A stretch of DNA of 64,000 nucleotides from Streptomyces camelliae (GTDB lineage Bacteria > Actinomycetota > Actinomycetes > Streptomycetales > Streptomycetaceae). The notes beneath the pieces are model-generated. The model saw only the letters and a program-made list of their open reading frames with translations, was not told the origin of the DNA and did no database searches. How positions within the stretch are numbered: position 1 is the first letter of the stretch; each line of letters starts with the position of its first letter. The translations under genes were made by a program, and so were the position numbers. Of this stretch, positions 1 to 64,000 are shown one piece after another. The DNA lies in the NCBI RefSeq assembly GCF_027625935.1, contig NZ_CP115300.1, forward strand, positions 7,006,001 to 7,070,000, read 5' to 3'.

Positions 1-2
1 TG

Positions 3-434
3 GACTTCACCTTCTCCCTCACCAACGTCACCCCGGGGACCCTGACCATCGGCAGCCCCGCCACCGACGGACGGCCCGGCGCGGCCTACGGCGGCTTCTT
101 CTGGCGGGCTCGGAAGGAACCCCGGGCACCCGAGGTCTTCACCGCCGACCGCGAGGGCGAGGACGGGGTGCACGGCCGGTGTGCCGGGTGGCTGGCGCTC
201 GCCGGGGCCGGCTGGACGCTGGTCTTCGCCGGCGCCACCGAGGAGACCCGGCGCGACCCGTGGTTCGTGCGCGCCGCCGAGTACCCGGGCGTGGGCTCGT
301 CGCTGGCGCACACCGAGCGGCTGACCGTCGAGCCCGGCGTGACCGCCGTACGCCGGATCGTCACCGTCGTCGCCGACGGCCGGCTGGACCGGGACGGGGC
401 CGCCGCGCTGGCCCGGAAGGCGGTGAGCGCATGA
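3..434 (+). CDS. PmoA-like (DUF6807) family protein, 5'-truncated
   Basis: The reading frame is open from base 3 to a TGA at 432-434, so only the C-terminal ~143 residues are present. The visible part (segments such as TNVTPGTLTIGSPATDGR, YGGFFWRA and VRAAEYPGVGSSLAH) has the look of the PmoA/DUF6807 family, which in actinobacteria commonly sits among genes for plant polysaccharide use. Its biochemical role is not established. The stop overlaps the ATG of the following GH43 gene (ATGA), so the two are translationally coupled and probably handle the same substrate. Family assignment comes from recognising the pattern only. Confidence 0.6.
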   Translation, partial: DFTFSLTNVTPGTLTIGSPATDGRPGAAYGGFFWRARKEPRAPEVFTADREGEDGVHGRCAGWLALAGAGWTLVFAGATEETRRDPWFVRAAEYPGVGSSLAHTERLTVEPGVTAVRRIVTVVADGRLDRDGAAALARKAVSA

Positions 435-1969
435 GCACCTACGCCAATCCCGTCCTGAACGCCGACTGGTCCGACCCGGACGTGGTCCGCGTCGGTGACG
501 ACTTCTACCTCACCGCCTCCAGCTTCGGCCGCGCCCCCGGCCTGCCGCTGCTGCACTCGCGCGACCTGGTGAACTGGACCCTCGTCGGCCATGCCCTCGA
601 ACGCCTCGAACCGGAGGAGCGGTTCGCGCTGCCCCGGCACGACGGCGGGGTCTGGGCGCCCTCGATCCGGCACCACGACGACCGCTTCTGGATCTTCTGG
701 GGCGATCCCGACCAGGGCATCTTCCAGGTCAACGCCCCGGAGATCAGGGGCCCTTGGACCCGCCCGCACCTGCTGAAGGCCGGCCTGGGCCTGATCGACC
801 CGTGCCCGCTGTGGGACGACGAGACCGGCGACGCCTACCTCGTGCACGCCTGGGCGAAGTCCCGCTCCGGCATCAAGAACCGGCTCACCGGCCACCGGAT
901 GCACCCCGACGGCACCTCGCTGCTGGACGAGGGCAAGGTGATCGTCGACGGCGACCGCATCCCCGGCTGGTTCACCCTGGAGGGCCCCAAGCTCTACCGG
1001 CACGACGGCTGGTTCTGGATCCTCGCGCCCGCCGGGGGAGTGGAGACCGGCTGGCAGGGCGCCTTCCGCTCGCGCGGCTTCTTCGGGCCGTACGAGGAGC
1101 GGATCGTCCTGGAGCAGGGAGACACCGAGGTCAACGGGCCGCACCAGGGCGGCTGGGTGCGCACGCCGGCCGGCGAGGACTGGTTCCTGCACTTCCAGCA
1201 GCGCGGCGCGTACGGCAGGGTCGTCCACCTCCAGCCCATGGGCTGGGGCCCGGACGGCTGGCCGGTCATCGGGGACAGCGGCGCCCCCGTCGCCGTACAC
1301 CGCAGGCCCGCTCTTCCGGCGCAGCCGCCCGCCGTGCCCGCCACCGACGACGACTTCCCCGGCGGGCGGTACGGCCGTCAGTGGCAGTGGACCGCCAACC
1401 CTCCCCCACTCTCGGCTTCGCTCGAGCGGGGGGACCCCCATGCCGGCTGGGCCACCCAGCACTCGGCGGACGGGCTGCGGCTGAGCTGCGTGCGCTCGGC
1501 CGACGCCCACGACCCGCGCAGGCTCCCGAACATCCTCACCCAGCGGCTGCCCGGCCTGCCCTGCACGGTGGAGGTCGAGCTGCGGCTGGACTCCGCCGAA
1601 CCCGGGGCGCGGGCCGGACTCGTCGTCCTCGGCGACGCGTTCGGCTGGATCGGGCTGGAACGGGCGGCCGACGGCACGGTCCGGCTCGTGCACCGGTTCG
1701 CGGAGGCCGCCGCCGACCGGGAGCGGGACGCCGGGGTGTCCTGCCCCGCGCCCGAGGGGCGGGCCCGGCTGCGGATCGAGATCGGCGCCGGGGCGCGCTG
1801 CCGGTTCGGCTACGACGTCGGGGACGGCCCGCGCCGCTCCGGTCCCGTCTTCGCGGCCACTCCCTGGCGCTGGGTCGGTGCCCTGCTCGGCCTGTTCGCC
1901 GTCGCTCCCGAGGGACCGGGGCACGCGGGGGCGGCGACCTTCACCCGGTTCCGGATCACGTCTTCGTAG
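431..1969 (+). CDS. Glycoside hydrolase family 43 (beta-xylosidase/arabinofuranosidase type), intracellular
   Basis: This is a 512-residue protein with no signal peptide, so it probably acts in the cytoplasm on imported pectin side-chain or xylan oligosaccharides. The N-terminal five-bladed GH43 propeller shows the usual acidic triad: general base Asp15 in SDPDVV, the pKa-modulating Asp in LIDPCPLWDD (about residue 122), and the acid Glu in TLEGPKLY (about residue 190). VWAPSIR is the common propeller motif. From about residue 310 a concanavalin-like beta-xylosidase C-terminal domain follows. The start ATG overlaps the upstream stop. Oddity: residues around 324-337 (PPLSASLERGDPH) are encoded by a 42-bp repeat element found elsewhere in the window, sitting at the start of the C-terminal domain. 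The exact sugar specificity cannot be read from the sequence. Confidence 0.85.
   Translation: MSTYANPVLNADWSDPDVVRVGDDFYLTASSFGRAPGLPLLHSRDLVNWTLVGHALERLEPEERFALPRHDGGVWAPSIRHHDDRFWIFWGDPDQGIFQVNAPEIRGPWTRPHLLKAGLGLIDPCPLWDDETGDAYLVHAWAKSRSGIKNRLTGHRMHPDGTSLLDEGKVIVDGDRIPGWFTLEGPKLYRHDGWFWILAPAGGVETGWQGAFRSRGFFGPYEERIVLEQGDTEVNGPHQGGWVRTPAGEDWFLHFQQRGAYGRVVHLQPMGWGPDGWPVIGDSGAPVAVHRRPALPAQPPAVPATDDDFPGGRYGRQWQWTANPPPLSASLERGDPHAGWATQHSADGLRLSCVRSADAHDPRRLPNILTQRLPGLPCTVEVELRLDSAEPGARAGLVVLGDAFGWIGLERAADGTVRLVHRFAEAAADRERDAGVSCPAPEGRARLRIEIGAGARCRFGYDVGDGPRRSGPVFAATPWRWVGALLGLFAVAPEGPGHAGAATFTRFRITSS
1401..1441. repeat. Small palindromic Streptomyces repeat, copy inside the GH43 gene
   Basis: A segment running from CTCCCCCACTC to GGGGGGACCCCCAT, with the core GGCTTCGCTCGAGC in the middle, is nearly the same as 54877-54917 inside cobQ. 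A more diverged version is at 30744-30788. The G-rich and C-rich ends can pair into a hairpin. Here it adds about 14 in-frame residues to the GH43 protein. Confidence 0.8.
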
Positions 1970-2025
1970 TCCGTCCTCTTCGTAGTTCTTCCGCACTCTC
2001 CTTCGATGATGAAAAGAGCCGACGT

Positions 2026-3366
2026 ATGAAGAGCAGAAGCATCCGCAGAAGCAGGCGCGCCGCCATGGCCGTCGCCGTGGGTTCCGTCGTCGCGCTGACC
2101 GCGACCGCGTGCGGCGACAACGGCAGCGGCAGCGCGGGGGACAAGGGGAACGAGGGGTCCGGGAAGGGCACGATCACCTTCTGGGACAACAACGGCGGTG
2201 TCCGCACCGACATCTGGAAGCAGATCATCGGCGACTTCGAGAAGAAGTACCCGGACATCAAGGTCGACTACGTCGGCATCCCGGCGGCCAGCGCCCAGTC
2301 GAAGTACGACACCGCGATCCAGGGCGGCGGCCTGCCCGACGTGGGCGGAGTGGGCACCGCGATGCTCGCCGAGGTCGCGGCCCAGAACGCGTTGGAGCCG
2401 CTGGACTCCCGGCTCTCGAAGAGCACGCTCAACGGCAAGCTGAGCCAGAACCTCATCGACGTCAGCAAGGCGGCCGGCGGCGACAACACGCTCTACCAGG
2501 TGCCGACGTCCGCGAACAACGGCACGCTGTGGTACCGGACCGACCTGTTCAAGAAGGCGGGCCTGGCCGCGCCGACGACCTGGTCGAAGTTCTACGAGGC
2601 CGCCGACAAGCTGACGAACAAGGGCAAGAACGAGTTCGGCTTCACCATCCGCGGCGGTGCGGGATCCATTGCGCCGGCCCTGGACGCGGTGTACGGCCAG
2701 ACCGGCATCACCTCGTTCTGGAACGGTGACAAGACCACCGTCAACGATCCCAGGAACGTGGCGGCGCTGGAGAAGTACATCGCGCTCTACAAGAAGGACA
2801 CCCCGTCCGCCGACATCAACAACGACTTCACGAAGATGGTCGCCCAGTGGGACAGCGGCACCATCGGCATGCTGAGCCACAATCTCGGTTCCTACCAGGA
2901 CCATCTGAAGGCGCTCGGCAAGGACAAGTTCCGGGGCGTTCCGAACCCCACGACGGACGACGGCACGCGCGTCCAGGTGTCCAACCCGGTGGACGGGCTG
3001 AGCCTGTTCAAGTCGAGCAAGAACAAGGCGGCCGCCTGGAAGTTCATCGAGTTCGCCGTCTCGGCCGCCGAGAACTCCAAGTTCAACCAGTCGGCGGGGC
3101 AGGTGCCGGCGAACACGGACGCGGCGAAGGACGCGTGGATCCAGCAGGCCGAGCCCACGAAGCTGGCGGCCGAGGCACTGAACGGGGCCAACACGAAGAT
3201 CGTCCAGCTGCCGTACTACCTGCCCGACTGGAACACCATCTCCAAGTCCGACAACGAGCCGAACTTCCAGAAGCTGCTGCTCGGCAAGCTGAGCGCGAAG
3301 CAGTTCCTGGACACGCTGGCCGATCAGCTGAACAAGGCTCAGGCGGACTGGAAGAAGAATCACTGA
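2026..3366 (+). CDS. ABC transporter sugar-binding lipoprotein
   Basis: This is a 446-residue family 1 extracellular solute-binding protein. It has an Arg-rich N-terminus, a hydrophobic stretch and a lipobox LTATAC with Cys29 as the lipidated residue, followed by a Gly/Ser/Asn linker. The mature part begins TITFWDNNGGVRTDIWKQ, typical of carbohydrate-binding proteins of the MalE/UgpB type. It probably captures pectin-derived oligosaccharides because it lies between a GH43 and a rhamnogalacturonan acetylesterase. No permease or ATPase gene accompanies it here; the permeases would have to be upstream of the window or elsewhere, and many Streptomyces sugar ABC systems share the ATPase MsiK. The start is the ATG at 2026 after a weak purine-rich site. 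Confidence 0.85.
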   Translation: MKSRSIRRSRRAAMAVAVGSVVALTATACGDNGSGSAGDKGNEGSGKGTITFWDNNGGVRTDIWKQIIGDFEKKYPDIKVDYVGIPAASAQSKYDTAIQGGGLPDVGGVGTAMLAEVAAQNALEPLDSRLSKSTLNGKLSQNLIDVSKAAGGDNTLYQVPTSANNGTLWYRTDLFKKAGLAAPTTWSKFYEAADKLTNKGKNEFGFTIRGGAGSIAPALDAVYGQTGITSFWNGDKTTVNDPRNVAALEKYIALYKKDTPSADINNDFTKMVAQWDSGTIGMLSHNLGSYQDHLKALGKDKFRGVPNPTTDDGTRVQVSNPVDGLSLFKSSKNKAAAWKFIEFAVSAAENSKFNQSAGQVPANTDAAKDAWIQQAEPTKLAAEALNGANTKIVQLPYYLPDWNTISKSDNEPNFQKLLLGKLSAKQFLDTLADQLNKAQADWKKNH

Positions 3367-3386
3367 CAGCCTGAGAAAGGACCGTC

Positions 3387-4184
3387 GTGTCCCTCACGCG
3401 CAGACAGGCCGGCCTCGCCGCCCTCGCTTCCGTTCCCCTCGCACTCTCCGCCGGCGGCCTCGCCCAGGCCGCCGGGCGGTCGCGCACCCTCTATATCGCC
3501 GGTGATTCGACGGCGGCGCAGAAATACGCCGACGAGGCACCCGAGACCGGGTGGGGAATGGCACTCCCCTTCTTTCTGAGAAGAGACCACAAGGTCGACA
3601 ACCGTGCCATGAACGGCCGGAGTTCGAAGAGCTTCGTCGACGAGGGGCGGCTCGACGCGATACTCGCCGAGATCCGTCCCGGGGACCTCCTTCTCGTCCA
3701 GTTCGCGCACAACGACGAGAAGGCCGCCGACCCCACCCGCTACACCGAGCCGTGGACGACGTACCAGCAGTATCTGCGGCTCTACCTCGACGGCGCCCGG
3801 GCCCACGGGGCCCGGCCCGTCCTGGCCACCCCGGTCGAGCGCCGCCGGTTCGACGCCGACGGCAACGCCGTGCCCACCCACGGCGAGTACCCGGCGGCCA
3901 TGCGGGCGCTCGCGCGGGAGGAGGACGTCCCGCTGCTCGACATCGAGGCGCTGTCGCTCGCGCTGTGGCAGCGCCTCGGGGTGGAGGAGACGAAGGTCTA
4001 CTTCAACTGGACCGCCACCGAGCAGGACAACACGCACTTCAACCCGCCCGGCGCCATCGCCGTGGCCCGGCTCGTGGCACAGGAGCTGCTGCGTACCCGG
4101 GTGCTGGCGCCGCACGACGCCGTACGGCTGCACGAGGACATCCCGACGTCCTGGATCACCTGGCCGCCGGCACCGCAATCCTGA
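3387..4184 (+). CDS. Secreted SGNH hydrolase, rhamnogalacturonan acetylesterase-like
   Basis: This 265-residue protein has a short signal peptide ending near LAQAAG. SGNH blocks are clear: GDST with Ser41 as nucleophile, FAHND (about residue 111), and DNTHFN near residue 215 supplying the Asp/His pair. The family (CE12-like) removes acetyl groups from rhamnogalacturonan I, opening the backbone to lyases, which fits the pectinase neighbours. The GTG start lies 20 bases after the binding-protein stop with an AGAAAGGA site in front, so it is probably in the same transcript. The precise ester specificity is inferred from context. Confidence 0.85.
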   Translation: MSLTRRQAGLAALASVPLALSAGGLAQAAGRSRTLYIAGDSTAAQKYADEAPETGWGMALPFFLRRDHKVDNRAMNGRSSKSFVDEGRLDAILAEIRPGDLLLVQFAHNDEKAADPTRYTEPWTTYQQYLRLYLDGARAHGARPVLATPVERRRFDADGNAVPTHGEYPAAMRALAREEDVPLLDIEALSLALWQRLGVEETKVYFNWTATEQDNTHFNPPGAIAVARLVAQELLRTRVLAPHDAVRLHEDIPTSWITWPPAPQS

Positions 4185-4227
4185 CCGCTTGCCTCTCATG
4201 TCGAGTCATATCGAGGAGACCCGCACA

Positions 4228-5556
4228 GTGCGTACACAGAAGTGTCATGGACGTGTCATAGCAGCGCTGGTGGGCTGCACAGCCCTGGTCCTCGCCGTCA
4301 CCGGCACCGGCACGGCCTCCGCCCAGCCGGGCCTCCGGGCCTTTGGCCCGGACCGGCAGGTGCTGCCCGCCGACGACGGCTGGGCGGCGGACGGCACGGG
4401 GACGACCGGCGGTGCCGCCGCCGACTCCGCGCACGTGTACACCGTCACCACCTGGGACCAGTTCAAGGCGGCCCTCAAGGACGGCGGGAGCGCGCCGAAG
4501 ATCATCCGCGTCCAGGGGACCATCCGCGCCGACGAGCCGAGCTGTGCTTCGTTCGCCGTGCCCGGCTACGACTTCGCCACCTACCTGAAGACCTACGACC
4601 CGGCGGTCTGGGGCCGCACCAAGAAGCTCGACGGCGAGCCCGCCGACAGCCCCGAGGGCCTGCGCCGTGCCTCGGCCGCCAACCAGGCCGCCTACGTCGA
4701 GGCGAACGTCCCGGCCAACACGACGATCATCGGCATCGGCAAGGACGCCGGATTCCAGGGCGCCAACCTGGTGATCAAGGGCGTGGACAACGTCATCGTC
4801 CGCAACCTGCGCTTCCAGAGCGCCCTCGACTGCTTCCCGCAGTGGGACCCCACCGACACGGCCGTCGGCAACTGGAACTCCGAGTACGACGACGTGACCA
4901 TCTACGGCGGCACACACGTCTGGATGGACCACAACACCTTCACCGACGGCGACCACCCCGACAGCTCCCTGCCGTCCTACTACGGGCGGATCTACGAGCA
5001 GCACGACGGCGAGATGGACATCGTCAAGGGATCCGACCTCATCACCGCGTCCTGGAACGTCTTCGCGGACCACGACAAGACGACGCTCATCGGCAACAGC
5101 GACGGCGCCGCCACCGCCGCGATCGACCGGGGCCACCTCAGAGTCACCCTGCATCACAACCTGTACACGAACGTGCTGGAGCGCGCCCCGCGCGTCCGCT
5201 TCGGCAAGGTCGACTCCTACGACAACCACTTCGTCGCGGGCGGCACCGACTACGTCTACAGCTACGGCATCGGCATGGAGTCCCAGATCGTCGCCGAGCA
5301 CAACGCGTTCACCCTCCCGGACGGCGTCCAGGCGGGCACGATCCTGAAGAAGTGGAAGGAGGCGCCGATCACCGCCGACGACAACTACGTCAACGGCGTC
5401 CCGACCGACCTGATCGCCGTTCACAACGCCCAGGTGCCGAGCGAGATCCTGCAGTCCGGCGCGGGCTGGACCCCGACCCTGCGGACGAAGGTGGACCCGG
5501 CCCAGGCCGTGCCGGGCATCGTCGATCACCGGGCAGGCGCCGGCCACCTGTGCTGA
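4228..5556 (+). CDS. Secreted pectate lyase, polysaccharide lyase family 1
   Basis: This 442-residue protein has a signal peptide (hydrophobic ALVGCTALVLAVTGTGTASA, cleavage after ASA) and a right-handed beta-helix PL1 domain. Diagnostic segments are VWMDHNTFTDGDHPD (calcium-binding Asp region), HHNLYTNVLERAPRVRFGK (catalytic Arg region) and the following DSYDNHF. PL1 enzymes cleave polygalacturonate by calcium-dependent beta-elimination. The GTG at 4228 is preferred over in-frame upstream codons because GAGGAG lies at 4213-4218, nine bases before it. It follows the acetylesterase closely and precedes the CE8 esterase, forming an extracellular pectinolytic set. Confidence 0.9.
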   Translation: MRTQKCHGRVIAALVGCTALVLAVTGTGTASAQPGLRAFGPDRQVLPADDGWAADGTGTTGGAAADSAHVYTVTTWDQFKAALKDGGSAPKIIRVQGTIRADEPSCASFAVPGYDFATYLKTYDPAVWGRTKKLDGEPADSPEGLRRASAANQAAYVEANVPANTTIIGIGKDAGFQGANLVIKGVDNVIVRNLRFQSALDCFPQWDPTDTAVGNWNSEYDDVTIYGGTHVWMDHNTFTDGDHPDSSLPSYYGRIYEQHDGEMDIVKGSDLITASWNVFADHDKTTLIGNSDGAATAAIDRGHLRVTLHHNLYTNVLERAPRVRFGKVDSYDNHFVAGGTDYVYSYGIGMESQIVAEHNAFTLPDGVQAGTILKKWKEAPITADDNYVNGVPTDLIAVHNAQVPSEILQSGAGWTPTLRTKVDPAQAVPGIVDHRAGAGHLC

Positions 5557-5644
5557 ACCGCCGGCCGGGGCGCGCACCCCACCGCCCCGGCCGCCCTCCT
5601 CCTCCCGCTTCCCAGAGCCGCACGCACCGCGAAGGAGTATGACC

Positions 5645-6784
5645 ATGCCCTCGCCCCAACTCCGGCTGTCCAGACGGGGTTTCCTCACCGCGAGCGCCGG
5701 GGTCACCGCCGCGCTCGGCCTCGTCGGCCTCGGTACCGTCCCCGCGCACGCCGCCGGGGCGCCGGGCCCGTTCGGCCGGTACGGTTCCCCGGCCCGCCGC
5801 CTCACTCCGCAGACCCTGTACGTCGACCCGCAGGGCCGGGGCGACTTCACCAGCGTCCAGACCGCCGTGACCGCCGCCACCGGCACCGGCCGCACCCTCG
5901 TCCTCGCCCCCGGCACCTACCGCGAGACGGTCGCCGTCGACACCACCCGTACGGAGATGACCTGGATCGGCGCCACCGAGGACCCCCGGGACGTCGTGAT
6001 CGTCTACGACAACGCGGCCGGCACCCCCAAGCCCGGCGGCGGCACGTACGGCACGACCGGCTCGGCCACGGTGACCGTCCAGCCCGCCGGTTTCACGGCC
6101 CGCTGGATCACCTTCGCCAACGACTGGCTGCGCGCCGACCACCCCGGCATCAGCGGCACCCAGGCGGTCGCGATCAAGGTGCAGGGCGACCGCAGCGCCT
6201 TCCTGCACTGCCGTTTCCTCGGCCACCAGGACACCCTGTACGCCGACTCCATGGCCCTCACGGCCTTCGCCCGCCAGTACTACGCCCACTGCTACGTCGA
6301 AGGCGACGTCGACTTCGTCTTCGGCCGGGCCACGGCGGTGTACGAGCACTGCCACTTCCGCACCCTCGACCGGACGGACGTGCCGACGGCCCCGTACGGC
6401 TTCGTCTTCGCGCCCTCCACCGCCGTGGCCAACCCCCGCGGCTACCTCGTCGTACGCGGTCACGTCAGCAGCGCGGCCCCGGACGCGGCCTACAAGCTGG
6501 CCCGCCCCTGGGTGCCCGGCTCCGACACCACCGCCCGCCCGATGCTCACCGTCCGCGACACCTGGCTCGGCCCCGGCATCGACGCGGTCGCCCCCTACAC
6601 CAACATGTCGGACGCCTATCCGTGGCAGTCCATGCGCTTCGTCGAGTACCGGAACACGGGGCCCGGCGCGGTGGTCACCGTCCCCGCCAACCGGCCCCAG
6701 CTCACCCCCGCCGAGGCAGTGCCGCACACCCCGGCCGCCTACCTCGGCGACTGGAATCCCCGACACCACAGCCGCTCGCTCTGA
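5645..6784 (+). CDS. Secreted pectin methylesterase, carbohydrate esterase family 8
   Basis: This roughly 379-residue protein has a twin-arginine-like signal (LSRRGFLTASAG) cleaved near AHA. The CE8 beta-helix signatures are present: GTYRETV, GHQDTLY (catalytic Asp), GDVDFVFGRA (second catalytic Asp) and LARPW, a variant of the usual LGRPW that keeps the Arg. It de-methylesterifies homogalacturonan, producing the substrate for the flanking pectate lyases. GAAGGAG at 5631-5637 ends one base before an ATG at 5639 but seven bases before the ATG at 5645, so 5645 is the likelier start. Confidence 0.9.
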   Translation: MPSPQLRLSRRGFLTASAGVTAALGLVGLGTVPAHAAGAPGPFGRYGSPARRLTPQTLYVDPQGRGDFTSVQTAVTAATGTGRTLVLAPGTYRETVAVDTTRTEMTWIGATEDPRDVVIVYDNAAGTPKPGGGTYGTTGSATVTVQPAGFTARWITFANDWLRADHPGISGTQAVAIKVQGDRSAFLHCRFLGHQDTLYADSMALTAFARQYYAHCYVEGDVDFVFGRATAVYEHCHFRTLDRTDVPTAPYGFVFAPSTAVANPRGYLVVRGHVSSAAPDAAYKLARPWVPGSDTTARPMLTVRDTWLGPGIDAVAPYTNMSDAYPWQSMRFVEYRNTGPGAVVTVPANRPQLTPAEAVPHTPAAYLGDWNPRHHSRSL

Positions 6785-6807
6785 GCCGACGAAAGGACCC
6801 GCACGTC

Positions 6808-7917
6808 ATGCGTCGCATCAAGAGCACATTCCTCGCACTCTCCGTGGCCGCCGGCGGGCTCGGCCTGCTCGCCACGCCCGCACACGCGGCCACGGTCGTG
6901 GTCAGCAATTCCACGGACCTGGCGAACGCCATCAAGAACGCCACCGCCGGAGAGGTCATCCAGGTCCGCGGTGGCACCTACTACCCGACGGCAACCCTCC
7001 AGTCCACGGCCAACGGCACCTCCTCCGCCCCGGTCACCCTGACGGCGTACGGCTCGGAGACGGTGAAGATAGACGGCTCGTCGCTGCCGTCGGGCTCCTG
7101 GATCTTCAAGCTGACGGCCGACTACTGGAACGTCTCCGGCATCACCTTCCAGAACGGGCCGAGCCACGCCGTCGTCTGCCAGTCCTGCACCGGGACGTAC
7201 TGGAACAACGACAAGACGATCGACAACGGCGACTCCGGCTTCACGCTGACCGGGGACGGCACGGTGAACAACACCGTGAAGAACCTGGACAGTTACGGCA
7301 ACTACGACGCCGCCACGCACGGCCAGAACGCCGACGGAGTCGCCATCAAGTTCGGCTCGGGCACCGGGAACCTGGTCACCGGAGCCCGGCTGTTCAACAA
7401 CTCGGACGACGGCATCGACCTGTGGTCCTTCTCCTCCCCGGTGACCATCGAGCACACCTGGTCCTTCGGCAACGGCAAGAACCGCTGGGGCGACAGCGCC
7501 TTCGAGGGCAACGGCAACGGGTTCAAGCTGGGCGGCAACGGCGTCACGGTCGCCCACGTCGTCAACAACTCCGCCGCCTGGGACAACTCCGGCAACGGGT
7601 TCACGGAGAACTCCAACACCGGGTCGATCGTCATCAACCGCACGACGGCCTACGCGAACGCCAAGTGGGGCTACTACTTCGCGACCAGCTCGGCGAAGCT
7701 CGGCAAGAACCTGGCGGTCGGCAACGGAAGCGGCCTGGTCAGCAAGGGCTCCAACGTGACCTCGGCCGGCAACAACTGGGACTCCGGCATCTCCACCCCG
7801 TCCTTCATCTCCACGGACGCCACCACCGTCTACAACGCCCGCACGTCGGACGGCTCCCTGCCGGACACGACGTTCCTGACGACGGGCAGCACGACGATCG
7901 GCGCGACGATGAACTGA
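6808..7917 (+). CDS. Secreted pectate lyase, polysaccharide lyase family 9
   Basis: This 369-residue protein has a signal peptide ending LATPAHA and a parallel beta-helix. The PL9 active site is complete. NADGVAIKFG carries the first Ca-binding Asp and NNSDDGIDLW carries three more. NGFKLGGNG supplies a lysine exactly 36 residues after the last of those Asp residues, the same spacing as Asp237 and Lys273 in the characterised Pel9A. The family cleaves polygalacturonate by beta-elimination. It follows the CE8 gene by 23 bases with its own AAAGGA site. An internally deleted paralogue lies at 10504-10905. Confidence 0.88.
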   Translation: MRRIKSTFLALSVAAGGLGLLATPAHAATVVVSNSTDLANAIKNATAGEVIQVRGGTYYPTATLQSTANGTSSAPVTLTAYGSETVKIDGSSLPSGSWIFKLTADYWNVSGITFQNGPSHAVVCQSCTGTYWNNDKTIDNGDSGFTLTGDGTVNNTVKNLDSYGNYDAATHGQNADGVAIKFGSGTGNLVTGARLFNNSDDGIDLWSFSSPVTIEHTWSFGNGKNRWGDSAFEGNGNGFKLGGNGVTVAHVVNNSAAWDNSGNGFTENSNTGSIVINRTTAYANAKWGYYFATSSAKLGKNLAVGNGSGLVSKGSNVTSAGNNWDSGISTPSFISTDATTVYNARTSDGSLPDTTFLTTGSTTIGATMN

Positions 7918-8362
7918 CGGCCGGCCGGACTGGCGGACTGACGGAGTGCCGCACCCCCGAGTAGCTGATGCGCAGGCCCGAGTCGTGCTTCCACTTGGTG
8001 GGCGCGAAGTCCAGAACCAGCAGGCCGCTCTTGTCGGTGGCCGGCTGGAACCCGGCCAGCTCCAGATCCTTCACACAGCGGGTGGCACCCGGGATGTCGT
8101 AGTGCCCAGGATCGGAGACGAAGGCCCAGGCACCCTGAGGCAACGCGTCACGGAGCCTGGGCAGTTCGGCCAGGTAGGCCCTCGGGTCCAGAACAAACCC
8201 GTGCTCCTGCCAGTGGACATCGACGAATCTCATGCCCACGATCCTCACCCGCCCACCGCACGGTCGCAAAAACCGGTTCAGCATGGCTTCGATCGATGCG
8301 GCATCGCCCCCGAACCGCTCGCCTTGTCCGGGCACGAGAAAAGTGTATCGATCGGATAACAC
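7805..8362 (-). CDS. Hypothetical protein with a frayed C-terminus
   Basis: I do not recognise this 185-residue product. The first ~133 residues (VPGQGERFGGD, VRIVGMRFVDVHW, GAWAFVSDPGHYDIPGATRC, LLVLDFAPTKW) look like a real mixed alpha/beta protein. The last ~50 residues are Ser/Arg/Pro-rich. They begin in the spacer after the PL9 gene and from 7917 down are simply its antisense strand. The gene therefore overlaps the PL9 3' end by 113 bases and seems to have lost its own stop, as expected if a rearrangement cut off its tail. The GTG start at 8362 sits within an inverted repeat at 8356-8384 and has no well-spaced ribosome site. Confidence 0.5.
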   Translation of the reverse strand: MLSDRYTFLVPGQGERFGGDAASIEAMLNRFLRPCGGRVRIVGMRFVDVHWQEHGFVLDPRAYLAELPRLRDALPQGAWAFVSDPGHYDIPGATRCVKDLELAGFQPATDKSGLLVLDFAPTKWKHDSGLRISYSGVRHSVSPPVRPAVSSSSRRSSCCPSSGTSCPAGSRPTCGRCRRWWRPWR

Positions 8363-8384
8363 CCCTCGCCGGGCCGGGTGTTAT
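8356..8384. promoter_or_regulatory. Inverted repeat in the divergent promoter region
   Basis: ATAACACCC (8356-8364) and GGGTGTTAT (8376-8384) form perfect 9-base arms with an 11-base spacer. The repeat overlaps the start of the minus-strand hypothetical gene and lies about 60 bases before the phosphatase gene. It could be a regulator-binding site for the divergent pair; the function is inferred. Confidence 0.45.
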
Positions 8385-8441
8385 GCGCGTAGACAGTCTC
8401 TGACCTGGTACGTCACTCCAACCACCAGATCCGGAGAATCC

Positions 8442-9239
8442 ATGCGGAAGTCCCACAGAGCCGTCGCCCTCGGTGCCGCCTGCGCCCTCGCCGGCGTCGC
8501 GCTGTACGGCGCGGGCGCGGCCGGTGCCCGCCAGTCGACGGCGAACTCCACCCACGAGCCCTACAACATCGGGCAGTTGGTGAAGGACATCGACACCTAC
8601 TACGGCACCAGCCTCGACAGCAACGGTGTCTATCAGGCGTCCCCGGACAGCCCGTACGCCAAGGACCTGGCCGGGATCGACGCCGACGCCAAGGCCTACA
8701 TCGACAAGGCCGCGCGCAAGGCGCACCGGCACGGTGAGAAGCCGGCCGTGATGTTCGACATCGACGACACGCTGCTGCTCAGCCTGGACTACGAGAAGCG
8801 GTACAACTACACGTTCAGCTCCGCTACGTGGAACGACTATGTGAACCGTGCCGACCGGCCGGCGGTCTTCGGCAGCCCCGAGCTGGTCCGGTACGCCGAG
8901 TCCAAGGGCGTCGAGGTCTTCTACAACTCCGGCCTGAGCGAGGCGCAGCGCACCGCCGCCGTCGCCAACCTGAAGAAGGTCGGCGCCGATGTGAACCTCG
9001 ACGCCGACCACATGTTCCTCAAGGACAAGGCCAACCCGCCGGCCTACCTGAGCGACTGCGCCACCCCGGGCGCCTGGACCTGCACGACCGTGCAGTACAA
9101 GTCCGGCACCCGCAAGCACATCGAGGACGACCTCGGCTACGAGATCATCGCCAACTTCGGCGACCAGTACTCGGACCTGGACGGCGGCTACGCCGACCGG
9201 ACGTACAAGCTGCCCAACCCGACGTACTTCGTCTCCTGA
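8442..9239 (+). CDS. Secreted HAD-superfamily acid phosphatase (class B/plant type)
   Basis: This 265-residue protein has an N-terminal hydrophobic signal (ALGAACALAGVALYGAGAAGA). The HAD motif I FDIDDTLL carries the nucleophile Asp and the second Asp near residue 107. The NSGLSEAQR region matches motif II, and NFGDQYSDLDGG near the C-terminus supplies the acidic motif IV. The size and motif layout match the HAD acid phosphatase family that includes plant vegetative storage-type phosphatases. It would release phosphate from organic esters outside the cell. GGAGA at 8432-8436 supports the ATG at 8442; upstream in-frame starts lie inside the neighbouring gene. Confidence 0.85.
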   Translation: MRKSHRAVALGAACALAGVALYGAGAAGARQSTANSTHEPYNIGQLVKDIDTYYGTSLDSNGVYQASPDSPYAKDLAGIDADAKAYIDKAARKAHRHGEKPAVMFDIDDTLLLSLDYEKRYNYTFSSATWNDYVNRADRPAVFGSPELVRYAESKGVEVFYNSGLSEAQRTAAVANLKKVGADVNLDADHMFLKDKANPPAYLSDCATPGAWTCTTVQYKSGTRKHIEDDLGYEIIANFGDQYSDLDGGYADRTYKLPNPTYFVS

Positions 9240-9251
9240 CGGCCCCGCCGC

Positions 9252-10292
9252 TCAGCCGTACGTCCTGAGCAGCCGCTCGTACTCCGCCCCCGTCACCGGC
9301 AGCACCGTGCCGTGGCGGGGGCTCGCCGGCAGCGCGTAGTCCGTGGACTCGGTCCACTTGCCGGAGGCCAGATCCGTGGTCTCGAAGGGCACGTACCCGC
9401 GCAGGCCGTACTCGTCGATGAACAGGTACCACTTCTTCTCGGTGTTCGACCGGAACACCGTCGGCCCCTCGCCGCGCTGGATCGCGCCGCTGCCGATGCA
9501 GTCCGCGACGAAGCCGTACTTCGTGGCCGTCAGATCCCGGGACTTCTCCGCTGTGATGAACTTCGAGCACGGGGAGCTGGAGCTCGGATCCCGCTCGTCC
9601 TTGGTGAAGCGGTAGTACGTCCCCTTGTCCTTGATGACCGTCGAGTCGATCACCGAGTAACCCGGGTCGTCCCAGACCTTCGGCGCGCTGAAGGTGCGGA
9701 AGTCCTTGGTCGTCGCGTACATCATGCGGTTGTACGTCGAGCCCATGTGGTCGGGGTCGTCGGCCGGGTACAGCTTCGACGCCCAGAAGACGACGTACTC
9801 GTGCAGCCGGTCGTCCCAGTAGGCCTCCGGCGCCCAGGTGTTGCCCGCGTTGTCCGGAGCGACCTTCACCAGCCGCTGGTCGGTCCAGTGGACCAGGTCG
9901 GTGGACTCCCAGATCATGATGGACCTGCTGCCGTGCCGCTGGACGTAGTCCCAGCCGCCGCTGCTGTTCTGATACATCCTCAGGTCGGTAGCGATCAAGT
10001 AGAACTTGTCGCCCTTGGGGGAGCGGATCACGAACGGATCGCGCAGACCCTTCTCCCCGATGGTCGACGACAACACGGGCTTGCCCCCGTTCAGCTCCCG
10101 CCAGTGCAGCGCGTCGTTGCCCTGGCTGAGGGCGAAATGGATCTGCTCGCCGTCGGTCGTGCCCTCGCCGGTGAAGTAGGCGAAGAGGTAACCGGCGTAC
10201 GTGGTGCGGGCCGGGTCCGCCGAGCCCGGCTGGGCGGCCAGCAGGGTGAGGGCGAGGGCGAACAGGGGAACCAGCAGTTTTCTGAGACGCAT
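9252..10292 (-). CDS. Secreted glycoside hydrolase family 43
   Basis: This 346-residue enzyme has a clear signal peptide (LLVPLFALALTLLAAQPGSA). The GH43 propeller shows LRDPFVI (general base Asp region), NTWAPEAYWDD, YSVIDSTVIKD and GEGPTVFR (acid Glu). Many relatives are arabinofuranosidases or xylosidases, and the pectinase context favours release of arabinan or galactan side-chain sugars. The start at 10292 is chosen because the signal peptide begins there; codons further upstream give a charged, non-signal extension. It is convergent with the phosphatase gene and divergent from the PL9-like remnant. Confidence 0.8.
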   Translation of the reverse strand: MRLRKLLVPLFALALTLLAAQPGSADPARTTYAGYLFAYFTGEGTTDGEQIHFALSQGNDALHWRELNGGKPVLSSTIGEKGLRDPFVIRSPKGDKFYLIATDLRMYQNSSGGWDYVQRHGSRSIMIWESTDLVHWTDQRLVKVAPDNAGNTWAPEAYWDDRLHEYVVFWASKLYPADDPDHMGSTYNRMMYATTKDFRTFSAPKVWDDPGYSVIDSTVIKDKGTYYRFTKDERDPSSSSPCSKFITAEKSRDLTATKYGFVADCIGSGAIQRGEGPTVFRSNTEKKWYLFIDEYGLRGYVPFETTDLASGKWTESTDYALPASPRHGTVLPVTGAEYERLLRTYG

Positions 10293-10503
10293 GGCCGTCC
10301 TGGGGGATCGTGAGGGTTTCTGTTGGGTGCTGTGCGGTCCGCGTTCTCGGAGTGTGGCCAGCGGGGGACAGGGCGTCAATCGGTGTGCGGGCGATGGGAG
10401 GGGGCGAAAGTTTCGGTCGTTTTCGTGCGGGCCCGGCACCCCGGTCCAGCCGCGGCGACTGGAACCCGTCACCCCCATGACACCCCCCAGGAAAGGAACC
10501 ACC

Positions 10504-10905
10504 GTGCGGCACAGCACCGGACGCCACCGCGGGACGCGCACCCTCACGATCGCCGCCGCCGCCGCCGTGGCCGTGGCCGCCGGCGGCGTCCACCTCGGCC
10601 TGTCCGACGGCGGAGCCCAGGCCACCACGGCCACGGTCACCGTCTCCACCACGGCCCAACTGGAGTCGGCCGTCAAGAACGCCGGCACCGGCACCGTCAT
10701 CCGCCTCTACAACAACTCCGACGACGGCCTCGACCTGTGGCAGTTCTCCTCGACGGTCACCATCGAGCACTCCTGGGCCTTCGGCAACGGCAGGAACCGC
10801 TGGACCGACCCCGCCTTCCAGGGCAACGGCAACGGCGCCGGCTCGCTGCCGGCCACGACGTTTCTGACGACGGGGTCCGGTGTCATCGGGGCGACCATGA
10901 ATTGA
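10504..10905 (+). pseudogene. Internally deleted PL9 pectate lyase paralogue
   Basis: The 133-residue reading frame is intact but is a collapsed PL9 enzyme. It has a signal peptide and the N-terminal strand STTAQLESAVKNAGTGTVIR, then jumps straight to LYNNSDDGLDLWQFSSTVTIEHSW, and after QGNGNG jumps again to the C-terminal GSLPATTFLTTGSGVIGATMN. Compared with the intact gene at 6808-7917, about 140 and about 110 codons are missing. Both losses are in frame. The deletions remove the first Ca-binding Asp and the catalytic lysine segment (NGFKLGG), so lyase activity is not expected. AGGAAAGG at 10490-10497 gives a good ribosome site for the GTG start. It may be a decaying gene or a small secreted beta-helix protein. 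Confidence 0.75.
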
Positions 10906-10928
10906 GTCCGTGGGTCCGTCGTGGCTGG

Positions 10929-11780
10929 TCAGCCGTGCTTTGCGAAGTCGCCCTTCACCACGTACGGCTTGCCGGCGGCGGTGCCCGTGATCGTGTAGCC
11001 GTCGCCCTTCGCGTCCCGGCCACCGCGCTCGTGGTTGTACTGCCCCGCGAACACCCACTCGCCCGCCGGGACCGTACGGCCCTCTTTGAGGGTCCAGGTG
11101 TAGACGAGGAAGCCGTCCCGCTCCTCCACCGTCTGTGTGAAGTCCGTCTCCGGCAGGGAGCGCCAAGCGCCCGTCGAGGACACCCCGCCGGTCTGGGCTA
11201 CCTTCAACTCCACGGTGAGCGCGCTCAGTTGCTTCGAGGTCTTCAGGGTCAGATTGCTCTGCGCCCAGAAGTCGTTGCTGTGCGGGTCCACCGAGCCGTC
11301 CGACCACAGCGGGCCGTCCTGCTCGCTGTGGGCGACGGGCGGCTGTCCGGAGGCTCCCGGCGTGCGGGACGGCGAGGCACTCGGTGCGTGCGCGGAGTGC
11401 GTGCCGCCCGTGCTCGGGGCCGGACCGGAGGGAGCCGGTGGGCGCGAGGTCGCGTCCGGGGACGGCGTGGGCGTCGGCGAGACCGCCACCGTCTGTCGCG
11501 CGGGAGGCTTGTCCTTCACCGCGGACGCCACCGCGTACCCGCCGACGGCGAGCACCCCGGCGACCGCCGCCGTGGCCCCGACCACCCGTGCCCAGCCGAG
11601 CACCGGCGATCGCGTGGCCCGGTGGGCGGAGCGGGCGGAACGGGCGGCGCGAGCGGAGGGGGAGGGTGCGGCCATGCCGCGTTCCACGCGGGCCAGGATG
11701 CGCGCGCGGTCGGGCTCATGGGCCGCGGCCGCCTCGTGCAGCCGGGCGCGCAGCTCGTCGTGCACGTCCTGCTGCCTCAT
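10929..11780 (-). CDS. Membrane-anchored anti-sigma-like protein
   Basis: This 283-residue protein has three parts. The first is a cytoplasmic N-terminus (~60 residues) rich in Ala/Arg with a helical ELRARLHEAAAAHEPDRARILARVERGM segment. Next comes a single transmembrane helix (VVGATAAVAGVLAVGGYAVASAV). The third is an extracytoplasmic part: a Pro/Ser/Thr linker followed by a ~130-residue domain of no recognised family. It overlaps the upstream ECF sigma gene by four bases (ATGA), the classic arrangement of a sigma factor with its membrane inhibitor. The outer domain probably senses an envelope signal; this is inferred from topology and position. Confidence 0.7.
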   Translation of the reverse strand: MRQQDVHDELRARLHEAAAAHEPDRARILARVERGMAAPSPSARAARSARSAHRATRSPVLGWARVVGATAAVAGVLAVGGYAVASAVKDKPPARQTVAVSPTPTPSPDATSRPPAPSGPAPSTGGTHSAHAPSASPSRTPGASGQPPVAHSEQDGPLWSDGSVDPHSNDFWAQSNLTLKTSKQLSALTVELKVAQTGGVSSTGAWRSLPETDFTQTVEERDGFLVYTWTLKEGRTVPAGEWVFAGQYNHERGGRDAKGDGYTITGTAAGKPYVVKGDFAKHG

Positions 11781-12346
11781 CGGTTCCGTCCTCCGCTCTC
11801 GCCGCTCCGGGTCGCCATCACCGCGTGCATCCGCCGCGGATCGCCCTGCGGGCCGAGCAATCTTTGCAGCTCGGCCATGCCCTTGGACGTCTGGCTCTTA
11901 ACCGTACCCACCGACACCCCGAGCGCGAGCGCGGTGTCCTTCTCCGAGAGGTCGAACGCGTGCCGCAGCACCACGCAGGCCCGTTTGCGGAACGGCAGTC
12001 TGCGCAGCGCCTCCTGCACGTCCACCACCCCGGCCACGTCCGGGTTCTCGGTCTTCTCCTCGCGGTGCGACCAGAACAGCGCGATCCGGCGCCGTTCGCG
12101 CACCGCGCTGCGGATCCGGGTGCGGGCCAGGTTGGCGACCACGCCCCGGGCGTACGCCACCGGATGGTCGGCGCCGCGGACCCGGTCCCAGCGGTGCCAC
12201 AGCGCCAGCAGCGCGTCCGCCGCCAGGTCGTCGGCGGCGTCGGACTCACCGGTCAACAGGTAGGCCAGGCGGGAGAGTTCGGCGTAGTGCCGTTCGAAGA
12301 AGGCATGGAACTCCACGGAGGCGGCGTCGTCGACGACTGTGCCCAC
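11777..12346 (-). CDS. ECF RNA polymerase sigma factor, SigE-like family
   Basis: This 189-residue protein has the two-domain ECF layout. Region 2 is near residues 15-80 (HAFFERHYAELSRLAYLLTGES, DLAADALLALWHRWDRVR). Region 4 is near 108-165 (EALRRLPFRKRACVVLRHAFDLSEKDTALALGVSVGTVKSQTSKG) and carries the helix-turn-helix. The GTG start is supported by GAGG six bases upstream. The downstream anti-sigma gene overlaps, so the pair is probably co-expressed and the sigma factor held at the membrane until released. Confidence 0.9.
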   Translation of the reverse strand: MGTVVDDAASVEFHAFFERHYAELSRLAYLLTGESDAADDLAADALLALWHRWDRVRGADHPVAYARGVVANLARTRIRSAVRERRRIALFWSHREEKTENPDVAGVVDVQEALRRLPFRKRACVVLRHAFDLSEKDTALALGVSVGTVKSQTSKGMAELQRLLGPQGDPRRMHAVMATRSGESGGRNR

Positions 12347-12386
12347 GGGTGACCTCTTCTCGATACGACTCGGTACGACTCTGGAG

Positions 12387-12402
12387 TGTCATGTGAATGA
12401 CA
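12387..12402. promoter_or_regulatory. Palindrome upstream of the sigma factor gene
   Basis: TGTCATGTGAATGACA is a perfect 6+6 inverted repeat with a 4-base centre, about 40 bases upstream of the sigma gene start and in the divergent gap with the purine permease. It is a candidate operator; no regulator is identified. Confidence 0.4.
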
Positions 12403-12528
12403 GCCGACACCCGGAGGGGGTGCCTCAGACGGAGATCCGGAAGCGTAGCAGTGATCATTTGGTGAAGATGTACGGGGGCTCGGACGGTGTATGACCCGCC
12501 GAACCCGAATCCGTAACACGGAGAAAAC

Positions 12529-12543
12529 CTGAACCGGGTTCAG
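12529..12543. promoter_or_regulatory. Palindrome upstream of the NCS2 permease gene
   Basis: CTGAACCGGGTTCAG is a perfect 7+7 palindrome around a central G, ending 60 bases before the permease ATG. Its position suits an operator controlling purine uptake. This is inference from symmetry and location. Confidence 0.4.
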
Positions 12544-12602
12544 CGAGGGAACAATCCAGCCAGCATCCGCACACCGCTCATCAGGCAACAAGGAGTTGGC
12601 CC

Positions 12603-14000
12603 ATGTCCGTCGACGGGTACTTCAGAATCTCCGAACGGGGATCCACCATAGGCCGGGAGATACGCGGCGGCTTCGCCACGTTCTTCACCATGGCCTACAT
12701 CCTTGTCCTGAATCCGATCATCCTGGGCAGTGCCAAGGACAAGTACGGGCACACCCTCGACACCGGCCAACTCGTCACCGCCACCGCACTGGTGGCCTGT
12801 GTGATGACGATCATCATGGGCGTCGGCGGCAACCTCCCGCTCGCGATCGCCGCCGGCCTCGGTCTCAACGCCGTCGTCGCCTTCCAGCTCGCCCCGCTGA
12901 TGAGCTGGCCCGACGCGATGGGCCTCGTCGTCCTCGAAGGCCTGATCATCTGCCTCCTGGTCCTCACCGGACTCCGGGAAGCGATCATGAACGCCATCCC
13001 GAACCAGCTCAAGCAGGCGATCGGCGTCGGCATCGGCCTGTTCATCGCCTTCATCGGCTTTGTCGACGCCGGGTTCGTCAGCCGTATCCCGGACGCCGCC
13101 GACACCACCGTGCCGGTCCAGCTCGGCGCGGTCGGCCGGCTCACCGGCTGGCCCGTGCTCGTCTTCTGCCTCGGCGTACTGCTCACCATCGCGCTGCTCG
13201 CCCGGAAGGTGAAGGGCGCGATCCTCATCAGCATCGTGACGATGACCGTCGTCGCGATCGTCATCAACGCCGCCGCCCACATCAAGAGCTGGGGCCTGAC
13301 CACGCCCAAGCTCCCGGACAAGATCGTCGCCGCCCCGGACTTCGGACTGATCGGTCACTTCAGCGTGTTCGGCGGCTTCGGCAAGGCCGGTGTGCTCACC
13401 GCCGTCCTGCTCGTCTTCACCCTGATCCTGTCGGACTTCTTCGACGCCATGGGCACGATCGTCGGCATCAGCGCCGAGGCCGGGCTGCTGGACGAGAAGG
13501 GACAGGTGCCCGGCATCGGCCGCGTGCTGTTCATCGACGGCGCCGCCGCTGTCGCCGGCGGTCTCGGCTCCGCCTCCTCCAACACCGCCTACATCGAGTC
13601 GGCGGCCGGCGTCGGCGAGGGCGCCCGCACCGGGCTCGCCAACGTCGTCACCGGCGGCCTGTTCGGCCTCGCCCTGTTCCTCACCCCGCTGCTCACCATC
13701 GTCCCGCTCCAGGCGGCGGCGCCCGCGCTGATCGCGGTGGGCTTCCTGATGATGACCCACGTCAAGCACATCGACTGGGACCGCTACGAGATCGCCATCC
13801 CGGCGTTCCTCACCATCGCCGCGATGCCGTTCACGTACTCCATCACCGACGGGATCGGGGCCGGTTTCCTGTCGTACGTGCTCATCAAGTCGGTGCTGGG
13901 CAAGGCCCGGGAGGTCAACTGGCTGCTGTGGGGAGTCTCGGCGCTGTTCCTGGTGTACTTCGCCATCGATCCCGTCGAGCAGCTGCTCGGCGTGAAGTAG
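12603..14000 (+). CDS. NCS2/AzgA-type purine permease
   Basis: This 465-residue integral membrane protein has about 12-14 hydrophobic segments. The AzgA-branch NCS2 signatures are EIRGGFATFFTMAYILVLNP at the N-terminus, AAGLGLNAVVAF, IGLFIAFIGFVDAGF, LSDFFDAMGTIVGISAEAG and GSASSNTAYIESAAGVGEGARTGLANVV. This branch transports hypoxanthine, guanine, adenine or related nucleobases by proton symport. The ATG at 12603 follows AAGGAG with good spacing. It stands alone, next to the palindrome at 12529-12543. Exact base specificity is not readable. Confidence 0.9.
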   Translation: MSVDGYFRISERGSTIGREIRGGFATFFTMAYILVLNPIILGSAKDKYGHTLDTGQLVTATALVACVMTIIMGVGGNLPLAIAAGLGLNAVVAFQLAPLMSWPDAMGLVVLEGLIICLLVLTGLREAIMNAIPNQLKQAIGVGIGLFIAFIGFVDAGFVSRIPDAADTTVPVQLGAVGRLTGWPVLVFCLGVLLTIALLARKVKGAILISIVTMTVVAIVINAAAHIKSWGLTTPKLPDKIVAAPDFGLIGHFSVFGGFGKAGVLTAVLLVFTLILSDFFDAMGTIVGISAEAGLLDEKGQVPGIGRVLFIDGAAAVAGGLGSASSNTAYIESAAGVGEGARTGLANVVTGGLFGLALFLTPLLTIVPLQAAAPALIAVGFLMMTHVKHIDWDRYEIAIPAFLTIAAMPFTYSITDGIGAGFLSYVLIKSVLGKAREVNWLLWGVSALFLVYFAIDPVEQLLGVK

Positions 14001-14003
14001 GCC

Positions 14004-15461
14004 TCAGCTCTTCAGCGCCGCCCGCATCATCGCCTTCGCCACCGGCGCCGCCAGCCCGTTGCCGCTGACCTCCGAGCGCGCCGCGTCCGACTGCTCGACC
14101 AGCACCGCCACGGCCACCTCCTTGCCGGTGCTGTCGGACTTTCCGAACGACGTGAACCAGGCGTACGGCGTCTTGCTGTTGTTCTCGCCGTGCTGGGCGG
14201 TACCGGTCTTGCCGCCGACGGTCACGCCGTCGATCTGCGCGTTCGTACCGGTGCCGTCCCGCACCACCGTCTCCATCGCCGACTGGAGCTGCTCGGCGGT
14301 GGAGGAGCTGACGATCTGCTGCGTGCTCGCGCCGGTGTCGTAGTCGTGCAGCACATCACCGCCGCTGTCGGTGATCTGCGACACCATGTGCGGCGAGACC
14401 AGCTTGCCGCCGTTGGCTATGGCCGCGGACACCATGGCCATCTGGAGCGGGGTCGCGGTGACATCGAACTGGCCGATGCCGGACAGCCCGGTCTGCGCCT
14501 TGTCCATGCCGGACGGGTACACACTGGCGTAGGCCCGCACCGGCACATCGAGCGTGTCGTCGTTGAAGCCGAACTTCTCGGCCATGGCCCTCACCTTGTC
14601 CTGCCCGAGGTCGACGGCCATCTTGCCGAAGACGTTGTTGCAGGAGTACTGCAGGGCCACCCGGATCGAGGCGTTCTCGCACGGGGCCGACGCGTTCTCG
14701 TTCGCCAGCGGACGCACCGTGCCCGGCAGGGTGTACGGGTTGGGGCTGTCGGTGTGCTCGTCCACGTTCTTGTAGAGCCCGTCCTCCAGCGCGGCCGCCG
14801 CTACGACCAGTTTGAACGTCGACCCCGGCGGCAGCGGCTGGCGCAGCGCGCGGTTGGTCAGCGGCTTGTCCTGGTCCGCGGTGAGCCGCTGCCAGGCGGC
14901 CCCGGCCGTGTTGGCATCGGTGAGCGACGAGGGGTCGTACGACGGCGTCGACACCACGGCGAGGATCCTGCCGGTCTTCGGGTCGATCGCGACGGCCGCG
15001 CCCTTCTTGTCGCCGAGGGCGTCGTAGGCCGCCTTCTGCACCGCCGGGTCGATCGTGGTGAGCACGTTGCCCGGGTCGGCGCGCTCGCCGGTGAGCGTGT
15101 CCAGGACGGTCTTGAGCCTGGTGTCCGTGCCGTTGAGCAGGTCCTGGTAGATGCCCTCCAGCTGGGTGGGGGCGTAGGCCTGCGAGGCATAGCCCGTCAC
15201 CGCGGCGTAGAGCCTGCCGTCCGTGTACGTCCGCTTGTAGGCGAGGTCGCCTCCCTTCGTCCGTGTCGAGCCGGTGATCGCGTTTCCGGCCACGATGATG
15301 TTCCCGAGGGGCCGCGAGTACGTCTCGATCGCGCCCCGCCGGTTGTCGTTGTCGTCCGCGAGGGCCTTGCCGTCGTAGAACTGCACCCAGGTCGCCCTGA
15401 CCAGCAGAGCGAGCACGAGCAGCAGACAGAAGACGGAGGCCCGCCTGATCGTCTTGTTCAT
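14004..15461 (-). CDS. Class B penicillin-binding protein (PbpA/FtsI-like transpeptidase)
   Basis: This 485-residue protein has one N-terminal membrane anchor (VFCLLLVLALLVRATWV) and a large extracellular part. All three penicilloyl-transpeptidase motifs are present: STFK with Ser214 as nucleophile, SCN at 273-275 and KTGTA near residue 420. The size and N-terminal FYDGKALADDNDNRRGAIETYSRP region match the PbpA group of actinobacteria, which crosslinks peptidoglycan alongside a SEDS glycosyltransferase. No SEDS gene is adjacent; an orphan FtsW-like gene lies about 14 kb away at 29174. It ends three bases from the permease stop in convergent orientation. Confidence 0.9.
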   Translation of the reverse strand: MNKTIRRASVFCLLLVLALLVRATWVQFYDGKALADDNDNRRGAIETYSRPLGNIIVAGNAITGSTRTKGGDLAYKRTYTDGRLYAAVTGYASQAYAPTQLEGIYQDLLNGTDTRLKTVLDTLTGERADPGNVLTTIDPAVQKAAYDALGDKKGAAVAIDPKTGRILAVVSTPSYDPSSLTDANTAGAAWQRLTADQDKPLTNRALRQPLPPGSTFKLVVAAAALEDGLYKNVDEHTDSPNPYTLPGTVRPLANENASAPCENASIRVALQYSCNNVFGKMAVDLGQDKVRAMAEKFGFNDDTLDVPVRAYASVYPSGMDKAQTGLSGIGQFDVTATPLQMAMVSAAIANGGKLVSPHMVSQITDSGGDVLHDYDTGASTQQIVSSSTAEQLQSAMETVVRDGTGTNAQIDGVTVGGKTGTAQHGENNSKTPYAWFTSFGKSDSTGKEVAVAVLVEQSDAARSEVSGNGLAAPVAKAMMRAALKS

Positions 15462-15556
15462 CCCGGTCAGGAAGACGACCGGGAACGGGCTGATCGTTCC
15501 CGTACGCCCGCTTTCTCATCGGACGCTCAGAAAGACCGGCCCCCCGAGATGTCCGG

Positions 15557-16330
15557 TCAGAGCCGGCGCGTCGCCAGCGTCAGCCGGTCGCGGGCGTCGA
15601 AGAGCGCGTCCTTGATCATCTGCTCGTGGGCCGGGGTGAGCCGGGCCACCGGCACCGAGCAGCTGATCGCGTCCCGCGCGGGGGTGCGGTACGGGATCGC
15701 CACGCCGAAGCAGCGCAGGCCCAGCGTGTTCTCCTCGCGGTCGACCGCGAAGCCCTGCTCCCGCACCTGGTGCAGCTCCTCGATGAGCTTCTCGCGGTCG
15801 GTGATGGTGTGCTCGGTGAGGGCCGGGAGGGTCTCCGGGAGCAGCTTGCGGACCTGCTCGTCGGTGTAGCTGGCGAGGATCGCCTTGCCGAGGGAGGTGG
15901 AGTGCGCGGGCAGCCGGCGGCCGACCCGGGTGAAGGGGCGCAGATAGTGCTGGGACTGGCGGGTGGCCAGATAGACGACGTTCGTGCCGTCGAGGCGCGC
16001 CAGGTGGATCGTCTCCGTGGTGTCGTCCGACAGCCGGTCCAGCGTCGGGCGGGCCGCGGCCACCACCTCGTCACCGTCGATGTACGACGTGCCGACCAGC
16101 AGCGCCCGCACCCCGATGCCGTACCGCGTGCCCGTCGCGTCCGTCTCCACCCAGCCCAGCTCCACGAGCGTGCGCAGCAGCATGTACAGGCTGGACTTGG
16201 GGTACCCCACGGCCTCCTGGACCGCCGCGAGGGAGTGCATGCCAGGCCGGCCGGCGAAGTACTCAAGCAGCTCAACGGTCCGTACCGCGGACTTGACCTG
16301 CGCCCCGCCCCCTGCGTCGCCTGCCGTCAT
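15557..16330 (-). CDS. IclR-family transcriptional regulator
   Basis: This 257-residue protein has an N-terminal winged helix (VKSAVRTVELLEYFAGRPGMHSLAAVQEAVGYPKSSLYMLLRTL) and a C-terminal IclR ligand domain with the typical segments GKAILAS, GFAVDREENTLGLRCFGVAIPY and ARLTPAHEQMIKDAL. IclR proteins bind short palindromes and respond to small organic acids. It is divergent from the semialdehyde dehydrogenase gene, and the 173-base gap carries two candidate operators. Control of that dehydrogenase is the likely job. Confidence 0.9.
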   Translation of the reverse strand: MTAGDAGGGAQVKSAVRTVELLEYFAGRPGMHSLAAVQEAVGYPKSSLYMLLRTLVELGWVETDATGTRYGIGVRALLVGTSYIDGDEVVAAARPTLDRLSDDTTETIHLARLDGTNVVYLATRQSQHYLRPFTRVGRRLPAHSTSLGKAILASYTDEQVRKLLPETLPALTEHTITDREKLIEELHQVREQGFAVDREENTLGLRCFGVAIPYRTPARDAISCSVPVARLTPAHEQMIKDALFDARDRLTLATRRL

Positions 16331-16401
16331 CGCCCTTGACCCCTTCGTTCGACGAGACCCGGATGTTCGAGGGCCCTGGATATTCAGGACCCAGATATAT
16401 A

Positions 16402-16432
16402 GTCTCTGAGCAGCGAATTCATCATCAGAGAC
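16402..16432. promoter_or_regulatory. Perfect inverted repeat in the IclR/dehydrogenase gap
   Basis: GTCTCTGA (16402-16409) and TCAGAGAC (16425-16432) are perfect 8-base arms separated by 15 bases, immediately upstream of the GTTC-GAAC palindrome. They could be a second operator or a hairpin in the dehydrogenase leader. Confidence 0.4.
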
Positions 16433-16435
16433 AGT

Positions 16436-16451
16436 GTTCAGTATATCGAAC
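16436..16451. promoter_or_regulatory. Candidate IclR operator
   Basis: GTTCAGTATATCGAAC is an almost symmetrical 16-mer (12 of 16 bases paired across the centre) with GTTC/GAAC ends and an AT-rich middle, a form common for IclR-type sites. It sits 52 bases upstream of the dehydrogenase start in the divergent promoter region. Confidence 0.5.
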
Positions 16452-16503
16452 GCGGCTGATGGGTGACCCAGTTAAGCGCAGTCTCGTTTGGAAGGAACCC
16501 GCG

Positions 16504-18033
16504 GTGGCAGCAGCACCAGTCTGGAGTGTCGACCCGCGCACCGGGAAGCAGCGTGAGCAGGTTGCGGTGGAGGCCACAGCGCAGGAGGTGGACGCCGCGG
16601 TCCGCGCGGCCGACGCCGCGCGCGGCGCCCTCGCCGACCGCACGGTCCGCGCCGCGTTCCTGCGTTCCGCCGCCGCGGGCCTGGAAGCGGCCAAGGACGG
16701 CCTGATCGAGACCGCCGACGCCGAGACCGCCCTCGGCCCGGTCCGGCTGACCGGGGAACTCGCCCGCACCGGCTACCAGTTGCGGGCCTTCGCCGACATC
16801 GTCGACGAGGGCGCCTTCCTCGACGTCGTCATCAACCACCCCGACGACACCGCTACCCCGCCCATTCCGGACCTGCGCCGCTACAAGGTCCCGCTCGGCG
16901 TCGTCGCCGTCTACTCCGCCTCCAACTTCCCCTTCGCCTTCTCCGTCGCCGGCGGCGACACCGCGAGCGCGCTCGCCGCGGGCTGCCCGGTCGTCGTCAA
17001 GGCCCACCCCGACCACCCGGCCCTGTCCGAGCTGGTCGCCAAGGTGCTGCGCCGGGCCGCCGCCGAGCACGGCATCCCCGAGGGCGTCGTCGGCCTCGTG
17101 CACGGCTTCGAGGCGGGCATCGAGCTGATCCGGCACCCGCTGGTCACCGCCGCGGGCTTCACCGGGTCGATCCGGGGCGGCCGCGCGCTCTTCGACGCCG
17201 CCGCCGCGCGTCCGGTGCCGATCCCGTTCCACGGCGAACTCGGCTCGCTGAACCCGGTCCTGGTGACCGAGGCGGCCGTCGCCGAGCGCGCGGAGGCGAT
17301 CGGCTCCGGGCTGGCCGGGTCCATGACGCTCGGCGTCGGGCAGTTCTGCGTGAAGCCCGGCCTGGTGCTCGTGCCGTCCGGCGCGGGCGGCGACCGGCTG
17401 GTGAAGTCCCTCGCCGACGCCGTCAGCGACACCGAGGCGGGGGTCCTGCTCGACCACCGCATGCGCGACAACTTCGTCGCCGGGGTCCAGGAGCGGGCCG
17501 CCCTGGCGGACGTCGACTCGCCCGTCACACCGGGCGCGGGCGGCGAGCACACGGTCAGCGCGGGGGTCCTCACGGTGTCGGCGGAGAAGCTGGCCGAGGA
17601 GGGGGCGTACGACCTGCTGCTGGAGGAGTGCTTCGGGCCGGTCACGGTCGTGGCCCGCTATGCCGACGAGGCCGAGGCGAAGGCCGTGCTCTCGCGGCTG
17701 CCGGGCAACCTGACGGCGACCGTCCAGGTGTCCGCCGAGGAGGCCGCCGGGCAGGGGCGGGGGCCGGAACTGCTCGCCGAGCTGACGCCGCTGGCGGGGC
17801 GTGTCGTGGTGAACGCGTGGCCGACGGGTGTCGCCGTGGCCGCGGCCCAGCACCACGGCGGGCCGTACCCGGCCACGACGTCCACGTCCACGTCCGTGGG
17901 CGGTACGGCCATCGAGCGGTGGCTGCGGCCGGTGGCCTACCAGAACGCGCCCACCGCCCTCTTGCCTGCCGAGTTGAAGGACGAGAACCCGCTGGGGCTT
18001 CCCCGGAGGTTCAACGGGGTTCTGGAGCGGTAA
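16504..18033 (+). CDS. Alpha-ketoglutarate-semialdehyde dehydrogenase (aldehyde dehydrogenase, NADP+)
   Basis: This 509-residue aldehyde dehydrogenase is of the 2,5-dioxovalerate subgroup. It shows VYSASNFPFAFSVAGGDTASALAAGCPVVVKAHP (cofactor pocket), FHGELGSLNPV with the active-site Glu, and GVGQFCVKPG with the catalytic Cys. The family oxidises alpha-ketoglutarate semialdehyde to 2-oxoglutarate at the end of sugar-acid or hydroxyproline breakdown. Galactarate from pectin galacturonate could feed it, but no dehydratase or uronate dehydrogenase is nearby. The GTG at 16504 has GAAGGA seven bases ahead, favouring it over upstream in-frame codons. It is divergent from an IclR regulator. Confidence 0.85.
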   Translation: MAAAPVWSVDPRTGKQREQVAVEATAQEVDAAVRAADAARGALADRTVRAAFLRSAAAGLEAAKDGLIETADAETALGPVRLTGELARTGYQLRAFADIVDEGAFLDVVINHPDDTATPPIPDLRRYKVPLGVVAVYSASNFPFAFSVAGGDTASALAAGCPVVVKAHPDHPALSELVAKVLRRAAAEHGIPEGVVGLVHGFEAGIELIRHPLVTAAGFTGSIRGGRALFDAAAARPVPIPFHGELGSLNPVLVTEAAVAERAEAIGSGLAGSMTLGVGQFCVKPGLVLVPSGAGGDRLVKSLADAVSDTEAGVLLDHRMRDNFVAGVQERAALADVDSPVTPGAGGEHTVSAGVLTVSAEKLAEEGAYDLLLEECFGPVTVVARYADEAEAKAVLSRLPGNLTATVQVSAEEAAGQGRGPELLAELTPLAGRVVVNAWPTGVAVAAAQHHGGPYPATTSTSTSVGGTAIERWLRPVAYQNAPTALLPAELKDENPLGLPRRFNGVLER

Positions 18034-18079
18034 CGCCGCCCCCCTCAGGCAGTTCCAGCACCCCTGCGATGATTGGCCG

Positions 18080-18688
18080 ATGGACGTGGAACTTCCCGAA
18101 CTCCCCTTCCCCTTGCGTACATACGGGCCCGACGGCCACTGGTCCTACGAGGGCGGCGTGCTGACCGGATGGGCCGGGGCCCGGCAGGACCGGTTCGTCA
18201 CGCCTACCGGTGAGGCGCTCGATCCCGCCTCCGACGCGCCGCGGCTGCTGGGGGCGCCCGAGGGGGACTTTCAGCTGATCGCCCGGGTGACCGTGGGGTT
18301 CCGGGCGGCCTTCGACGCCGGCGTGCTGTACGCGCACGTCGGCGAGCGGGCCTGGGCCAAGCTGTGCCTGGAGTACTCCCCGGACGTGCCCACCGTCTGC
18401 ACGGTGGTCACCCGGGGACACTCCGACGACGCCAACTCCTTCACCGTGGAAGGGAGTTCGGCGTGGCTGCGGGTCAGCCGGACCGGGCGGGCCTTCGCCT
18501 TCCACGCCTCCCGGGACGGCGAGCGATGGACCTTCGTCCGGCTGTTCACGCTGGGCGACGAGAAGGAGACCGGTGACGCGCTGGTCGGCTTCATGACCCA
18601 GTCGCCGATGGGGGAGGGATGCGTGGTGACGTACGACCACATCGAGTTCCGGCAGAGCTGGCCGCAGGACCTGAGAGACGGGAGCTGA
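18080..18688 (+). CDS. DUF1349 domain-containing protein
   Basis: This 202-residue cytosolic protein has the concanavalin-like beta-jelly-roll of the DUF1349 family. Typical segments are FQLIARVTVGFRAAFDAGVLYAHVGERAWAKLCLEYSP, VVTRGHSDDANSF, WLRVSRTGRAFAFHASRDGERWTFVRLF and VGFMTQSPMGEGCVVTYDHIEF. The fold is shared with carbohydrate-binding modules, but function is unknown. No signal peptide is present. It is a stand-alone gene after the dehydrogenase. Confidence 0.85.
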   Translation: MDVELPELPFPLRTYGPDGHWSYEGGVLTGWAGARQDRFVTPTGEALDPASDAPRLLGAPEGDFQLIARVTVGFRAAFDAGVLYAHVGERAWAKLCLEYSPDVPTVCTVVTRGHSDDANSFTVEGSSAWLRVSRTGRAFAFHASRDGERWTFVRLFTLGDEKETGDALVGFMTQSPMGEGCVVTYDHIEFRQSWPQDLRDGS

Positions 18689-18723
18689 GGAACCGGTACG
18701 GGAGCGGTCGCGTCCTCGGTGGC

Positions 18724-19230
18724 ATGATCAGTGACCGTGTGAAGGGCAGCCGCGTGATCCGCACCGCCCTGCCCGCCGAGGCCGAGACCATCGCCGCGCT
18801 GCACCGCAGGGCGCGCTCGACGTACTACCCGGACGGCCTCCCGGACGACGGCATCGACTGGACCGCCACCTGGCGCGGCGCCGTCGAGCGGCCCGACGGG
18901 CAGGTGCTGTGCGTGGTGGCAGAGGGCGTGATCACCGGCATCGCCTCCTTCCGGACCCCGGCGGGCGGCCCGGCCGACACGGTCAAGCTCTTCCAGTTCC
19001 ATGTCGACCCCGGCCACTGGCGCTCCGGCATCGGTACGGCCCTCCACGCCGCCTGCGTGGAGCAGTGGCGGGCCGACGGCCGACGGACCGCCGTTCTCGA
19101 CGTGCACGTGGACAACCGGCGCGCCCAGGCCTTCTACGCCCGCCAGGGCTGGATCCCGGACCCGGAGAACCCACCGGCCGCGGGTGATCACCATCTGTTC
19201 CTGCGGTACGCCGTACGGGCCGGGGAATGA
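18724..19230 (+). CDS. GNAT-family N-acetyltransferase
   Basis: The product is about 168 residues with a single GNAT domain. VIRTALPAEAETIAALHRRARSTYY opens it, and VKLFQFHVDPGHWRSGIGTALHAACVEQW is the acetyl-CoA-binding motif A (R/QxxGxG/A type, here HWRSGIG). LDVHVDNRRAQAFYARQGWIPD is the closing motif B. Substrate unknown. The ATG at 18724 has a poor ribosome site; the GTG at 18754, with GAAGGG ahead of it and starting right at the domain, is a reasonable alternative start. Confidence 0.8.
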   Translation: MISDRVKGSRVIRTALPAEAETIAALHRRARSTYYPDGLPDDGIDWTATWRGAVERPDGQVLCVVAEGVITGIASFRTPAGGPADTVKLFQFHVDPGHWRSGIGTALHAACVEQWRADGRRTAVLDVHVDNRRAQAFYARQGWIPDPENPPAAGDHHLFLRYAVRAGE

Positions 19231-19306
19231 ACCGCGCTGATTGAACGTTCACGTACCGGTGGCGGAGAGAGCCTCCGTGCCCGTACGACCCGAAGAGAGC
19301 CGAAGA

Positions 19307-20035
19307 ATGCGCGTCGAGATCTGGAGCGACATCGCCTGCCCCTGGTGCTACGTGGGCAAGGCCCGCTTCGAGAAGGCGCTCGCTGCCTTCCCGCACCGCG
19401 ACGAGGTCGAGGTGGTGCACCGGTCCTTCGAGCTGGACCCGGGCCGCGCCAAGGGCGATGTCCAGCCGGTGATCACCATGCTCACCCGGAAGTACGGCAT
19501 GAGCGAGGCCCAGGCCGAGGCCGGCGAGGACAACCTGGGCGCCCAGGCCGCCGCCGAGGGCCTGGACTACCGCACCCGCGGCCGCGACCACGGCAACACC
19601 TTCGACATGCACCGCCTGCTGCACTTCGCCAAGGAGCAGGGCCGGCAGGACGAGCTGATCCAGATCCTGTACCGGGCGAACTTCGCCGAGGAGCGGTCCC
19701 TGTTCACCGAGGGCGACGAGCGGCTCGTCGAGCTGGCCGTGGAGGCCGGGCTGGACGCGGAGGCCGTGCGTGCCGTGCTCGCCGACCCGTCCCGCTACGC
19801 CGACGACGTCCGCGCCGACGAGCGCGAGGCCGCGCAGCTCGGCGCGAACGGAGTGCCGTTCTTCGTGCTCGACCGGACGTACGGCGTCTCCGGCGCCCAG
19901 CCCGCCGAGGTCTTCACCCAGGCCCTCAGCCAGGCCTGGGGCGAGCGCTCCCCGCTGAAGCTGGTCGAGCAGGGGGACCAAGGGGACGGGGCAGCGTGCG
20001 GCCCGGACGGGTGTGCGGTGCCGCAGCAGGGCTGA
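19307..20035 (+). CDS. DsbA-family oxidoreductase, FrnE-like
   Basis: This 242-residue thioredoxin-fold protein has the active-site CPWC in WSDIACPWCYVGKARFEKAL at the N-terminus. The helical insertion includes FDMHRLLHFAKEQGRQDEL and the cis-Pro region is NGVPFFVLDRTYGVSGAQPAEVF. There is no signal peptide, so it is a cytosolic disulfide isomerase or oxidoreductase as in FrnE. A second cysteine pair, CGPDGC, sits near the C-terminus, which is common in actinobacterial relatives. The ATG at 19307 starts four residues before the fold. Confidence 0.88.
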   Translation: MRVEIWSDIACPWCYVGKARFEKALAAFPHRDEVEVVHRSFELDPGRAKGDVQPVITMLTRKYGMSEAQAEAGEDNLGAQAAAEGLDYRTRGRDHGNTFDMHRLLHFAKEQGRQDELIQILYRANFAEERSLFTEGDERLVELAVEAGLDAEAVRAVLADPSRYADDVRADEREAAQLGANGVPFFVLDRTYGVSGAQPAEVFTQALSQAWGERSPLKLVEQGDQGDGAACGPDGCAVPQQG

Positions 20036-20109
20036 AACCGCAGGTCGGCGCGGATGTATAAGGGCTCCTAAGCGGATCCACGCAAAAATTCGCAATGGAC
20101 GAGAGATGC

Positions 20110-20133
20110 CATGCCCCGCACAGTGGGGGCATG
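20110..20133 (+). promoter_or_regulatory. Hairpin covering the start codon of the class V aminotransferase gene
   Basis: CATGCCCC (20110-20117) and GGGGCATG (20126-20133) are perfect 8-base arms with an 8-base loop. The right arm contains both the only G-rich ribosome-site candidate and the ATG start (20131), so in the mRNA the start would be closed. Translational control is inferred. Confidence 0.45.
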
Positions 20134-21183
20134 GAGACCTTCGAGAGCCTCGTCCGCGCCGAGTTCAGCCCGAAGAACACCTATCTCAACACCGCGAGCA
20201 GCGGCCTGCTGCCCGCCCGTACCGTAGCCGCCCTGCACGAGGCCGTCGCCATCCGGACCGAGGGCCGTGCCCTGGATCCCCTGTTCGAGGACGTCGAGAC
20301 CGCCCGCGCGTCCTTCGCCCGGCTGGCCGGAGTCCCGGTCACCCGGGTGGCGGCGGGCGCATCTGTCGCCTCCCAGACCGGACTGGTCGCCGCCGCCCTG
20401 CCTTCCGGCGCCGAAGTCCTCACCGCCGAGGACGACTTCACCTCCGTGATCAACCCCTTCCACACCCGGGGTGACCTCAAGGTCCGTGCCGTACCGCTGG
20501 AGCGGCTCGCCGAGTCCGTGCGCTCCGGCACCGCGCTCGTCGCGGTCAGCGCCGCCCAGTCCGCCGACGGCCGGATCGCCGACCTGCCGGCCCTGCGCGA
20601 GGCCGCCCGCGCTCACGGCGCCCGTACCTACGTCGACTTCTCCCAGGCGGCCGGCTGGCTCCCCATGGACGCAGGCGCCTACGACTTCACCGTCTCCACG
20701 ACCTTCAAGTGGCTGCTCGGCCCGCACGGTGCCGCGTTCCTCGTCGTCCCCGAGGACTTCGGGGAGCTGACCCCGCTGCTCGCGGGCTGGGTCGCCGCCG
20801 AGAAGCCGTGGGACAGCTGTTACGGCCCGGTGGCCGAACTCGCCCACTCGGCACGGCGGTTCGACGTCAGCCCCAGCCTGTTCACCTACGCCGGGCTGCG
20901 CCACTCCCTCGACCTCATCGAGGAACTCGGCGTCGACGCCGTACACGCCCATGACCTGGACCTCGCCGATCGCTTCCGGGCCGGTCTCGCCACGCTCGGC
21001 CACGAGGCGCTGCCCGCGCCCGGCTCGGCGATCGTCTCGGTGCCCGGACTGGGCCAGCGGCAAGGCGAGTTGAGCCGTGCCGGCATCGAGGTCTCCAACC
21101 GGGCCGGCAACCTGCGGGCCTCGTTCCACCTCTACAACACGCCCGCGGACGTCGACCGGCTGCTGAACGTCCTCGCCGGCTGA
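20131..21183 (+). CDS. PLP-dependent class V aminotransferase-like protein
   Basis: This 350-residue protein has the fold-type I class V pattern. NTYLNTASSGLLPARTV is at the N-terminus, VDFSQAAGWLPMDAGAYDFTVSTTFKWLLGPHGAAFLVV contains the Schiff-base lysine in TTFKW, and a small C-terminal domain follows. Relatives include cysteine desulfurase-like and kynureninase-like enzymes of unclear substrate. It is a stand-alone gene between DsbA and the ectoine cluster, followed by a hairpin at 21192-21234. Confidence 0.8.
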   Translation: METFESLVRAEFSPKNTYLNTASSGLLPARTVAALHEAVAIRTEGRALDPLFEDVETARASFARLAGVPVTRVAAGASVASQTGLVAAALPSGAEVLTAEDDFTSVINPFHTRGDLKVRAVPLERLAESVRSGTALVAVSAAQSADGRIADLPALREAARAHGARTYVDFSQAAGWLPMDAGAYDFTVSTTFKWLLGPHGAAFLVVPEDFGELTPLLAGWVAAEKPWDSCYGPVAELAHSARRFDVSPSLFTYAGLRHSLDLIEELGVDAVHAHDLDLADRFRAGLATLGHEALPAPGSAIVSVPGLGQRQGELSRAGIEVSNRAGNLRASFHLYNTPADVDRLLNVLAG

Positions 21184-21191
21184 CGACATGA

Positions 21192-21234
21192 CCGGGCCGG
21201 GGCCTCCCGTCCCACACAGGAGACCCCGGCCCGG
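21192..21234. terminator. Hairpin terminator between the aminotransferase and ectD
   Basis: CCGGGCCGGGG (21192-21202) pairs perfectly with CCCCGGCCCGG (21224-21234), with a partly paired interior (CTCC/GGAG). It starts nine bases after the aminotransferase stop and also lies downstream of ectD on the other strand, so it may serve both. No T-tract follows, as is usual in Streptomyces. Confidence 0.7.
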
Positions 21235-21248
21235 GGTTCACGGGGATC

Positions 21249-21450
21249 TCACCTCACCGGCGTGAAGTCGCGCGCCCCGATGCTGTATCCGATTGCCGCT
21301 GCGCGGCGGGCCGGCCGGCGGGTGGTATGCGGTCACCGGACGGGTGTGAAGTCCCGCGCCCCGATGCTGTATCCGATTGCCGCTGCGCGGCGGGCCGGCC
21401 GGCGGGTGGTATGCGGTCACCGGACGGGTGTGAAGTCCCGCGCCCCGATG
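21249..21450. repeat. 84-bp tandem repeat duplicating the ectD 3' end
   Basis: Two 84-base units (21249-21332 and 21333-21416) are followed by a partial third made of the real ectD end (21417-21450). Each unit contains a copy of the last ~34 bases of ectD, encoding GARDFTPVR and a stop on the minus strand, plus a 50-base spacer. The spacers are identical. The outermost ectD tail (21249-21270) differs from the inner two at several bases but encodes exactly the same peptide and stop. Confidence 0.9.
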
Positions 21451-22304
21451 AACTCAGGCCTGCGCACCGGCGCGGCGAACGGCTCCACCGCCGCGTTCTC
21501 CACGCTGTTGAACACGATGAAGACGTTGCTGCGCGCGAAGGGGGTGATGTTGTCCCCGCTGCCGTGCATGCAGTTGCAGTCGAACCAGGTCGCCGAGCCG
21601 GCCCTGCCCGTGAAGAGCTTGATGCCGTAGTCGCTCGCCATCTTGGTCAGCGCCTCGTCGGACGGCGTGCCCGCGTCCTGCATCTGGAGGGACTTCTTGT
21701 AGTTGTCCTCGGGCGTGGCGCCGGCGCAGCCCAGGAACGTGCGGTGCGAACCCGGCATGATCATCAGGCCGCCGTTGGTGTCGTAGTTCTCGGTCAGCGC
21801 GATCGAGACGGACACCGTGCGCATGTTCGGCAGGCCGTCCTCGGCGTGCCAGGTCTCGAAGTCCGAGTGCCAGTAGAAGCCGCTCGCTCCGAAACCGGGC
21901 TTGACGTTGATCCGGGACTGGTGGACGTACACGTCCGAGCCGAGGATCTGCCGGGCCCGGCCGACCACGCGCGGATCCCGCACCAGGTTCGCGAACACCT
22001 GGCTGATCCGGTGCACTTCGAAGACCGAGCGGATCTCCTGCGACGCCGGCTCCACGACGGAGCGCTCGTCGGCCCGGACGGCCGGGTCGGCGACCAGCCG
22101 GTCCAGCTCCTGCCGGTAGACCTCGACCTCGTCGGGGGTGATCAGCTGGTCGATCGCGAGGAAGCCGTCCCGCTCGTACGACTGCAGGTCGGCGGTCGGG
22201 ATCGGGCCGGGCGTGTCCGGGGAGCCCCAGACGACCGGGTCCTGGCGGGGGACGCTCACCTCGGTGGCGCCGCGGCTGGGGTACAGATCGGTCAGGGTGG
22301 TCAT
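21417..22304 (-). CDS. ectD: Ectoine 5-hydroxylase
   Basis: This 295-residue Fe(II)/2-oxoglutarate-dependent dioxygenase converts ectoine to 5-hydroxyectoine, a compatible solute for salt and heat stress. The EctD signature is plain: GFYWHSDFETWHAEDGLPNMRTVS, with the iron ligands His and Asp (HxD), then WFDCNCMHGSGDN with the second iron His, and RSNVFIVFNSVEN closing the active site. AGGAGG lies ten bases before the ATG at 22304. It is the last gene of ectABCD, six bases after ectC. Its final codons are repeated twice more downstream as part of an 84-bp tandem repeat. Confidence 0.97.
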   Translation of the reverse strand: MTTLTDLYPSRGATEVSVPRQDPVVWGSPDTPGPIPTADLQSYERDGFLAIDQLITPDEVEVYRQELDRLVADPAVRADERSVVEPASQEIRSVFEVHRISQVFANLVRDPRVVGRARQILGSDVYVHQSRINVKPGFGASGFYWHSDFETWHAEDGLPNMRTVSVSIALTENYDTNGGLMIMPGSHRTFLGCAGATPEDNYKKSLQMQDAGTPSDEALTKMASDYGIKLFTGRAGSATWFDCNCMHGSGDNITPFARSNVFIVFNSVENAAVEPFAAPVRRPEFIGARDFTPVR

Positions 22305-22309
22305 GTCTG

Positions 22310-22714
22310 TCACACCTCCTCGGGCTCCGTCAGGAGCGGGTAGACGCCGTTCTCGTCGTGGTCCTCCCGGCCGGTGACGGGCGGGTTGAACACGCAGAGG
22401 CAGTGGAAGTCCTCCTTGACCTTCAGCGTGTGCCGCTCGTGGCCGTCCAGGAGGTACATGGTGCCGGGGGTGATCGTGTACGTCCTCCCGGTCTCGTGGT
22501 CGGTCAGTTCGGCCTCGCCCCTGGTGCAGACGACGGCCTCGATGTGGTTGGCGTACCACATCGACGTCTCCGTCCCGGCGTACAGGATGGTCTCGTGCAG
22601 GGAGAAGCCGACCCGCTCCTTGGCGAGGACGATCCGCTTGCTCTCCCAGGTGCCGGACCTGGCCCTGACGTGCCGGTCGGTGCCTTCGATGTCCTTGAAC
22701 GATCGGACGATCAC
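22310..22714 (-). CDS. ectC: L-ectoine synthase
   Basis: This 134-residue cupin closes the ring of N-gamma-acetyl-diaminobutyrate to make ectoine. Typical sequence: [55 protein letters not shown] (metal-binding cupin motif with Glu/His), [19 protein letters not shown], and [20 protein letters not shown] at the C-terminus. The length is normal for the family. It lies 28 bases downstream of ectB in the ectABCD operon. Confidence 0.97.
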
Positions 22715-22742
22715 GGTGGTGCGCTCTTTCCTGGTCGGTCGG

Positions 22743-24014
22743 TCAGAGGGTTTCGCGGACGGCGCGGGCGAGGATCCTGAGGCCCTCGTCCAGCTCGTCC
22801 GGCGTGATGGTGAGGGCCGGCAGCAGCTTGACGACCTCGCCCTCGGGGCCGGAGGTCTCGATGAGCAGCCCGAGTTCGAAGGCCCGCCCGGCGACCCGGC
22901 CGGCCCGCGCCTTGTCGTGGAACTCCATGCCCCACACCAGTCCGCGCCCGCGGTACTCCTTGACGTCGGCGAGGTTCTCCTCGGTGATGGAGATCAGCGC
23001 CTGCTCGATCTGCTCGCCCCGGGCCCGGGTCTGCTTCTCCATCGCCGAGCCGTCGGCCCAGTACGTCTCCAGCGCCGCGGTCGCGGTGACGAACGCGGGG
23101 TTGTTGCCGCGGAAGGTGCCGTTGTGCTCGCCCGGCTCCCACACGTCCAGCTCGGGCTTGAACAGGCACAGCGACATCGGCAGGCCGTAGCCGCTGATCG
23201 ACTTGGACACGGTGACGATGTCCGGCACGATCCCCGCCTCCTCGAAGGAGAAGAAGGCGCCGGTACGGCCGCAGCCCATCTGGATGTCGTCGACGATCAG
23301 CAGCATGTCCTGCCGCTCGCACAACTCCTTGAGCGCGCGCAGCCATTCGGGCCGGGCCACGTTGATGCCACCCTCGCCCTGCACGGTCTCCACGATCACG
23401 GCGGCGGGCTTGTTGAGCCCGGAGCCCTGGTCCTGCAGGAGCCGCTCGAACCACAGGAAGTCCGGGACCGTGCCGTCGAAGTAGTTGTCGAACGGCATCG
23501 GCGTGCCGTGCACCAGCGGAATGCCGGCGCCGGCCCGCTTGAAGGCGTTGCCGGTGACGGCGAGGGAGCCCAGGGACATCCCGTGGAAGGCGTTCGTGAA
23601 CGACACGATCGCCTCCCGGCCCTTCACCTTGCGGGCCAGCTTCAGCGCCGCCTCCACGGCGTTGGTGCCGGTCGGGCCCGGGAACATGACCTTGTACGGC
23701 AGGTCCCGCGGGCGCAGCACCAGATCCTGGAAGGTCTGCAGGAAGGTCCGTTTGGCCGTGGTCGACATGTCGAGGCCGTGCGTGACCCCGTCGCGTGCGA
23801 GATAGTCGATCAACGCCCGTTTGAGTACCGGGTTGTTGTGGCCGTAGTTGAGTGAGCCGGCACCGGCGAAGAAGTCGAGGTACGCATGACCGTCCTCGTC
23901 GTACATCCGGCTGTCCCGCGCGCGGTCGAAGACCGTGGGCCAGCCGCGGCAGTAGCTGCGCACCTCGGACTCAAGAGTCTCGAAGACGCTGAGGTCGGGC
24001 TGGGTGATGGTCAC
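22743..24014 (-). CDS. ectB: Diaminobutyrate-2-oxoglutarate transaminase
   Basis: This 423-residue class III PLP aminotransferase makes L-2,4-diaminobutyrate from aspartate semialdehyde and glutamate, the first ectoine-specific step. Clear motifs are [15 protein letters not shown] near the N-terminus, [52 protein letters not shown] and [15 protein letters not shown] with the Schiff-base lysine. The length is standard. It lies between ectA and ectC. Confidence 0.97.
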
Positions 24015-24027
24015 GGTGAATCGCTCC

Positions 24028-24546
24028 TCAGTGGGCGGTGTACTCGGTCAACGGGCCGATGCGATACAGGACTTCGGGGTCGTGAGGGCCGTCCGGGAAC
24101 AGCTCGGCGGGGAACAGCACCTCGCGTTCGAGGTGCGCCCCGTGCCGGGCGGCGAACGAGGTGAACAGCCGCTCGGAGGCGGTGTTGCCCGGGGTGATGG
24201 TGGTCTCCACGTCGGTGATGCCGCGCTCGGCGGCCAGGCGCACGGTCAGCCCGTCCAGCAGCGCGGCGGCGATGCCGAGACCCCGGTGGGCGGAGTCGAC
24301 GGCCACCTGCCAGACGAGCAGCGTGCGGGGGCGCTCGGGCCGTACGTAGCCGGTGACGAAGCCGACCGGCTCCCCGTCCGCACCGCGCGCGACCGCCGAG
24401 GTGCCGGCGAAGTCCCGGCACCACAGCAGATAGCTGTACGAGGAGTTCAGGTCGAGCGTTTTCGAGTCCTTGGCGAGACGCCAGAGCGTGGCTCCGTCGG
24501 TCACCGCCGGCTGGTCGATGAACAGGTCTGCGGGTGCGGCAGTCAT
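24028..24546 (-). CDS. ectA: L-2,4-diaminobutyrate acetyltransferase
   Basis: This 172-residue GNAT enzyme acetylates the gamma-amino group of diaminobutyrate. EctA features include DGATLWRLAKDSKTLDLNSSYSYLLWCRDF, VARGADGEPVGFVTGYVRPERPRTLLVWQVAVDSAHRGLGIAAALLDGL (acetyl-CoA loop HRGLGIA) and VETTITPGNTASERLFTSFA. It is the first gene of the operon; the 266-base upstream region is the most AT-rich non-coding part nearby and should contain the osmotically controlled promoter. Confidence 0.97.
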   Translation of the reverse strand: MTAAPADLFIDQPAVTDGATLWRLAKDSKTLDLNSSYSYLLWCRDFAGTSAVARGADGEPVGFVTGYVRPERPRTLLVWQVAVDSAHRGLGIAAALLDGLTVRLAAERGITDVETTITPGNTASERLFTSFAARHGAHLEREVLFPAELFPDGPHDPEVLYRIGPLTEYTAH

Positions 24547-24812
24547 GCGGCACGAATTTACCGATGTGAATTCAGAAATGCACGGCCGCCGTCACTGGGG
24601 TGTGCAGAGCGATCGGCGTTATGCCCGTCTTGTCCCGTGACAAATCGGGGCAAATCCATGTCTCTGTGGAGTGTGTCACAGCCAGGAAACCGTCAATGGC
24701 GTGTATGAAACATGCCGGAAAAGTGCCCCGTTTAGTCTTGGAAAAAGCGGGCAGAAGAAGACGGGAAGCTGTCGTCCGGAGAATTGGCGGGAATTGTGAA
24801 AGTAAATTGAAT
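24547..24812 (-). promoter_or_regulatory. ectA upstream region with a TTGTC-GACAA palindrome
   Basis: No credible gene lies in this gap. At 24630-24643, TTGTCCCGTGACAA forms a perfect 5+5 inverted repeat about 85 bases before the ectA start. It also provides a -35-like TTGTCA on the minus strand. A regulator site for the ectoine operon is possible; which protein binds is unknown. Confidence 0.4.
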
Positions 24813-25343
24813 TCAGGTCCCGGTGGTCCCGTCGATTCGTTCACGCAGAATGTCGGCGTGTCCGTTGTGCCGGGCGTACTCCTCGATGAGGTGGATCAGC
24901 ACCCAGCGCACACTGACCTCGACGCCGGCCATCGGCTCGTCGACGATGCGCCCGGTGTCCTCCAGATCCCGCCCGGCGAGCAGCTCCCGGCCCCGCGCGA
25001 TCTCCGCCCGCCACACGGCCAGGGCCTGCGCCAGCCCGCGCTCGGGATCGAGGCCGTACCCCGTCCGCTCCTCGAACAGCGGCGGTACGTCCCGTCCTGC
25101 CAGCACCCGCTGGAACCAGTTGCGTTCCACCTCGGCGAGATGCTGGACGAGTCCGAGCAGCGTCAGCGACGACGGCTCCGCCGAGGCCTGCCGCACCTGC
25201 GTGTCGTCCAGGCCTTGGCACTTCAGCTCCAGCGTGGCCCGGTGGAAGTCCAGCCAGCTCTCCAGTGTGGCGCGTTCGGGACCGGTCGGCGCGGAGACCG
25301 GGCGGCCGTCGGGAAGGGTCCGGGGTGCCTGAGGGGTCGTCAT
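24813..25343 (-). CDS. DinB-family (DUF664) protein
   Basis: This 176-residue four-helix DinB/YfiT-like protein has a His-based metal site: [24 protein letters not shown] carries the first His, and [31 protein letters not shown] carries two more near the C-terminus. The DUF664 group in actinobacteria includes mycothiol-dependent transferases, so a thiol transfer or detoxification role is possible but unproven. It lies downstream of the LCP gene on the same strand. Confidence 0.85.
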
Positions 25344-25433
25344 GGCCGCAGCATGACACGCGGGTACGACAACGGCCCTGGCCGAAACCCTGCGCGGCGA
25401 GCACGCCGACGATGCCGCACGCTGCTCCCCCTC

Positions 25434-27077
25434 TCAGGTGTCGGAGTCGGGAATGCCGCGTGCCGCCGCGTATGCCTGGGTGGGCGTCATGGAGACACCA
25501 TTGAGGCTGACCGTCTTGTAGGGGCTGACCTTGGCACAGGTCTTGGCCTGGTCGGCGGTGGAGGCATGGGCGCCTCCGACGGCGGCGTGGGTGTCGGCCG
25601 GCGCGGGCGAGGAGCTGCCGCCCGGGAAGCTTGTCCCGCTGGGCCAGTCGCTGCCGATCACCAGGGTCAGGCCCGTGCCGGTGCCCTGCTTCAGCTGCGA
25701 GGAGGGCAGGCCGAGCGCCTTGGCGACCGTCTGCGCCTCCCCCTTCTGGCCGGTGCCGTAGGTCAGCGTGGTCGTGGCGGAGCTCGGGGTGCCGTGGATG
25801 ACCGTGGCGGAACCGAAGCCCTGGTCGGTCAGGGCCGTCGCGACGTCCGCGGCGCGGCCGGTCACCGTGGTGCCGTTCCCCACCGTCACCGCGATCTGGG
25901 AGGCGGGTACGGCCGAAGCGGTGGCCGTGGGTTCGGCGGTGGCCGAGGCCGCGTCGGCCTTCTTGCCCGAATCGGTCGTCAGCGACTGGTCGTTGGCGAT
26001 GGTGGAGAACAGGGTCTTGGCGCCCGGGCCCACGACCACATGGTCCCTGTTGTTCGGATCGGGATCGGTCTGCATCGTCGTGAACGTCATACGCTTGGCA
26101 GGGACCTTGTCCACGTCCGACGCGAGCCCGATCAGTTTCCTCACCGATCCCAGGCCGTCGTCCACGGTCAGCGCCTTGGTGGCGGCGTCGGCGAGGCCAT
26201 AGACCGCGGTGGGGTCGGTGAGGGTGCCGGCGCTCTTGAACTTGCGGATCAGCGAGCTGAGGAAAATGTGCTGCGTCGTCGTACGGCCCAGGTCGCTGCC
26301 GTCGCCGAAGCCGTGCCGGGAGCGGACGAACTCCAGCGCGCCCGAGCCCTTGAGGGTGTGGGTGCCCCTGGACAGCTTCAGATGCGAGTAGGTGTCGTAG
26401 ACGTCGTCGCTGACGCAGACGTCGACGCCGCCGACCGCGTCCGACATCTGCACGACGCCGGAGAAGTCGAGCTTGACGAAATGGTCGATCGGGATGCCGG
26501 TGAGCTGATGGACGGTGGCCACCTGACAGGCAGGCCCGTACGACAAGGCACTGTTGATCTGGCCGTAGTAACCGGACGTGGACTGCCCGGAGACAGGGTC
26601 CTTGCAGGCGGGCACCTGGGTCATGGTGTCGCGCGGCACACTCATCACCGTGGCGTTGGAGCGGTCCGCCGATATGTGCACCACCATCTCCACGTCCGCG
26701 TTCCCGTTGCCGGACTGCACACCGGTCTTCGAACAGCCGCCGCCGAGCCTGCAGTCCTCCGCGCTGGTGCGGCCGTCCGAGCCGATCACCAGGATGTTGA
26801 TCGGGGTGCGGCCGAAGGCGTCGGCCTTCTCGGTGCCGCCCTTGCCGTCCAGGGACACGCTGTGGATGTTGCCGTTCAGGTGCTGGTAGAACCACCAGCC
26901 GACACCGGCCGTACCGAGCACCAGGAGAGACAGGCAGATTCCGGCGATCTTCAGCATTCGCCTGCCGCGTCGCACCGGGCGGCCCCGGCCTGCTCGCCCT
27001 GCCCCGCGCGGGCCTGGCACCGGGGACGTACGACTGCGCGTCGCCCGACCACCTGGCCCGTTCCGCAGGTCGCTCAT
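25434..27077 (-). CDS. LytR-CpsA-Psr (LCP) family cell-wall glycopolymer ligase
   Basis: This 547-residue membrane protein has a basic cytoplasmic N-terminus and one transmembrane helix (MLKIAGICLSLLVLGTAGVGWWFY). The LCP domain carries NILVIGSDGR, ADVEMVVHISADRSNATVMSVPRDTMTQV (catalytic Arg/Asp region) and LEFVRSRHGFGDGSDLGRTTTQHIFLSSL. A Ser/Thr/Ala linker and a LytR_C domain follow (VTVGNGTTVTGRAADVATALTDQGF). LCP enzymes attach teichoic acids or other glycopolymers to peptidoglycan. The ATG at 27077 follows GGAG. A palindromic motif shared with three neighbouring cell-envelope genes lies 39-62 bases upstream. Confidence 0.92.
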   Translation of the reverse strand: MSDLRNGPGGRATRSRTSPVPGPRGAGRAGRGRPVRRGRRMLKIAGICLSLLVLGTAGVGWWFYQHLNGNIHSVSLDGKGGTEKADAFGRTPINILVIGSDGRTSAEDCRLGGGCSKTGVQSGNGNADVEMVVHISADRSNATVMSVPRDTMTQVPACKDPVSGQSTSGYYGQINSALSYGPACQVATVHQLTGIPIDHFVKLDFSGVVQMSDAVGGVDVCVSDDVYDTYSHLKLSRGTHTLKGSGALEFVRSRHGFGDGSDLGRTTTQHIFLSSLIRKFKSAGTLTDPTAVYGLADAATKALTVDDGLGSVRKLIGLASDVDKVPAKRMTFTTMQTDPDPNNRDHVVVGPGAKTLFSTIANDQSLTTDSGKKADAASATAEPTATASAVPASQIAVTVGNGTTVTGRAADVATALTDQGFGSATVIHGTPSSATTTLTYGTGQKGEAQTVAKALGLPSSQLKQGTGTGLTLVIGSDWPSGTSFPGGSSSPAPADTHAAVGGAHASTADQAKTCAKVSPYKTVSLNGVSMTPTQAYAAARGIPDSDT

Positions 27078-27115
27078 CTTCCACTCCCATGACCGGTCGG
27101 GCCCGCCAGGCGTAG

Positions 27116-27139
27116 TTGCGTAGTTGCGCAATCTAGCAA
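27116..27139. promoter_or_regulatory. Shared palindromic motif, site 1 (LCP gene)
   Basis: TTGC-N4-TTGCGCAA-N4-GCAA, fully symmetrical in its half-sites. It is also read as a direct repeat TAGTTGCG-TAGTTGCG at 27113-27128. It lies upstream of the LCP gene. Related sites are at 28021-28044 and 29091-29114. Confidence 0.65.
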
Positions 27140-27212
27140 ATTTAAGCTCGCTGTCGTCCCTGTCCGCCCGCTTCACGCCGGTGACCTTCAACTCCCCCCG
27201 CACGCACGAGAC

Positions 27213-28007
27213 TTACTGCAGGACCCCGACCGCGCGCGAGATGATCAGCGCCAGGGTCAGCAGCGAGATCGTGGACTGCGTGGACATCAGCAGCTTCGCC
27301 CAGCGGGACAGCGGCATGGTGTCGGTGGGGCTGAAGGCCGTGGCGTTGGTGAGGGCCACATACAGGTAGTCCATGTACTGCGGCTCCCAGTCGTCGGGCG
27401 CGATGCCCTCCTGTTGCATCTGGGGGAAGAGGAAGTCCGGATGCTGGCGCGTGCCCAGGGCGCGGGTCACCGGGCCGCCTCGGTCCCACTCCCAGTACCA
27501 GAGGCTGAAGGCGATGACGTTGGTCAGCCAGATGCCGCCTCCCGTCGTCAGCAGGGCCGCGGCATTGGAGCCCTCGGTACCGTGCAGCAGGTCGCGCACC
27601 AGGACGACGGCCGACCAGCCGTTGGCCAGGCTGACCGCGCCGGCCAGCAGCAGGCCCAGCGCGCGCAGCGGGCGGGACCGGTACTCGATCCGTCGGTGGG
27701 GATGGGCCACCCACAGCGCCGCCATCATGGCCAACTCCAGGACGGGCAGCAGCCAGTGCGGGTGGATGCTGAAGCGTTCCGGCAGCGCCCACTGCACCCA
27801 GACGGCAACCAGCAGTGCCGCCATCACCGCCCAACGCTGCTCACCTCTGGTGCGCCGCTGCCACGCGGGACGCTCGGACTCGGATACCTGCTCGGCCGGA
27901 GCGAGCAGGCCCTCGATCCGCTCCAGACGGACATGCAGCAGCTCGGACCAGTGCTCGGGGCCCTGGCGCTGCGGAGGAGGGGTGTCATGGGTGGTCACGG
28001 GCACCAT
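27213..28007 (-). CDS. DUF1345-like integral membrane protein
   Basis: This 264-residue protein has a hydrophilic N-terminus (~60 residues) and about five or six membrane helices. The C-terminal stretch YMDYLYVALTNATAFSPTDTMPLSRWAKLLMSTQSTISLLTLALIISRAVGVL resembles the end of DUF1345 proteins, where a short re-entrant loop precedes the last helix, as in two-helix ion channels. Ion conduction is a guess from this resemblance. The start is uncertain: ATG at 28007 or a nearby GTG. The shared palindrome begins 14 bases upstream of the ATG. Confidence 0.65.
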   Translation of the reverse strand: MVPVTTHDTPPPQRQGPEHWSELLHVRLERIEGLLAPAEQVSESERPAWQRRTRGEQRWAVMAALLVAVWVQWALPERFSIHPHWLLPVLELAMMAALWVAHPHRRIEYRSRPLRALGLLLAGAVSLANGWSAVVLVRDLLHGTEGSNAAALLTTGGGIWLTNVIAFSLWYWEWDRGGPVTRALGTRQHPDFLFPQMQQEGIAPDDWEPQYMDYLYVALTNATAFSPTDTMPLSRWAKLLMSTQSTISLLTLALIISRAVGVLQ

Positions 28008-28020
28008 TCTCGCCAGACGT

Positions 28021-28044
28021 CTGCGATATTGCGCAAGTCTGCAA
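28021..28044. promoter_or_regulatory. Shared palindromic motif, site 2 (DUF1345-like gene)
   Basis: CTGC-N4-TTGCGCAA-N4-GCAA, followed directly by another GCAA (28045-28048). It lies immediately upstream of the DUF1345-like gene and has the same half-site geometry as sites 1 and 3. Confidence 0.65.
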
Positions 28045-28082
28045 GCAATCTCTCTGGTTGGCCGTGGGCCTGCCGCAGTCCG

Positions 28083-29054
28083 TCAAGGTGCAGCGGCCAC
28101 CGCGGGCCGGCTCACGTTCACAGCCACCGTCGAGGAGTTCGCCGACGCGGGCGAGATCTGCGTCCAGCCATGGTCCGAGGCGCCGCTGCTCCATCGACGG
28201 TTGTCGAACGTGACCGACGCGGCGTGCAACGCGTCGGCGTGACAGACCAGCCACAGGGCGAGGGACCAGCCCGTGGCCGTCTCGGTGACCGGGTAGCTGA
28301 CGCTGCTGCCGGTCGCGGGGACGGCGGCCGGCACCCTGCCGAACTCACGTCGGACCGCTGCGGCGACACCACCGCCGTCGCCGCCCTCGTGTACGACGCC
28401 TGCCGTACCGCCGCCCCGACCCGCCCCGGCGTCGTCGGTACCGCTCCCTCCGCCGGCCTGGGCGGCATCCGCCCCGCTCTTGCTCGCTCCGCTGATCGTG
28501 CAGGTCAGCGCGGGCCCCTCCTGTCCCGTCAGCACGTCGGCCAGCGTCGCTGCCGTGGCCTCATGTGATGCGTAGGCCTCCGGGTAGCCACTGTGCTGGA
28601 CATCCTGCGCGGCGACGGTGACCGGTAGGTCGACGTAGTCCGGCACCTTGACCAGTGCGTCGAAGAATTTGCCCGACGCGTAGACGGGGTCGCGGATCTG
28701 GGCGGGGCTGCCCCAGCCCTCGGACGGGCGCTGCTGGAACAGGCCGAGGGAATCCCGGTCCCCGTAGGAGAGATCGCGGAGTTTGGACTCCTGGATCGCG
28801 GTCGCGAGGGCGATGGTGACGGCCCGTTCCGGCAGACCGCGCGCGTGGGCCACGGCCGCGATGGTCGCGGCGTGGGACGCCTGGTCCAGATCGAGTGTGA
28901 CGGTCGTACCGTCCGTGCCATGCGCCGTGCATGCGTCGGACGTCGCCGAGCGGATGAACCGAACGGCGAGATAACCCACGAGCGCGAGGACCACGCCCAC
29001 CCCGATCACGACCGGCCACAGCCTGCGGCGCCCCCGCCTGCTCGCTGCCGCCAC
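28083..29054 (-). CDS. Membrane-anchored lysozyme-like protein
   Basis: This 323-residue protein has an N-terminal membrane anchor (VVIGVGVVLALVGYLAVRFI) followed by a helical lysozyme-like region. IAAVAHARGLPERAVTIALATAIQESKLRDLSYGDRDSLGLFQQRPSEGWGSPAQIRDPVYASGKFFDAL has the catalytic-Glu position (QESK) and the substrate-groove GLFQQRPSxGWG pattern of this actinobacterial family. A Gly-rich linker leads to a C-terminal domain of unknown type. Homologues are often wrongly named heavy-metal transporters. It probably cuts or binds peptidoglycan. It is divergent from the SEDS gene and shares its upstream palindrome. Confidence 0.75.
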   Translation of the reverse strand: MAAASRRGRRRLWPVVIGVGVVLALVGYLAVRFIRSATSDACTAHGTDGTTVTLDLDQASHAATIAAVAHARGLPERAVTIALATAIQESKLRDLSYGDRDSLGLFQQRPSEGWGSPAQIRDPVYASGKFFDALVKVPDYVDLPVTVAAQDVQHSGYPEAYASHEATAATLADVLTGQEGPALTCTISGASKSGADAAQAGGGSGTDDAGAGRGGGTAGVVHEGGDGGGVAAAVRREFGRVPAAVPATGSSVSYPVTETATGWSLALWLVCHADALHAASVTFDNRRWSSGASDHGWTQISPASANSSTVAVNVSRPAVAAAP

Positions 29055-29090
29055 TGGCCCTCCTCTTACCTGCCGTCAGCTACAGTTCAG

Positions 29091-29114
29091 TTGCGTTGTT
29101 GCGCAACCATATAA
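29091..29114. promoter_or_regulatory. Shared palindromic motif, site 3 (divergent lysozyme-like/FtsW genes)
   Basis: TTGC-N4-TTGCGCAA-N4-ATAA; the last half-site is degenerate. It lies between the divergent lysozyme-like gene (37 bases from its start) and the FtsW/RodA gene (60 bases from its start), so one site could control both. Confidence 0.6.
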
Positions 29115-29173
29115 CTCTGCTGACTGGGGCCCGGAGCGGGGTCGCGGCGGCGGACCCGATCGAAGGGGATGGT

Positions 29174-30601
29174 ATGACTGGTCGGCGGGGACCGGCACAA
29201 CTGGCAGTGCGGCCAGGCCGGTCAGGACGCCTGAGCGACCGGAACCTGGAGTTGGTCCTGCTCCTCGGCGCCGTCCTCATCTGCGCTTACGGCTATGCCG
29301 AGACGGCCCTCGCCGTCAGCGGGAAGCTGCCGCCGAGTATGGCACTGACGTGCCTGGTCGTGGGCGTGTTGCCCGTGGTGTGCCATGTCGCCGTACGCCG
29401 GTTCGCGCCGCACGCCGATCCGCTGATCCTGCCCCTGGCCACCCTGCTCAGCGGTCTGGGCCTCGTCCTGATCCACCGTCTCGACATCGCCTACGGGACG
29501 CACTACCACCACTCGACGGCCGCGGCGTCGGGGCAGCTGACGTGGTGCGCCATCGCGGTGGCGGTGTTCGCCGGGGCGGTGGCGCTCCTCAAGGACCACC
29601 GCAGGCTTCAGCGTTATCCGTACGTCACGATCACCGTGGGGCTGGTCCTGCTGATGGCGCCGGCTTTCTACCCCGGTGACGTCTACGGCGCCAAGCGGTG
29701 GATCTTCATCGGCCCGCTGTCCTTCCAGCCCGGCGAGTTCGTGAAGATCGTCATCGTGGTCTTCTTCGCGGGATATCTGACGCTGCGCAGGGACGCCCTC
29801 GCGCTCGCCGGGCGGCGTCTCCTCGGCATGTATCTCCCGCGCGGGCGCCAGTTCGGCCCCGTGGCAGCCGTGTGGCTGCTCAGTCTGCTCGTCCTGGTCT
29901 TCGAGCGGGACCTCGGCACCTCGCTGATCTTCTTCGGCCTGTTCGTGATCATGCTGTACGTCGCCACCGAGCGCACCAGCTGGGTGGTGTTCGGCGTCGT
30001 CATGTTCGCCGTCGGCGCCTTCGTCGTCGGGTCCTTCGAACCGCACGTCCATGGCCGTGTCGTCGCCTGGCTGCACCCGATGGACATCTTCCTCCCGCCC
30101 GACAAGCGCCCGCCGGGGCTGATCTCGGACCAGGCCGCCCAGGCCCTGTTCAGCTTCGGTTCGGGCGGCATCCTCGGCACCGGCCTCGGCGAGGGCCATC
30201 CGGAACTCATCGGCTTCGCCGGGCGCAGCGACTTCATCCTCACCACAGTCGGCGAGGAACTCGGCCTGACCGGGGTCACGGTCGTCATCCTGCTCTACGC
30301 CCTGCTCGCCGAGCGCGGCCTGCGTACGGCCCTCACCGTCACCGACCCGTTCGGCAAGCTGCTTGCCGGCGGCCTGGCCTCGGCGCTCGTCCTCCAGGTC
30401 TTCGTGGTCGTGGGTGGTGTCACCGGGCTCATCCCGCTCACCGGCAAGGCGCTGCCCTTCCTCGCCCAGGGCGGCTCGTCCATGGTGGCCAACTGGCTGC
30501 TGGTCGCCGTCCTGATCAAGGTCAGCGACACCGCCCGCCGCCCGCCGCCGATGCCGGCCGCGGACGTCAGTGCCGCCGAGACCCAGTTCGTACGGCCGTG
30601 A
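29174..30601 (+). CDS. FtsW/RodA/SpoVE (SEDS) family peptidoglycan polymerase
   Basis: This 475-residue protein has about ten membrane helices. SEDS hallmarks are GAKRWIFIGPLSFQPGEFVKIVIVVFFAGYL, LLVLVFERDLGTSLIFFGLFVIMLY (catalytic Asp region), SDFILTTVGEELGLTG and GLIPLTGKALPFLAQGGSSMVANWLLVAVLI. SEDS proteins polymerise lipid II glycan strands with a partner class B PBP. The PBP at 14004-15461 is the nearest such partner, but the pairing is inferred. The ATG at 29174 follows AAGGGGA. It is separate from the division cluster, so this is an accessory SEDS copy, likely in the same regulon as the LCP gene. Confidence 0.92.
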   Translation: MTGRRGPAQLAVRPGRSGRLSDRNLELVLLLGAVLICAYGYAETALAVSGKLPPSMALTCLVVGVLPVVCHVAVRRFAPHADPLILPLATLLSGLGLVLIHRLDIAYGTHYHHSTAAASGQLTWCAIAVAVFAGAVALLKDHRRLQRYPYVTITVGLVLLMAPAFYPGDVYGAKRWIFIGPLSFQPGEFVKIVIVVFFAGYLTLRRDALALAGRRLLGMYLPRGRQFGPVAAVWLLSLLVLVFERDLGTSLIFFGLFVIMLYVATERTSWVVFGVVMFAVGAFVVGSFEPHVHGRVVAWLHPMDIFLPPDKRPPGLISDQAAQALFSFGSGGILGTGLGEGHPELIGFAGRSDFILTTVGEELGLTGVTVVILLYALLAERGLRTALTVTDPFGKLLAGGLASALVLQVFVVVGGVTGLIPLTGKALPFLAQGGSSMVANWLLVAVLIKVSDTARRPPPMPAADVSAAETQFVRP

Positions 30602-30868
30602 GACCGCGTCCCTTCCGGTGAAAGCGAGGAGCCGCCGAGGTTCTTCGACGTGAGCGTTCTCGCCGGATTCCTGAAGCGCCAAGCGCTCCGCGGGAAGTGC
30701 CGCAATGGGCCGTCGGTCGTCTGCGGGCCCGTCGTGGCTGGGCGCTCCCCCAAGCTCTCAACTTCGTTCGAGCAGGGAGGTACCCCCATCGCGGCGGAGC
30801 CGCATATCGATACAGCCCCGCGCCCCTACGGGGCGCTGCCGAACCGCAGCCCACTTCGCCGGGACCGC
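30602..30868. repeat. Intergenic Streptomyces repeat with a nested palindromic element
   Basis: No gene. The stretch has the common Streptomyces intergenic layout: a GGCCGTCG-GTCTGCGGGCCC-GTCGTGGCTGG part, then GCGGCGGAGCCGCATATCGA and CAGCCCCGCGCCCCTACGGG. Between the two parts, at 30744-30788, lies a diverged copy of the 42-bp palindromic element also found inside the GH43 and cobQ genes. CGCCCCTACGGGGCG can form a terminator-like hairpin between the convergent FtsW and aminotransferase genes. Confidence 0.65.
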
Positions 30869-31978
30869 TTAGCGGCCCTGGCCCCAGGCCTCGGCCGCGG
30901 CCCGTCGGGCGGCCTCCAGGTCCACGGTCAGGCCGTGCTCGGCGAGCGCGCTGCCCAGGGCGGCGAGCGACCCCTGGACCACACCCGGCGTCGCATCCGC
31001 CCCGTAGTGGTTGACCCGGACCATCTCCTTGGCCAGCGCGCCCCCGCCCGCGACCAGCGGCAGCGCCGGGTCGGTCGCCAGGGCCCCGGTCACCAGTTCC
31101 GAGGCCACCACGCCCGCCGGCACCCGCAGTGTCGTGGCGACCGGTGCCGCGTCCTTCTCCTCGTACACGTACGGCTCCAGCCCGCCGCCCAGCGCCACCG
31201 CGCCCGCCCGGGTGGCCAGCGCGGCGCTCCGGTGCCGGGCCATGACCGCCGCCAGGCCCGCCGACTCGATCCGCTCCAGGCACGCCTCAAGCGCCAGCAT
31301 CTCCAGCTGGGCCGGAGCGTGCGGCAGCACCGCGCGGCCGGCGTCGATCCAGCGCTCCTTCCAGTCCAGCAGGGACAGGTAGGAGCGGCGCGGCGCGTTC
31401 GGGTTGGCCGCCATCCGGGCCCAGGCCCGCTCGCTCACCGAGATCGCCGACACACCCGCCGGGCCGCCCATGGCCTTCTGCGCCCCGATCACACACAGGT
31501 CCACGCCCCACGCGTCCGGGAGCACCGGCTCCGCGCCCACGGAGGCCACCGCGTCCAGGTAGAACAGCGCGCCGTGCCGCCGTACCACCTCGCCGATCTC
31601 CGCGACCGGGTTGGTGTTGCCGGTCGCCGCCTCCGCGTGGACGAGGGACACGAAGTCGGTCTCCGGGTGCTCGGCGAACGCCTCCTCGATCTGCTCGGCC
31701 GTCACCGCCGTGTGGAAGGGGACGGAGATGTCGTGCACGGTCGCGCCGGCGTCGCGCAGCCAGTTGCCGAAGGTCTGCCCGTAGGGGCCGGTGATCACGT
31801 TCAGGGCCACCGTGCCCGGCCCGGCCGCCGCGCGGATCGCGCCTTCGAGCGGGAGCAGCGCCTCACCCTGCGTGATCAGCACGTCCTGCCGGGTGTCCAG
31901 CAGCCGGGCCACCCCGTCCTCGATCGCGGCGAAACGCTCGGCACTCAGCGGGGGCAGATCGAGGAAGGGGTGGCTCAC
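30869..31978 (-). CDS. PLP-dependent aminotransferase, alanine-glyoxylate type
   Basis: This roughly 369-residue class V fold-type I aminotransferase shows VALNVITGPYGQTFGNWLRDAGATV, SLVHAEAATGNTNPVAEIGEVVRRHGALFYLDAVASVGAEPV and VDLCVIGAQKAMGGPAGVSAISVS, with the Schiff-base lysine in QKAMGGP. It resembles alanine-glyoxylate and serine-pyruvate aminotransferases. The GTG at 31978 is chosen because related proteins begin SHPFLDLPPLSAERF; an ATG at 32017 would add 13 residues. It is divergent from an amino-acid ABC operon, so it may use the imported compound. Confidence 0.8.
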   Translation of the reverse strand: MSHPFLDLPPLSAERFAAIEDGVARLLDTRQDVLITQGEALLPLEGAIRAAAGPGTVALNVITGPYGQTFGNWLRDAGATVHDISVPFHTAVTAEQIEEAFAEHPETDFVSLVHAEAATGNTNPVAEIGEVVRRHGALFYLDAVASVGAEPVLPDAWGVDLCVIGAQKAMGGPAGVSAISVSERAWARMAANPNAPRRSYLSLLDWKERWIDAGRAVLPHAPAQLEMLALEACLERIESAGLAAVMARHRSAALATRAGAVALGGGLEPYVYEEKDAAPVATTLRVPAGVVASELVTGALATDPALPLVAGGGALAKEMVRVNHYGADATPGVVQGSLAALGSALAEHGLTVDLEAARRAAAEAWGQGR

Positions 31979-32055
31979 GGCGCTGCTTCTCTCTTCGTTC
32001 AGGGAGGTCGACTCCATCGATCTTAGGTGCAACGGCTCCGTAACCATGGGTTTGA

Positions 32056-32084
32056 TTTGAGAGACTCAAACTCATCCTTATAAT
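32056..32084 (+). promoter_or_regulatory. Sigma-70-type promoter overlapped by a palindrome, before the ABC operon
   Basis: A perfect -10 TATAAT at 32079-32084 lies 16 bases after TTGAGA (32057-32062, -35-like). The -35 region is embedded in the palindrome TTTGAGAGACTCAAA (32056-32070), extended outward by GTTTGA at 32050-32055. A repressor bound there would block polymerase. A perfect TATAAT is rare in such GC-rich DNA. Confidence 0.65.
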
Positions 32085-32120
32085 CGGAAGCCACAGTTCC
32101 CCCACAGAGAAGATCCCCCC

Positions 32121-32969
32121 ATGAAAACGTTCCTCGGACACCGGACCCGCCTCCTGGCTGTCACCACCGCGACCGCCGGGCTGGTGCTCGTGGCCGCCGG
32201 CTGCTCCTCGAACGGCGGGGGGAGCGGTGCCACCGTCAAGGGGGTCCACGTCGTCAAGGCCGGCCAGCTGACCACCTGCACCCACCTGCCCTACCCGCCG
32301 TTCCAGTCCGAGATCAACGGCAAGGTGCAGGGCTTCGACGTCTCCCTGATCGACCTCGTCGCCAAGAACCTCGGCGTCACGCAGCAGATCGTCGACACCC
32401 CGTTCGAGAACTTCAAGACCGGCGCCTTCCTGAACTCCGGCCAGTGCGACCTGGCCGCCGCCGGCATGACGATCACGCCCGAGCGCAAGAAGAACGTCGA
32501 CTTCTCCGACCCGTACTTCGAAGCCACCCAGGCCGTGCTCGTCGACAAGAGCAGTGGCATCACCTCGCTCGCCGACGTCAAGGCCAAGGGCAAGAAGCTC
32601 GGTGCCCAGGCGCAGACCACCGGCGAGGACTACGTCAAGGGCAAGGGCTTCGACCCGATCTCCTTCGACTCCTCCGACGCGGTCCTCAACGGCCTGCGCA
32701 CCGGCCAGGTCCAGGCCGTCGTCATCGACTACCCGGTCGTCCAGGGCTGGCTGAAGGACAAGGCCAACGCCGGCAAGTTCAAGGTCGTCGACAACCTCAA
32801 GACCGGCGAGCAGTACGGCTTCACGGTCAAGAAGGGCAACACCGCCCTGCGCGAGGCCATCAACAAGGCCCTGAAGGACGCCAAGGCCGACGGCACCTAC
32901 AAGAAGATCTACGAGCAGTGGATCGGCCCGTACGACGCCTCCGTCGCCTCCCCGGCCGCCACCTCATGA
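32121..32969 (+). CDS. Amino-acid ABC transporter substrate-binding lipoprotein
   Basis: This 282-residue family 3 solute-binding protein has a lipobox LVAAGC with the lipid-attached Cys near residue 30 and a Gly/Ser linker. The domain carries LTTCTHLPYPPFQSEINGKVQGFDVSLIDLVAKNLGV, GMTITPERKKNVDFSDPYFEATQAVLV and VQAVVIDYPVVQGWL, typical of polar amino acid binding proteins. The stop overlaps the permease start (ATGA), so the operon is coupled. The actual ligand is unknown; an amidohydrolase in the operon suggests a cyclic or amide-bearing compound. Confidence 0.92.
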   Translation: MKTFLGHRTRLLAVTTATAGLVLVAAGCSSNGGGSGATVKGVHVVKAGQLTTCTHLPYPPFQSEINGKVQGFDVSLIDLVAKNLGVTQQIVDTPFENFKTGAFLNSGQCDLAAAGMTITPERKKNVDFSDPYFEATQAVLVDKSSGITSLADVKAKGKKLGAQAQTTGEDYVKGKGFDPISFDSSDAVLNGLRTGQVQAVVIDYPVVQGWLKDKANAGKFKVVDNLKTGEQYGFTVKKGNTALREAINKALKDAKADGTYKKIYEQWIGPYDASVASPAATS

Positions 32970-33795
32970 CCGACACGGACGTACGACTCCAGCCGAAGAA
33001 GAAGGGGCTGACGCAGCGTCAGAAGCGCCGTCTGTCCCGGGGCATCCAGTACGTCGTCTTCGTCGCCGCCGTGATCGCCTTCGCGGTCACGGCGGACTGG
33101 GGCCGACTGCAGAACCAGTTCGCGCAGGGCAGCATCGCCAAGCAGATGTGGCCTGACGTGATCACGCTGGCGCTGAAGAACACCGTCCTGTTCACGGTGT
33201 CCGGCTTCGTTCTCGGACTTGCGCTCGGCCTGGTCATCGCGCTGATGCGGCTGTCCTCCGTGGGCCCGTACCGCTGGCTGGCGAGCGTCTACATCGAGAT
33301 CTTCCGGGGGCTGCCCGCCCTGCTGATCTTCGTCTTCATCGCGGTGGCCGTCCCGCTGGCCTTCCCGGGCACGGAGATCCCCGGCGGCACCTACGGCAAG
33401 GGCGCCCTGGGCCTCGGACTCATCGGTGCCGCCTACATGGCGGAGACGTTCCGTGCCGGCATCCAGGCTGTGCCCAAGGGGCAGATGGAGGCGGCCCGTT
33501 CGCTGGGCTTCTCGCCGGCCAAGGCCATGATCTCCATCATCATCCCGCAGGCGTTCCGGATCATTCTTCCGCCGCTCACCAACGAGCTGATCATGCTCTT
33601 CAAGGACTCCTCCCTGGTGCTGCTGCTCGGTGTGACCCTGGAGGAGCGCGAACTCTCCAAGTTCGGCCGGGACCTGGCCAGTACGACCGCCAACTCCACG
33701 CCGATCCTGGTCGCGGGCCTGTGCTACCTGCTGGTCACCATCCCGCTCGGCTTCGTCGCCCGTCGCCTGGAGGCCAAAGCCCAGAAGGAGATCAA

Positions 33796-33799
<4 letters not shown>
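32966..33799 (+). CDS. Amino-acid ABC transporter permease
   Basis: This 277-residue HisM/GlnP-type permease has a cytoplasmic N-terminus and about five helices. The EAA loop reads [49 protein letters not shown], the ATPase contact site. [18 protein letters not shown] follows. A single permease gene suggests a homodimeric channel. It overlaps its neighbours by four bases at the 5' end and three at the 3' end. Confidence 0.93.
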
Positions 33800-34590
<791 letters not shown>

Positions 34591-34608
34591 CTCATTAAGG
34601 TGCAGTAC

Positions 34609-35700
34609 ATGAGCGATGGTGCCGTGCTGCACGTGAAGGGGCGGGTCCTCGTCGGGCCCGAGGACGTCCGCGACGAGCTGTGGGTGGTCGGGGGCCGGGT
34701 GTCGTACGACCGCCCCGCCGGCGCCCGGGACGTCACCACTGTCGAGGGCTGGGCGCTGCCCGGCCTGGTCGACGCGCACTGCCATGTGGGCCTCGACGCG
34801 CACGGCCCGGTCGACGCGGACACCGCCGAGAAGCAGGCGCTCACCGACCGGGAGGCGGGCGCCCTGCTGCTGCGGGACGCCGGCTCGCCCTCCGACACCC
34901 GCTGGATCGACGACCGCGCCGACCTGCCGAAGATCATCCGGGCCGGCCGGCACATCGCCCGCACCCGCCGCTACATCCGCAACTACGCCTGGGAGATCGA
35001 ACCGGAGGACCTGGTCGCCTATGTCGCCCAGGAGGCGAAGCGCGGCGACGGCTGGGTCAAGCTCGTCGGCGACTGGATCGACCGCGACCTCGGCGACCTG
35101 TCCGCCTGCTGGCCCCGTGAGGCCGTCGAGGCGGGGATCGCGGAAGCCCACCGGCTCGGCGCCCGCGTCACCGCGCACTGCTTCGCGACCGACTCCCTGC
35201 GCGACCTGGTCGAGTCGGGCATCGACTGCATCGAGCACGCCACGGGTCTCACGGAGGACCTGATCCCGCTCTTCGCCGAACGGGGCGTCGCGATCGTCCC
35301 CACCCTCGTCAACATCGCCACCTTCCCGCGGCTCGCGGACGGTGGCGAGAGCAAGTTCCCGCGCTGGTCCGCGCACATGCGCCGGCTGCACGAGCGCCGC
35401 TACGACACCGTGCGCGGTGCCTACGACGCCGGGATCCCGGTCTACGTCGGCACGGACGCCGGCGGCTCACTGGCCCACGGCCTGGTCGGCGCCGAGGTGG
35501 CCGAGCTGGTCACCGCCGGCATCCCGCCCGTGGCCGCCCTGTCCGCGACGACCTGGGGCGCCCGCGCCTGGCTCGGCCGCCCCGGTCTGGAGGAGGGCGC
35601 ACCGGCCGACCTGGTGGTGTACGAGACCGACCCGCGCGCGGACGTACGGGTGCTGGCGGCACCGCGCCGGGTGGTGCTGAACGGGATCGTCGTCGGGTAA
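34609..35700 (+). CDS. Metal-dependent amidohydrolase
   Basis: This 363-residue TIM-barrel amidohydrolase is of the imidazolonepropionase/prolidase-like branch. DAHCHVG carries the first metal pair, GWVKLVGDW holds a lysine at the usual bridging position, RVTAHCFA and IEHATGL provide two His ligands, and YVGTDAGGSL the catalytic Asp. It would hydrolyse a cyclic amide or dipeptide-like bond. It follows the ABC ATPase by 18 bases with AAGG eight bases before the ATG at 34609, so it probably acts on the imported substrate. Confidence 0.85.
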   Translation: MSDGAVLHVKGRVLVGPEDVRDELWVVGGRVSYDRPAGARDVTTVEGWALPGLVDAHCHVGLDAHGPVDADTAEKQALTDREAGALLLRDAGSPSDTRWIDDRADLPKIIRAGRHIARTRRYIRNYAWEIEPEDLVAYVAQEAKRGDGWVKLVGDWIDRDLGDLSACWPREAVEAGIAEAHRLGARVTAHCFATDSLRDLVESGIDCIEHATGLTEDLIPLFAERGVAIVPTLVNIATFPRLADGGESKFPRWSAHMRRLHERRYDTVRGAYDAGIPVYVGTDAGGSLAHGLVGAEVAELVTAGIPPVAALSATTWGARAWLGRPGLEEGAPADLVVYETDPRADVRVLAAPRRVVLNGIVVG

Positions 35701-35843
35701 GGGAACGCCCGTGCCCGGCGATTCGAATCAGTGTGTGGAAAATCCACGTTTGAGTGAAGTAACCCGGGATCGCTGACCGTTCACCCACACCGCGTACAAG
35801 GTTGACGGGTCCCAAGCAGGTTCCTTCTGGGGGTCCCACCACC
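35701..35843 (+). promoter_or_regulatory. Upstream region of the LAETG protein gene with palindromes
   Basis: GATTCGAATC (35720-35729) is a perfect 10-base palindrome, and GTGGAAAATCCAC (35735-35747) is a perfect 5+5 inverted repeat just after it. They lie 97 bases or more before the proposed TTG start. A single GTTCACCC at 35779 resembles half a PHO box. Confidence 0.35.
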
Positions 35844-36746
35844 TTGAACAGCAACGACTTCCGCATGCCCGCGCGCAGACTCGCCGCCCTGGCGACGGTC
35901 ACCGCCCTCACCGCAGTCCCCGTGGTCCTGGGAGCGGGCGCCGCGCACGCGACCGGTGACCACGGCCGCGCGACCGCAGTGGTGCTCCGCACCGGTCTCG
36001 ACGTGTCCCTGCTCAACAAGACCGTCGACGTCCCGCTCGCGGTCTCCCTCAACGAGGTCCAGGCACCGCAGAGCGCCGACCGGACCGCCCTGTCCGCGCG
36101 GCTCGACGGCGTGGCCGGCGGCAGACCGTTCACCGTCCTCGGCGCGGACGTCGCCTCGGCGAAGGCCACGGTGACCGCGCGGCGCGCCGAGGGCTCGGTC
36201 CGGCTCGCCCACGCCCGACTGCACGTCCCCGGCCTGCCCCTGCTGTCCCTGATCGAGGCCGACACGATCACCGCCGACGCCACCTGCGAGGCCGGCAGGG
36301 CACCGGTCGCCGCCGCGAACGTCCTCGGCGCCGTCACCGTCCTCGGCAAGCGCGTCACGCTCACCGCCGGCGGCCCGACCGAGGTGAAGGTGCCCGGCGT
36401 CGGCGAGGTCCGCCTCGACCTGTCCCGGCGGAGCACCACGACCCGTACGGCGGCCGCCACCGCCCTCGAACTCAAGGTCTCCGTCAACCCGTTGAAGCTC
36501 AACGTGGCCGATGTCGAGGGCACGGTCACCCTGGCCCGCGCCACCTGCGAGTCCCCGGCGTCCGCGCCCGCCGGCGACCCGGCGCAGAGCCACGACCCGG
36601 TCGCCGACGTCAAGGCGCAGGGATCCCGCGCCGACCTCGCGGAGACCGGCGGCAGCTCGGCGACTCCGTACATCGCGGGCGGTGCCCTGGCGCTGGTGCT
36701 GGCCGGCGGGGGAGCGGTGACGGTGGCCCGGCGCCGCAAGGGCTGA
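35844..36746 (+). CDS. SCO1860-family LAETG-anchored surface protein
   Basis: This 300-residue exported protein has a signal peptide (RRLAALATVTALTAVPVVLGAGAAHA) and a beta-rich body (TAVVLRTGLDVSLLNKTVDVPLAVSLNEVQAP, TADATCEAG). A second cysteine lies in LARATCESP. The C-terminal sorting signal is LAETG followed by a hydrophobic helix (YIAGGALALVLAGGGAVTVA) and RRRKG. LAxTG is the motif for class E sortases, so it should be covalently fixed to the wall. The start is uncertain: TTG at 35844 after GGGGG, or ATG at 35865, just before the signal peptide. Confidence 0.88.
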   Translation: MNSNDFRMPARRLAALATVTALTAVPVVLGAGAAHATGDHGRATAVVLRTGLDVSLLNKTVDVPLAVSLNEVQAPQSADRTALSARLDGVAGGRPFTVLGADVASAKATVTARRAEGSVRLAHARLHVPGLPLLSLIEADTITADATCEAGRAPVAAANVLGAVTVLGKRVTLTAGGPTEVKVPGVGEVRLDLSRRSTTTRTAAATALELKVSVNPLKLNVADVEGTVTLARATCESPASAPAGDPAQSHDPVADVKAQGSRADLAETGGSSATPYIAGGALALVLAGGGAVTVARRRKG

Positions 36747-36779
36747 CGGCACGGCCTTCTGCCGCTCCCTGCCCAGCCC

Positions 36780-37379
36780 TCACGCCGGGTAGGGAGCGGT
36801 CTCCCGGCCCGCCCGCAGCGTCGCCGCCCACCAGGACAGCTGGTCGAGCAGGGTCTTCGCGAAACCGGCGGCCGTCTCGTCCAGGGGGCGGCCGTCCTGC
36901 CAGGCGGTGAAGTAGTTCGGGAAGGCGAGCCCGTCCCGGATGGTCACCGCGTGCAGCTCCGTCAGCACGTTCTCCAGGTGCAGCACCGCGTGCCGGCCGC
37001 CGGCCGCGCCGCCGTAGCTGACGAAGGCGACCGGCTTCGCCGTCCACTGGGTGAAGTGCCAGTCGATCGCGGCCTTCAGGGAGGCGGGGTAGCTGTGGTT
37101 GTACTCGGGCGTGACGACGATGAACGCGTCGGCCTCGGCCAGCGCCGACGTCAGCCGGGCCATCCCGGCCGGCCGCGGGTAGGCGTCCCCCGCGAACTTC
37201 GGCGACTCGGCCGGCAGCGCCAACGGGATGTCGATGTCGGCCAGATCGACCACGTCGACCTCGAACCCCCCGTGCGTGCGGGCCTGTTCCGCCACCCACG
37301 ACCCGACGACCGGCCCGAACCGGCCCTCCCGAACGCTTCCGACGATGATCAGCAGCTTGTGCGTGTTCGTGTTCTCCAT
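36780..37379 (-). CDS. NADPH-dependent FMN reductase
   Basis: This 199-residue flavodoxin-fold quinone/FMN reductase has LLIIVGSVREGRFGPVVGSWV (phosphate-binding loop of FMN), DVVDLADIDIPLALP and FIVVTPEYNHSYPASLKAAIDWHFTQW, the family hallmark, then VSYGGAAGGRHAV. It reduces flavins, quinones or chromate-like acceptors and may protect against oxidative stress. It is divergent from the XRE regulator, which could control it. The ATG at 37379 is used; GTG codons nine and six bases upstream are also possible. Confidence 0.88.
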   Translation of the reverse strand: MENTNTHKLLIIVGSVREGRFGPVVGSWVAEQARTHGGFEVDVVDLADIDIPLALPAESPKFAGDAYPRPAGMARLTSALAEADAFIVVTPEYNHSYPASLKAAIDWHFTQWTAKPVAFVSYGGAAGGRHAVLHLENVLTELHAVTIRDGLAFPNYFTAWQDGRPLDETAAGFAKTLLDQLSWWAATLRAGRETAPYPA

Positions 37380-37492
37380 GCCCACCACGATCGGGCGCCC
37401 GGCACCGCACAGCCAGGCCGTGCCCAGGCTGGCCCCCGCAGGGCCACGCTGAGCCCTCGGCGACGGTCACAGGGGCGACCTATCCTCCCCTC

Positions 37493-38353
37493 ATGGGTAC
37501 ACCACTGGGGGACTTCGTCCGGGCCAAGCGGGACAGCATCCAGCCGCAGACACTGGGACTGCCGGAGCGCGGCCGCCGCCGCTCACCGGGGCTGCGCCGG
37601 CTCGACCTGGCCGCACGCGCCGGCATCAGCGTCGAGTACCTGACCCGCATCGAACAGGGCCGCGACCGCAACCCCTCGGTGTCCGTGCTCAACTGCCTCG
37701 CCGACGCGCTCAGTCTGGACGCGGCCGAGCGCGGTCATCTGCGCTACCTCGCGAAGATCACCGGCGGCGCCTGCCCCAGCCACACCCGGCCGGCCCCGCC
37801 CCGCCGGGACGTCCGCCCCGCCCTGCTCGACACGCTCCGCCTGCTGGAACCGGGCATCGCCGTCGTGACCAACCGCCTCGGCGACATCCTCGCCCGCACC
37901 AGCGGCTACGAGCTGCTGACGGACGGCACCGGACTCCTCGACAGCGACACCCCGAACCTCACCCGGTACGTCTTCACCGACCCGCGCGCCCGCACCTTCT
38001 TCACCGACTGGTCCGAGGTCGCCGACGAGCAGGCCTTCGACCTGTGGCTCGGCCCGTCCATCGAGAACGCGGAGTGGCTCAGCACGGAACTGGCCCCGGT
38101 GGCGGGCCCGGAGTTCACGCGCCGCCTGAACCTGCACGTGGTGCCGCAGCGCGGGGTGCTGCGCCTGAACCACCCGTCGGGACACGAACTCCGGCTCACT
38201 CGCGAGACGCTGGACGTCACGGCGGACGCCCAGCAGCTTGTCGTGTACCTTCCGGCGGACGAGCGGACGGCCGAGGCGATCGCCGAACTCCGGGGGTACG
38301 GGCGCGGCGAACGCGGGGCGCGCGCGAGGGGTGGGCTCAGGGCGATCTCCTGA
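37493..38353 (+). CDS. XRE-family regulator with MmyB-like ligand domain
   Basis: This 286-residue protein has an N-terminal helix-turn-helix (LDLAARAGISVEYLTRIEQGRDRNPSVSVLNCLADALSL). A C-terminal MmyB-like domain follows (DTLRLLEPGIAVVTNRLGDILARTSGYELL, NLTRYVFTDPRARTFFTDWSEVADEQAF, LNHPSGHELRLTRETLDVTADAQQLVVYLP). The latter resembles PAS-like sensors said to bind fatty acids. In Streptomyces such genes are very often divergent from a single oxidoreductase that they control, as here with the FMN reductase. Confidence 0.88.
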   Translation: MGTPLGDFVRAKRDSIQPQTLGLPERGRRRSPGLRRLDLAARAGISVEYLTRIEQGRDRNPSVSVLNCLADALSLDAAERGHLRYLAKITGGACPSHTRPAPPRRDVRPALLDTLRLLEPGIAVVTNRLGDILARTSGYELLTDGTGLLDSDTPNLTRYVFTDPRARTFFTDWSEVADEQAFDLWLGPSIENAEWLSTELAPVAGPEFTRRLNLHVVPQRGVLRLNHPSGHELRLTRETLDVTADAQQLVVYLPADERTAEAIAELRGYGRGERGARARGGLRAIS

Positions 38354-38375
38354 CGGAACCTCTCAGCCGACAGTT

Positions 38376-38426
38376 TCGGGTGGAGGGCGGGCGAGGCGGG
38401 GTCCAGGGGCGGAGCCCCAGCTACGG
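38376..38426. repeat. Intergenic repeat related to the insertion in cobB
   Basis: The sequence starts TCGGGTGGAGGGCGGGCGAG, followed by GCGGGGTCCAGGGGCGGAGCC, and closely matches 47094-47148 inside cobB. GGTCCAGGGGCGGAGCCCC includes a small palindrome. It ends at the cobC stop codon region, in the gap between convergent genes, where it could act as a terminator. Confidence 0.75.
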
Positions 38427-39476
38427 CAGCGCGACGGACAGTGCCGAAAGGAACCCGTTCACCGTGCCCCGGTCCCGCACAGCCACCCGTACCCATTCCT
38501 CGCCGAGCCCCGGAAACGTGTCACCCCGGCGCACGGCGTAGCCGAGCTCACGCAACCGGCGTCGTACCCCGGCCGCCCCCGGCATCCGGACCAGCACGAA
38601 CGACCCCTCCGCCGGACCGGCCACCGAGACACCCCGGTCGGCGAAAGCGGAGAGCCCCGCCACCAGATGCGCCCGGTCCGCCGCGATCCGGTGCGCCGCA
38701 TGCCCCGCCTCCGCCAGCGCCCGGGGCGTCATACACGCCTCGGTCGCGGCCAGCGCCGGCGTGGACACCGGCCACAGCGGCTGGGCCTGCTCCAGCGACC
38801 CGATGGTCTCCGGCGCGGCCAGCACATACCCGATCCGCAGCCCGGCCAGCCCCCAGGTCTTGGTCAGGCTGCGCAGCACCACCAGACCCGGTACGTCGGT
38901 CCGCCCGGCCAGCGTCTCCCGCTCGCCCGGCACCGCGTCCATGAACGCCTCGTCCACCACCAGCGTCCGCCCATGACGGGCGAGCCGGGTGATCGTGTCC
39001 GCCGGATGCAGGACCGACGTGGGGTTGGTCGGGTTCCCGATCACCACGAGGTCGGCCTCCTCCGGCACCGCCGCCGGATCCAGCCGGAACCCGTCCGCCT
39101 CCCGCAGCAGCACCCGGTCCACGGTGTGCCCCGCGTCCCGCAGCGCGGCCTCCGGCTCGGTGAACTGCGGGTGCACGACGACGGGTTGCCGTACCTTCAG
39201 CGCGCGCGCCAGCAGCACGAACGCCTCCGCCGCCCCGGCCGTCAGCAGCACCCGCTCCACCGGCAGGCCGTGCCGCGCCGCCACCGCCGCCCGCGCGGCC
39301 CGCCCGTCCGGGTAGGCCGCGAGCGAGCCCAGCGACTCGGCGATGCGTTCCCGCAGCCACGCCGGGGGAGTGTCCGCGCGGACGTTGACGGCGAGGTCCA
39401 CCAGCGCCGAGCCGTCGTCACGGACCTCGGCGTCGCCGTGATGCCGCAGATCGTGCCTGCTGTCCTCAGTGTGCAT
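38421..39476 (-). CDS. cobC: CobC-like PLP-dependent protein (Rv2231c family)
   Basis: This 351-residue class I/II aminotransferase-fold protein has LAVNVRADTPPAWLRERIAESL, YPDGRAARAAVAARHGLPVERVLLTAGAAEAFVLLARAL, VIGNPTNPTSVLHPAD, TLVVDEAFMDAVPGE and VVLRSLTKTWGLAGLRIGYVL, with the Schiff-base lysine in SLTKTWGLAG. In cobalamin synthesis this family is linked to L-threonine-phosphate decarboxylase activity, giving the aminopropanol linker. It is the last gene of the cobM operon and overlaps the cbiX 3' end by 11 bases, which supports the ATG at 39476. Confidence 0.85.
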   Translation of the reverse strand: MHTEDSRHDLRHHGDAEVRDDGSALVDLAVNVRADTPPAWLRERIAESLGSLAAYPDGRAARAAVAARHGLPVERVLLTAGAAEAFVLLARALKVRQPVVVHPQFTEPEAALRDAGHTVDRVLLREADGFRLDPAAVPEEADLVVIGNPTNPTSVLHPADTITRLARHGRTLVVDEAFMDAVPGERETLAGRTDVPGLVVLRSLTKTWGLAGLRIGYVLAAPETIGSLEQAQPLWPVSTPALAATEACMTPRALAEAGHAAHRIAADRAHLVAGLSAFADRGVSVAGPAEGSFVLVRMPGAAGVRRRLRELGYAVRRGDTFPGLGEEWVRVAVRDRGTVNGFLSALSVALP

Positions 39477-40410
39477 GGCTGTGCGTGTGCCCCCCGTGAT
39501 GGTGCTGCCCGTGCCCGTGTCCATGGCCGTGGTGCCCGTCGTCGTCCGGGTGGAAGTGCGGCTGTTGCGGCAGACCCACCTTGTCCTCGAAGCCCGGCAG
39601 CGCGATCCGGTACACGCACGAGTCGCAGTTCATCCGCAGATCGCCCTCGACCGCCTCCGCGTACCGCTCCATCACCAGGTCCAGCAGCTCCGGCTCGGGC
39701 CCGATGACCTCGGCGGAGCGCACCTCGACCTCCGGGTGCGCGGCCGCCCAGCCCTCGGTCTGCTGCCGCACCCGGTCCGGCAGGATCCCGGTGAACAGGA
39801 AGTAGGGGAGTACGACGATCCGCTTCGCCCCCAGCCGCACGCACCGGTCCAGCCCGCTCGGCACGTCCGGCGCCGCCAGCGACACGAACGCCGTCTCCAC
39901 ACCGGCGTACCCGCGCCCCTCCCACAGCAGCCGGGCCGCCTTGTACACCTCGGCGTTGGCGTCCGGGTCGGTCGAGCCGCGCCCGACCAGCAGCACGGTC
40001 ACGTCCGACCGGTCCTCGGGGCTCCGCCCGGAGGAGCCCAGCGCCTCGTCCAGCCGCCGCTCCAGCACGCCCAGCAGCGCCGGGTGCGGGCCCAGCGGAC
40101 GGCCGTAGGCGTACGAGATCCCCGGGTGCCGTTCCTTCTCGCGGGCCAGCGCGGCCGGGATGTCACCCTTGGCGTGCCCGGCGGACACCAGCATCAGCGG
40201 CACCGCCGCGAACCGTCGTACACCCCGCTCGACCAGCTCGGCGACGGCCTCGCCGAGCGGCGGCGGGGACAGCTCGATGAAGCCGCCCGCGACGGGCAGT
40301 TCGGGGTGGCGGCGGCCCAGCTCCCGGACGAAGTCGCGGAACGCCTCGGCTCCGGCCTCGTCCCGGGTGCCGTGACCGGCGATGAGCAGGGCGGGCGGCG
40401 GGGTGGTCAC
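39466..40410 (-). CDS. cbiX: Sirohydrochlorin chelatase (CbiX/SirB type) with a His-rich tail
   Basis: This 314-residue protein is made of two tandem chelatase halves. The first begins LLIAGHGTRDEAGAEAFRDFV with His13 as the metal ligand, with PLMLVSAGHAKGDIP supplying a second His. The second half begins VTVLLVGRGSTDPDANAEV. LRMNCDSCVYRIALPGFEDKVG precedes a C-terminal tail in which about half of the last 30 residues are His, alternating with Gly and Asp. Such tails bind cobalt or nickel. It inserts Co (or Fe) early into sirohydrochlorin. It overlaps cobH by four bases and cobC by 11. Confidence 0.88.
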   Translation of the reverse strand: MTTPPPALLIAGHGTRDEAGAEAFRDFVRELGRRHPELPVAGGFIELSPPPLGEAVAELVERGVRRFAAVPLMLVSAGHAKGDIPAALAREKERHPGISYAYGRPLGPHPALLGVLERRLDEALGSSGRSPEDRSDVTVLLVGRGSTDPDANAEVYKAARLLWEGRGYAGVETAFVSLAAPDVPSGLDRCVRLGAKRIVVLPYFLFTGILPDRVRQQTEGWAAAHPEVEVRSAEVIGPEPELLDLVMERYAEAVEGDLRMNCDSCVYRIALPGFEDKVGLPQQPHFHPDDDGHHGHGHGHGQHHHGGHTHSHAH

Positions 40411-40994
40411 GGGGTCTCCTCGGATGAAGTGGGGTGGTACAGCAGGGCGTTGAGCGCGGCGGCGGCCACCGCCGACCCGCCCTTCTCGGACACGTTGCTC
40501 ACGGCGGGCAGCCCGCTCTCGCGGAGCGCGGCCTTGGACTCGACGGCCCCGACGAAGCCGACGGGCAGGCCGATGACGAGCGCGGGGGAGGCGTCCAGGG
40601 TGAGCAGCTCCTCCAGGGCGGTCGGCGCGTTGCCGATCACCCAGAGGGCACCCGGGCCGACCTGCTCGTAGGCGAGCCGGATCGCGTGCGCCGAACGCGT
40701 CAGGCCGGGGCCCGCCTCGGCGTCCTTCAGCCGGCAGACGGTCTCGCGCCGGGTGATCCCGGCGCCCACCATCTCGACGTCGACGACGACCGGCGCCCCG
40801 GCGTGCAGCGCCGCATGGGCCTTCGCCAGGTCGCCCTCGTCCATGACGAGGTCGCCGGCGTAGTCGAGGTCGGCGGCGGAGTGGATGACCCGCTCCACCA
40901 CCGCCCTCGTCAGCGGCGGGAAGTGCGAGGTGTCCAGCCGGGCGCGCAACCGCCGGTAGGACTCCTGCTCGATCGGGTGGACGACACGGTTCAC
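40407..40994 (-). CDS. cobH: Precorrin-8X methylmutase
   Basis: This 195-residue CobH/CbiC enzyme moves the C11 methyl to C12 to give hydrogenobyrinate. It shows HPIEQESYRRLRARLD, VERVIHSAADLDYAGDLVM with the catalytic His, VVVDVEMVGAGITRRET and VIGNAPTALEELLTLDASPALVIGLPVGFVGAVESKAAL. The GTG start overlaps the upstream stop (GTGA), and its own stop overlaps the cbiX start (ATGA). Confidence 0.93.
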   Translation of the reverse strand: MNRVVHPIEQESYRRLRARLDTSHFPPLTRAVVERVIHSAADLDYAGDLVMDEGDLAKAHAALHAGAPVVVDVEMVGAGITRRETVCRLKDAEAGPGLTRSAHAIRLAYEQVGPGALWVIGNAPTALEELLTLDASPALVIGLPVGFVGAVESKAALRESGLPAVSNVSEKGGSAVAAAALNALLYHPTSSEETP

Positions 40995-42691
40995 CGGGCC
41001 TCCTCCTGCGCTGCCTGCCAGCGGTAGCCGCGCGGGGTCACCATGCGCCCCGCGATGTTCCGGGTCGCGGTGTTGCCCACCGTCACGACCGTCATCATGT
41101 CGACCGTCGCCGGGTCGAGCGCGCCGAGGGTGGTCACCCGGCTCGACTCGTCCGGCCGGGACGCGTTGCGTACGACACCGACGGGCGTCGTCGGCTCCCG
41201 GTGCCCGGCGAGGATCGCGAGCGCCTTGGGCAGCTGCCAGTCGCGGCCCCGCGAACGCGGGTTGTAGAACGTCACGACGAGGTCCGCCTCGGCCGCCGCC
41301 CGCACCCGCCGCTCGATGACCTCCCACGGCGTGTGCAGGTCGGACAGGCTGATGGACACATGGTCGTGGCCCAGCGGCGCACCCAGGATCGCCCCGGCGG
41401 CCAGCGCGGCCGTCACCCCGGGCACCCCGACCACGTCGATGTCGTCGGACGCCTCGGCCAGCGCCGGGGACGCCATCGCGTACACGCCCGCGTCCCCGCT
41501 GCCGATCAGTGCCACCGCGTGCCCCTTGCGGGCCTCCGCGACCGCCGTACGGGCCCGCTCCTCCTCGGCGCCGAGCCCGGACTCCAGCACCCGCGTGCCC
41601 GGCCGCAGCAGATCGCGGATCTGGTCGACGTACTGGTCGAGGCCCACCAGCACGGAAGCGCGCCGGAGTTCGGCCGTGGCACGCGGGGTGAGCAGGTCCC
41701 GGGCGCCGGGTCCGAGCCCGACCACCGCGAGCCGCCCGCGCGCCGGACGCCGTACCACGGCACAGGTCGCCATGGCGGGCCGGCCGTCAGCGCGTACGGA
41801 CTTCCGCTTCGGTACGAGGAGTTCGCCGCCCCGGACCAGGGCGGCGGCCTCCGCCACGGACGGCGTGCCGACGGCCGCGAGCGGCGCGTCCGACGGGTTG
41901 GGCACCTCGACGGCCGCCAGCTCCTCGGCGGAGTACGTCACCAGGGGCACCCCCAGCCGCTCGGCGGCCGCCACGATGCCCGGCTCCTCCGACTTGGCGT
42001 CCACGGTGGCCAGTTCGGCGACGGACGTGACCGAGAGACCCGCCTGCGCGAGTGTCTCCTCGACCAGCCCGAGCACCTCCTGCGCCGGCGCCCCCTGGGA
42101 CGCGCCCACCCCGACCACCAGCGACGGCGGCCGGAGCAGCACCTCACGCTCGCCGGGCTCGACGGCCCGGTCCGTCAGCCGGATCGTGTACGGGCCCTGC
42201 GCCGACGTCGGCAGCGCCGGCAGCGGCCAGGTCAACTCGGCCTGCAGGGCGACCGGTTCGCCGTCCAGCAGCGCGCGCGAGACCGCGGCCACCGCACCCT
42301 CGTACGGCAGCCCGAGCGTGTCCAGCCCCGGCAGCCCGACGGAGTCCGTCGCGGTCGTCACCACGGGCTCCGCCCCCAGCAACTCGCCCACCTCGCGGGC
42401 GAGTTCGTTGGCGCCGCCGCCGTGTCCGCCGACCAGCGACACGGCGTACCGGCCGCCCTCGTCCACGCACACCACACCCGGGTCCGCCGTCTTGTCGCCG
42501 AGCAGCGGCGCGAGCAGTCGTACGGTCGCTCCCGTCGCCAGGAAGCACACCAGCTGCTCGCACTCCGCGAACGCGGCCCGCACCGCCTCCCCGACGGGAC
42601 CCTCGTACACCCGCGTCCGCGACGGCCACGCCGCGGCCAGCCGGTCGCGCGCCGCCGCCCCCGCCGCGGTGGCGGAAATCAGGCCGATCAC
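40991..42691 (-). CDS. cobJ: CbiG-CobJ fusion: cobalt-precorrin-5A hydrolase / precorrin-3B C17-methyltransferase
   Basis: This 566-residue bifunctional protein has two parts. Residues ~1-310 are CbiG: the N-terminal domain contains FLATGATVRLLAPLLGDKTADPGVVCVDEGGRYAVSLVGGHGGGANELA, and the C-terminal CbiG/CobE domain contains LVVGVGASQGAPAQEVLGLVEETL and VDAKSEEPGIVAAAERLGVPLVTY. Residues ~325-560 are a tetrapyrrole methylase (LAVVGLGPGARDLLTPRA, ALIGSGDAGVYAMASPALA, VVTFYNPRSRGRDWQL) acting at C17. The domains follow pathway order: C17 methylation and ring contraction, then lactone opening. It overlaps cobL and cobH by four bases each. Confidence 0.92.
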   Translation of the reverse strand: MIGLISATAAGAAARDRLAAAWPSRTRVYEGPVGEAVRAAFAECEQLVCFLATGATVRLLAPLLGDKTADPGVVCVDEGGRYAVSLVGGHGGGANELAREVGELLGAEPVVTTATDSVGLPGLDTLGLPYEGAVAAVSRALLDGEPVALQAELTWPLPALPTSAQGPYTIRLTDRAVEPGEREVLLRPPSLVVGVGASQGAPAQEVLGLVEETLAQAGLSVTSVAELATVDAKSEEPGIVAAAERLGVPLVTYSAEELAAVEVPNPSDAPLAAVGTPSVAEAAALVRGGELLVPKRKSVRADGRPAMATCAVVRRPARGRLAVVGLGPGARDLLTPRATAELRRASVLVGLDQYVDQIRDLLRPGTRVLESGLGAEEERARTAVAEARKGHAVALIGSGDAGVYAMASPALAEASDDIDVVGVPGVTAALAAGAILGAPLGHDHVSISLSDLHTPWEVIERRVRAAAEADLVVTFYNPRSRGRDWQLPKALAILAGHREPTTPVGVVRNASRPDESSRVTTLGALDPATVDMMTVVTVGNTATRNIAGRMVTPRGYRWQAAQEEAR

Positions 42692-43923
42692 TGAGGAACT
42701 CCTTCACTAGACGCCAGAAATCTCTCGCCCCAGAGCAGAAACACAGGATTGGTCGCCGCGAGCCGGGTCACATTCCCCGGCAGCGGCGCCAGCCGCGAGG
42801 ACTGGAGCAGCACCCCGCCACAGGCGAACCCGGCCGCCACGAGCGCCTCGCGCGCCGCAGGCACCCGGTCCAGGGCCGCCATCGCGACGACGACCGCCCG
42901 CCGCGCCCGCCGCGCGCACGCGCCGACGATGTCGGGAAGATCACGCCCGCCGCCGCCGATGAACACGGCGTCGGGGGTGTCCAGTCCGGCCAGCGCGTCC
43001 GGTGCCGCCCCGTGCACCACGTCCACCTCGACGCCGTGCGCGGCCGCGTTGGCGCGGATCAGCCCGACCCCCTCGCCGGTCTTCTCGACGGCGACGACGG
43101 CAGCGCCGAGCCGCGCGCACTCCACCGCCACCGAGCCCGACCCGGCGCCGACATCCCACACCAGGTCGCCGAGCCGGGGCCCGAGCCGGGCCAGGGCCAG
43201 CGCACGCACCTCGAACTTGGTGATCATCGAGTCCCGGTGTGCGATCTCGTACTCCTCCAGCGCCCACCGGCCGGGCTGCTCCGGCACCCCGGCGACCGTA
43301 CGCACCGCGCCGAGCGCCCGCGCCTCGTCCAGGCACAGCACCACGCTCACCGCCGTACCCCAGTCCCGGGCCGCCGCCTCGGCGGGCGTCACCCGCTCCA
43401 CGCGCTCGTGCGCCGGATCGCCGAGCGCGCTCGCCACGACCAGCACCCGGTCGCACCCGGTGAGCGCGGCGCCCAGCTCGGCGGGCCCGGCCCCCGGCCC
43501 GGTGAGGACGGCCACCTTGGGCCGGGCCCGGCAGACGTTCACGGCTGTGCGCAGCTCCCGCCCGTGCGCGCTGACCACGACCGCGTCGTCCCAGGGCAGC
43601 CCGAGCCGCGCGAACGCCGTCGCCACGGACGACACCCCGGGCCGCACGTCCAGCAGCCCGGCCCCGAACCGCTCGGCCAGCGCCCGCACGATCCCGAAGA
43701 ACCCGGGGTCCCCGGAGGCCAGCACGAGCACCGGGAGCTCTTTCGCCACGTACCCGGCGATCGTGTCCAGCGCGGGCGCCAGCGGCCCGAGGACGATCCG
43801 CTCGGCCGCCTCGGGCAGCCGCACGGCGTCCAGGTGCCGCCGCCCGCCGACGACGAGCGCGGCCCCCGCCACGACGTCCTCGGGAACCGGCGCCCCGGTC
43901 CCCGCGCCGACGACCGTGATCAA
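42688..43923 (-). CDS. cobL: Precorrin-6Y C5,15-methyltransferase (decarboxylating)
   Basis: This 411-residue two-domain enzyme has a CbiE-like methylase at the N-terminus (ITVVGAGTGAPVP, LVLASGDPGFFGIVRAL) and a CbiT-like methyltransferase at the C-terminus (SMITKFEVRALALARLGPRLGDLVWDVGAGSGSVAVECARL, IGGGGRDLPDIV, GNVTRLAATNPVFLLWGER). It methylates C5 and C15 and decarboxylates the acetate side chain. The only fitting start is TTG at 43923 overlapping the cobM stop (TTGA), a rare codon used here in the usual four-base coupling. Confidence 0.92.
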   Translation of the reverse strand: MITVVGAGTGAPVPEDVVAGAALVVGGRRHLDAVRLPEAAERIVLGPLAPALDTIAGYVAKELPVLVLASGDPGFFGIVRALAERFGAGLLDVRPGVSSVATAFARLGLPWDDAVVVSAHGRELRTAVNVCRARPKVAVLTGPGAGPAELGAALTGCDRVLVVASALGDPAHERVERVTPAEAAARDWGTAVSVVLCLDEARALGAVRTVAGVPEQPGRWALEEYEIAHRDSMITKFEVRALALARLGPRLGDLVWDVGAGSGSVAVECARLGAAVVAVEKTGEGVGLIRANAAAHGVEVDVVHGAAPDALAGLDTPDAVFIGGGGRDLPDIVGACARRARRAVVVAMAALDRVPAAREALVAAGFACGGVLLQSSRLAPLPGNVTRLAATNPVFLLWGERFLASSEGVPQ

Positions 43924-44786
43924 CTGCTCGCTCCCCGCTCGCGCAGGGCCCGCCGGGCCTCCGGGTCGGCCTTGCGGTAGCCGTGGAAGTGCCCCGGGTG
44001 GTACAGGTGCGACCGCGTCCCGTGCGCGTCCAGCGCCGGGCCGACCAGGAAGAGCGTGTGCTTCCAGAGCCTGTGCTCCTTGACCGTCTCCTCCAGCGTG
44101 CTGATCGTGCACTTCACGAGCAGCTCCTCCGGCCAGGTCGCCTGGTAGGCGATGACCACGGGGGTGTCCGTCGGGTAGCCGCCCTCCAGCAGCTCGCGCA
44201 CCAGCTGCCCGCTGCGCGCCGCCGACAGGAAGATCGCCATCGTCGTACCGTGCCGGGCGAACTCCCGTACCTCCTCGCCGGGCGGCATCGGCGTCTTGCC
44301 GCCGCCCAGCCGGGTGAGGACGACGGACTGCGCGACCTCGGGGATGGTCAGCTCGCGCTGCGCGAGCGCGGCCACGGCCGAGAACGCCGACACACCGGGG
44401 ACGACCTCGGTCGCGATCCCGATCTCGGCGCACCGGTCCAGCTGCTCCTGCGTGCCGCCCCACAGCGCCGGGTCGCCGGAGTGGATCCGGGCCACCTTCA
44501 GACCCTCGGCGCGGGCGCGCCGGTAGACGGCGACGACGTCCTCCAGGGACATGGTCGCCGAGTCCAGGATCTCCGCGTCCGCTCGCGCGTGCTCCAGCAC
44601 CTCCGCCTGGACCAGGCTGGCCGCCCAGATCACCACGTCCGCGTCGGCGATCGCGCGCGCGGCGCGGAACGTCAGCAGATCGGCGGCGCCGGGGCCGGCA
44701 CCGACGAACGTCACCTTGCCGGCGGGGGCGTCGCCCCTGGCATCGGCAGTGGCGTCGCCCTTGGCATCGGCAGTGGCATCGGCCAT
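43920..44786 (-). CDS. cobM: Precorrin-4 C11-methyltransferase
   Basis: This 288-residue tetrapyrrole methylase has VTFVGAGPGAADLLTFRAARAIADADVVIWAASLV, VARIHSGDPALWGGTQEQLDRC, VVPGVSAFSAVAALAQRELTIPEVAQSVVLTRLGGGKTPMP and QATWPEELLVKCTISTLEETV. It uses S-adenosylmethionine to methylate C11. The ATG at 44786 follows GAGAGGA. Before the enzyme core lies a non-conserved leader with an 8-residue repeat (ATADAKGD/ATADARGD). First gene of the cobM operon; its upstream region shows no B12 riboswitch. Confidence 0.93.
   Translation of the reverse strand: MADATADAKGDATADARGDAPAGKVTFVGAGPGAADLLTFRAARAIADADVVIWAASLVQAEVLEHARADAEILDSATMSLEDVVAVYRRARAEGLKVARIHSGDPALWGGTQEQLDRCAEIGIATEVVPGVSAFSAVAALAQRELTIPEVAQSVVLTRLGGGKTPMPPGEEVREFARHGTTMAIFLSAARSGQLVRELLEGGYPTDTPVVIAYQATWPEELLVKCTISTLEETVKEHRLWKHTLFLVGPALDAHGTRSHLYHPGHFHGYRKADPEARRALRERGASS
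44727..44774. repeat. 24-bp tandem repeat in the cobM 5' end
   Basis: Two 24-base units (44727-44750, 44751-44774) differ at one base and encode ATADAKGD and ATADARGD in the CobM leader. Being a multiple of three, copy-number change would keep the frame. Confidence 0.8.
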
Positions 44787-44903
44787 GGGAAAGGTCCTCT
44801 CGTACGGAAAACACACTGCGGGAGCAGCGAAATGTCAGGGTGTAGGGGGATATGGGAGGTGCCGGATGTGCGCGAAGGTGCCTCCATCGGATAGCAAGGG
44901 CCT

Positions 44904-45638
44904 ATGGCGGTCTTCGTCGCGCTCGGCGCGTTCCTGATGACGCTGGCCGGCGGCTGGACGGCACAGCGGGTGACCGACCGTCGGCATCTGGTCCTGGGCC
45001 TGGCCGGCGGTCTGATGCTGGGCGTGGTCGGCCTGGACCTGCTGCCGGAGGCGCTGCACGCCGCCGACCGCGAGATCTTCGGCGTACCCGCCGCCCTGCT
45101 GCTCTTCGTGGCCGGCTTCCTGCTGGCCCATCTGGTCGAACGCACCCTGGCCGCCCGGCAGGCCCCGCACGGCGGAGCCGAGGGGCACCGGCACCGGGCG
45201 CCCGAGGTGGGCCTGGCGGCGGCCGGCGCGATGGTGGGGCACAGCGCCATGGACGGCGTGGCGATCGGCGCCGCCTTCCAGGTGGGCGGCGGCATGGGCG
45301 CGGCCGTCGCGCTCGCCGTGATCGCGCACGACTTCGCCGACGGCTTCAACACCTTCACCATCACCAGCCTGTACGGCAACGCCCGCCGCCGGGCCATCGG
45401 GATGCTGGTGGCCGACGCCTGCGCACCGGTGCTGGGCGCGCTGTCGACGGTCTTCTTCCACATCCCCGAACCGCTGCTCGGCGGCTATCTGGGCCTCTTC
45501 GGCGGCGCGCTGCTCTATCTCGCCGCCGCCGAGATCCTGCCCGAGGCCCACCACGAGCACCCCGCGCGCTCCACCCTGCTGTGCACGGTGGCGGGCGCGG
45601 CCTTCATCTGGCTGGTGGTCGGCATCTCCGGCGGCTGA
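44904..45638 (+). CDS. ZIP-family divalent metal transporter
   Basis: This 244-residue protein has about eight membrane helices. The ZIP metal sites in helices IV and V are GAMVGHSAMDGVAIGAAFQ and IAHDFADGFNTFTITSLYG, each with His and Asp/Asn ligands. A His-containing loop (GGAEGHRHRAPE) separates them. ZIP proteins import zinc, iron, or sometimes cobalt. Position between the two cobalamin gene runs suggests cobalt supply, but there is no sequence proof. It is divergent from cobM and convergent with cobI. Confidence 0.88.
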   Translation: MAVFVALGAFLMTLAGGWTAQRVTDRRHLVLGLAGGLMLGVVGLDLLPEALHAADREIFGVPAALLLFVAGFLLAHLVERTLAARQAPHGGAEGHRHRAPEVGLAAAGAMVGHSAMDGVAIGAAFQVGGGMGAAVALAVIAHDFADGFNTFTITSLYGNARRRAIGMLVADACAPVLGALSTVFFHIPEPLLGGYLGLFGGALLYLAAAEILPEAHHEHPARSTLLCTVAGAAFIWLVVGISGG

Positions 45639-45653
45639 TCCGACGGGACCGCG

Positions 45654-45707
45654 CACCCCGAGGGAGCGAGTCACCCCGAGGGAGCGGGTCACCCCGAGGG
45701 GGCGGGT
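45654..45707. repeat. 18-bp tandem repeat, three copies, between ZIP and cobI
   Basis: The unit CACCCCGAGGGAGCGRGT occurs at 45654, 45672 and (one further change) 45690. It fills the convergent gap and its last base is the first base of the cobI stop codon on the other strand. A fourth copy starts (CAC) but breaks off. Confidence 0.85.
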
Positions 45708-46438
45708 CACAGCTTCCCGCCCCGTCCGCCGTCCCGGCGCGGCGGCGCGATCAGCGTGGAGAGGTACGGCAGCGGCTCCCCGTCCAGCTCGGCGGCCGGC
45801 CGCACCGACTCCTCCGCCAGACCCAGCGCCGAACCCCACACGGCGTCCGCCAGCCGCCCGGTCTCCGTGAGCGCCTCCGCGACCTCGGCGGCCTGCCGCC
45901 CGAACTTGTACGCGACGACCGTCCCCGGCCCCGCCAGCGCGTCCTTGAGCACGGCGGACCCGGCCGTGACCGGTACGAGGGTCAGCGGCTCGGTGCCCTC
46001 GGTCAGCACGGCACCGGAGCGCGCCGCGAGATCCTGCATGGCGGTGATCCCGGGCACGGTCTCGACGACCACGTCCGGCACGAGCGCCACGATGGTCTGC
46101 GCGAGATACGTGAACGTCGAGTACACATTGGGGTCGCCGATGGTGGCGAAGGCGACGGACCCGTGCCGCCGCAGCAGCTCGGCGACCCGCTCGCCCGCCG
46201 CGTCCCAGGCGGCCTCCCGGCGCGCCCGGTCGGTCCGCTCGTTCAGCGCGAACACCACCCGGACGACCTTCTCCGCGCCCACGTAGTGCAGCACGGTCGC
46301 CTCGGCCCGCCCCCGCTCACCGGTGTCCATGACGGGTACGACGACGACATCGGCCGCGCGCAGGGCGTTGACCCCCTTGACGGTCACCAGCTCCGGGTCA
46401 CCAGGACCCACCCCGACCCCGACCAGCCTGCTGCTCAT
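45707..46438 (-). CDS. cobI: Precorrin-2 C20-methyltransferase
   Basis: This 243-residue methylase begins LVGVGVGPGDPELVTVKGVNALRAADVVVVPV. VAFATIGDPNVYSTFTYLAQTI, VVETVPGITAMQDLAARSGAVLTEG and GTVVAYKFGRQAAEVAEAL are typical of CobI/CbiL. It methylates C20 of precorrin-2 and so commits to corrin synthesis. The ATG overlaps the cobB stop by four bases; it is the last gene of the riboswitch-led run. Confidence 0.93.
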   Translation of the reverse strand: MSSRLVGVGVGPGDPELVTVKGVNALRAADVVVVPVMDTGERGRAEATVLHYVGAEKVVRVVFALNERTDRARREAAWDAAGERVAELLRRHGSVAFATIGDPNVYSTFTYLAQTIVALVPDVVVETVPGITAMQDLAARSGAVLTEGTEPLTLVPVTAGSAVLKDALAGPGTVVAYKFGRQAAEVAEALTETGRLADAVWGSALGLAEESVRPAAELDGEPLPYLSTLIAPPRRDGGRGGKL

Positions 46439-47850
46439 GACGTCCGGCACCTCTCCACGAACCGACGGGCCACACCGGGCTCGGCCGCCCAGTGCGTGTG
46501 CAGATAACTCGCGTGCACGCCCTGCTGTACGAAACCTTCCACCCGCCGTACGGGCGCCCGCACTCCCCAGGCGGGAGCCGCCCCGGCGCCGGGCTCGACA
46601 ACGGTGCGATGGAACTCGTGCCCCCGCATCCGCGTCCCGGCGACGGCCAGCACACTGTCCCCGACGGCCACGGCCTCCCGGTAACCGAGCGTCAGCCGCT
46701 GCGTCATCCGCGCGGTGGCATCCAGCACCCCGCACATGGGCTGCCCGTCCAACTCCCGGCAGAGATAGAGCAGTCCGGCACATTCGGCGGCCACGGGGGC
46801 ACCGCCGAGGGCCAGCTCCGCGACGGCCTTGCGCAACGGCTCGTTGGCGGCCAGCTCACCGGCGTACACCTCGGGGAAACCCCCACCGATGACCAACCCT
46901 GCGGTGCCTTCGGGCAGTTGCTCGTCACGGAGGGGATCGAAGGTGACGACGTCGGCACCGGCTGCGGCGAGCAGCTCGGTGTGCTCGGCGTAGGAGAAGG
47001 TGAAGGCGGGTCCACCGGCGACGGCGACGACGGGGGTCGGCTTCCCGGCCGACGGTTCGGGCCCGCCCTGCCCTCGCCTCCCGGCCGAGCGAGTCGGGTG
47101 GAGGGCGGACGAGGCGGGGGTCCAGGGGGCGGAGCCCCCTGGTACGGGACCGGCAGCACGGGCCAGTGCCTCCAGCGCCGCCATGTCACAGCCGGCGGAC
47201 ACCTGCGCAGCCATCGCGGCGACGGCCTCGACCGCGGCGGAGCCCCGCTCGGCGACCGGCACCAGCCCAAGGTGCCGAGAAGGCGTGTCCACCTGCTGAG
47301 CCCGCCGCAGGGCACCCAGCACCGGCACACCGGCCGAATCCAACGCCTCCCGCAGCAACTCCTCATGCCGGTCGGAGCCCACCTTGTTGAGGATCACGCC
47401 CCCGACCCGCACCCCCGGATCCCAGGAAGCGAACCCGTGCACCAGCGCGGCGACGGACCGGGACTGCGACGACGCGTCGACCACCAGCACCACCGGAGCG
47501 CCCAGCAGCTTGGCCACGTGCGCGGTGGAGGCCAGCTCGCCTTCGCCCGCCGCCCCGTCGTACAGCCCCATCACACCCTCGACCACGGCCAGGTCGCACC
47601 CCCGTGCCCCGTGCAGGAACAGCGGAGCGATCAGCTCCGGCCCGCACAGGTAGGCGTCCAGGTTCCGCCCGGTCCGCCCGGTCGCGAGCGCGTGGTACCC
47701 GGGGTCGATGTAGTCCGGCCCGACCTTGTGCGGGGACACGGCGAGCCCCCGCGCGGCGAACGCGGCCATCAGCCCCGTGGCCACGGTGGTCTTGCCGCTG
47801 CCCGAGGCGGGCGCGGCGATGACCAGCCGTGGCACCGACGACCTCACCAC
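46435..47850 (-). CDS. cobB: Cobyrinate / hydrogenobyrinate a,c-diamide synthase
   Basis: This 471-residue protein has an N-terminal P-loop amide-ligase domain (VIAAPASGSGKTTVATGLMAAFAARG, VGPDYIDPGYHALATGR, VVEGVMGLYDGAAG) and a C-terminal class I glutamine amidotransferase-like domain (GLVIGGGFPEVYAGELAANEPL, VAAECAGLLYLCREL with the nucleophile Cys). It amidates the a and c side chains. The linker (about residues 234-265, GSAPWTPASSALHPTRSAGR) is partly encoded by a ~55-bp repeat also present at 38376-38426, apparently a tolerated in-frame insertion. It overlaps cobO and cobI. Confidence 0.93.
   Translation of the reverse strand: MVRSSVPRLVIAAPASGSGKTTVATGLMAAFAARGLAVSPHKVGPDYIDPGYHALATGRTGRNLDAYLCGPELIAPLFLHGARGCDLAVVEGVMGLYDGAAGEGELASTAHVAKLLGAPVVLVVDASSQSRSVAALVHGFASWDPGVRVGGVILNKVGSDRHEELLREALDSAGVPVLGALRRAQQVDTPSRHLGLVPVAERGSAAVEAVAAMAAQVSAGCDMAALEALARAAGPVPGGSAPWTPASSALHPTRSAGRRGQGGPEPSAGKPTPVVAVAGGPAFTFSYAEHTELLAAAGADVVTFDPLRDEQLPEGTAGLVIGGGFPEVYAGELAANEPLRKAVAELALGGAPVAAECAGLLYLCRELDGQPMCGVLDATARMTQRLTLGYREAVAVGDSVLAVAGTRMRGHEFHRTVVEPGAGAAPAWGVRAPVRRVEGFVQQGVHASYLHTHWAAEPGVARRFVERCRTS
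47094..47148. repeat. Dispersed repeat inserted in the cobB linker
   Basis: Close match to the intergenic repeat at 38376-38426, starting TCGGGTGGAGGGCGGACGAG and containing GGGGGCGGAGCCCCC, a strong hairpin. It lies within cobB between its two domains and keeps the reading frame. Confidence 0.75.
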
Positions 47851-48443
47851 TCGATGCCCTTCTGGCCCTTCTGGCCCACGTCCATGGGGTGCTTGACCTT
47901 GGACATGTCGGTCACCAGGTCCGCGAAGTCCACCAGCTTCTCCGGCGCGTTCCGCCCGGTGATGACGACGTGCTGGGTGCCCGGCCGGTCCCGCAGCACC
48001 TCGATCACCTCATCGGTGTCCACCCATCCCCAGTGCATCGGATAGGCGAACTCGTCCAGCACGTACAGCCGGTACGTCTCGGCCGCCAGGTCCCGCTTGA
48101 CCTGCTCCCAGCCCTCCCGGGCCTTCTCCTCGTTGTCCATCTGGGCGTCCCGCTGCACCCACGACCAGCCCTCGCCCATCTTGTGCCAGTCGACGGTGCC
48201 GCCCTCGCCGGAGGCGCCGAGCACGCGCAGCGCGTTCTCCTCGCCGACCTTCCACTTCGCCGACTTGACGAACTGGAACACCCCGATCGGCCACCCCTGG
48301 TTCCAGGCACGCAGCGCGAGCCCGAACGCGGCGGTGGACTTGCCCTTGCCGACGCCCGTGTGCACGACGACCAGCGCACGGTTCCGGCGCTGACGGGTCG
48401 TCAGTCCGTCGTCCGGTACGACACTCGGCTGTCCTTGCGGCAT
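47844..48443 (-). CDS. cobO: Cob(I)yrinic acid a,c-diamide adenosyltransferase
   Basis: This 199-residue CobA/CobO-type enzyme has the unusual P-loop HTGVGKGKSTAAFGLALRAW and FQFVKSAKWKVGEENAL, VLDEFAYPMHWGWVDTDEVIEVL and HVVITGRNAPEKLVDFADLVTDMSKVKHP. It transfers the adenosyl group of ATP to cobalt. Its ATG overlaps the preceding stop by one base (TAATG) and its end overlaps the cobB start by seven bases. Confidence 0.95.
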   Translation of the reverse strand: MPQGQPSVVPDDGLTTRQRRNRALVVVHTGVGKGKSTAAFGLALRAWNQGWPIGVFQFVKSAKWKVGEENALRVLGASGEGGTVDWHKMGEGWSWVQRDAQMDNEEKAREGWEQVKRDLAAETYRLYVLDEFAYPMHWGWVDTDEVIEVLRDRPGTQHVVITGRNAPEKLVDFADLVTDMSKVKHPMDVGQKGQKGIEW

Positions 48444-50436
48444 TACGCGGCCCTCCTGCTCTGCATTCCCTTGACCAGCCCGGCGATCGAGTCCGCCCGC
48501 AGCTCGTCCAGCGTGACGGCCGTACCGCCCAGCTCACCCGCGAGCTGCCCGGCCAGCCCCAGCCGCACCGGACCCGACTCGCAGTCCACGACCACCGAGG
48601 CGACCCCCTCGGCCGCGAACAGCCGTGCCGCCCGCCCGGCCAGCGCCACCGGCTCCGGGCCACCGGTCGCCCGCCCGTCGGTCACCACCACGACCAGCGC
48701 CCTGCGCGCGGGATCCCGCAACCGCTCCACCCGCAGCACGTCATGTGCCGTGAGCAGCCCGGCCGCCAGCGGCGTGCGCCCACCCGTCGGCAGCGACTCC
48801 AGCCGTACGGCGGCGGCATCCACGGAGGACGTCGGCGGCAGCGCGACATCGGCACCGGCCCCCCGGAAGGTCACCAGCCCCACCTTGTCCCGCCGCTGAT
48901 AGGCGTCGAGCAGCAGCGACAGCACCGCACCCTTCACGGCGCTCATCCGCTGCCGCGCCGCCATCGATCCGGAGGCGTCCACGACGAACAGCACGAGGTT
49001 GCCCTCGCGGCCCTCCCTGGTCGCCTGCCGCAGATCGTCCCGGCGGATCACCAGCCCCGGCCCGGACCGGCCGCGCACCCGCTGGTGCGGGGCGGCGGCC
49101 TGCACGGTCGCGGCCAGATGCAGCTTGGTCAGCGCCCCCTGGGGCCGGCGGGCCCCGGTGGTCCGCCCGTGCTCGGTCCGCGCCCGCGAGCGCCGCCCGG
49201 CGGCACCCTCACCGATCCCGGGCACGCTCAGCACCTTGGTCCGGAACGGCTCGGCGGCCCGTACGGCCGACTGTTCCCGCCCGCCGGACGCCTGCGGCTC
49301 CCCGCCCTCACCGGCCTCGGGGCGCGCGGCGGTGTCCCCGCCACCCTGCGGTCCGCTGTCGGGCGCCGGCTGCCCGCCGCCGCCCCCGGGCCCGTCGGGA
49401 TCGGGATCCTCATCACCCTGCGAGTCGTCCCCGGAGAACTGCTCCAGGGTCTCGTCCAGCTTGTCCTCGTCCAGACCGGGAGCGTCGAAGGGGTTACGGC
49501 GCCTGCGGTGCGGCAGCGCGAGCAGCGCCGCCTGCCGTACGTCCTCGGCGAGCACGTCGGTCCGCCCGGCCCACGCGGCCAGCGCGGTCGCCGTACGCGC
49601 CATCACGATGTCGGCCCGCATGCCGTCCACCTCGAAGGCGGCACAGGTCGCCGCGATCTGCCGGAGCGCCCCGTCTCCCAGCCGCACCTGCGGCAGCAAC
49701 TCCCGTGCCGCCACGATCCGTTGGCGTACGGCAGCCTCTTCGTCCGCCCACCGTGCGGCGAACCCGCTCGGATCGTCGTCGTACGCCAGCCGGCGCCGCA
49801 CGACCTCCACCCGCTGATCGGGCTCCCGCGAGGCCGCGACCTCGACGGTCAGCCCGAAACGATCCAACAATTGGGGTCGCAATTCGCCTTCCTCGGGATT
49901 CATGGTCCCGACGAGCAGGAAGCGCGCCGCATGCCGCACCGACACACCCTCGCGCTCCACGTACGAGGCGCCCATCGCCGCCGCGTCCAGCAGCAGGTCG
50001 ACCAGGTGGTCGTGGAGGAGGTTGACCTCGTCGACGTAGAGGATGCCCCGGTGCGCGTCGGCCAGCAGCCCCGGCTCGAACGCCTTCACGCCCTCGGCGA
50101 GCGCCCGCTCGATGTCGAGGGCGCCGACCAGCCGGTCCTCTGAGGCCCCGACGGGCAGCTCGACCATCCGTGCGGGCCGTGCCGTACCGGACGCCTGCTC
50201 GTGCGGGCCGTCCGGGCAGGCCGGATCCGGTGCCGCCGGGTCACAGGAGAACCGGCACCCGGAGACCACGGCCACCCCGGGCAGCAGCGCCGAAAGGGCG
50301 CGTACCGCCGTCGACTTGGCCGTGCCCTTCTCACCACGCACCAGCACACCGCCGACGGCGGGGCTGACCGCGTTCAGCAGCAGCGCGAGCCGCAGATCGT
50401 CCTGACCGACAACGGCCGTGAAAGGGAAGGGAGTTG

Positions 50437-50440
<4 letters not shown>
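48443..50440 (-). CDS. Putative cobaltochelatase ChlI/ChlD-type subunit (AAA+ plus VWA)
   Basis: This 665-residue protein joins an N-terminal AAA+ ATPase to a C-terminal VWA domain. The ATPase has VVGQDDLRLALLLNAV, Walker A RGEKGTAKST, GILYVDEVNLLHDHLVDLLLDAAAMG and LVGTMNPEEGELRPQLLDRFG. A Pro/Gly/Asp-rich acidic linker with many Gly/Gln follows. The VWA domain has MIDAS motif VVDASGSMAARQRM and TGGRTPLAAGLL. It combines the roles of CobS/CobT or BchI/BchD and powers cobalt insertion by CobN, whose gene overlaps it by four bases. The GTG start lies in this overlap. Confidence 0.9.
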
Positions 50441-54086
<3,646 letters not shown>

Positions 54087-54090
<4 letters not shown>

Positions 54091-55631
54091 GCGGGCGCTC
54101 CCGGTGGAATGAAAGGCAGTCCTTGCGGCGCGCCCGACTCGATGAGCCGCCACAGCGCGTCCGTGTCCGCGTGCTGTTCGATCAGATCGCCGAGCCGGTC
54201 GAGCTGCTCCTCGCGCAGCGCGGCGAAGGAGGTGTCCGGCGCGGGCACGAAGCGGCGGCCCGCGGCGGCGGCCACCTCGCGCAGGAAGGCCCGCCGGAAG
54301 CAGTCCGACTCCAGCGAGCCGTGCCAGTGGGTGCCCCAGGTCCGGCCGACCCGGCAGCCGTCGAGGAAGGCTTCTCCGCCCGTGATTTCGGCGACGCCGT
54401 GGTGGATCTCGTACCCTTCGACCCGCTCGCCGAGGGCCTCGCCGACCGGCCGGGTGAGCGTCTTCTCGCGGGCGAACCGCACCCGCACCGGCAGCACCCC
54501 GAGCCCGGGGACCGCGCCGGCGCGCGACTCGACCTCGTCCTCGATGTGCTCGCCGAGGATCTGGAAGCCGCCGCAGATGCCGAGGATCGGCCTCTGATCA
54601 GCGGCCCTGCGGACAAGGGCGTCGGCGAGGCCCCGCTCCCGCAGCCACTCCAGCGCCCGTACGGTCCCGCGCGTGCCCGGGATCACCACGAGGTCCGCGT
54701 CGGCCAGCTCCTCCGGGCGGTCCACGAACCGCACCACGACGCCCGGTTCGGCGGCCAGCGCGTCCACGTCCGTGAAGTTGGACATCAGCGGGATCGCGCA
54801 CACGGCGACCCGCAGCACGTCCTCGCCGACCGGGGGAGTGACGGCCGACTCCCGGACGGTCCCGCGCAGCGAGACACTCCCCCACGCTCGGCTTCGCTCG
54901 CGCGGGGGGACCCCCATCCCGTCCTCCTCGTCGATGCCGAGCCCGTGCCGGAACGGCAGCACACCGTACGTCCCGCGCCCGGTCAGGCCCTGGAGCATCT
55001 CCAACCCCGGCTCCAGCAGCGAGACATCGCCCCTGAACTTGTTCACCAGGAACCCCGCGATCAGCTCCTGGTCCTCGGGCGAGAGCAGGGCGACGGTGCC
55101 GAAGAAGGAGGCGAAGACGCCCCCGCGGTCGATGTCCCCCACCACCAGCACGGGCAGCCGCGCGTTCCGCGCGATCCCCATGTTCACGATGTCGGTCCGG
55201 CGCAGATTGATCTCGGCCGGGCTGCCCGCCCCCTCACAGATCACCGCGTCATACGTGCCCCGCAACTCGGCCAGACAGTCCAGCACCGTGCCGAGGAGCT
55301 TCTGCTGCCGCCCGCCGTGGTAGCCGCGTGCGCTCAGCTCGCCGACCGGCTTGCCCAGCAGCACCACCTGGCTGCTCTGCTCGCCGCCCGGCTTGAGCAG
55401 CACGGGGTTCATCAGCGCGGTCGGCTCGATCCGGCACGCCTGGGCCTGCATGGCCTGCGCCCGGCCGATCTCCGCGCCCTGACGGGTCACGAAGGAGTTG
55501 AGCGACATGTTCTGCGCCTTGAACGGCGCGACCTTCACCCCCTGACGCACCAGCCACCGGCAGATCCCGGCCGTCACGACGCTCTTGCCGGCGTCGGAGG
55601 TGGTGCCGGCGACGAGGAGTCCCCCGTTCAC
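54087..55631 (-). CDS. cobQ: Cobyric acid synthase (adenosylcobyrinate amidase)
   Basis: This 514-residue protein has an N-terminal dethiobiotin synthetase-like ATPase (LLVAGTTSDAGKSVVTAGICRWL, KVAPFKAQNMSLNSFVTRQGAEIGRAQAMQAQA, EGAGSPAEINL, VVGDIDRGGVFASFFGTVALL). A glutamine amidotransferase domain follows (ILGICGGFQILGEHIEDEVES with Cys nucleophile, YEIHHGVAEI, GTHWHGSLESD). It amidates side chains b, d, e and g. Oddity: after GLGIDEEDG the protein carries MGVPPRERSRAWGS, encoded by a 42-bp repeat, before the usual VSLRGTVRES. The GTG start overlaps the cobD stop. Confidence 0.95.
54877..54917. repeat. Small palindromic Streptomyces repeat, copy inside cobQ
   Basis: Near-identical to 1401-1441 in the GH43 gene: CTCCCCCAC, then GCTCGGCTTCGCTCGCGCGG, ending GGGGACCCCCAT. 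Read on the coding strand it adds about 14 residues between DEEDG and VSLRGT, a loop between the ATPase and amidotransferase domains. Confidence 0.8.
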
Positions 55632-56581
55632 TTCCCACGTCCCTTCAGGCTTTTGACGAGGAGGCGCGCGGCGACCGTGGTGCCGAGCGCGAGGAGGCCG
55701 ACGCGGCGGGAGAGCCGTACGGCCCGGTCGATGTCGGTGACCCGGACGGCCCGGCCCATGTCCCCGTTGAGGACGGGCCGGTGCTCGACGCGGCCGCCGT
55801 AGGAGAGGGTGCCGCCGAGGCGCACGCCGAGCGCGCCCGCGAAGGAGGCCTCCACGGGCCCGGCGTTGGGGCTCGGGTGCATGCCGGCGTCGGCCTTCCA
55901 GGCGCGCAGGGCACCCCGCGGGTCGGGACCGGCAGCGGCGGCGAGTACGGCGGTCAGCCGGGCCCCCGGCCAGCCGGCCACGTCGTCGAGGCGGGCGGAG
56001 GCCCAGCCGTAGCGGCGGTGGCGAGGGGACTTGTGACCCACCATCGCGTCCAGGGTGTTGACGGCCCGGAACCCGAGCAGCCCCGGCACCCCGGCCACCG
56101 CACCCCACACCAGCGCGCCCACGACGGCGTCGGAGGTGTTCTCGGCGACGGACTCGACCACGGCCCGCGCGATCCCGTCGGCGTCCAGCGCCTGCGGGTC
56201 CCGGCCGCACAGATGGGGCAGCCGGGCACGGGCCGCCTCGATGTCCCCGGCCTGCAGCGCCCGCCCGATCGTGCCGGCCTCGCGGGCCAGCGAGGTGCCG
56301 CCGACGACCGCCCAGACGGCGGCGGCGGTCAGCGCGGCGGAGGCGGCGGGGGAGGGGCGTACGGCGCGCGCGGCTACCGTGCCGAGGGCGACGGCGCCGC
56401 CCGCGCACACGACGGTGTGCAGCGCGCCCCAGCCGCGGTGGTCGCGCCACAACGCGCCTTCCACGGCCGTGGCCGCCCGCCCGAACACGGCGACCGGATG
56501 CCCGCGGCGCGGATCGCCGAGGAGCAGGTCCCCGAGAAGGCCGGCGGCGGCGCCGTACGCGTAGGAGCGATCGGCACCCAT
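55628..56581 (-). CDS. cobD: Adenosylcobinamide-phosphate synthase
   Basis: This 317-residue membrane protein (CobD/CbiB) attaches aminopropanol phosphate to adenosylcobyric acid. Motifs are YGAAAGLLGDLLLGDPRRGHPVAVFGRAATAVE, GRDPQALDADGIARAVVESVAENTSDAVVGALVWGAVAG, FRAVNTLDAMVGHKSPRHRRYGWASARLDDVAGWPGAR and NAGPVEASFAGALGVRLGG. Several hydrophobic helices are present. It is the first gene after the cobalamin riboswitch and overlaps cobQ by four bases. Confidence 0.93.
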   Translation of the reverse strand: MGADRSYAYGAAAGLLGDLLLGDPRRGHPVAVFGRAATAVEGALWRDHRGWGALHTVVCAGGAVALGTVAARAVRPSPAASAALTAAAVWAVVGGTSLAREAGTIGRALQAGDIEAARARLPHLCGRDPQALDADGIARAVVESVAENTSDAVVGALVWGAVAGVPGLLGFRAVNTLDAMVGHKSPRHRRYGWASARLDDVAGWPGARLTAVLAAAAGPDPRGALRAWKADAGMHPSPNAGPVEASFAGALGVRLGGTLSYGGRVEHRPVLNGDMGRAVRVTDIDRAVRLSRRVGLLALGTTVAARLLVKSLKGRGK

Positions 56582-56677
56582 GGGCTCAGCCGGCCGTGGG
56601 TACAGGAGCGGGCCTGACAGGGGTCCTTCGGCAGCCGGGCATGGCGATCGTTGTCCTCACTCAGGGTGTCCGCGCCC

Positions 56678-56812
56678 TGGTTCGACGGAGATTCGGCGGT
56701 GAGAGTTCCTGGCTCCCGGGGGTTCTTCCCCGGTGACAGTGGCGGGACCGCGCCGGATTCGCACCGGCTTCCTCTCCTGCCGCCGTACATGGCCTGGGCA
56801 GTCCACCACGTG
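56678..56812 (-). ncRNA. Cobalamin riboswitch
   Basis: On the minus strand the leader reads GAGAGGAAGCCGGTGCGAATC, then CGGCGCGGTCCCGCCACTGTC, then ACCGGGGAAG, and ends with the B12 box AGCCAGGAACTCTC (complement of 56701-56714). This is the conserved core of the AdoCbl riboswitch in the right order. It starts about 230 bases before cobD and should shut down the cobD-cobQ-cobN-chlID-cobO-cobB-cobI run when cobalamin is plentiful. The outer limits given are approximate. Confidence 0.92.
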
Positions 56813-56890
56813 TCCGGAACGGCCGTCAACTTGCCGTTGACCTGCAGGGGGAGAGTGTGCCGATCCCCACATCGCCCGGGTCCGGACATG

Positions 56891-56934
56891 CGGCAGGGCT
56901 CCTCTCCGGAACGAGCCGGAGAGGAGCCCTGCCG
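56891..56934 (-). terminator. Strong hairpin terminator of the pit operon
   Basis: A perfect 19-base stem: CGGCAGGGCTCCTCTCCGG (56891-56909) pairs with 56916-56934 around a six-base loop. It begins nine bases after the stop of the small membrane protein gene on the minus strand and insulates it from the riboswitch downstream. Confidence 0.85.
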
Positions 56935-56942
56935 AGGTGTGG

Positions 56943-57170
56943 TCAGACCTTCGCCACGATCAGATACATGCCGTACGCCACCGCCGCCGCGCAGGCCGCG
57001 AAGCAGACGTAGGCGCCGGTGACGGCGAGGGCCGCGGAGTTGCCCTGGGCCGCCGCCTTCTCACGCCGCGCCAGAGCGCTCACCCCGAGGGTGAACACGG
57101 CCACCAGGCCCACCGTGACCGCGAGGCTGACGCCGAAGACGGAGCCGATGGCCGACCAGTCGATCTTCAT
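56943..57170 (-). CDS. Small two-helix membrane protein downstream of pit
   Basis: This 75-residue protein has two hydrophobic helices (IGSVFGVSLAVTVGLVAVFTLGVSAL and AALAVTGAYVCFAACAAAVAYGMYLIV) linked by a basic, Ala-rich loop (ARREKAAAQGN). It lies 31 bases after the Pit gene on the same strand and before a strong terminator, so it is co-transcribed. It could be a small accessory subunit of the phosphate carrier. The function is not known. Confidence 0.8.
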   Translation of the reverse strand: MKIDWSAIGSVFGVSLAVTVGLVAVFTLGVSALARREKAAAQGNSAALAVTGAYVCFAACAAAVAYGMYLIVAKV

Positions 57171-57201
57171 GATGCTTCCTTCGGTAACCGGGTGGCCGGG
57201 G

Positions 57202-58476
57202 TCAGACGGTGGCGGCCGGCGGAGTGGCCGAGGTGGCTGCGGCCGGGGTGGCCGGGGCGACCGGTGCGGCGGCGGCCGGGGAGGCGATCGTGGCCGTCAG
57301 GTCCTCGCCGATCGTGCCCGCCGGGGGCGGGGTGACGGCGGCGATGGCGGTGGTCACCACGCCGGCCGGCTCCTCGGTCTCCTCGACGACGTTGGTGTGG
57401 TCCACGACCTCGCGGCGGGAGATCTTCCAGATCGCGGCGCTCGCGGCGACCAGGAAGACGGCGACCGCGGCGGTGCCCCAGTCACCGAGGTCCGTGACGG
57501 ACTCGGCGCCCGCGCCGACCAGCGCGGCGGCCGGAAGGGTGAGGACCCAGGCGATGGCCATGCGGGTCGCGGTGGACCAGCGGACCACACCGCCCTTGCG
57601 GCCGAGGCCCGTGCCCATCACCGCGCCGGAGACGACATGCGTGGTGGAGAGGGAGAAGCCCAGGTGGGAGGAGGCCAGGATGGCGGTCGCGGCGCTGGTC
57701 TGGGCGGCGAAGCCCTGGCGCGGCTCCAGGTCCGTCAGGCCCGTGCCCATGGTGCGGATGATGCGCCAGCCGCCGATGTAGGTGCCGAGCGCGATGGCCA
57801 GGCCCGCGGAGAGGATCACCCAGGTGGGAGGGTTCGAGCCCGGGGCGAGGGAGCCGCCCGCGATCAGCGCGAGGGTGATGATGCCCATCGTCTTCTGGGC
57901 GTCGTTGGTGCCGTGGGCGAGGGAGACCAGGCCGGCGGAGGCGATCTGGCCGACGCGGTAGCCCTTGCGGGTGGCCTCGCCCTCGGCCGTGCCGCCGATG
58001 CCGTAGGACAGGCGGGTGGACAGCAGGGCCGCGACGCCGGCGACGAGCGGTGCGGCGACCGCCGGGAGGAGCACCTTGGTCACCAGCACGTCGCCGTGCA
58101 CGGCGCCGAAGCCGGCGGAGGCGACCGTGGCGCCGATCAGGCCGCCCATCAGGGCGTGCGAGGAACTGGACGGCAGGCCCACCAGCCAGGTCAGCAGGTT
58201 CCAGAGGATCGCGCCGACCAGGGCGGCGAAGATGACCTCGGGACGGATCCCCTTCTCGTCGACGAGACCCTTGGAGATCGTCTTCGCGACCTCCACGGAG
58301 AGGAAGGCGCCCACCAGATTCAGGGCGGCCGACATGGCAACTGCGATCTTGGGCTTCAGGGCGCCTGTCGAGATGGTGGTGGCCATCGCGTTGGCGGTGT
58401 CGTGGAAACCGTTCGTGAAATCAAACGCGAGTGCGGTTACCACCACAATCGCGAGGATCAGCGAGAAGCTTTCCAT
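57202..58476 (-). CDS. pit: Low-affinity inorganic phosphate transporter, Pit family
   Basis: This 424-residue membrane protein has the duplicated PiT signature: FDFTNGFHDTANAMATTISTGAL in the first half and SLAHGTNDAQKTMGIITLALI in the second, with GLPSSSSHALMGGLIGA and STTHVVSGAVMGTGLGRK as matching half-repeats. It carries metal-phosphate by proton symport. The C-terminus is an Ala/Pro/Thr-rich tail of about 60 residues. A PHO box lies 48-69 bases upstream, so PhoP control is expected. Confidence 0.95.
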   Translation of the reverse strand: MESFSLILAIVVVTALAFDFTNGFHDTANAMATTISTGALKPKIAVAMSAALNLVGAFLSVEVAKTISKGLVDEKGIRPEVIFAALVGAILWNLLTWLVGLPSSSSHALMGGLIGATVASAGFGAVHGDVLVTKVLLPAVAAPLVAGVAALLSTRLSYGIGGTAEGEATRKGYRVGQIASAGLVSLAHGTNDAQKTMGIITLALIAGGSLAPGSNPPTWVILSAGLAIALGTYIGGWRIIRTMGTGLTDLEPRQGFAAQTSAATAILASSHLGFSLSTTHVVSGAVMGTGLGRKGGVVRWSTATRMAIAWVLTLPAAALVGAGAESVTDLGDWGTAAVAVFLVAASAAIWKISRREVVDHTNVVEETEEPAGVVTTAIAAVTPPPAGTIGEDLTATIASPAAAAPVAPATPAAATSATPPAATV

Positions 58477-58523
58477 TTACCCAGGCAATCGTTCGAGGTC
58501 ATTGGCTGGACGACCGTAGGCAA

Positions 58524-58545
58524 CCTGGGTGAACGGAAGGTGAAC
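58524..58545 (-). promoter_or_regulatory. PHO box (PhoP binding site) upstream of pit
   Basis: On the minus strand two 11-base direct repeats lie back to back: GTTCACCTTCC (58545-58535) and GTTCACCCAGG (58534-58524). Both match the Streptomyces PhoP direct-repeat unit. The site lies just upstream of the phosphate carrier gene. Confidence 0.85.
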
Positions 58546-58629
58546 TGGGGCAGGCGTGGCGATGTCCGGAGAGGGCGGGTGGGATTCCGCTTGCCGTCTT
58601 GTGTCGCTCGGGACCCAGGCGCCCCTTGG

Positions 58630-59382
58630 CTACTGGCCGCGCGCGAAGGTCCGCAGCCGGTCGGCCGGCCCGTTGAAGAGATTCTGGTCACCCGGAAAGG
58701 TGCCCTCGGTGCCGTACTGCCAGAACGTCCAGTACCGCCAGCCGCCCGGCAGCGTCCCTGGTCCGGCGGTGCCGTGCCGGGCGATCCACAGCGCGTGACT
58801 GGAGGAGAACGCACGGCTGTTGCCGGTGCAGAGCTTCCACCACTGGGTGGTCGTGTAGATCACCGGACGGCGCCCGGTCTCCTCCTTCACCTCGTCGCTG
58901 AAGGCCCGGATCCAGCGGACCATCTTCGCCTTGCTCAGCCCGTAGCACTTGAGCTTCGCGCTGTACGGGTTGTATTCGATGTCCAGCGCGGGCGGCAGCG
59001 TCCAGCCGTCCGCCTGCCAGTCGCCGCCGTTGCGCACGAAGAACGCGGCCTGCGCCGCGCCGGAGGACTTGTCCGGCAGCGCGAAGTGGTACGCGCCCCG
59101 GAGCAGGCCCGCGTCGCGTGCGCCGTCGTACTGCTCGTCGAAGTAGGGGTTGTGGTAGTCCGTGGACTCGGTCGCCTTGACGTAGACGAACCGTGCGCCC
59201 TTCGTCCGGGTGGACGGCCAGTCGACGTGCTCCTGGTGCGAGGAGATGTCGTGCCCCTGGGGCAGGGCCGAGACCAGCGCCGGGGGCCCGGCTGCGGCCG
59301 CGGGCACCGCGAGGGCGAGCGCCGCCGTGGCCGCCGTGACGACACCGGCGCGGCGGCGGAAGGGGGTGCGTTCACTGGCCAT
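58630..59382 (-). CDS. Secreted GH25 lysozyme
   Basis: This 250-residue muramidase has a signal peptide (RRRAGVVTAATAALALAVPAAAAGP) and a GH25 barrel: GHDISSHQEHVDWPSTRTKGARFVYVKATEST (first acidic residue in DISS), YDGARDAGLLRGAYHFALPDKS, and TLPPALDIEYNPY with the Asp/Glu pair (DIE), then YTTTQWW and LWIARHG. It cuts the beta-1,4 bond of peptidoglycan. The ATG at 59382 follows GGGGAG; an upstream in-frame start would spoil the signal peptide. Confidence 0.93.
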   Translation of the reverse strand: MASERTPFRRRAGVVTAATAALALAVPAAAAGPPALVSALPQGHDISSHQEHVDWPSTRTKGARFVYVKATESTDYHNPYFDEQYDGARDAGLLRGAYHFALPDKSSGAAQAAFFVRNGGDWQADGWTLPPALDIEYNPYSAKLKCYGLSKAKMVRWIRAFSDEVKEETGRRPVIYTTTQWWKLCTGNSRAFSSSHALWIARHGTAGPGTLPGGWRYWTFWQYGTEGTFPGDQNLFNGPADRLRTFARGQ

Positions 59383-59623
59383 GCGTCTCCCCGGGTCGGC
59401 GGACGAGCGGTCGTCCACGGGCAAGAGGGATCATTCAAGGCCCGGCGCCCACCGAAGCAGCGCCTTTTTCCGGCGTTTCGTGGCGACTTCCGCCCGTTCG
59501 GAGGCACCCGTTTCCGGGTCGCCTTCCGCCGCACACCGCCTCCGGCGGACCACGGCTGGCAGGATCGCGGAATGGCTGAGCGGTGACGGCTGAGCGGTGA
59601 CGGCGGATCCGGGAAGGACTTCG

Positions 59624-60325
59624 GTGGACGAGGAACACGGACAGGGACACGGACAGGGACGGGAACAGGAACGGGAACGGGAACAGGAACAGGAACGGGC
59701 GTGGTCGGACCTGGTCGCGGCGGCGCGGCGGACCGTCGCCGACGGGCTGGTCGTCGGCACCTCCGGCAACGTCTCGGTGCGCGTAGGGGACATCGTGCTG
59801 GTCACCCCGTCGGGCGTCCCCTACGACCGGCTCACCCCGGACGACCTCACCGGCGTGGACCTCACCGGCCGCCAGGTGCTCGGCACCCTGGTGCCGACCA
59901 GCGAGCTCCCCATGCACCTCGCCCTCTACCGCACGACCGACGCCCGCGCGATCGTCCACACCCACGCCGTGCACGCCACGGCGGTCTCCACGCTCGTGTC
60001 CGAGCTGCCGCCGGTCCACTACATGGCCGCGGCCCTCGGCGGCCCCGTCCGGGTCGCCCCCTATGCCGCCTACGGCACCGACGAACTGGCCGAGAACATG
60101 CTCCGCGCCCTGGCGGGCCGCTCCGGCTGCCTGCTGCAGAACCACGGCACGATCACCTACGGCACCACCCTCGACCAGGCCTACGACCGCACCGCCCAGC
60201 TGGAGTGGATGTGCCGCCTGTGGCTGACGGCGTCCTCGGTACCAGGCCTGACCCCGACCCTGCTGACCGAGGCCCAACTGGCGGAGGCGGGGGAGCGGCT
60301 GCGGGGGTACGGGCAGCGAAAGTGA
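59624..60325 (+). CDS. Class II aldolase/adducin-family protein
   Basis: This 233-residue protein has GLVVGTSGNVSVRVGDIVLVTPSGVPYDRL (phosphate-binding loop), SELPMHLALYRTTDARAIVHTHAVHATAV with two metal-binding His, and LLQNHGTITYG with the third. It resembles L-fuculose-phosphate aldolases and methylthioribulose-phosphate dehydratases; the exact substrate is unclear. The GTG at 59624 has AAGGA six bases upstream; a GTG at 59597 is in frame but has none. Residues 4-24 are a Gly/Gln/Glu/Arg run encoded by a hexanucleotide-like repeat. Confidence 0.82.
   Translation: MDEEHGQGHGQGREQEREREQEQERAWSDLVAAARRTVADGLVVGTSGNVSVRVGDIVLVTPSGVPYDRLTPDDLTGVDLTGRQVLGTLVPTSELPMHLALYRTTDARAIVHTHAVHATAVSTLVSELPPVHYMAAALGGPVRVAPYAAYGTDELAENMLRALAGRSGCLLQNHGTITYGTTLDQAYDRTAQLEWMCRLWLTASSVPGLTPTLLTEAQLAEAGERLRGYGQRK
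59637..59700. repeat. Degenerate hexanucleotide repeat at the aldolase 5' end
   Basis: About ten tandem six-base steps of the GGACAC/GGACAG/GGAACG/GGAACA type. They encode GQGHGQG followed by REQERE-like residues. The tract keeps frame because the unit is two codons. Confidence 0.85.
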
Positions 60326-60766
60326 GCCCGCGCCGCACAGCCCGCGATTCCCCGGCCATGCGGCGCGCCCTGCCCTATCGCCGCCGGCTCCGCCCACTGC
60401 GATCCGCCGCCGCTTCTTCCGCTCACGCGGACCCGCCGCTCCCTTCTGGCTCCGACCACTGCGATCCGCCGCCGCTTCTTCCGCTCACGCGGACCCGCCG
60501 CTCCCTTCTGGCTCCGCTCACCGAGAGCCGCCGCCGCTTCCTTCGCCCACCCGGACCCGCTGCTCCCTTCCGGCTCCGCCCACCGACAGCCGCCGCGACG
60601 GCGCGCGGCCAGGCCGCGCATGTCCGGCGGTGCCGAAGTCTCCCGCGACGGCGCTCGGCCACGCCGCGCATGCCCGGCCGTGCCGAACCCTCCCGCGCCC
60701 CCACCGCCTCACCCCGCCCCGCTCTCTCCACTGGCCGGTGTCCGCAACCCCCACGACACTGGACTG
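60326..60766. repeat. Intergenic minisatellites (62-bp and 50-bp tandem repeats)
   Basis: No convincing gene in these 441 bases. From about 60376 to 60593 a 62-base unit (core GATCCGCCGCCGCTTCTTCC, then CTCACGCGGACCCGCCGCTC) recurs at 60401, 60463, 60525 and partly 60587; the first two full units are almost identical and later ones drift. Immediately after, a 50-base unit (CGCGACGGCG, then CTCGGCCACGCCGCGCATG-like) occurs twice, at 60594-60643 and 60644-60693. They lie between two co-directional genes. Confidence 0.85.
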
Positions 60767-61894
60767 GTGCGCCCAGTCAGAGCGACCGCCACCGCGGTCA
60801 CCGCGGTCATCGCCGCCGGTGCGGCGTCCGTCGCCGTCGGGCGGCTGGCCAGTGATGCCGCGCTGAAGGCGCCGGCGGGCCGCCCGCTGCCCACCGAACC
60901 CAGGCTCACCGTGCACGCCACGGCCGCCGGCCGGATCACGCTGACCCGCGATCTGGCCTCGCTGCGCCCCGGCACCTACGGCCTCGCCGGCGACGGTGCC
61001 CACGCGGTCGTCGGCCCCGTCCTGGACGCGGCCGAGCACAGCGCCGACACCGTCGTACGCCGCCTGGAACGCGTCACGCACGGCACCCTCGCCCCCGGCG
61101 ACCCGGTGTGGCTCACCCCGAACCTGTACGTCGGCAATCCGGACACCGCCCTCGGCCTCGACCACGCGGACATCGACGTGCCCGGCGAACTGGGCAACCT
61201 GCCCGCCTGGTTCGTGCCCGGCGCCCGGGACACCTGGCTGATCGCCGTGCACGGCCTCGGCACCACCCGGGAACAGGCCATGAACCTCATGGACCCGCTG
61301 CACTCCCGCCGGGTCCCGGTCCTCGCCCTCGCCTACCGCGGCGACCTCGGCGCCCCGCGCCCGCCGGACGGGCTGAACCACCTCGGCGAGACGGAGTGGC
61401 GGGACGTCGACGCCGCGATCCGCTACGCCGTCCGCTACGGCGCCCGCCGCGTCGTCCTGCTCGGCTGGTCCACCGGCGCCACCATGGCCCTGCGCGCCGC
61501 CGAGCACTCCCCGGTGCGCGAGCGCATCGCCGGGCTCGTCCTCGACTCACCGGTGCTGAGCTGGGAGGCCACGCTGCGCGCCCTCGCCCGGGCCCGGCAC
61601 ACCCCGCCACCCCTGCTGCCGCTCGCCGTGCGGGCCGCCCAGGGCAGGACCGGCCTGTACGCCGACCGGGCCGCGCAGCCCACCGACCCCGACCTGCTCA
61701 CCGTACCGACCCTGATCTTCCACGGCCCGGACGACGAGGTCGCCCCCTGGGAGTACACCCGCCGCCTCGCCGACCGCCGCCCGGACCTGGTCGCCCTGCA
61801 CACCGTGGCCCGGGCCCCGCACGGAGCGATGTGGAACGCCGACCCGCAGGAGTACCAGGAGCGGCTGCGGCGCTTCATGACCCCCCTGGTGTGA
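60767..61894 (+). CDS. Alpha/beta hydrolase with N-terminal membrane or signal segment
   Basis: This 375-residue protein has a hydrophobic N-terminus (AVTAVIAAGAASVAVGRLASDAAL) that is a signal or anchor, a ~150-residue cap-like region, and a serine hydrolase core. VHGLGTTREQ is the oxyanion loop, GWSTGA the nucleophile elbow, FHGPDDEVAPWEY the acid, and APHGAMW the catalytic His. It is an esterase or peptidase of unknown substrate. The GTG at 60767 is chosen as the first codon before the hydrophobic stretch; the ribosome site is weak. Confidence 0.8.
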   Translation: MRPVRATATAVTAVIAAGAASVAVGRLASDAALKAPAGRPLPTEPRLTVHATAAGRITLTRDLASLRPGTYGLAGDGAHAVVGPVLDAAEHSADTVVRRLERVTHGTLAPGDPVWLTPNLYVGNPDTALGLDHADIDVPGELGNLPAWFVPGARDTWLIAVHGLGTTREQAMNLMDPLHSRRVPVLALAYRGDLGAPRPPDGLNHLGETEWRDVDAAIRYAVRYGARRVVLLGWSTGATMALRAAEHSPVRERIAGLVLDSPVLSWEATLRALARARHTPPPLLPLAVRAAQGRTGLYADRAAQPTDPDLLTVPTLIFHGPDDEVAPWEYTRRLADRRPDLVALHTVARAPHGAMWNADPQEYQERLRRFMTPLV

Positions 61895-62042
61895 GGCCGG
61901 TCCCGGCCATTCCGTTTAAGGCCGTACGACTGGCCTGATCGGCACTCCTCGCCCCGCCCCTGACCCCGTGCATTGGCCAGCCCCGTCGCCCGCCGTGACA
62001 TTCCGTTTGGGTTTTCGGACCGTCAACCGGAAGACTGCACCC

Positions 62043-63440
62043 GTGACGTCCCGTATCCCGCGCGACTCCAGGCTTCGACTCGTCCGACCGCGACCCCTGG
62101 CCGCCGCCCCCAGAGCTGTGAACCAGCGGCGCCCGCAGCGCCCCTCGCCCCGGCCGCCGGAGGGCACACCCGCCCCGGCCGAACTGGCCGGAATGGCGCG
62201 CACCGGCCTCGCGGGCGCGGTCCGCGTCGCCCGCTGGGCCGACGCCGTCCTCGGCCCCGGCAGCGCCGGCGCCACCGCCGACGGCAAGGCCACCCTCTCC
62301 GACCCGACCGCCGAACGCGCCGCCGCCGACCTCGGCCTGAGCGCGGCTCAGGTCCGCGCCGACTGGGACACCGCCCGCCTCGCCGGACTCGTCGAGGTGC
62401 ACGGCGACAGCGCCCGCCCCGGCTGGCGGCTGCGCGCCTGGGACCGCGACGACAGCGCCGTACTGCGCGGCTGGGTCGCTCTCTTCGACGCCTGGTCCCT
62501 CGCCTCCCCCGAGCCGGCGGAGCACGAGCCGGCCGCCGTCGCCGAGGTCGTCTCGGCCATGCCCCAGGTGCTCTCCTTCCTCCAGCTGTCCGCCGGTCCT
62601 GTCCCGGTCGAGCAGCTCCTCGACCTGCTCCAGCAGCGGGTCACCGAACTGCGCACCGAGCGCTGCGAGATCCCTTACGGCCCGCAGCCCGAACCCGTGT
62701 CACCGCCGCAGCTCACCGACACCCCGCTGGAACCCCTCCTCGACTGGGCGCTGCGGGCCCTCGCCGCCGTCGGCGCCCTGACCTACGGCGACGCCCAGGC
62801 CACTCTCACCCCGCTGGGCAGCTGGGCGGTGTGGGTCAAGCTGGAGCAGATCTGCGTGGCCGCGCAGAGCCCCGCCGGCAACATCGAGCAGTCCGCCGAG
62901 GACATGCTCCGCGGCTGCGCCCAGCTCCGCCCGAACGCGGCCCGCGCCGAGTACCGCGCCTGGCTCGCCGCCCGGCCCGTCGGCAGCGCCGTCACCCAGC
63001 TGATCGACGCCGCCCGCGGCGAGGACGCCCTGCTGCGCGGCCTGGCCTTCGAGGCGCTGCGCGTCGTCGGCGCGCCCGCCGAGCCCGACGTACGGTCCGT
63101 CGTGACCGAGTCGGCGCTGCGGCCGTACGCCCTGCTGTGGCTCGCCGAGCACGACGGGGTCGACCCGGAGGACGCCCACGAGGTCCTCACCCGTGAGGAG
63201 GCGACCTGGCTGTGGGTGGACACCGCCGCCGCCGTCGCCGACCATGGCGAGGCGCCGATGCTGGTCCGGCATCTGGAATCCGCGCTGCAGCCCACCGTCC
63301 CCCAGCTGCTCGACGAGGTCCGCGCCGTCGGTCACCCGCGCACCGTGCAGGTCCTGGTCGCGCTCGCCGCCGCACATCCCGACCCGGCCCTGGCCAAGGC
63401 CGTGCGCCGGGCCGCCTTCCAGGTGCACACCGGCGGATGA
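62043..63440 (+). CDS. Conserved hypothetical protein, helical
   Basis: I do not recognise a named domain in this 465-residue, Ala/Leu/Arg-rich cytosolic protein. The region AAADLGLSAAQVRADWDTARLAGLVEVHGDSARPGWRLRAW looks like a winged-helix unit. The C-terminal part (EDALLRGLAFEALRVVG, HPRTVQVLVALAAAHPDPALAKAVRRAAFQVH) looks like HEAT-type helical repeats. It may be a regulator or scaffold of actinobacteria. The GTG at 62043 is a likely start; ATG at 61968 would add a 25-residue low-quality extension. Confidence 0.65.
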   Translation: MTSRIPRDSRLRLVRPRPLAAAPRAVNQRRPQRPSPRPPEGTPAPAELAGMARTGLAGAVRVARWADAVLGPGSAGATADGKATLSDPTAERAAADLGLSAAQVRADWDTARLAGLVEVHGDSARPGWRLRAWDRDDSAVLRGWVALFDAWSLASPEPAEHEPAAVAEVVSAMPQVLSFLQLSAGPVPVEQLLDLLQQRVTELRTERCEIPYGPQPEPVSPPQLTDTPLEPLLDWALRALAAVGALTYGDAQATLTPLGSWAVWVKLEQICVAAQSPAGNIEQSAEDMLRGCAQLRPNAARAEYRAWLAARPVGSAVTQLIDAARGEDALLRGLAFEALRVVGAPAEPDVRSVVTESALRPYALLWLAEHDGVDPEDAHEVLTREEATWLWVDTAAAVADHGEAPMLVRHLESALQPTVPQLLDEVRAVGHPRTVQVLVALAAAHPDPALAKAVRRAAFQVHTGG

Positions 63441-63465
63441 GCGACGCGGGACGGGCGCGGGCGGC

Positions 63466-63879
63466 TCAGAGGCCGATCTCGGGGGCGTACGTCCCGAAGC
63501 TCCAGATGTTGCCCTCAAGGTCACGCGCCATGTAGTCCCGCGAGCCGTAGTCCTGGTCCGTCGGGGGCAGGAGGATCTCCACGCCGTGCTCCAGGGCCCG
63601 CTGGTGGTGGGCGTCCACGTCGTCCACGACGATGTACACCCCGGCGGGTCCGGCGCCAATCATCGCGGCGTCGAAGCGGCCGCCGCGGCCCTTGGAACCG
63701 ATCATCACCGCGCCGTGGCCCTGGACCAGCTCGGCGTGCATCACCGTGCCGTCCTCCGTCTCGTACAGCGACAGCTCCGTGAAGCCGAGGGCCTCCGTCA
63801 GCTGTCTGATCGCCGCCTTCGCGTCCGCGTACAGCAGCGAGGGATAGACGCTCGGCCGTCCGCCACCTGTGCCCGCCAT
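63466..63879 (-). CDS. VOC/glyoxalase-bleomycin-resistance family protein
   Basis: This 137-residue protein has two beta-alpha-beta-beta-beta units: VYPSLLYADAKAAIRQLTEALGFTELSLYETEDGTVMHAELVQGHGAVMIG and GVYIVVDDVDAHHQRALEHGVEILLPPTDQDYGSRDYMARDLEGNIWSFGTY. The second is the standard closing VOC motif. It may bind a metal or a drug-like ligand; function not fixed. GGAG lies eight bases before the ATG at 63879. Beyond it, 63880-64000 holds nothing certain. Confidence 0.88.
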   Translation of the reverse strand: MAGTGGGRPSVYPSLLYADAKAAIRQLTEALGFTELSLYETEDGTVMHAELVQGHGAVMIGSKGRGGRFDAAMIGAGPAGVYIVVDDVDAHHQRALEHGVEILLPPTDQDYGSRDYMARDLEGNIWSFGTYAPEIGL

Positions 63880-64000
63880 GCCGATCACTCCTTCGTACGC
63901 CTTCGTACGCCGGTTCCGTGGCGCCTCATCCAGTTTCGCAGCCGGCACCGACAACGTTCCGGACCAGGACCGTGGGCGTCTCAGCGGAAGGTGTCGCACT

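Follow-up and report, generated by a model that had tools for sequence, protein, structure and literature searches.

Which protein, if any, reads a palindrome that recurs in front of neighboring cell-envelope genes of Streptomyces camelliae? The window analyzed here, a chromosomal stretch of 64,000 nucleotides, had been predicted from its letters alone to contain three copies of a 24-base element shared between promoters, and all three were found where the original prediction had placed them (no strand is assigned to them). Operator 1 (27116..27139, TTGCGTAGTTGCGCAATCTAGCAA) precedes a gene for an LCP-family glycopolymer transferase with LytR_cpsA_psr and LytR_C domains (25434..27077, minus strand; TIGR00350, 136.9 bits with a cut-off of 62.3; PF03816, 147.7 bits with a cut-off of 24.6). 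Operator 2 (28021..28044, CTGCGATATTGCGCAAGTCTGCAA) precedes a gene for a membrane protein that is weakly DUF1345-like (27213..28007, minus strand; 20.6 bits, under the Pfam gathering score of 31.8). Operator 3 (29091..29114, TTGCGTTGTTGCGCAACCATATAA) is common to two divergent genes. One encodes a lysozyme-like protein with an N-terminal membrane segment (28083..29054, minus strand), named from reading of the sequence and without a match in the Pfam or NCBIfam scan. The other encodes a glycan polymerase of the FtsW/RodA/SpoVE family (29174..30601, plus strand; PF01098, 231.8 bits with a cut-off of 26.4) that scores under both the FtsW and the RodA equivalog cut-offs. The proposed architecture, TTGC-N4-TTGCGCAA-N4-GCAA, is exact in operator 1, but operators 2 and 3 deviate from it by one and two mismatches, respectively; the left part TGCG-N3-TTGCGCAA is common to all three. 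Each element occupies a promoter position, as had been claimed. Site 1 is separated from the LCP start codon (ATG at 27077) by 38 bp and site 2 from the DUF1345-like start (28007) by 13 bp; site 3 is 36 bp away from the lysozyme-like start (29054) and 59 bp away from the FtsW/RodA start (29174). The longest listed LCP reading frame (25434-27203) would run through site 1; the later start was our choice and agrees with most LCP gene calls of other genomes.

The elements stand out sharply within the window. In dinucleotide shuffles of the window, 0.01 matches to the pattern are expected, and none of 100 shuffles had three. The core TTGCGCAA occurs four times, compared with 0.43 copies expected from base composition; the fourth copy, at 46829, is without good outer half-sites. 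A weight matrix built solely from sites of other genomes, with none from S. camelliae, scores sites 1, 2 and 3 at 36.1, 25.8 and 27.9, respectively, which makes them the best, third-best and second-best matches of the window. The next-best position by this independent matrix, with a score of 7.6, overlaps site 1, and no position in the window reaches 5 with the reversed matrix. The region of site 1 begins with GTAGTTGC doubled head to tail (8 bp, 27112-27135), and this doubling gives rise to a second, weaker matrix match (10.0) at 27108.

Across the whole S. camelliae genome, the motif signal resides in close matches. With up to three mismatches to the 24-base pattern there are 13 places in the genome and 13 in a backwards control, so that such loose matches are uninformative. 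With at most one mismatch the pattern occurs at six places versus none in the control, and the related form TT-N6-TTGCGCAA-N6-AA, again with at most one mismatch, at nine versus one, in agreement with the claim that the recurrence is unlikely to be due to chance. Altogether, we recognize ten likely sites, distributed over six regions of the chromosome, the three of the window among them. The others lie before a second LCP gene, LCP2 (C1:8470996, the same 24 bases as site 1 in inverted orientation), between TerD and GlsB-like genes (C1:8469574), before an extra TatA gene followed by TerD (C1:8536579), before a RodA paralogue, RodA2 (C1:4219764, with two mismatches and outside the nine places above), before a LURP-one-related gene (C1:5737066), before a gene for a small protein (C1:8473179, with a low matrix score of 5.7), and downstream of a PPK2 gene (C1:8612735), a position for which we rejected PPK2 as a target. 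The family of the small protein has a site close upstream at three further loci (L197, L288, L137). A position 180 bp upstream of an apparently SulP-transporter-like gene (C1:8800131, matrix score 21.6) is an uncertain addition. In these assignments GlsB, RodA2 and the small protein were named by reading of the sequence, and TatA, TerD, LURP-one and the ATPase discussed below by Pfam or NCBIfam. The proposal of a shared operator of a cell-envelope regulon is strongly supported; its scope of four local genes was incomplete.

The motif is conserved well beyond this genome. According to the tabulated counts, the exact form TTG-N5-TTGCGCAA-N5-CAA is present in 64 of 199 genomes of the genus and 92 of 293 genomes of the order, whereas the backwards control occurs in one genome of each sample; within the order sample it is restricted to one of nine genera, namely that of the window. 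If one mismatch is allowed, 74 of the 199 genus genomes have the motif, and since the control then matches 17 genomes, single matches at this threshold can be due to chance. In 80 named loci, which are 80% coding, 94 of 96 site midpoints are intergenic and only two are coding. Orthologous promoters keep the site as well: it is found at the divergent RodA/lysozyme-like promoter of one genome (G158, L141:6530), at the DUF1345-like promoter of another (G181, L138:11641), and in a non-redundant set of 27 window-type LCP promoters. The original prediction thus withstood both of the checks set to refute it, which were frequent occurrence in coding DNA and absence from orthologous promoters. We also compiled 171 distinct sites (matrix score of at least 18, exact duplicate contexts merged, tandem repeat matches at L010 and L011 left out). 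Starts near these sites belong to LCP (80), TatA (58), TerD (19), GlsB (18) and ArsR (17) genes, counts that are biased by the many loci fetched around ArsR. RodA, DUF1345-like, lysozyme-like, LURP-one and phosphatase genes are rare neighbors; 15 sites have no predicted gene nearby and six have only uncharacterized ones.

The shape of the operator was derived from non-redundant sets of 55 TatA, 41 LCP and 27 window-type LCP promoters, from which near-duplicate contexts had been removed. All three sets hold about 42 bits within 24 bp. The flanks carry about 0.1 bit per position in the TatA and LCP sets, except for a GG that immediately precedes the TTGTACAG half and an A located four bases ahead of the TTGCTACA half. 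A symmetric dyad of 32 bp was rejected, because the conserved flanking bases differ between the two ends. In the window-type LCP set the upstream flank is conserved too, which may reflect kinship. The half that faces TatA is commonly TTG-TACAGT-TGC, and the half that faces LCP is commonly TTGC-TACATT-GC or TTGT-TAGATT-GC; each holds a TANNNT, which we infer to be the -10 box. The distance from site to start ranges from 13 to 115 bp for TatA and, on crude gene calls, from -79 to 371 bp for LCP (median 160).

No regulator gene had been seen beside the three operators, which is correct within the window, and a candidate came from elsewhere. Some motif sites adjoin a gene of the ArsR/SmtB family, often itself beside a gene for a magnesium-type P-type ATPase. 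In S. camelliae such a gene (C1:4224803-4225162) lies upstream of the ATPase gene, at a distance of 5 kb from the RodA2 site; a close paralogue (C1:2197752-2198093) has a TerB-like gene as its neighbor. The candidate belongs to the family by PF01022 (37.4 bits, cut-off 22) and NF033788 (74.8 bits, cut-off 55), and the adjacent ATPase scores above the cut-off of the magnesium model TIGR01524 (698.5 versus 610.75 bits). A site scoring at least 18 was found within 6 kb in 64 of the 80 named ArsR loci, compared with none of 80 for the reversed matrix.

Motif and ArsR gene also co-occur across genomes. An ArsR orthologue (E 1e-25 or better) is present in 70 of the 199 genus genomes. With tables and Fisher values that treat related genomes as independent, the exact motif and ArsR are both present in 63 genomes and both absent from 128, with seven having ArsR only and one the motif only (1.3e-42); with one mismatch allowed, the corresponding numbers are 66, 121, four and eight (2.2e-38). 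On the same footing, a second sample of 293 genomes has 91 with both, 180 with neither, 21 with ArsR only and one with the motif only, and its 235 genomes new to the first sample have 75, 145, 14 and one, respectively (1.2e-45).

Many of the discordant genomes could be looked at individually. In the motif-only genome of the second sample (G363), both ends of an ArsR gene flank a run of N. The motif-only genomes at one mismatch are G010, G180, G092, G176, G109, G125, G067 and G112. The sites of G109 and G125 are off-consensus, and G180 (95% complete, 6% contaminated), G092 and G176 have a good site and no ArsR orthologue found by profile search. In G010 (L127:10700-11300) the ArsR match upstream of the ATPase is broken into two frames and the LCP operator is intact. 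Among the ArsR-only genomes of the first sample, three (G031, G187, G203) have sites with one mismatch, one (G059) has sites scoring up to 20.1, and two (G040, G206) lack a site in the sequence examined. In the second sample, 21 genomes have ArsR only: nine outside the genus, two of which (G369, G434) have sites of 20.1 and 28.5, and 12 inside it. Of the latter we opened 11, leaving out G409. Near ArsR, nine of these have a site of lower score (15 to 34), and the sequence examined from G209 and G311 shows none. One of the profiles used, A1, contained a KmtR-like row, and its matches in motif-lacking genomes were checked by neighborhood at ten loci. Five of them (L227, L228, L229, L230, L231) lie beside CDF-type genes, two (L226, L232) are KmtR-like by sequence, two (L234, L235) are other ArsR proteins, and L233 is the G010 locus.

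In 40 genomes that lack ArsR, no best LCP match exceeds 48% identity to the LCP protein of the window. The window LCP subfamily thus seems, by sequence comparison, to be confined to ArsR-bearing genomes, and co-occurrence alone cannot separate a regulator from targets that are inherited together with it. We took 20 site-centered regions from the 64 exact-motif genomes, regardless of ArsR and with the site inside a longer contig, and found ArsR within 8 kb in 17 of them. Besides four module clusters (ArsR and the ATPase fall into one cluster owing to one fused gene call), these regions contain 25 recurrent protein clusters. A Pfam scan of 18 of the 25 yielded a TetR protein, present in four of the 20 regions, as the sole further regulator. 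In addition, a site lies within 420 bp upstream of 13 of 79 ArsR genes in the named loci (L184 was left out of this count), and of none of 79 after shuffling. Autoregulation is usual for ArsR repressors. In this system it does not seem to be general: the other 66 of the 79 genes have no site within that distance, and neither do the two S. camelliae paralogues have one just upstream.

A genus of another family, g3, provides a further view of the ArsR promoter. Its sample includes seven ArsR-bearing genomes, all of them close kin, and the exact motif was not found there in the search of order genomes. Each of the seven ArsR loci (L280, L281, L282, L299, L300, L301, L302) holds exactly one TTGCGCAA, always upstream of ArsR, while 0.6 such cores are expected in all 87,472 bases of these loci. 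The element reads TCAA-N4-TTGCGCAA-N4-TTGA in five of the seven and has TCGA at one end in the other two, and it overlaps the sequence TTGAGY-17/18-CACAAT. A long gene directly follows ArsR in six of the seven loci, and the two that were scanned encode P-type ATPases. That the g3 ArsR promoters have a TTGCGCAA of their own suggests that the ArsR unit is older than the Streptomyces regulon. The 17 of 20 site-centered regions, the 13 of 79 upstream sites and the seven of seven g3 promoters point to ArsR as the reader.

Several other readings of the element were considered. That it is a product of chance or a dispersed repeat has a negligible probability: the genome count at up to three mismatches does equal that of the control, but the close matches do not, many copies are placed in promoters with diverged flanks, and the counts of 64 versus one and 92 versus one genomes, together with the intergenic placement, refute it. 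It is also very unlikely that the element is the promoter of an alternative sigma factor and not an operator. The TANNNT often seen in the gene-facing half (TACAGT toward TatA, TACATT or TAGATT toward LCP) would fit such a promoter; yet the element has dyad symmetry, its distance to the start varies, a conserved -35 is missing from the TatA set and from one of the LCP sets, and in g3 the element overlaps the -35 of an ordinary-looking promoter.

If the element is an operator, a protein other than ArsR could read it. A BlaI/MecI-type repressor with an M56 sensor peptidase, acting in a response to wall antibiotics, comes to mind because a BlaI-like and M56-like pair lies near the TerD/GlsB and LCP2 sites (C1:8.47 Mb; L014:7645-8979) and such pairs are near sites in G158 too (L139, L140). 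However, BlaI orthologues of at least 80% identity are present in six of the 199 genomes, compared with 64 for the exact motif, and homologues at E 1e-15 or better in 156; this distribution does not track the motif, and we rejected the pair as regulator, regarding it as even less probable than a sigma factor. The alternative with the largest share of the remaining doubt, although still improbable, is that some other DNA-binding protein, either co-inherited or present in all Streptomyces, reads the operator and that ArsR controls the magnesium-type ATPase only. It would account for the many ArsR promoters that have no site, for the good sites of G180, G092 and G176, and for the joint inheritance of targets and ArsR. 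Against it, the scanned clusters include one other regulator, in four of 20 regions, the site-bearing ArsR promoters score far above shuffles, and the core in each g3 region is solely in the ArsR promoter; in addition, the 128 of 199 genomes that lack both motif and ArsR would be unexpected with a universal regulator. We therefore regard the three palindromes as very probably the operators of one ArsR/SmtB-family repressor that is encoded elsewhere in the genome, as judged from the sequence comparisons above.

Under control by ArsR, a dimer of the protein would read the dyad TTGYNNNNTTGC/GCAANNNNRCAA. Since a -10-like TANNNT is frequent in the gene-facing half, binding of the dimer would occlude the promoter, and in the case of the shared site both promoters of the divergent pair. 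Upon a signal the dimer would leave the DNA, and accessory envelope genes would be switched on together, among them those for LCP ligases, extra RodA/FtsW proteins, the lysozyme-like protein, an additional TatA, TerD, GlsB and small proteins. As for the signal, our guess is magnesium or envelope stress, from the magnesium-type ATPase, TerD and the wall genes.

The candidate is modeled (pLDDT 87.5) as a winged helix for which SqrR, SmtB and CzrA are the nearest folds, and SqrR is its best solved match by sequence (51.7 bits) as well as by fold. The sulfur sensors SqrR and BigR work through a pair of cysteines and regulate sulfide genes. In an alignment of 32 ArsR rows, His33 and His62 are the sole invariant histidines and no cysteine is present in more than three rows; from this residue conservation, both the NmtR ligand set and an SqrR-type cysteine pair are absent, and in the lack of a conserved cysteine the candidate is unlike SqrR/BigR. 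With SmtB, NmtR and CzrA it has the winged-helix fold in common, but these control one or a few adjacent genes, whereas the candidate would have about ten scattered sites. The P-type ATPase neighbor resembles the pairing of NmtR with NmtA, as described in PMC7055735. The NmtR ligands given there are His3, Asp91, His93, His104 and His107, for which the tail of the candidate offers no conserved histidine as a counterpart. Metal sensing through a known ligand set was thus rejected, since the ligands are missing; a site could be formed by other residues.

Another relative is KmtR of Mycobacterium tuberculosis, an ArsR-family nickel/cobalt sensor that controls a CDF exporter, according to PMC7055735. 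S. camelliae has a protein that we read as KmtR-like beside a CDF-type gene (C1:7716040, L055:1462-1803). It has the ArsR fold and the segment PAVSQHLxxLxLAGLV in common with the protein labeled ArsR-A, to which it is 39% identical in alignment, but its histidine-bearing tail is missing in ArsR-A, and its neighbor encodes a CDF protein and not a magnesium-type P-type ATPase as for the candidate. No matrix match of at least 8 was found at the KmtR-like locus. The TTGC and GCAA half-sites of the motif resemble those of Nur and other TTGCAA-type Streptomyces operators, which differ in spacing and protein family.

ArsR-family repressors are mostly known as local metal or sulfur sensors, and a dispersed accessory envelope regulon under ArsR would, if true, be a new use of the family. 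A search of open-licence papers, and hence weak evidence, gave no description of the motif or of such an ArsR regulon. Tentatively, and with slightly more doubt than belief, we propose that an ArsR protein without a known metal site arose beside a magnesium pump and is now the genome-wide switch of an inducible second envelope-building kit, joining magnesium or envelope stress to wall remodeling in about a third of Streptomyces. Such a regulon would tie together poorly understood genes (the extra LCPs, the second TatA, TerD and GlsB), and its promoters would offer a ready reporter for an envelope or magnesium signal in antibiotic-producing bacteria.

The named carriers of the motif are mostly Streptomyces, plus Actinacidiphila alni and Microtetraspora fusca. 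In M. fusca, outside Streptomyces, ArsR occurs with an LCP-site-TatA arrangement (L223), a module perhaps acquired by transfer. A weaker sub-class of sites has TTC for TTG at one end and scores from 16.6 to 20.1 (L144:11667, L075:2988, L070:2267, L072:2447, L131:1848); some of these sites precede genes for TerD, LCP or small membrane proteins.
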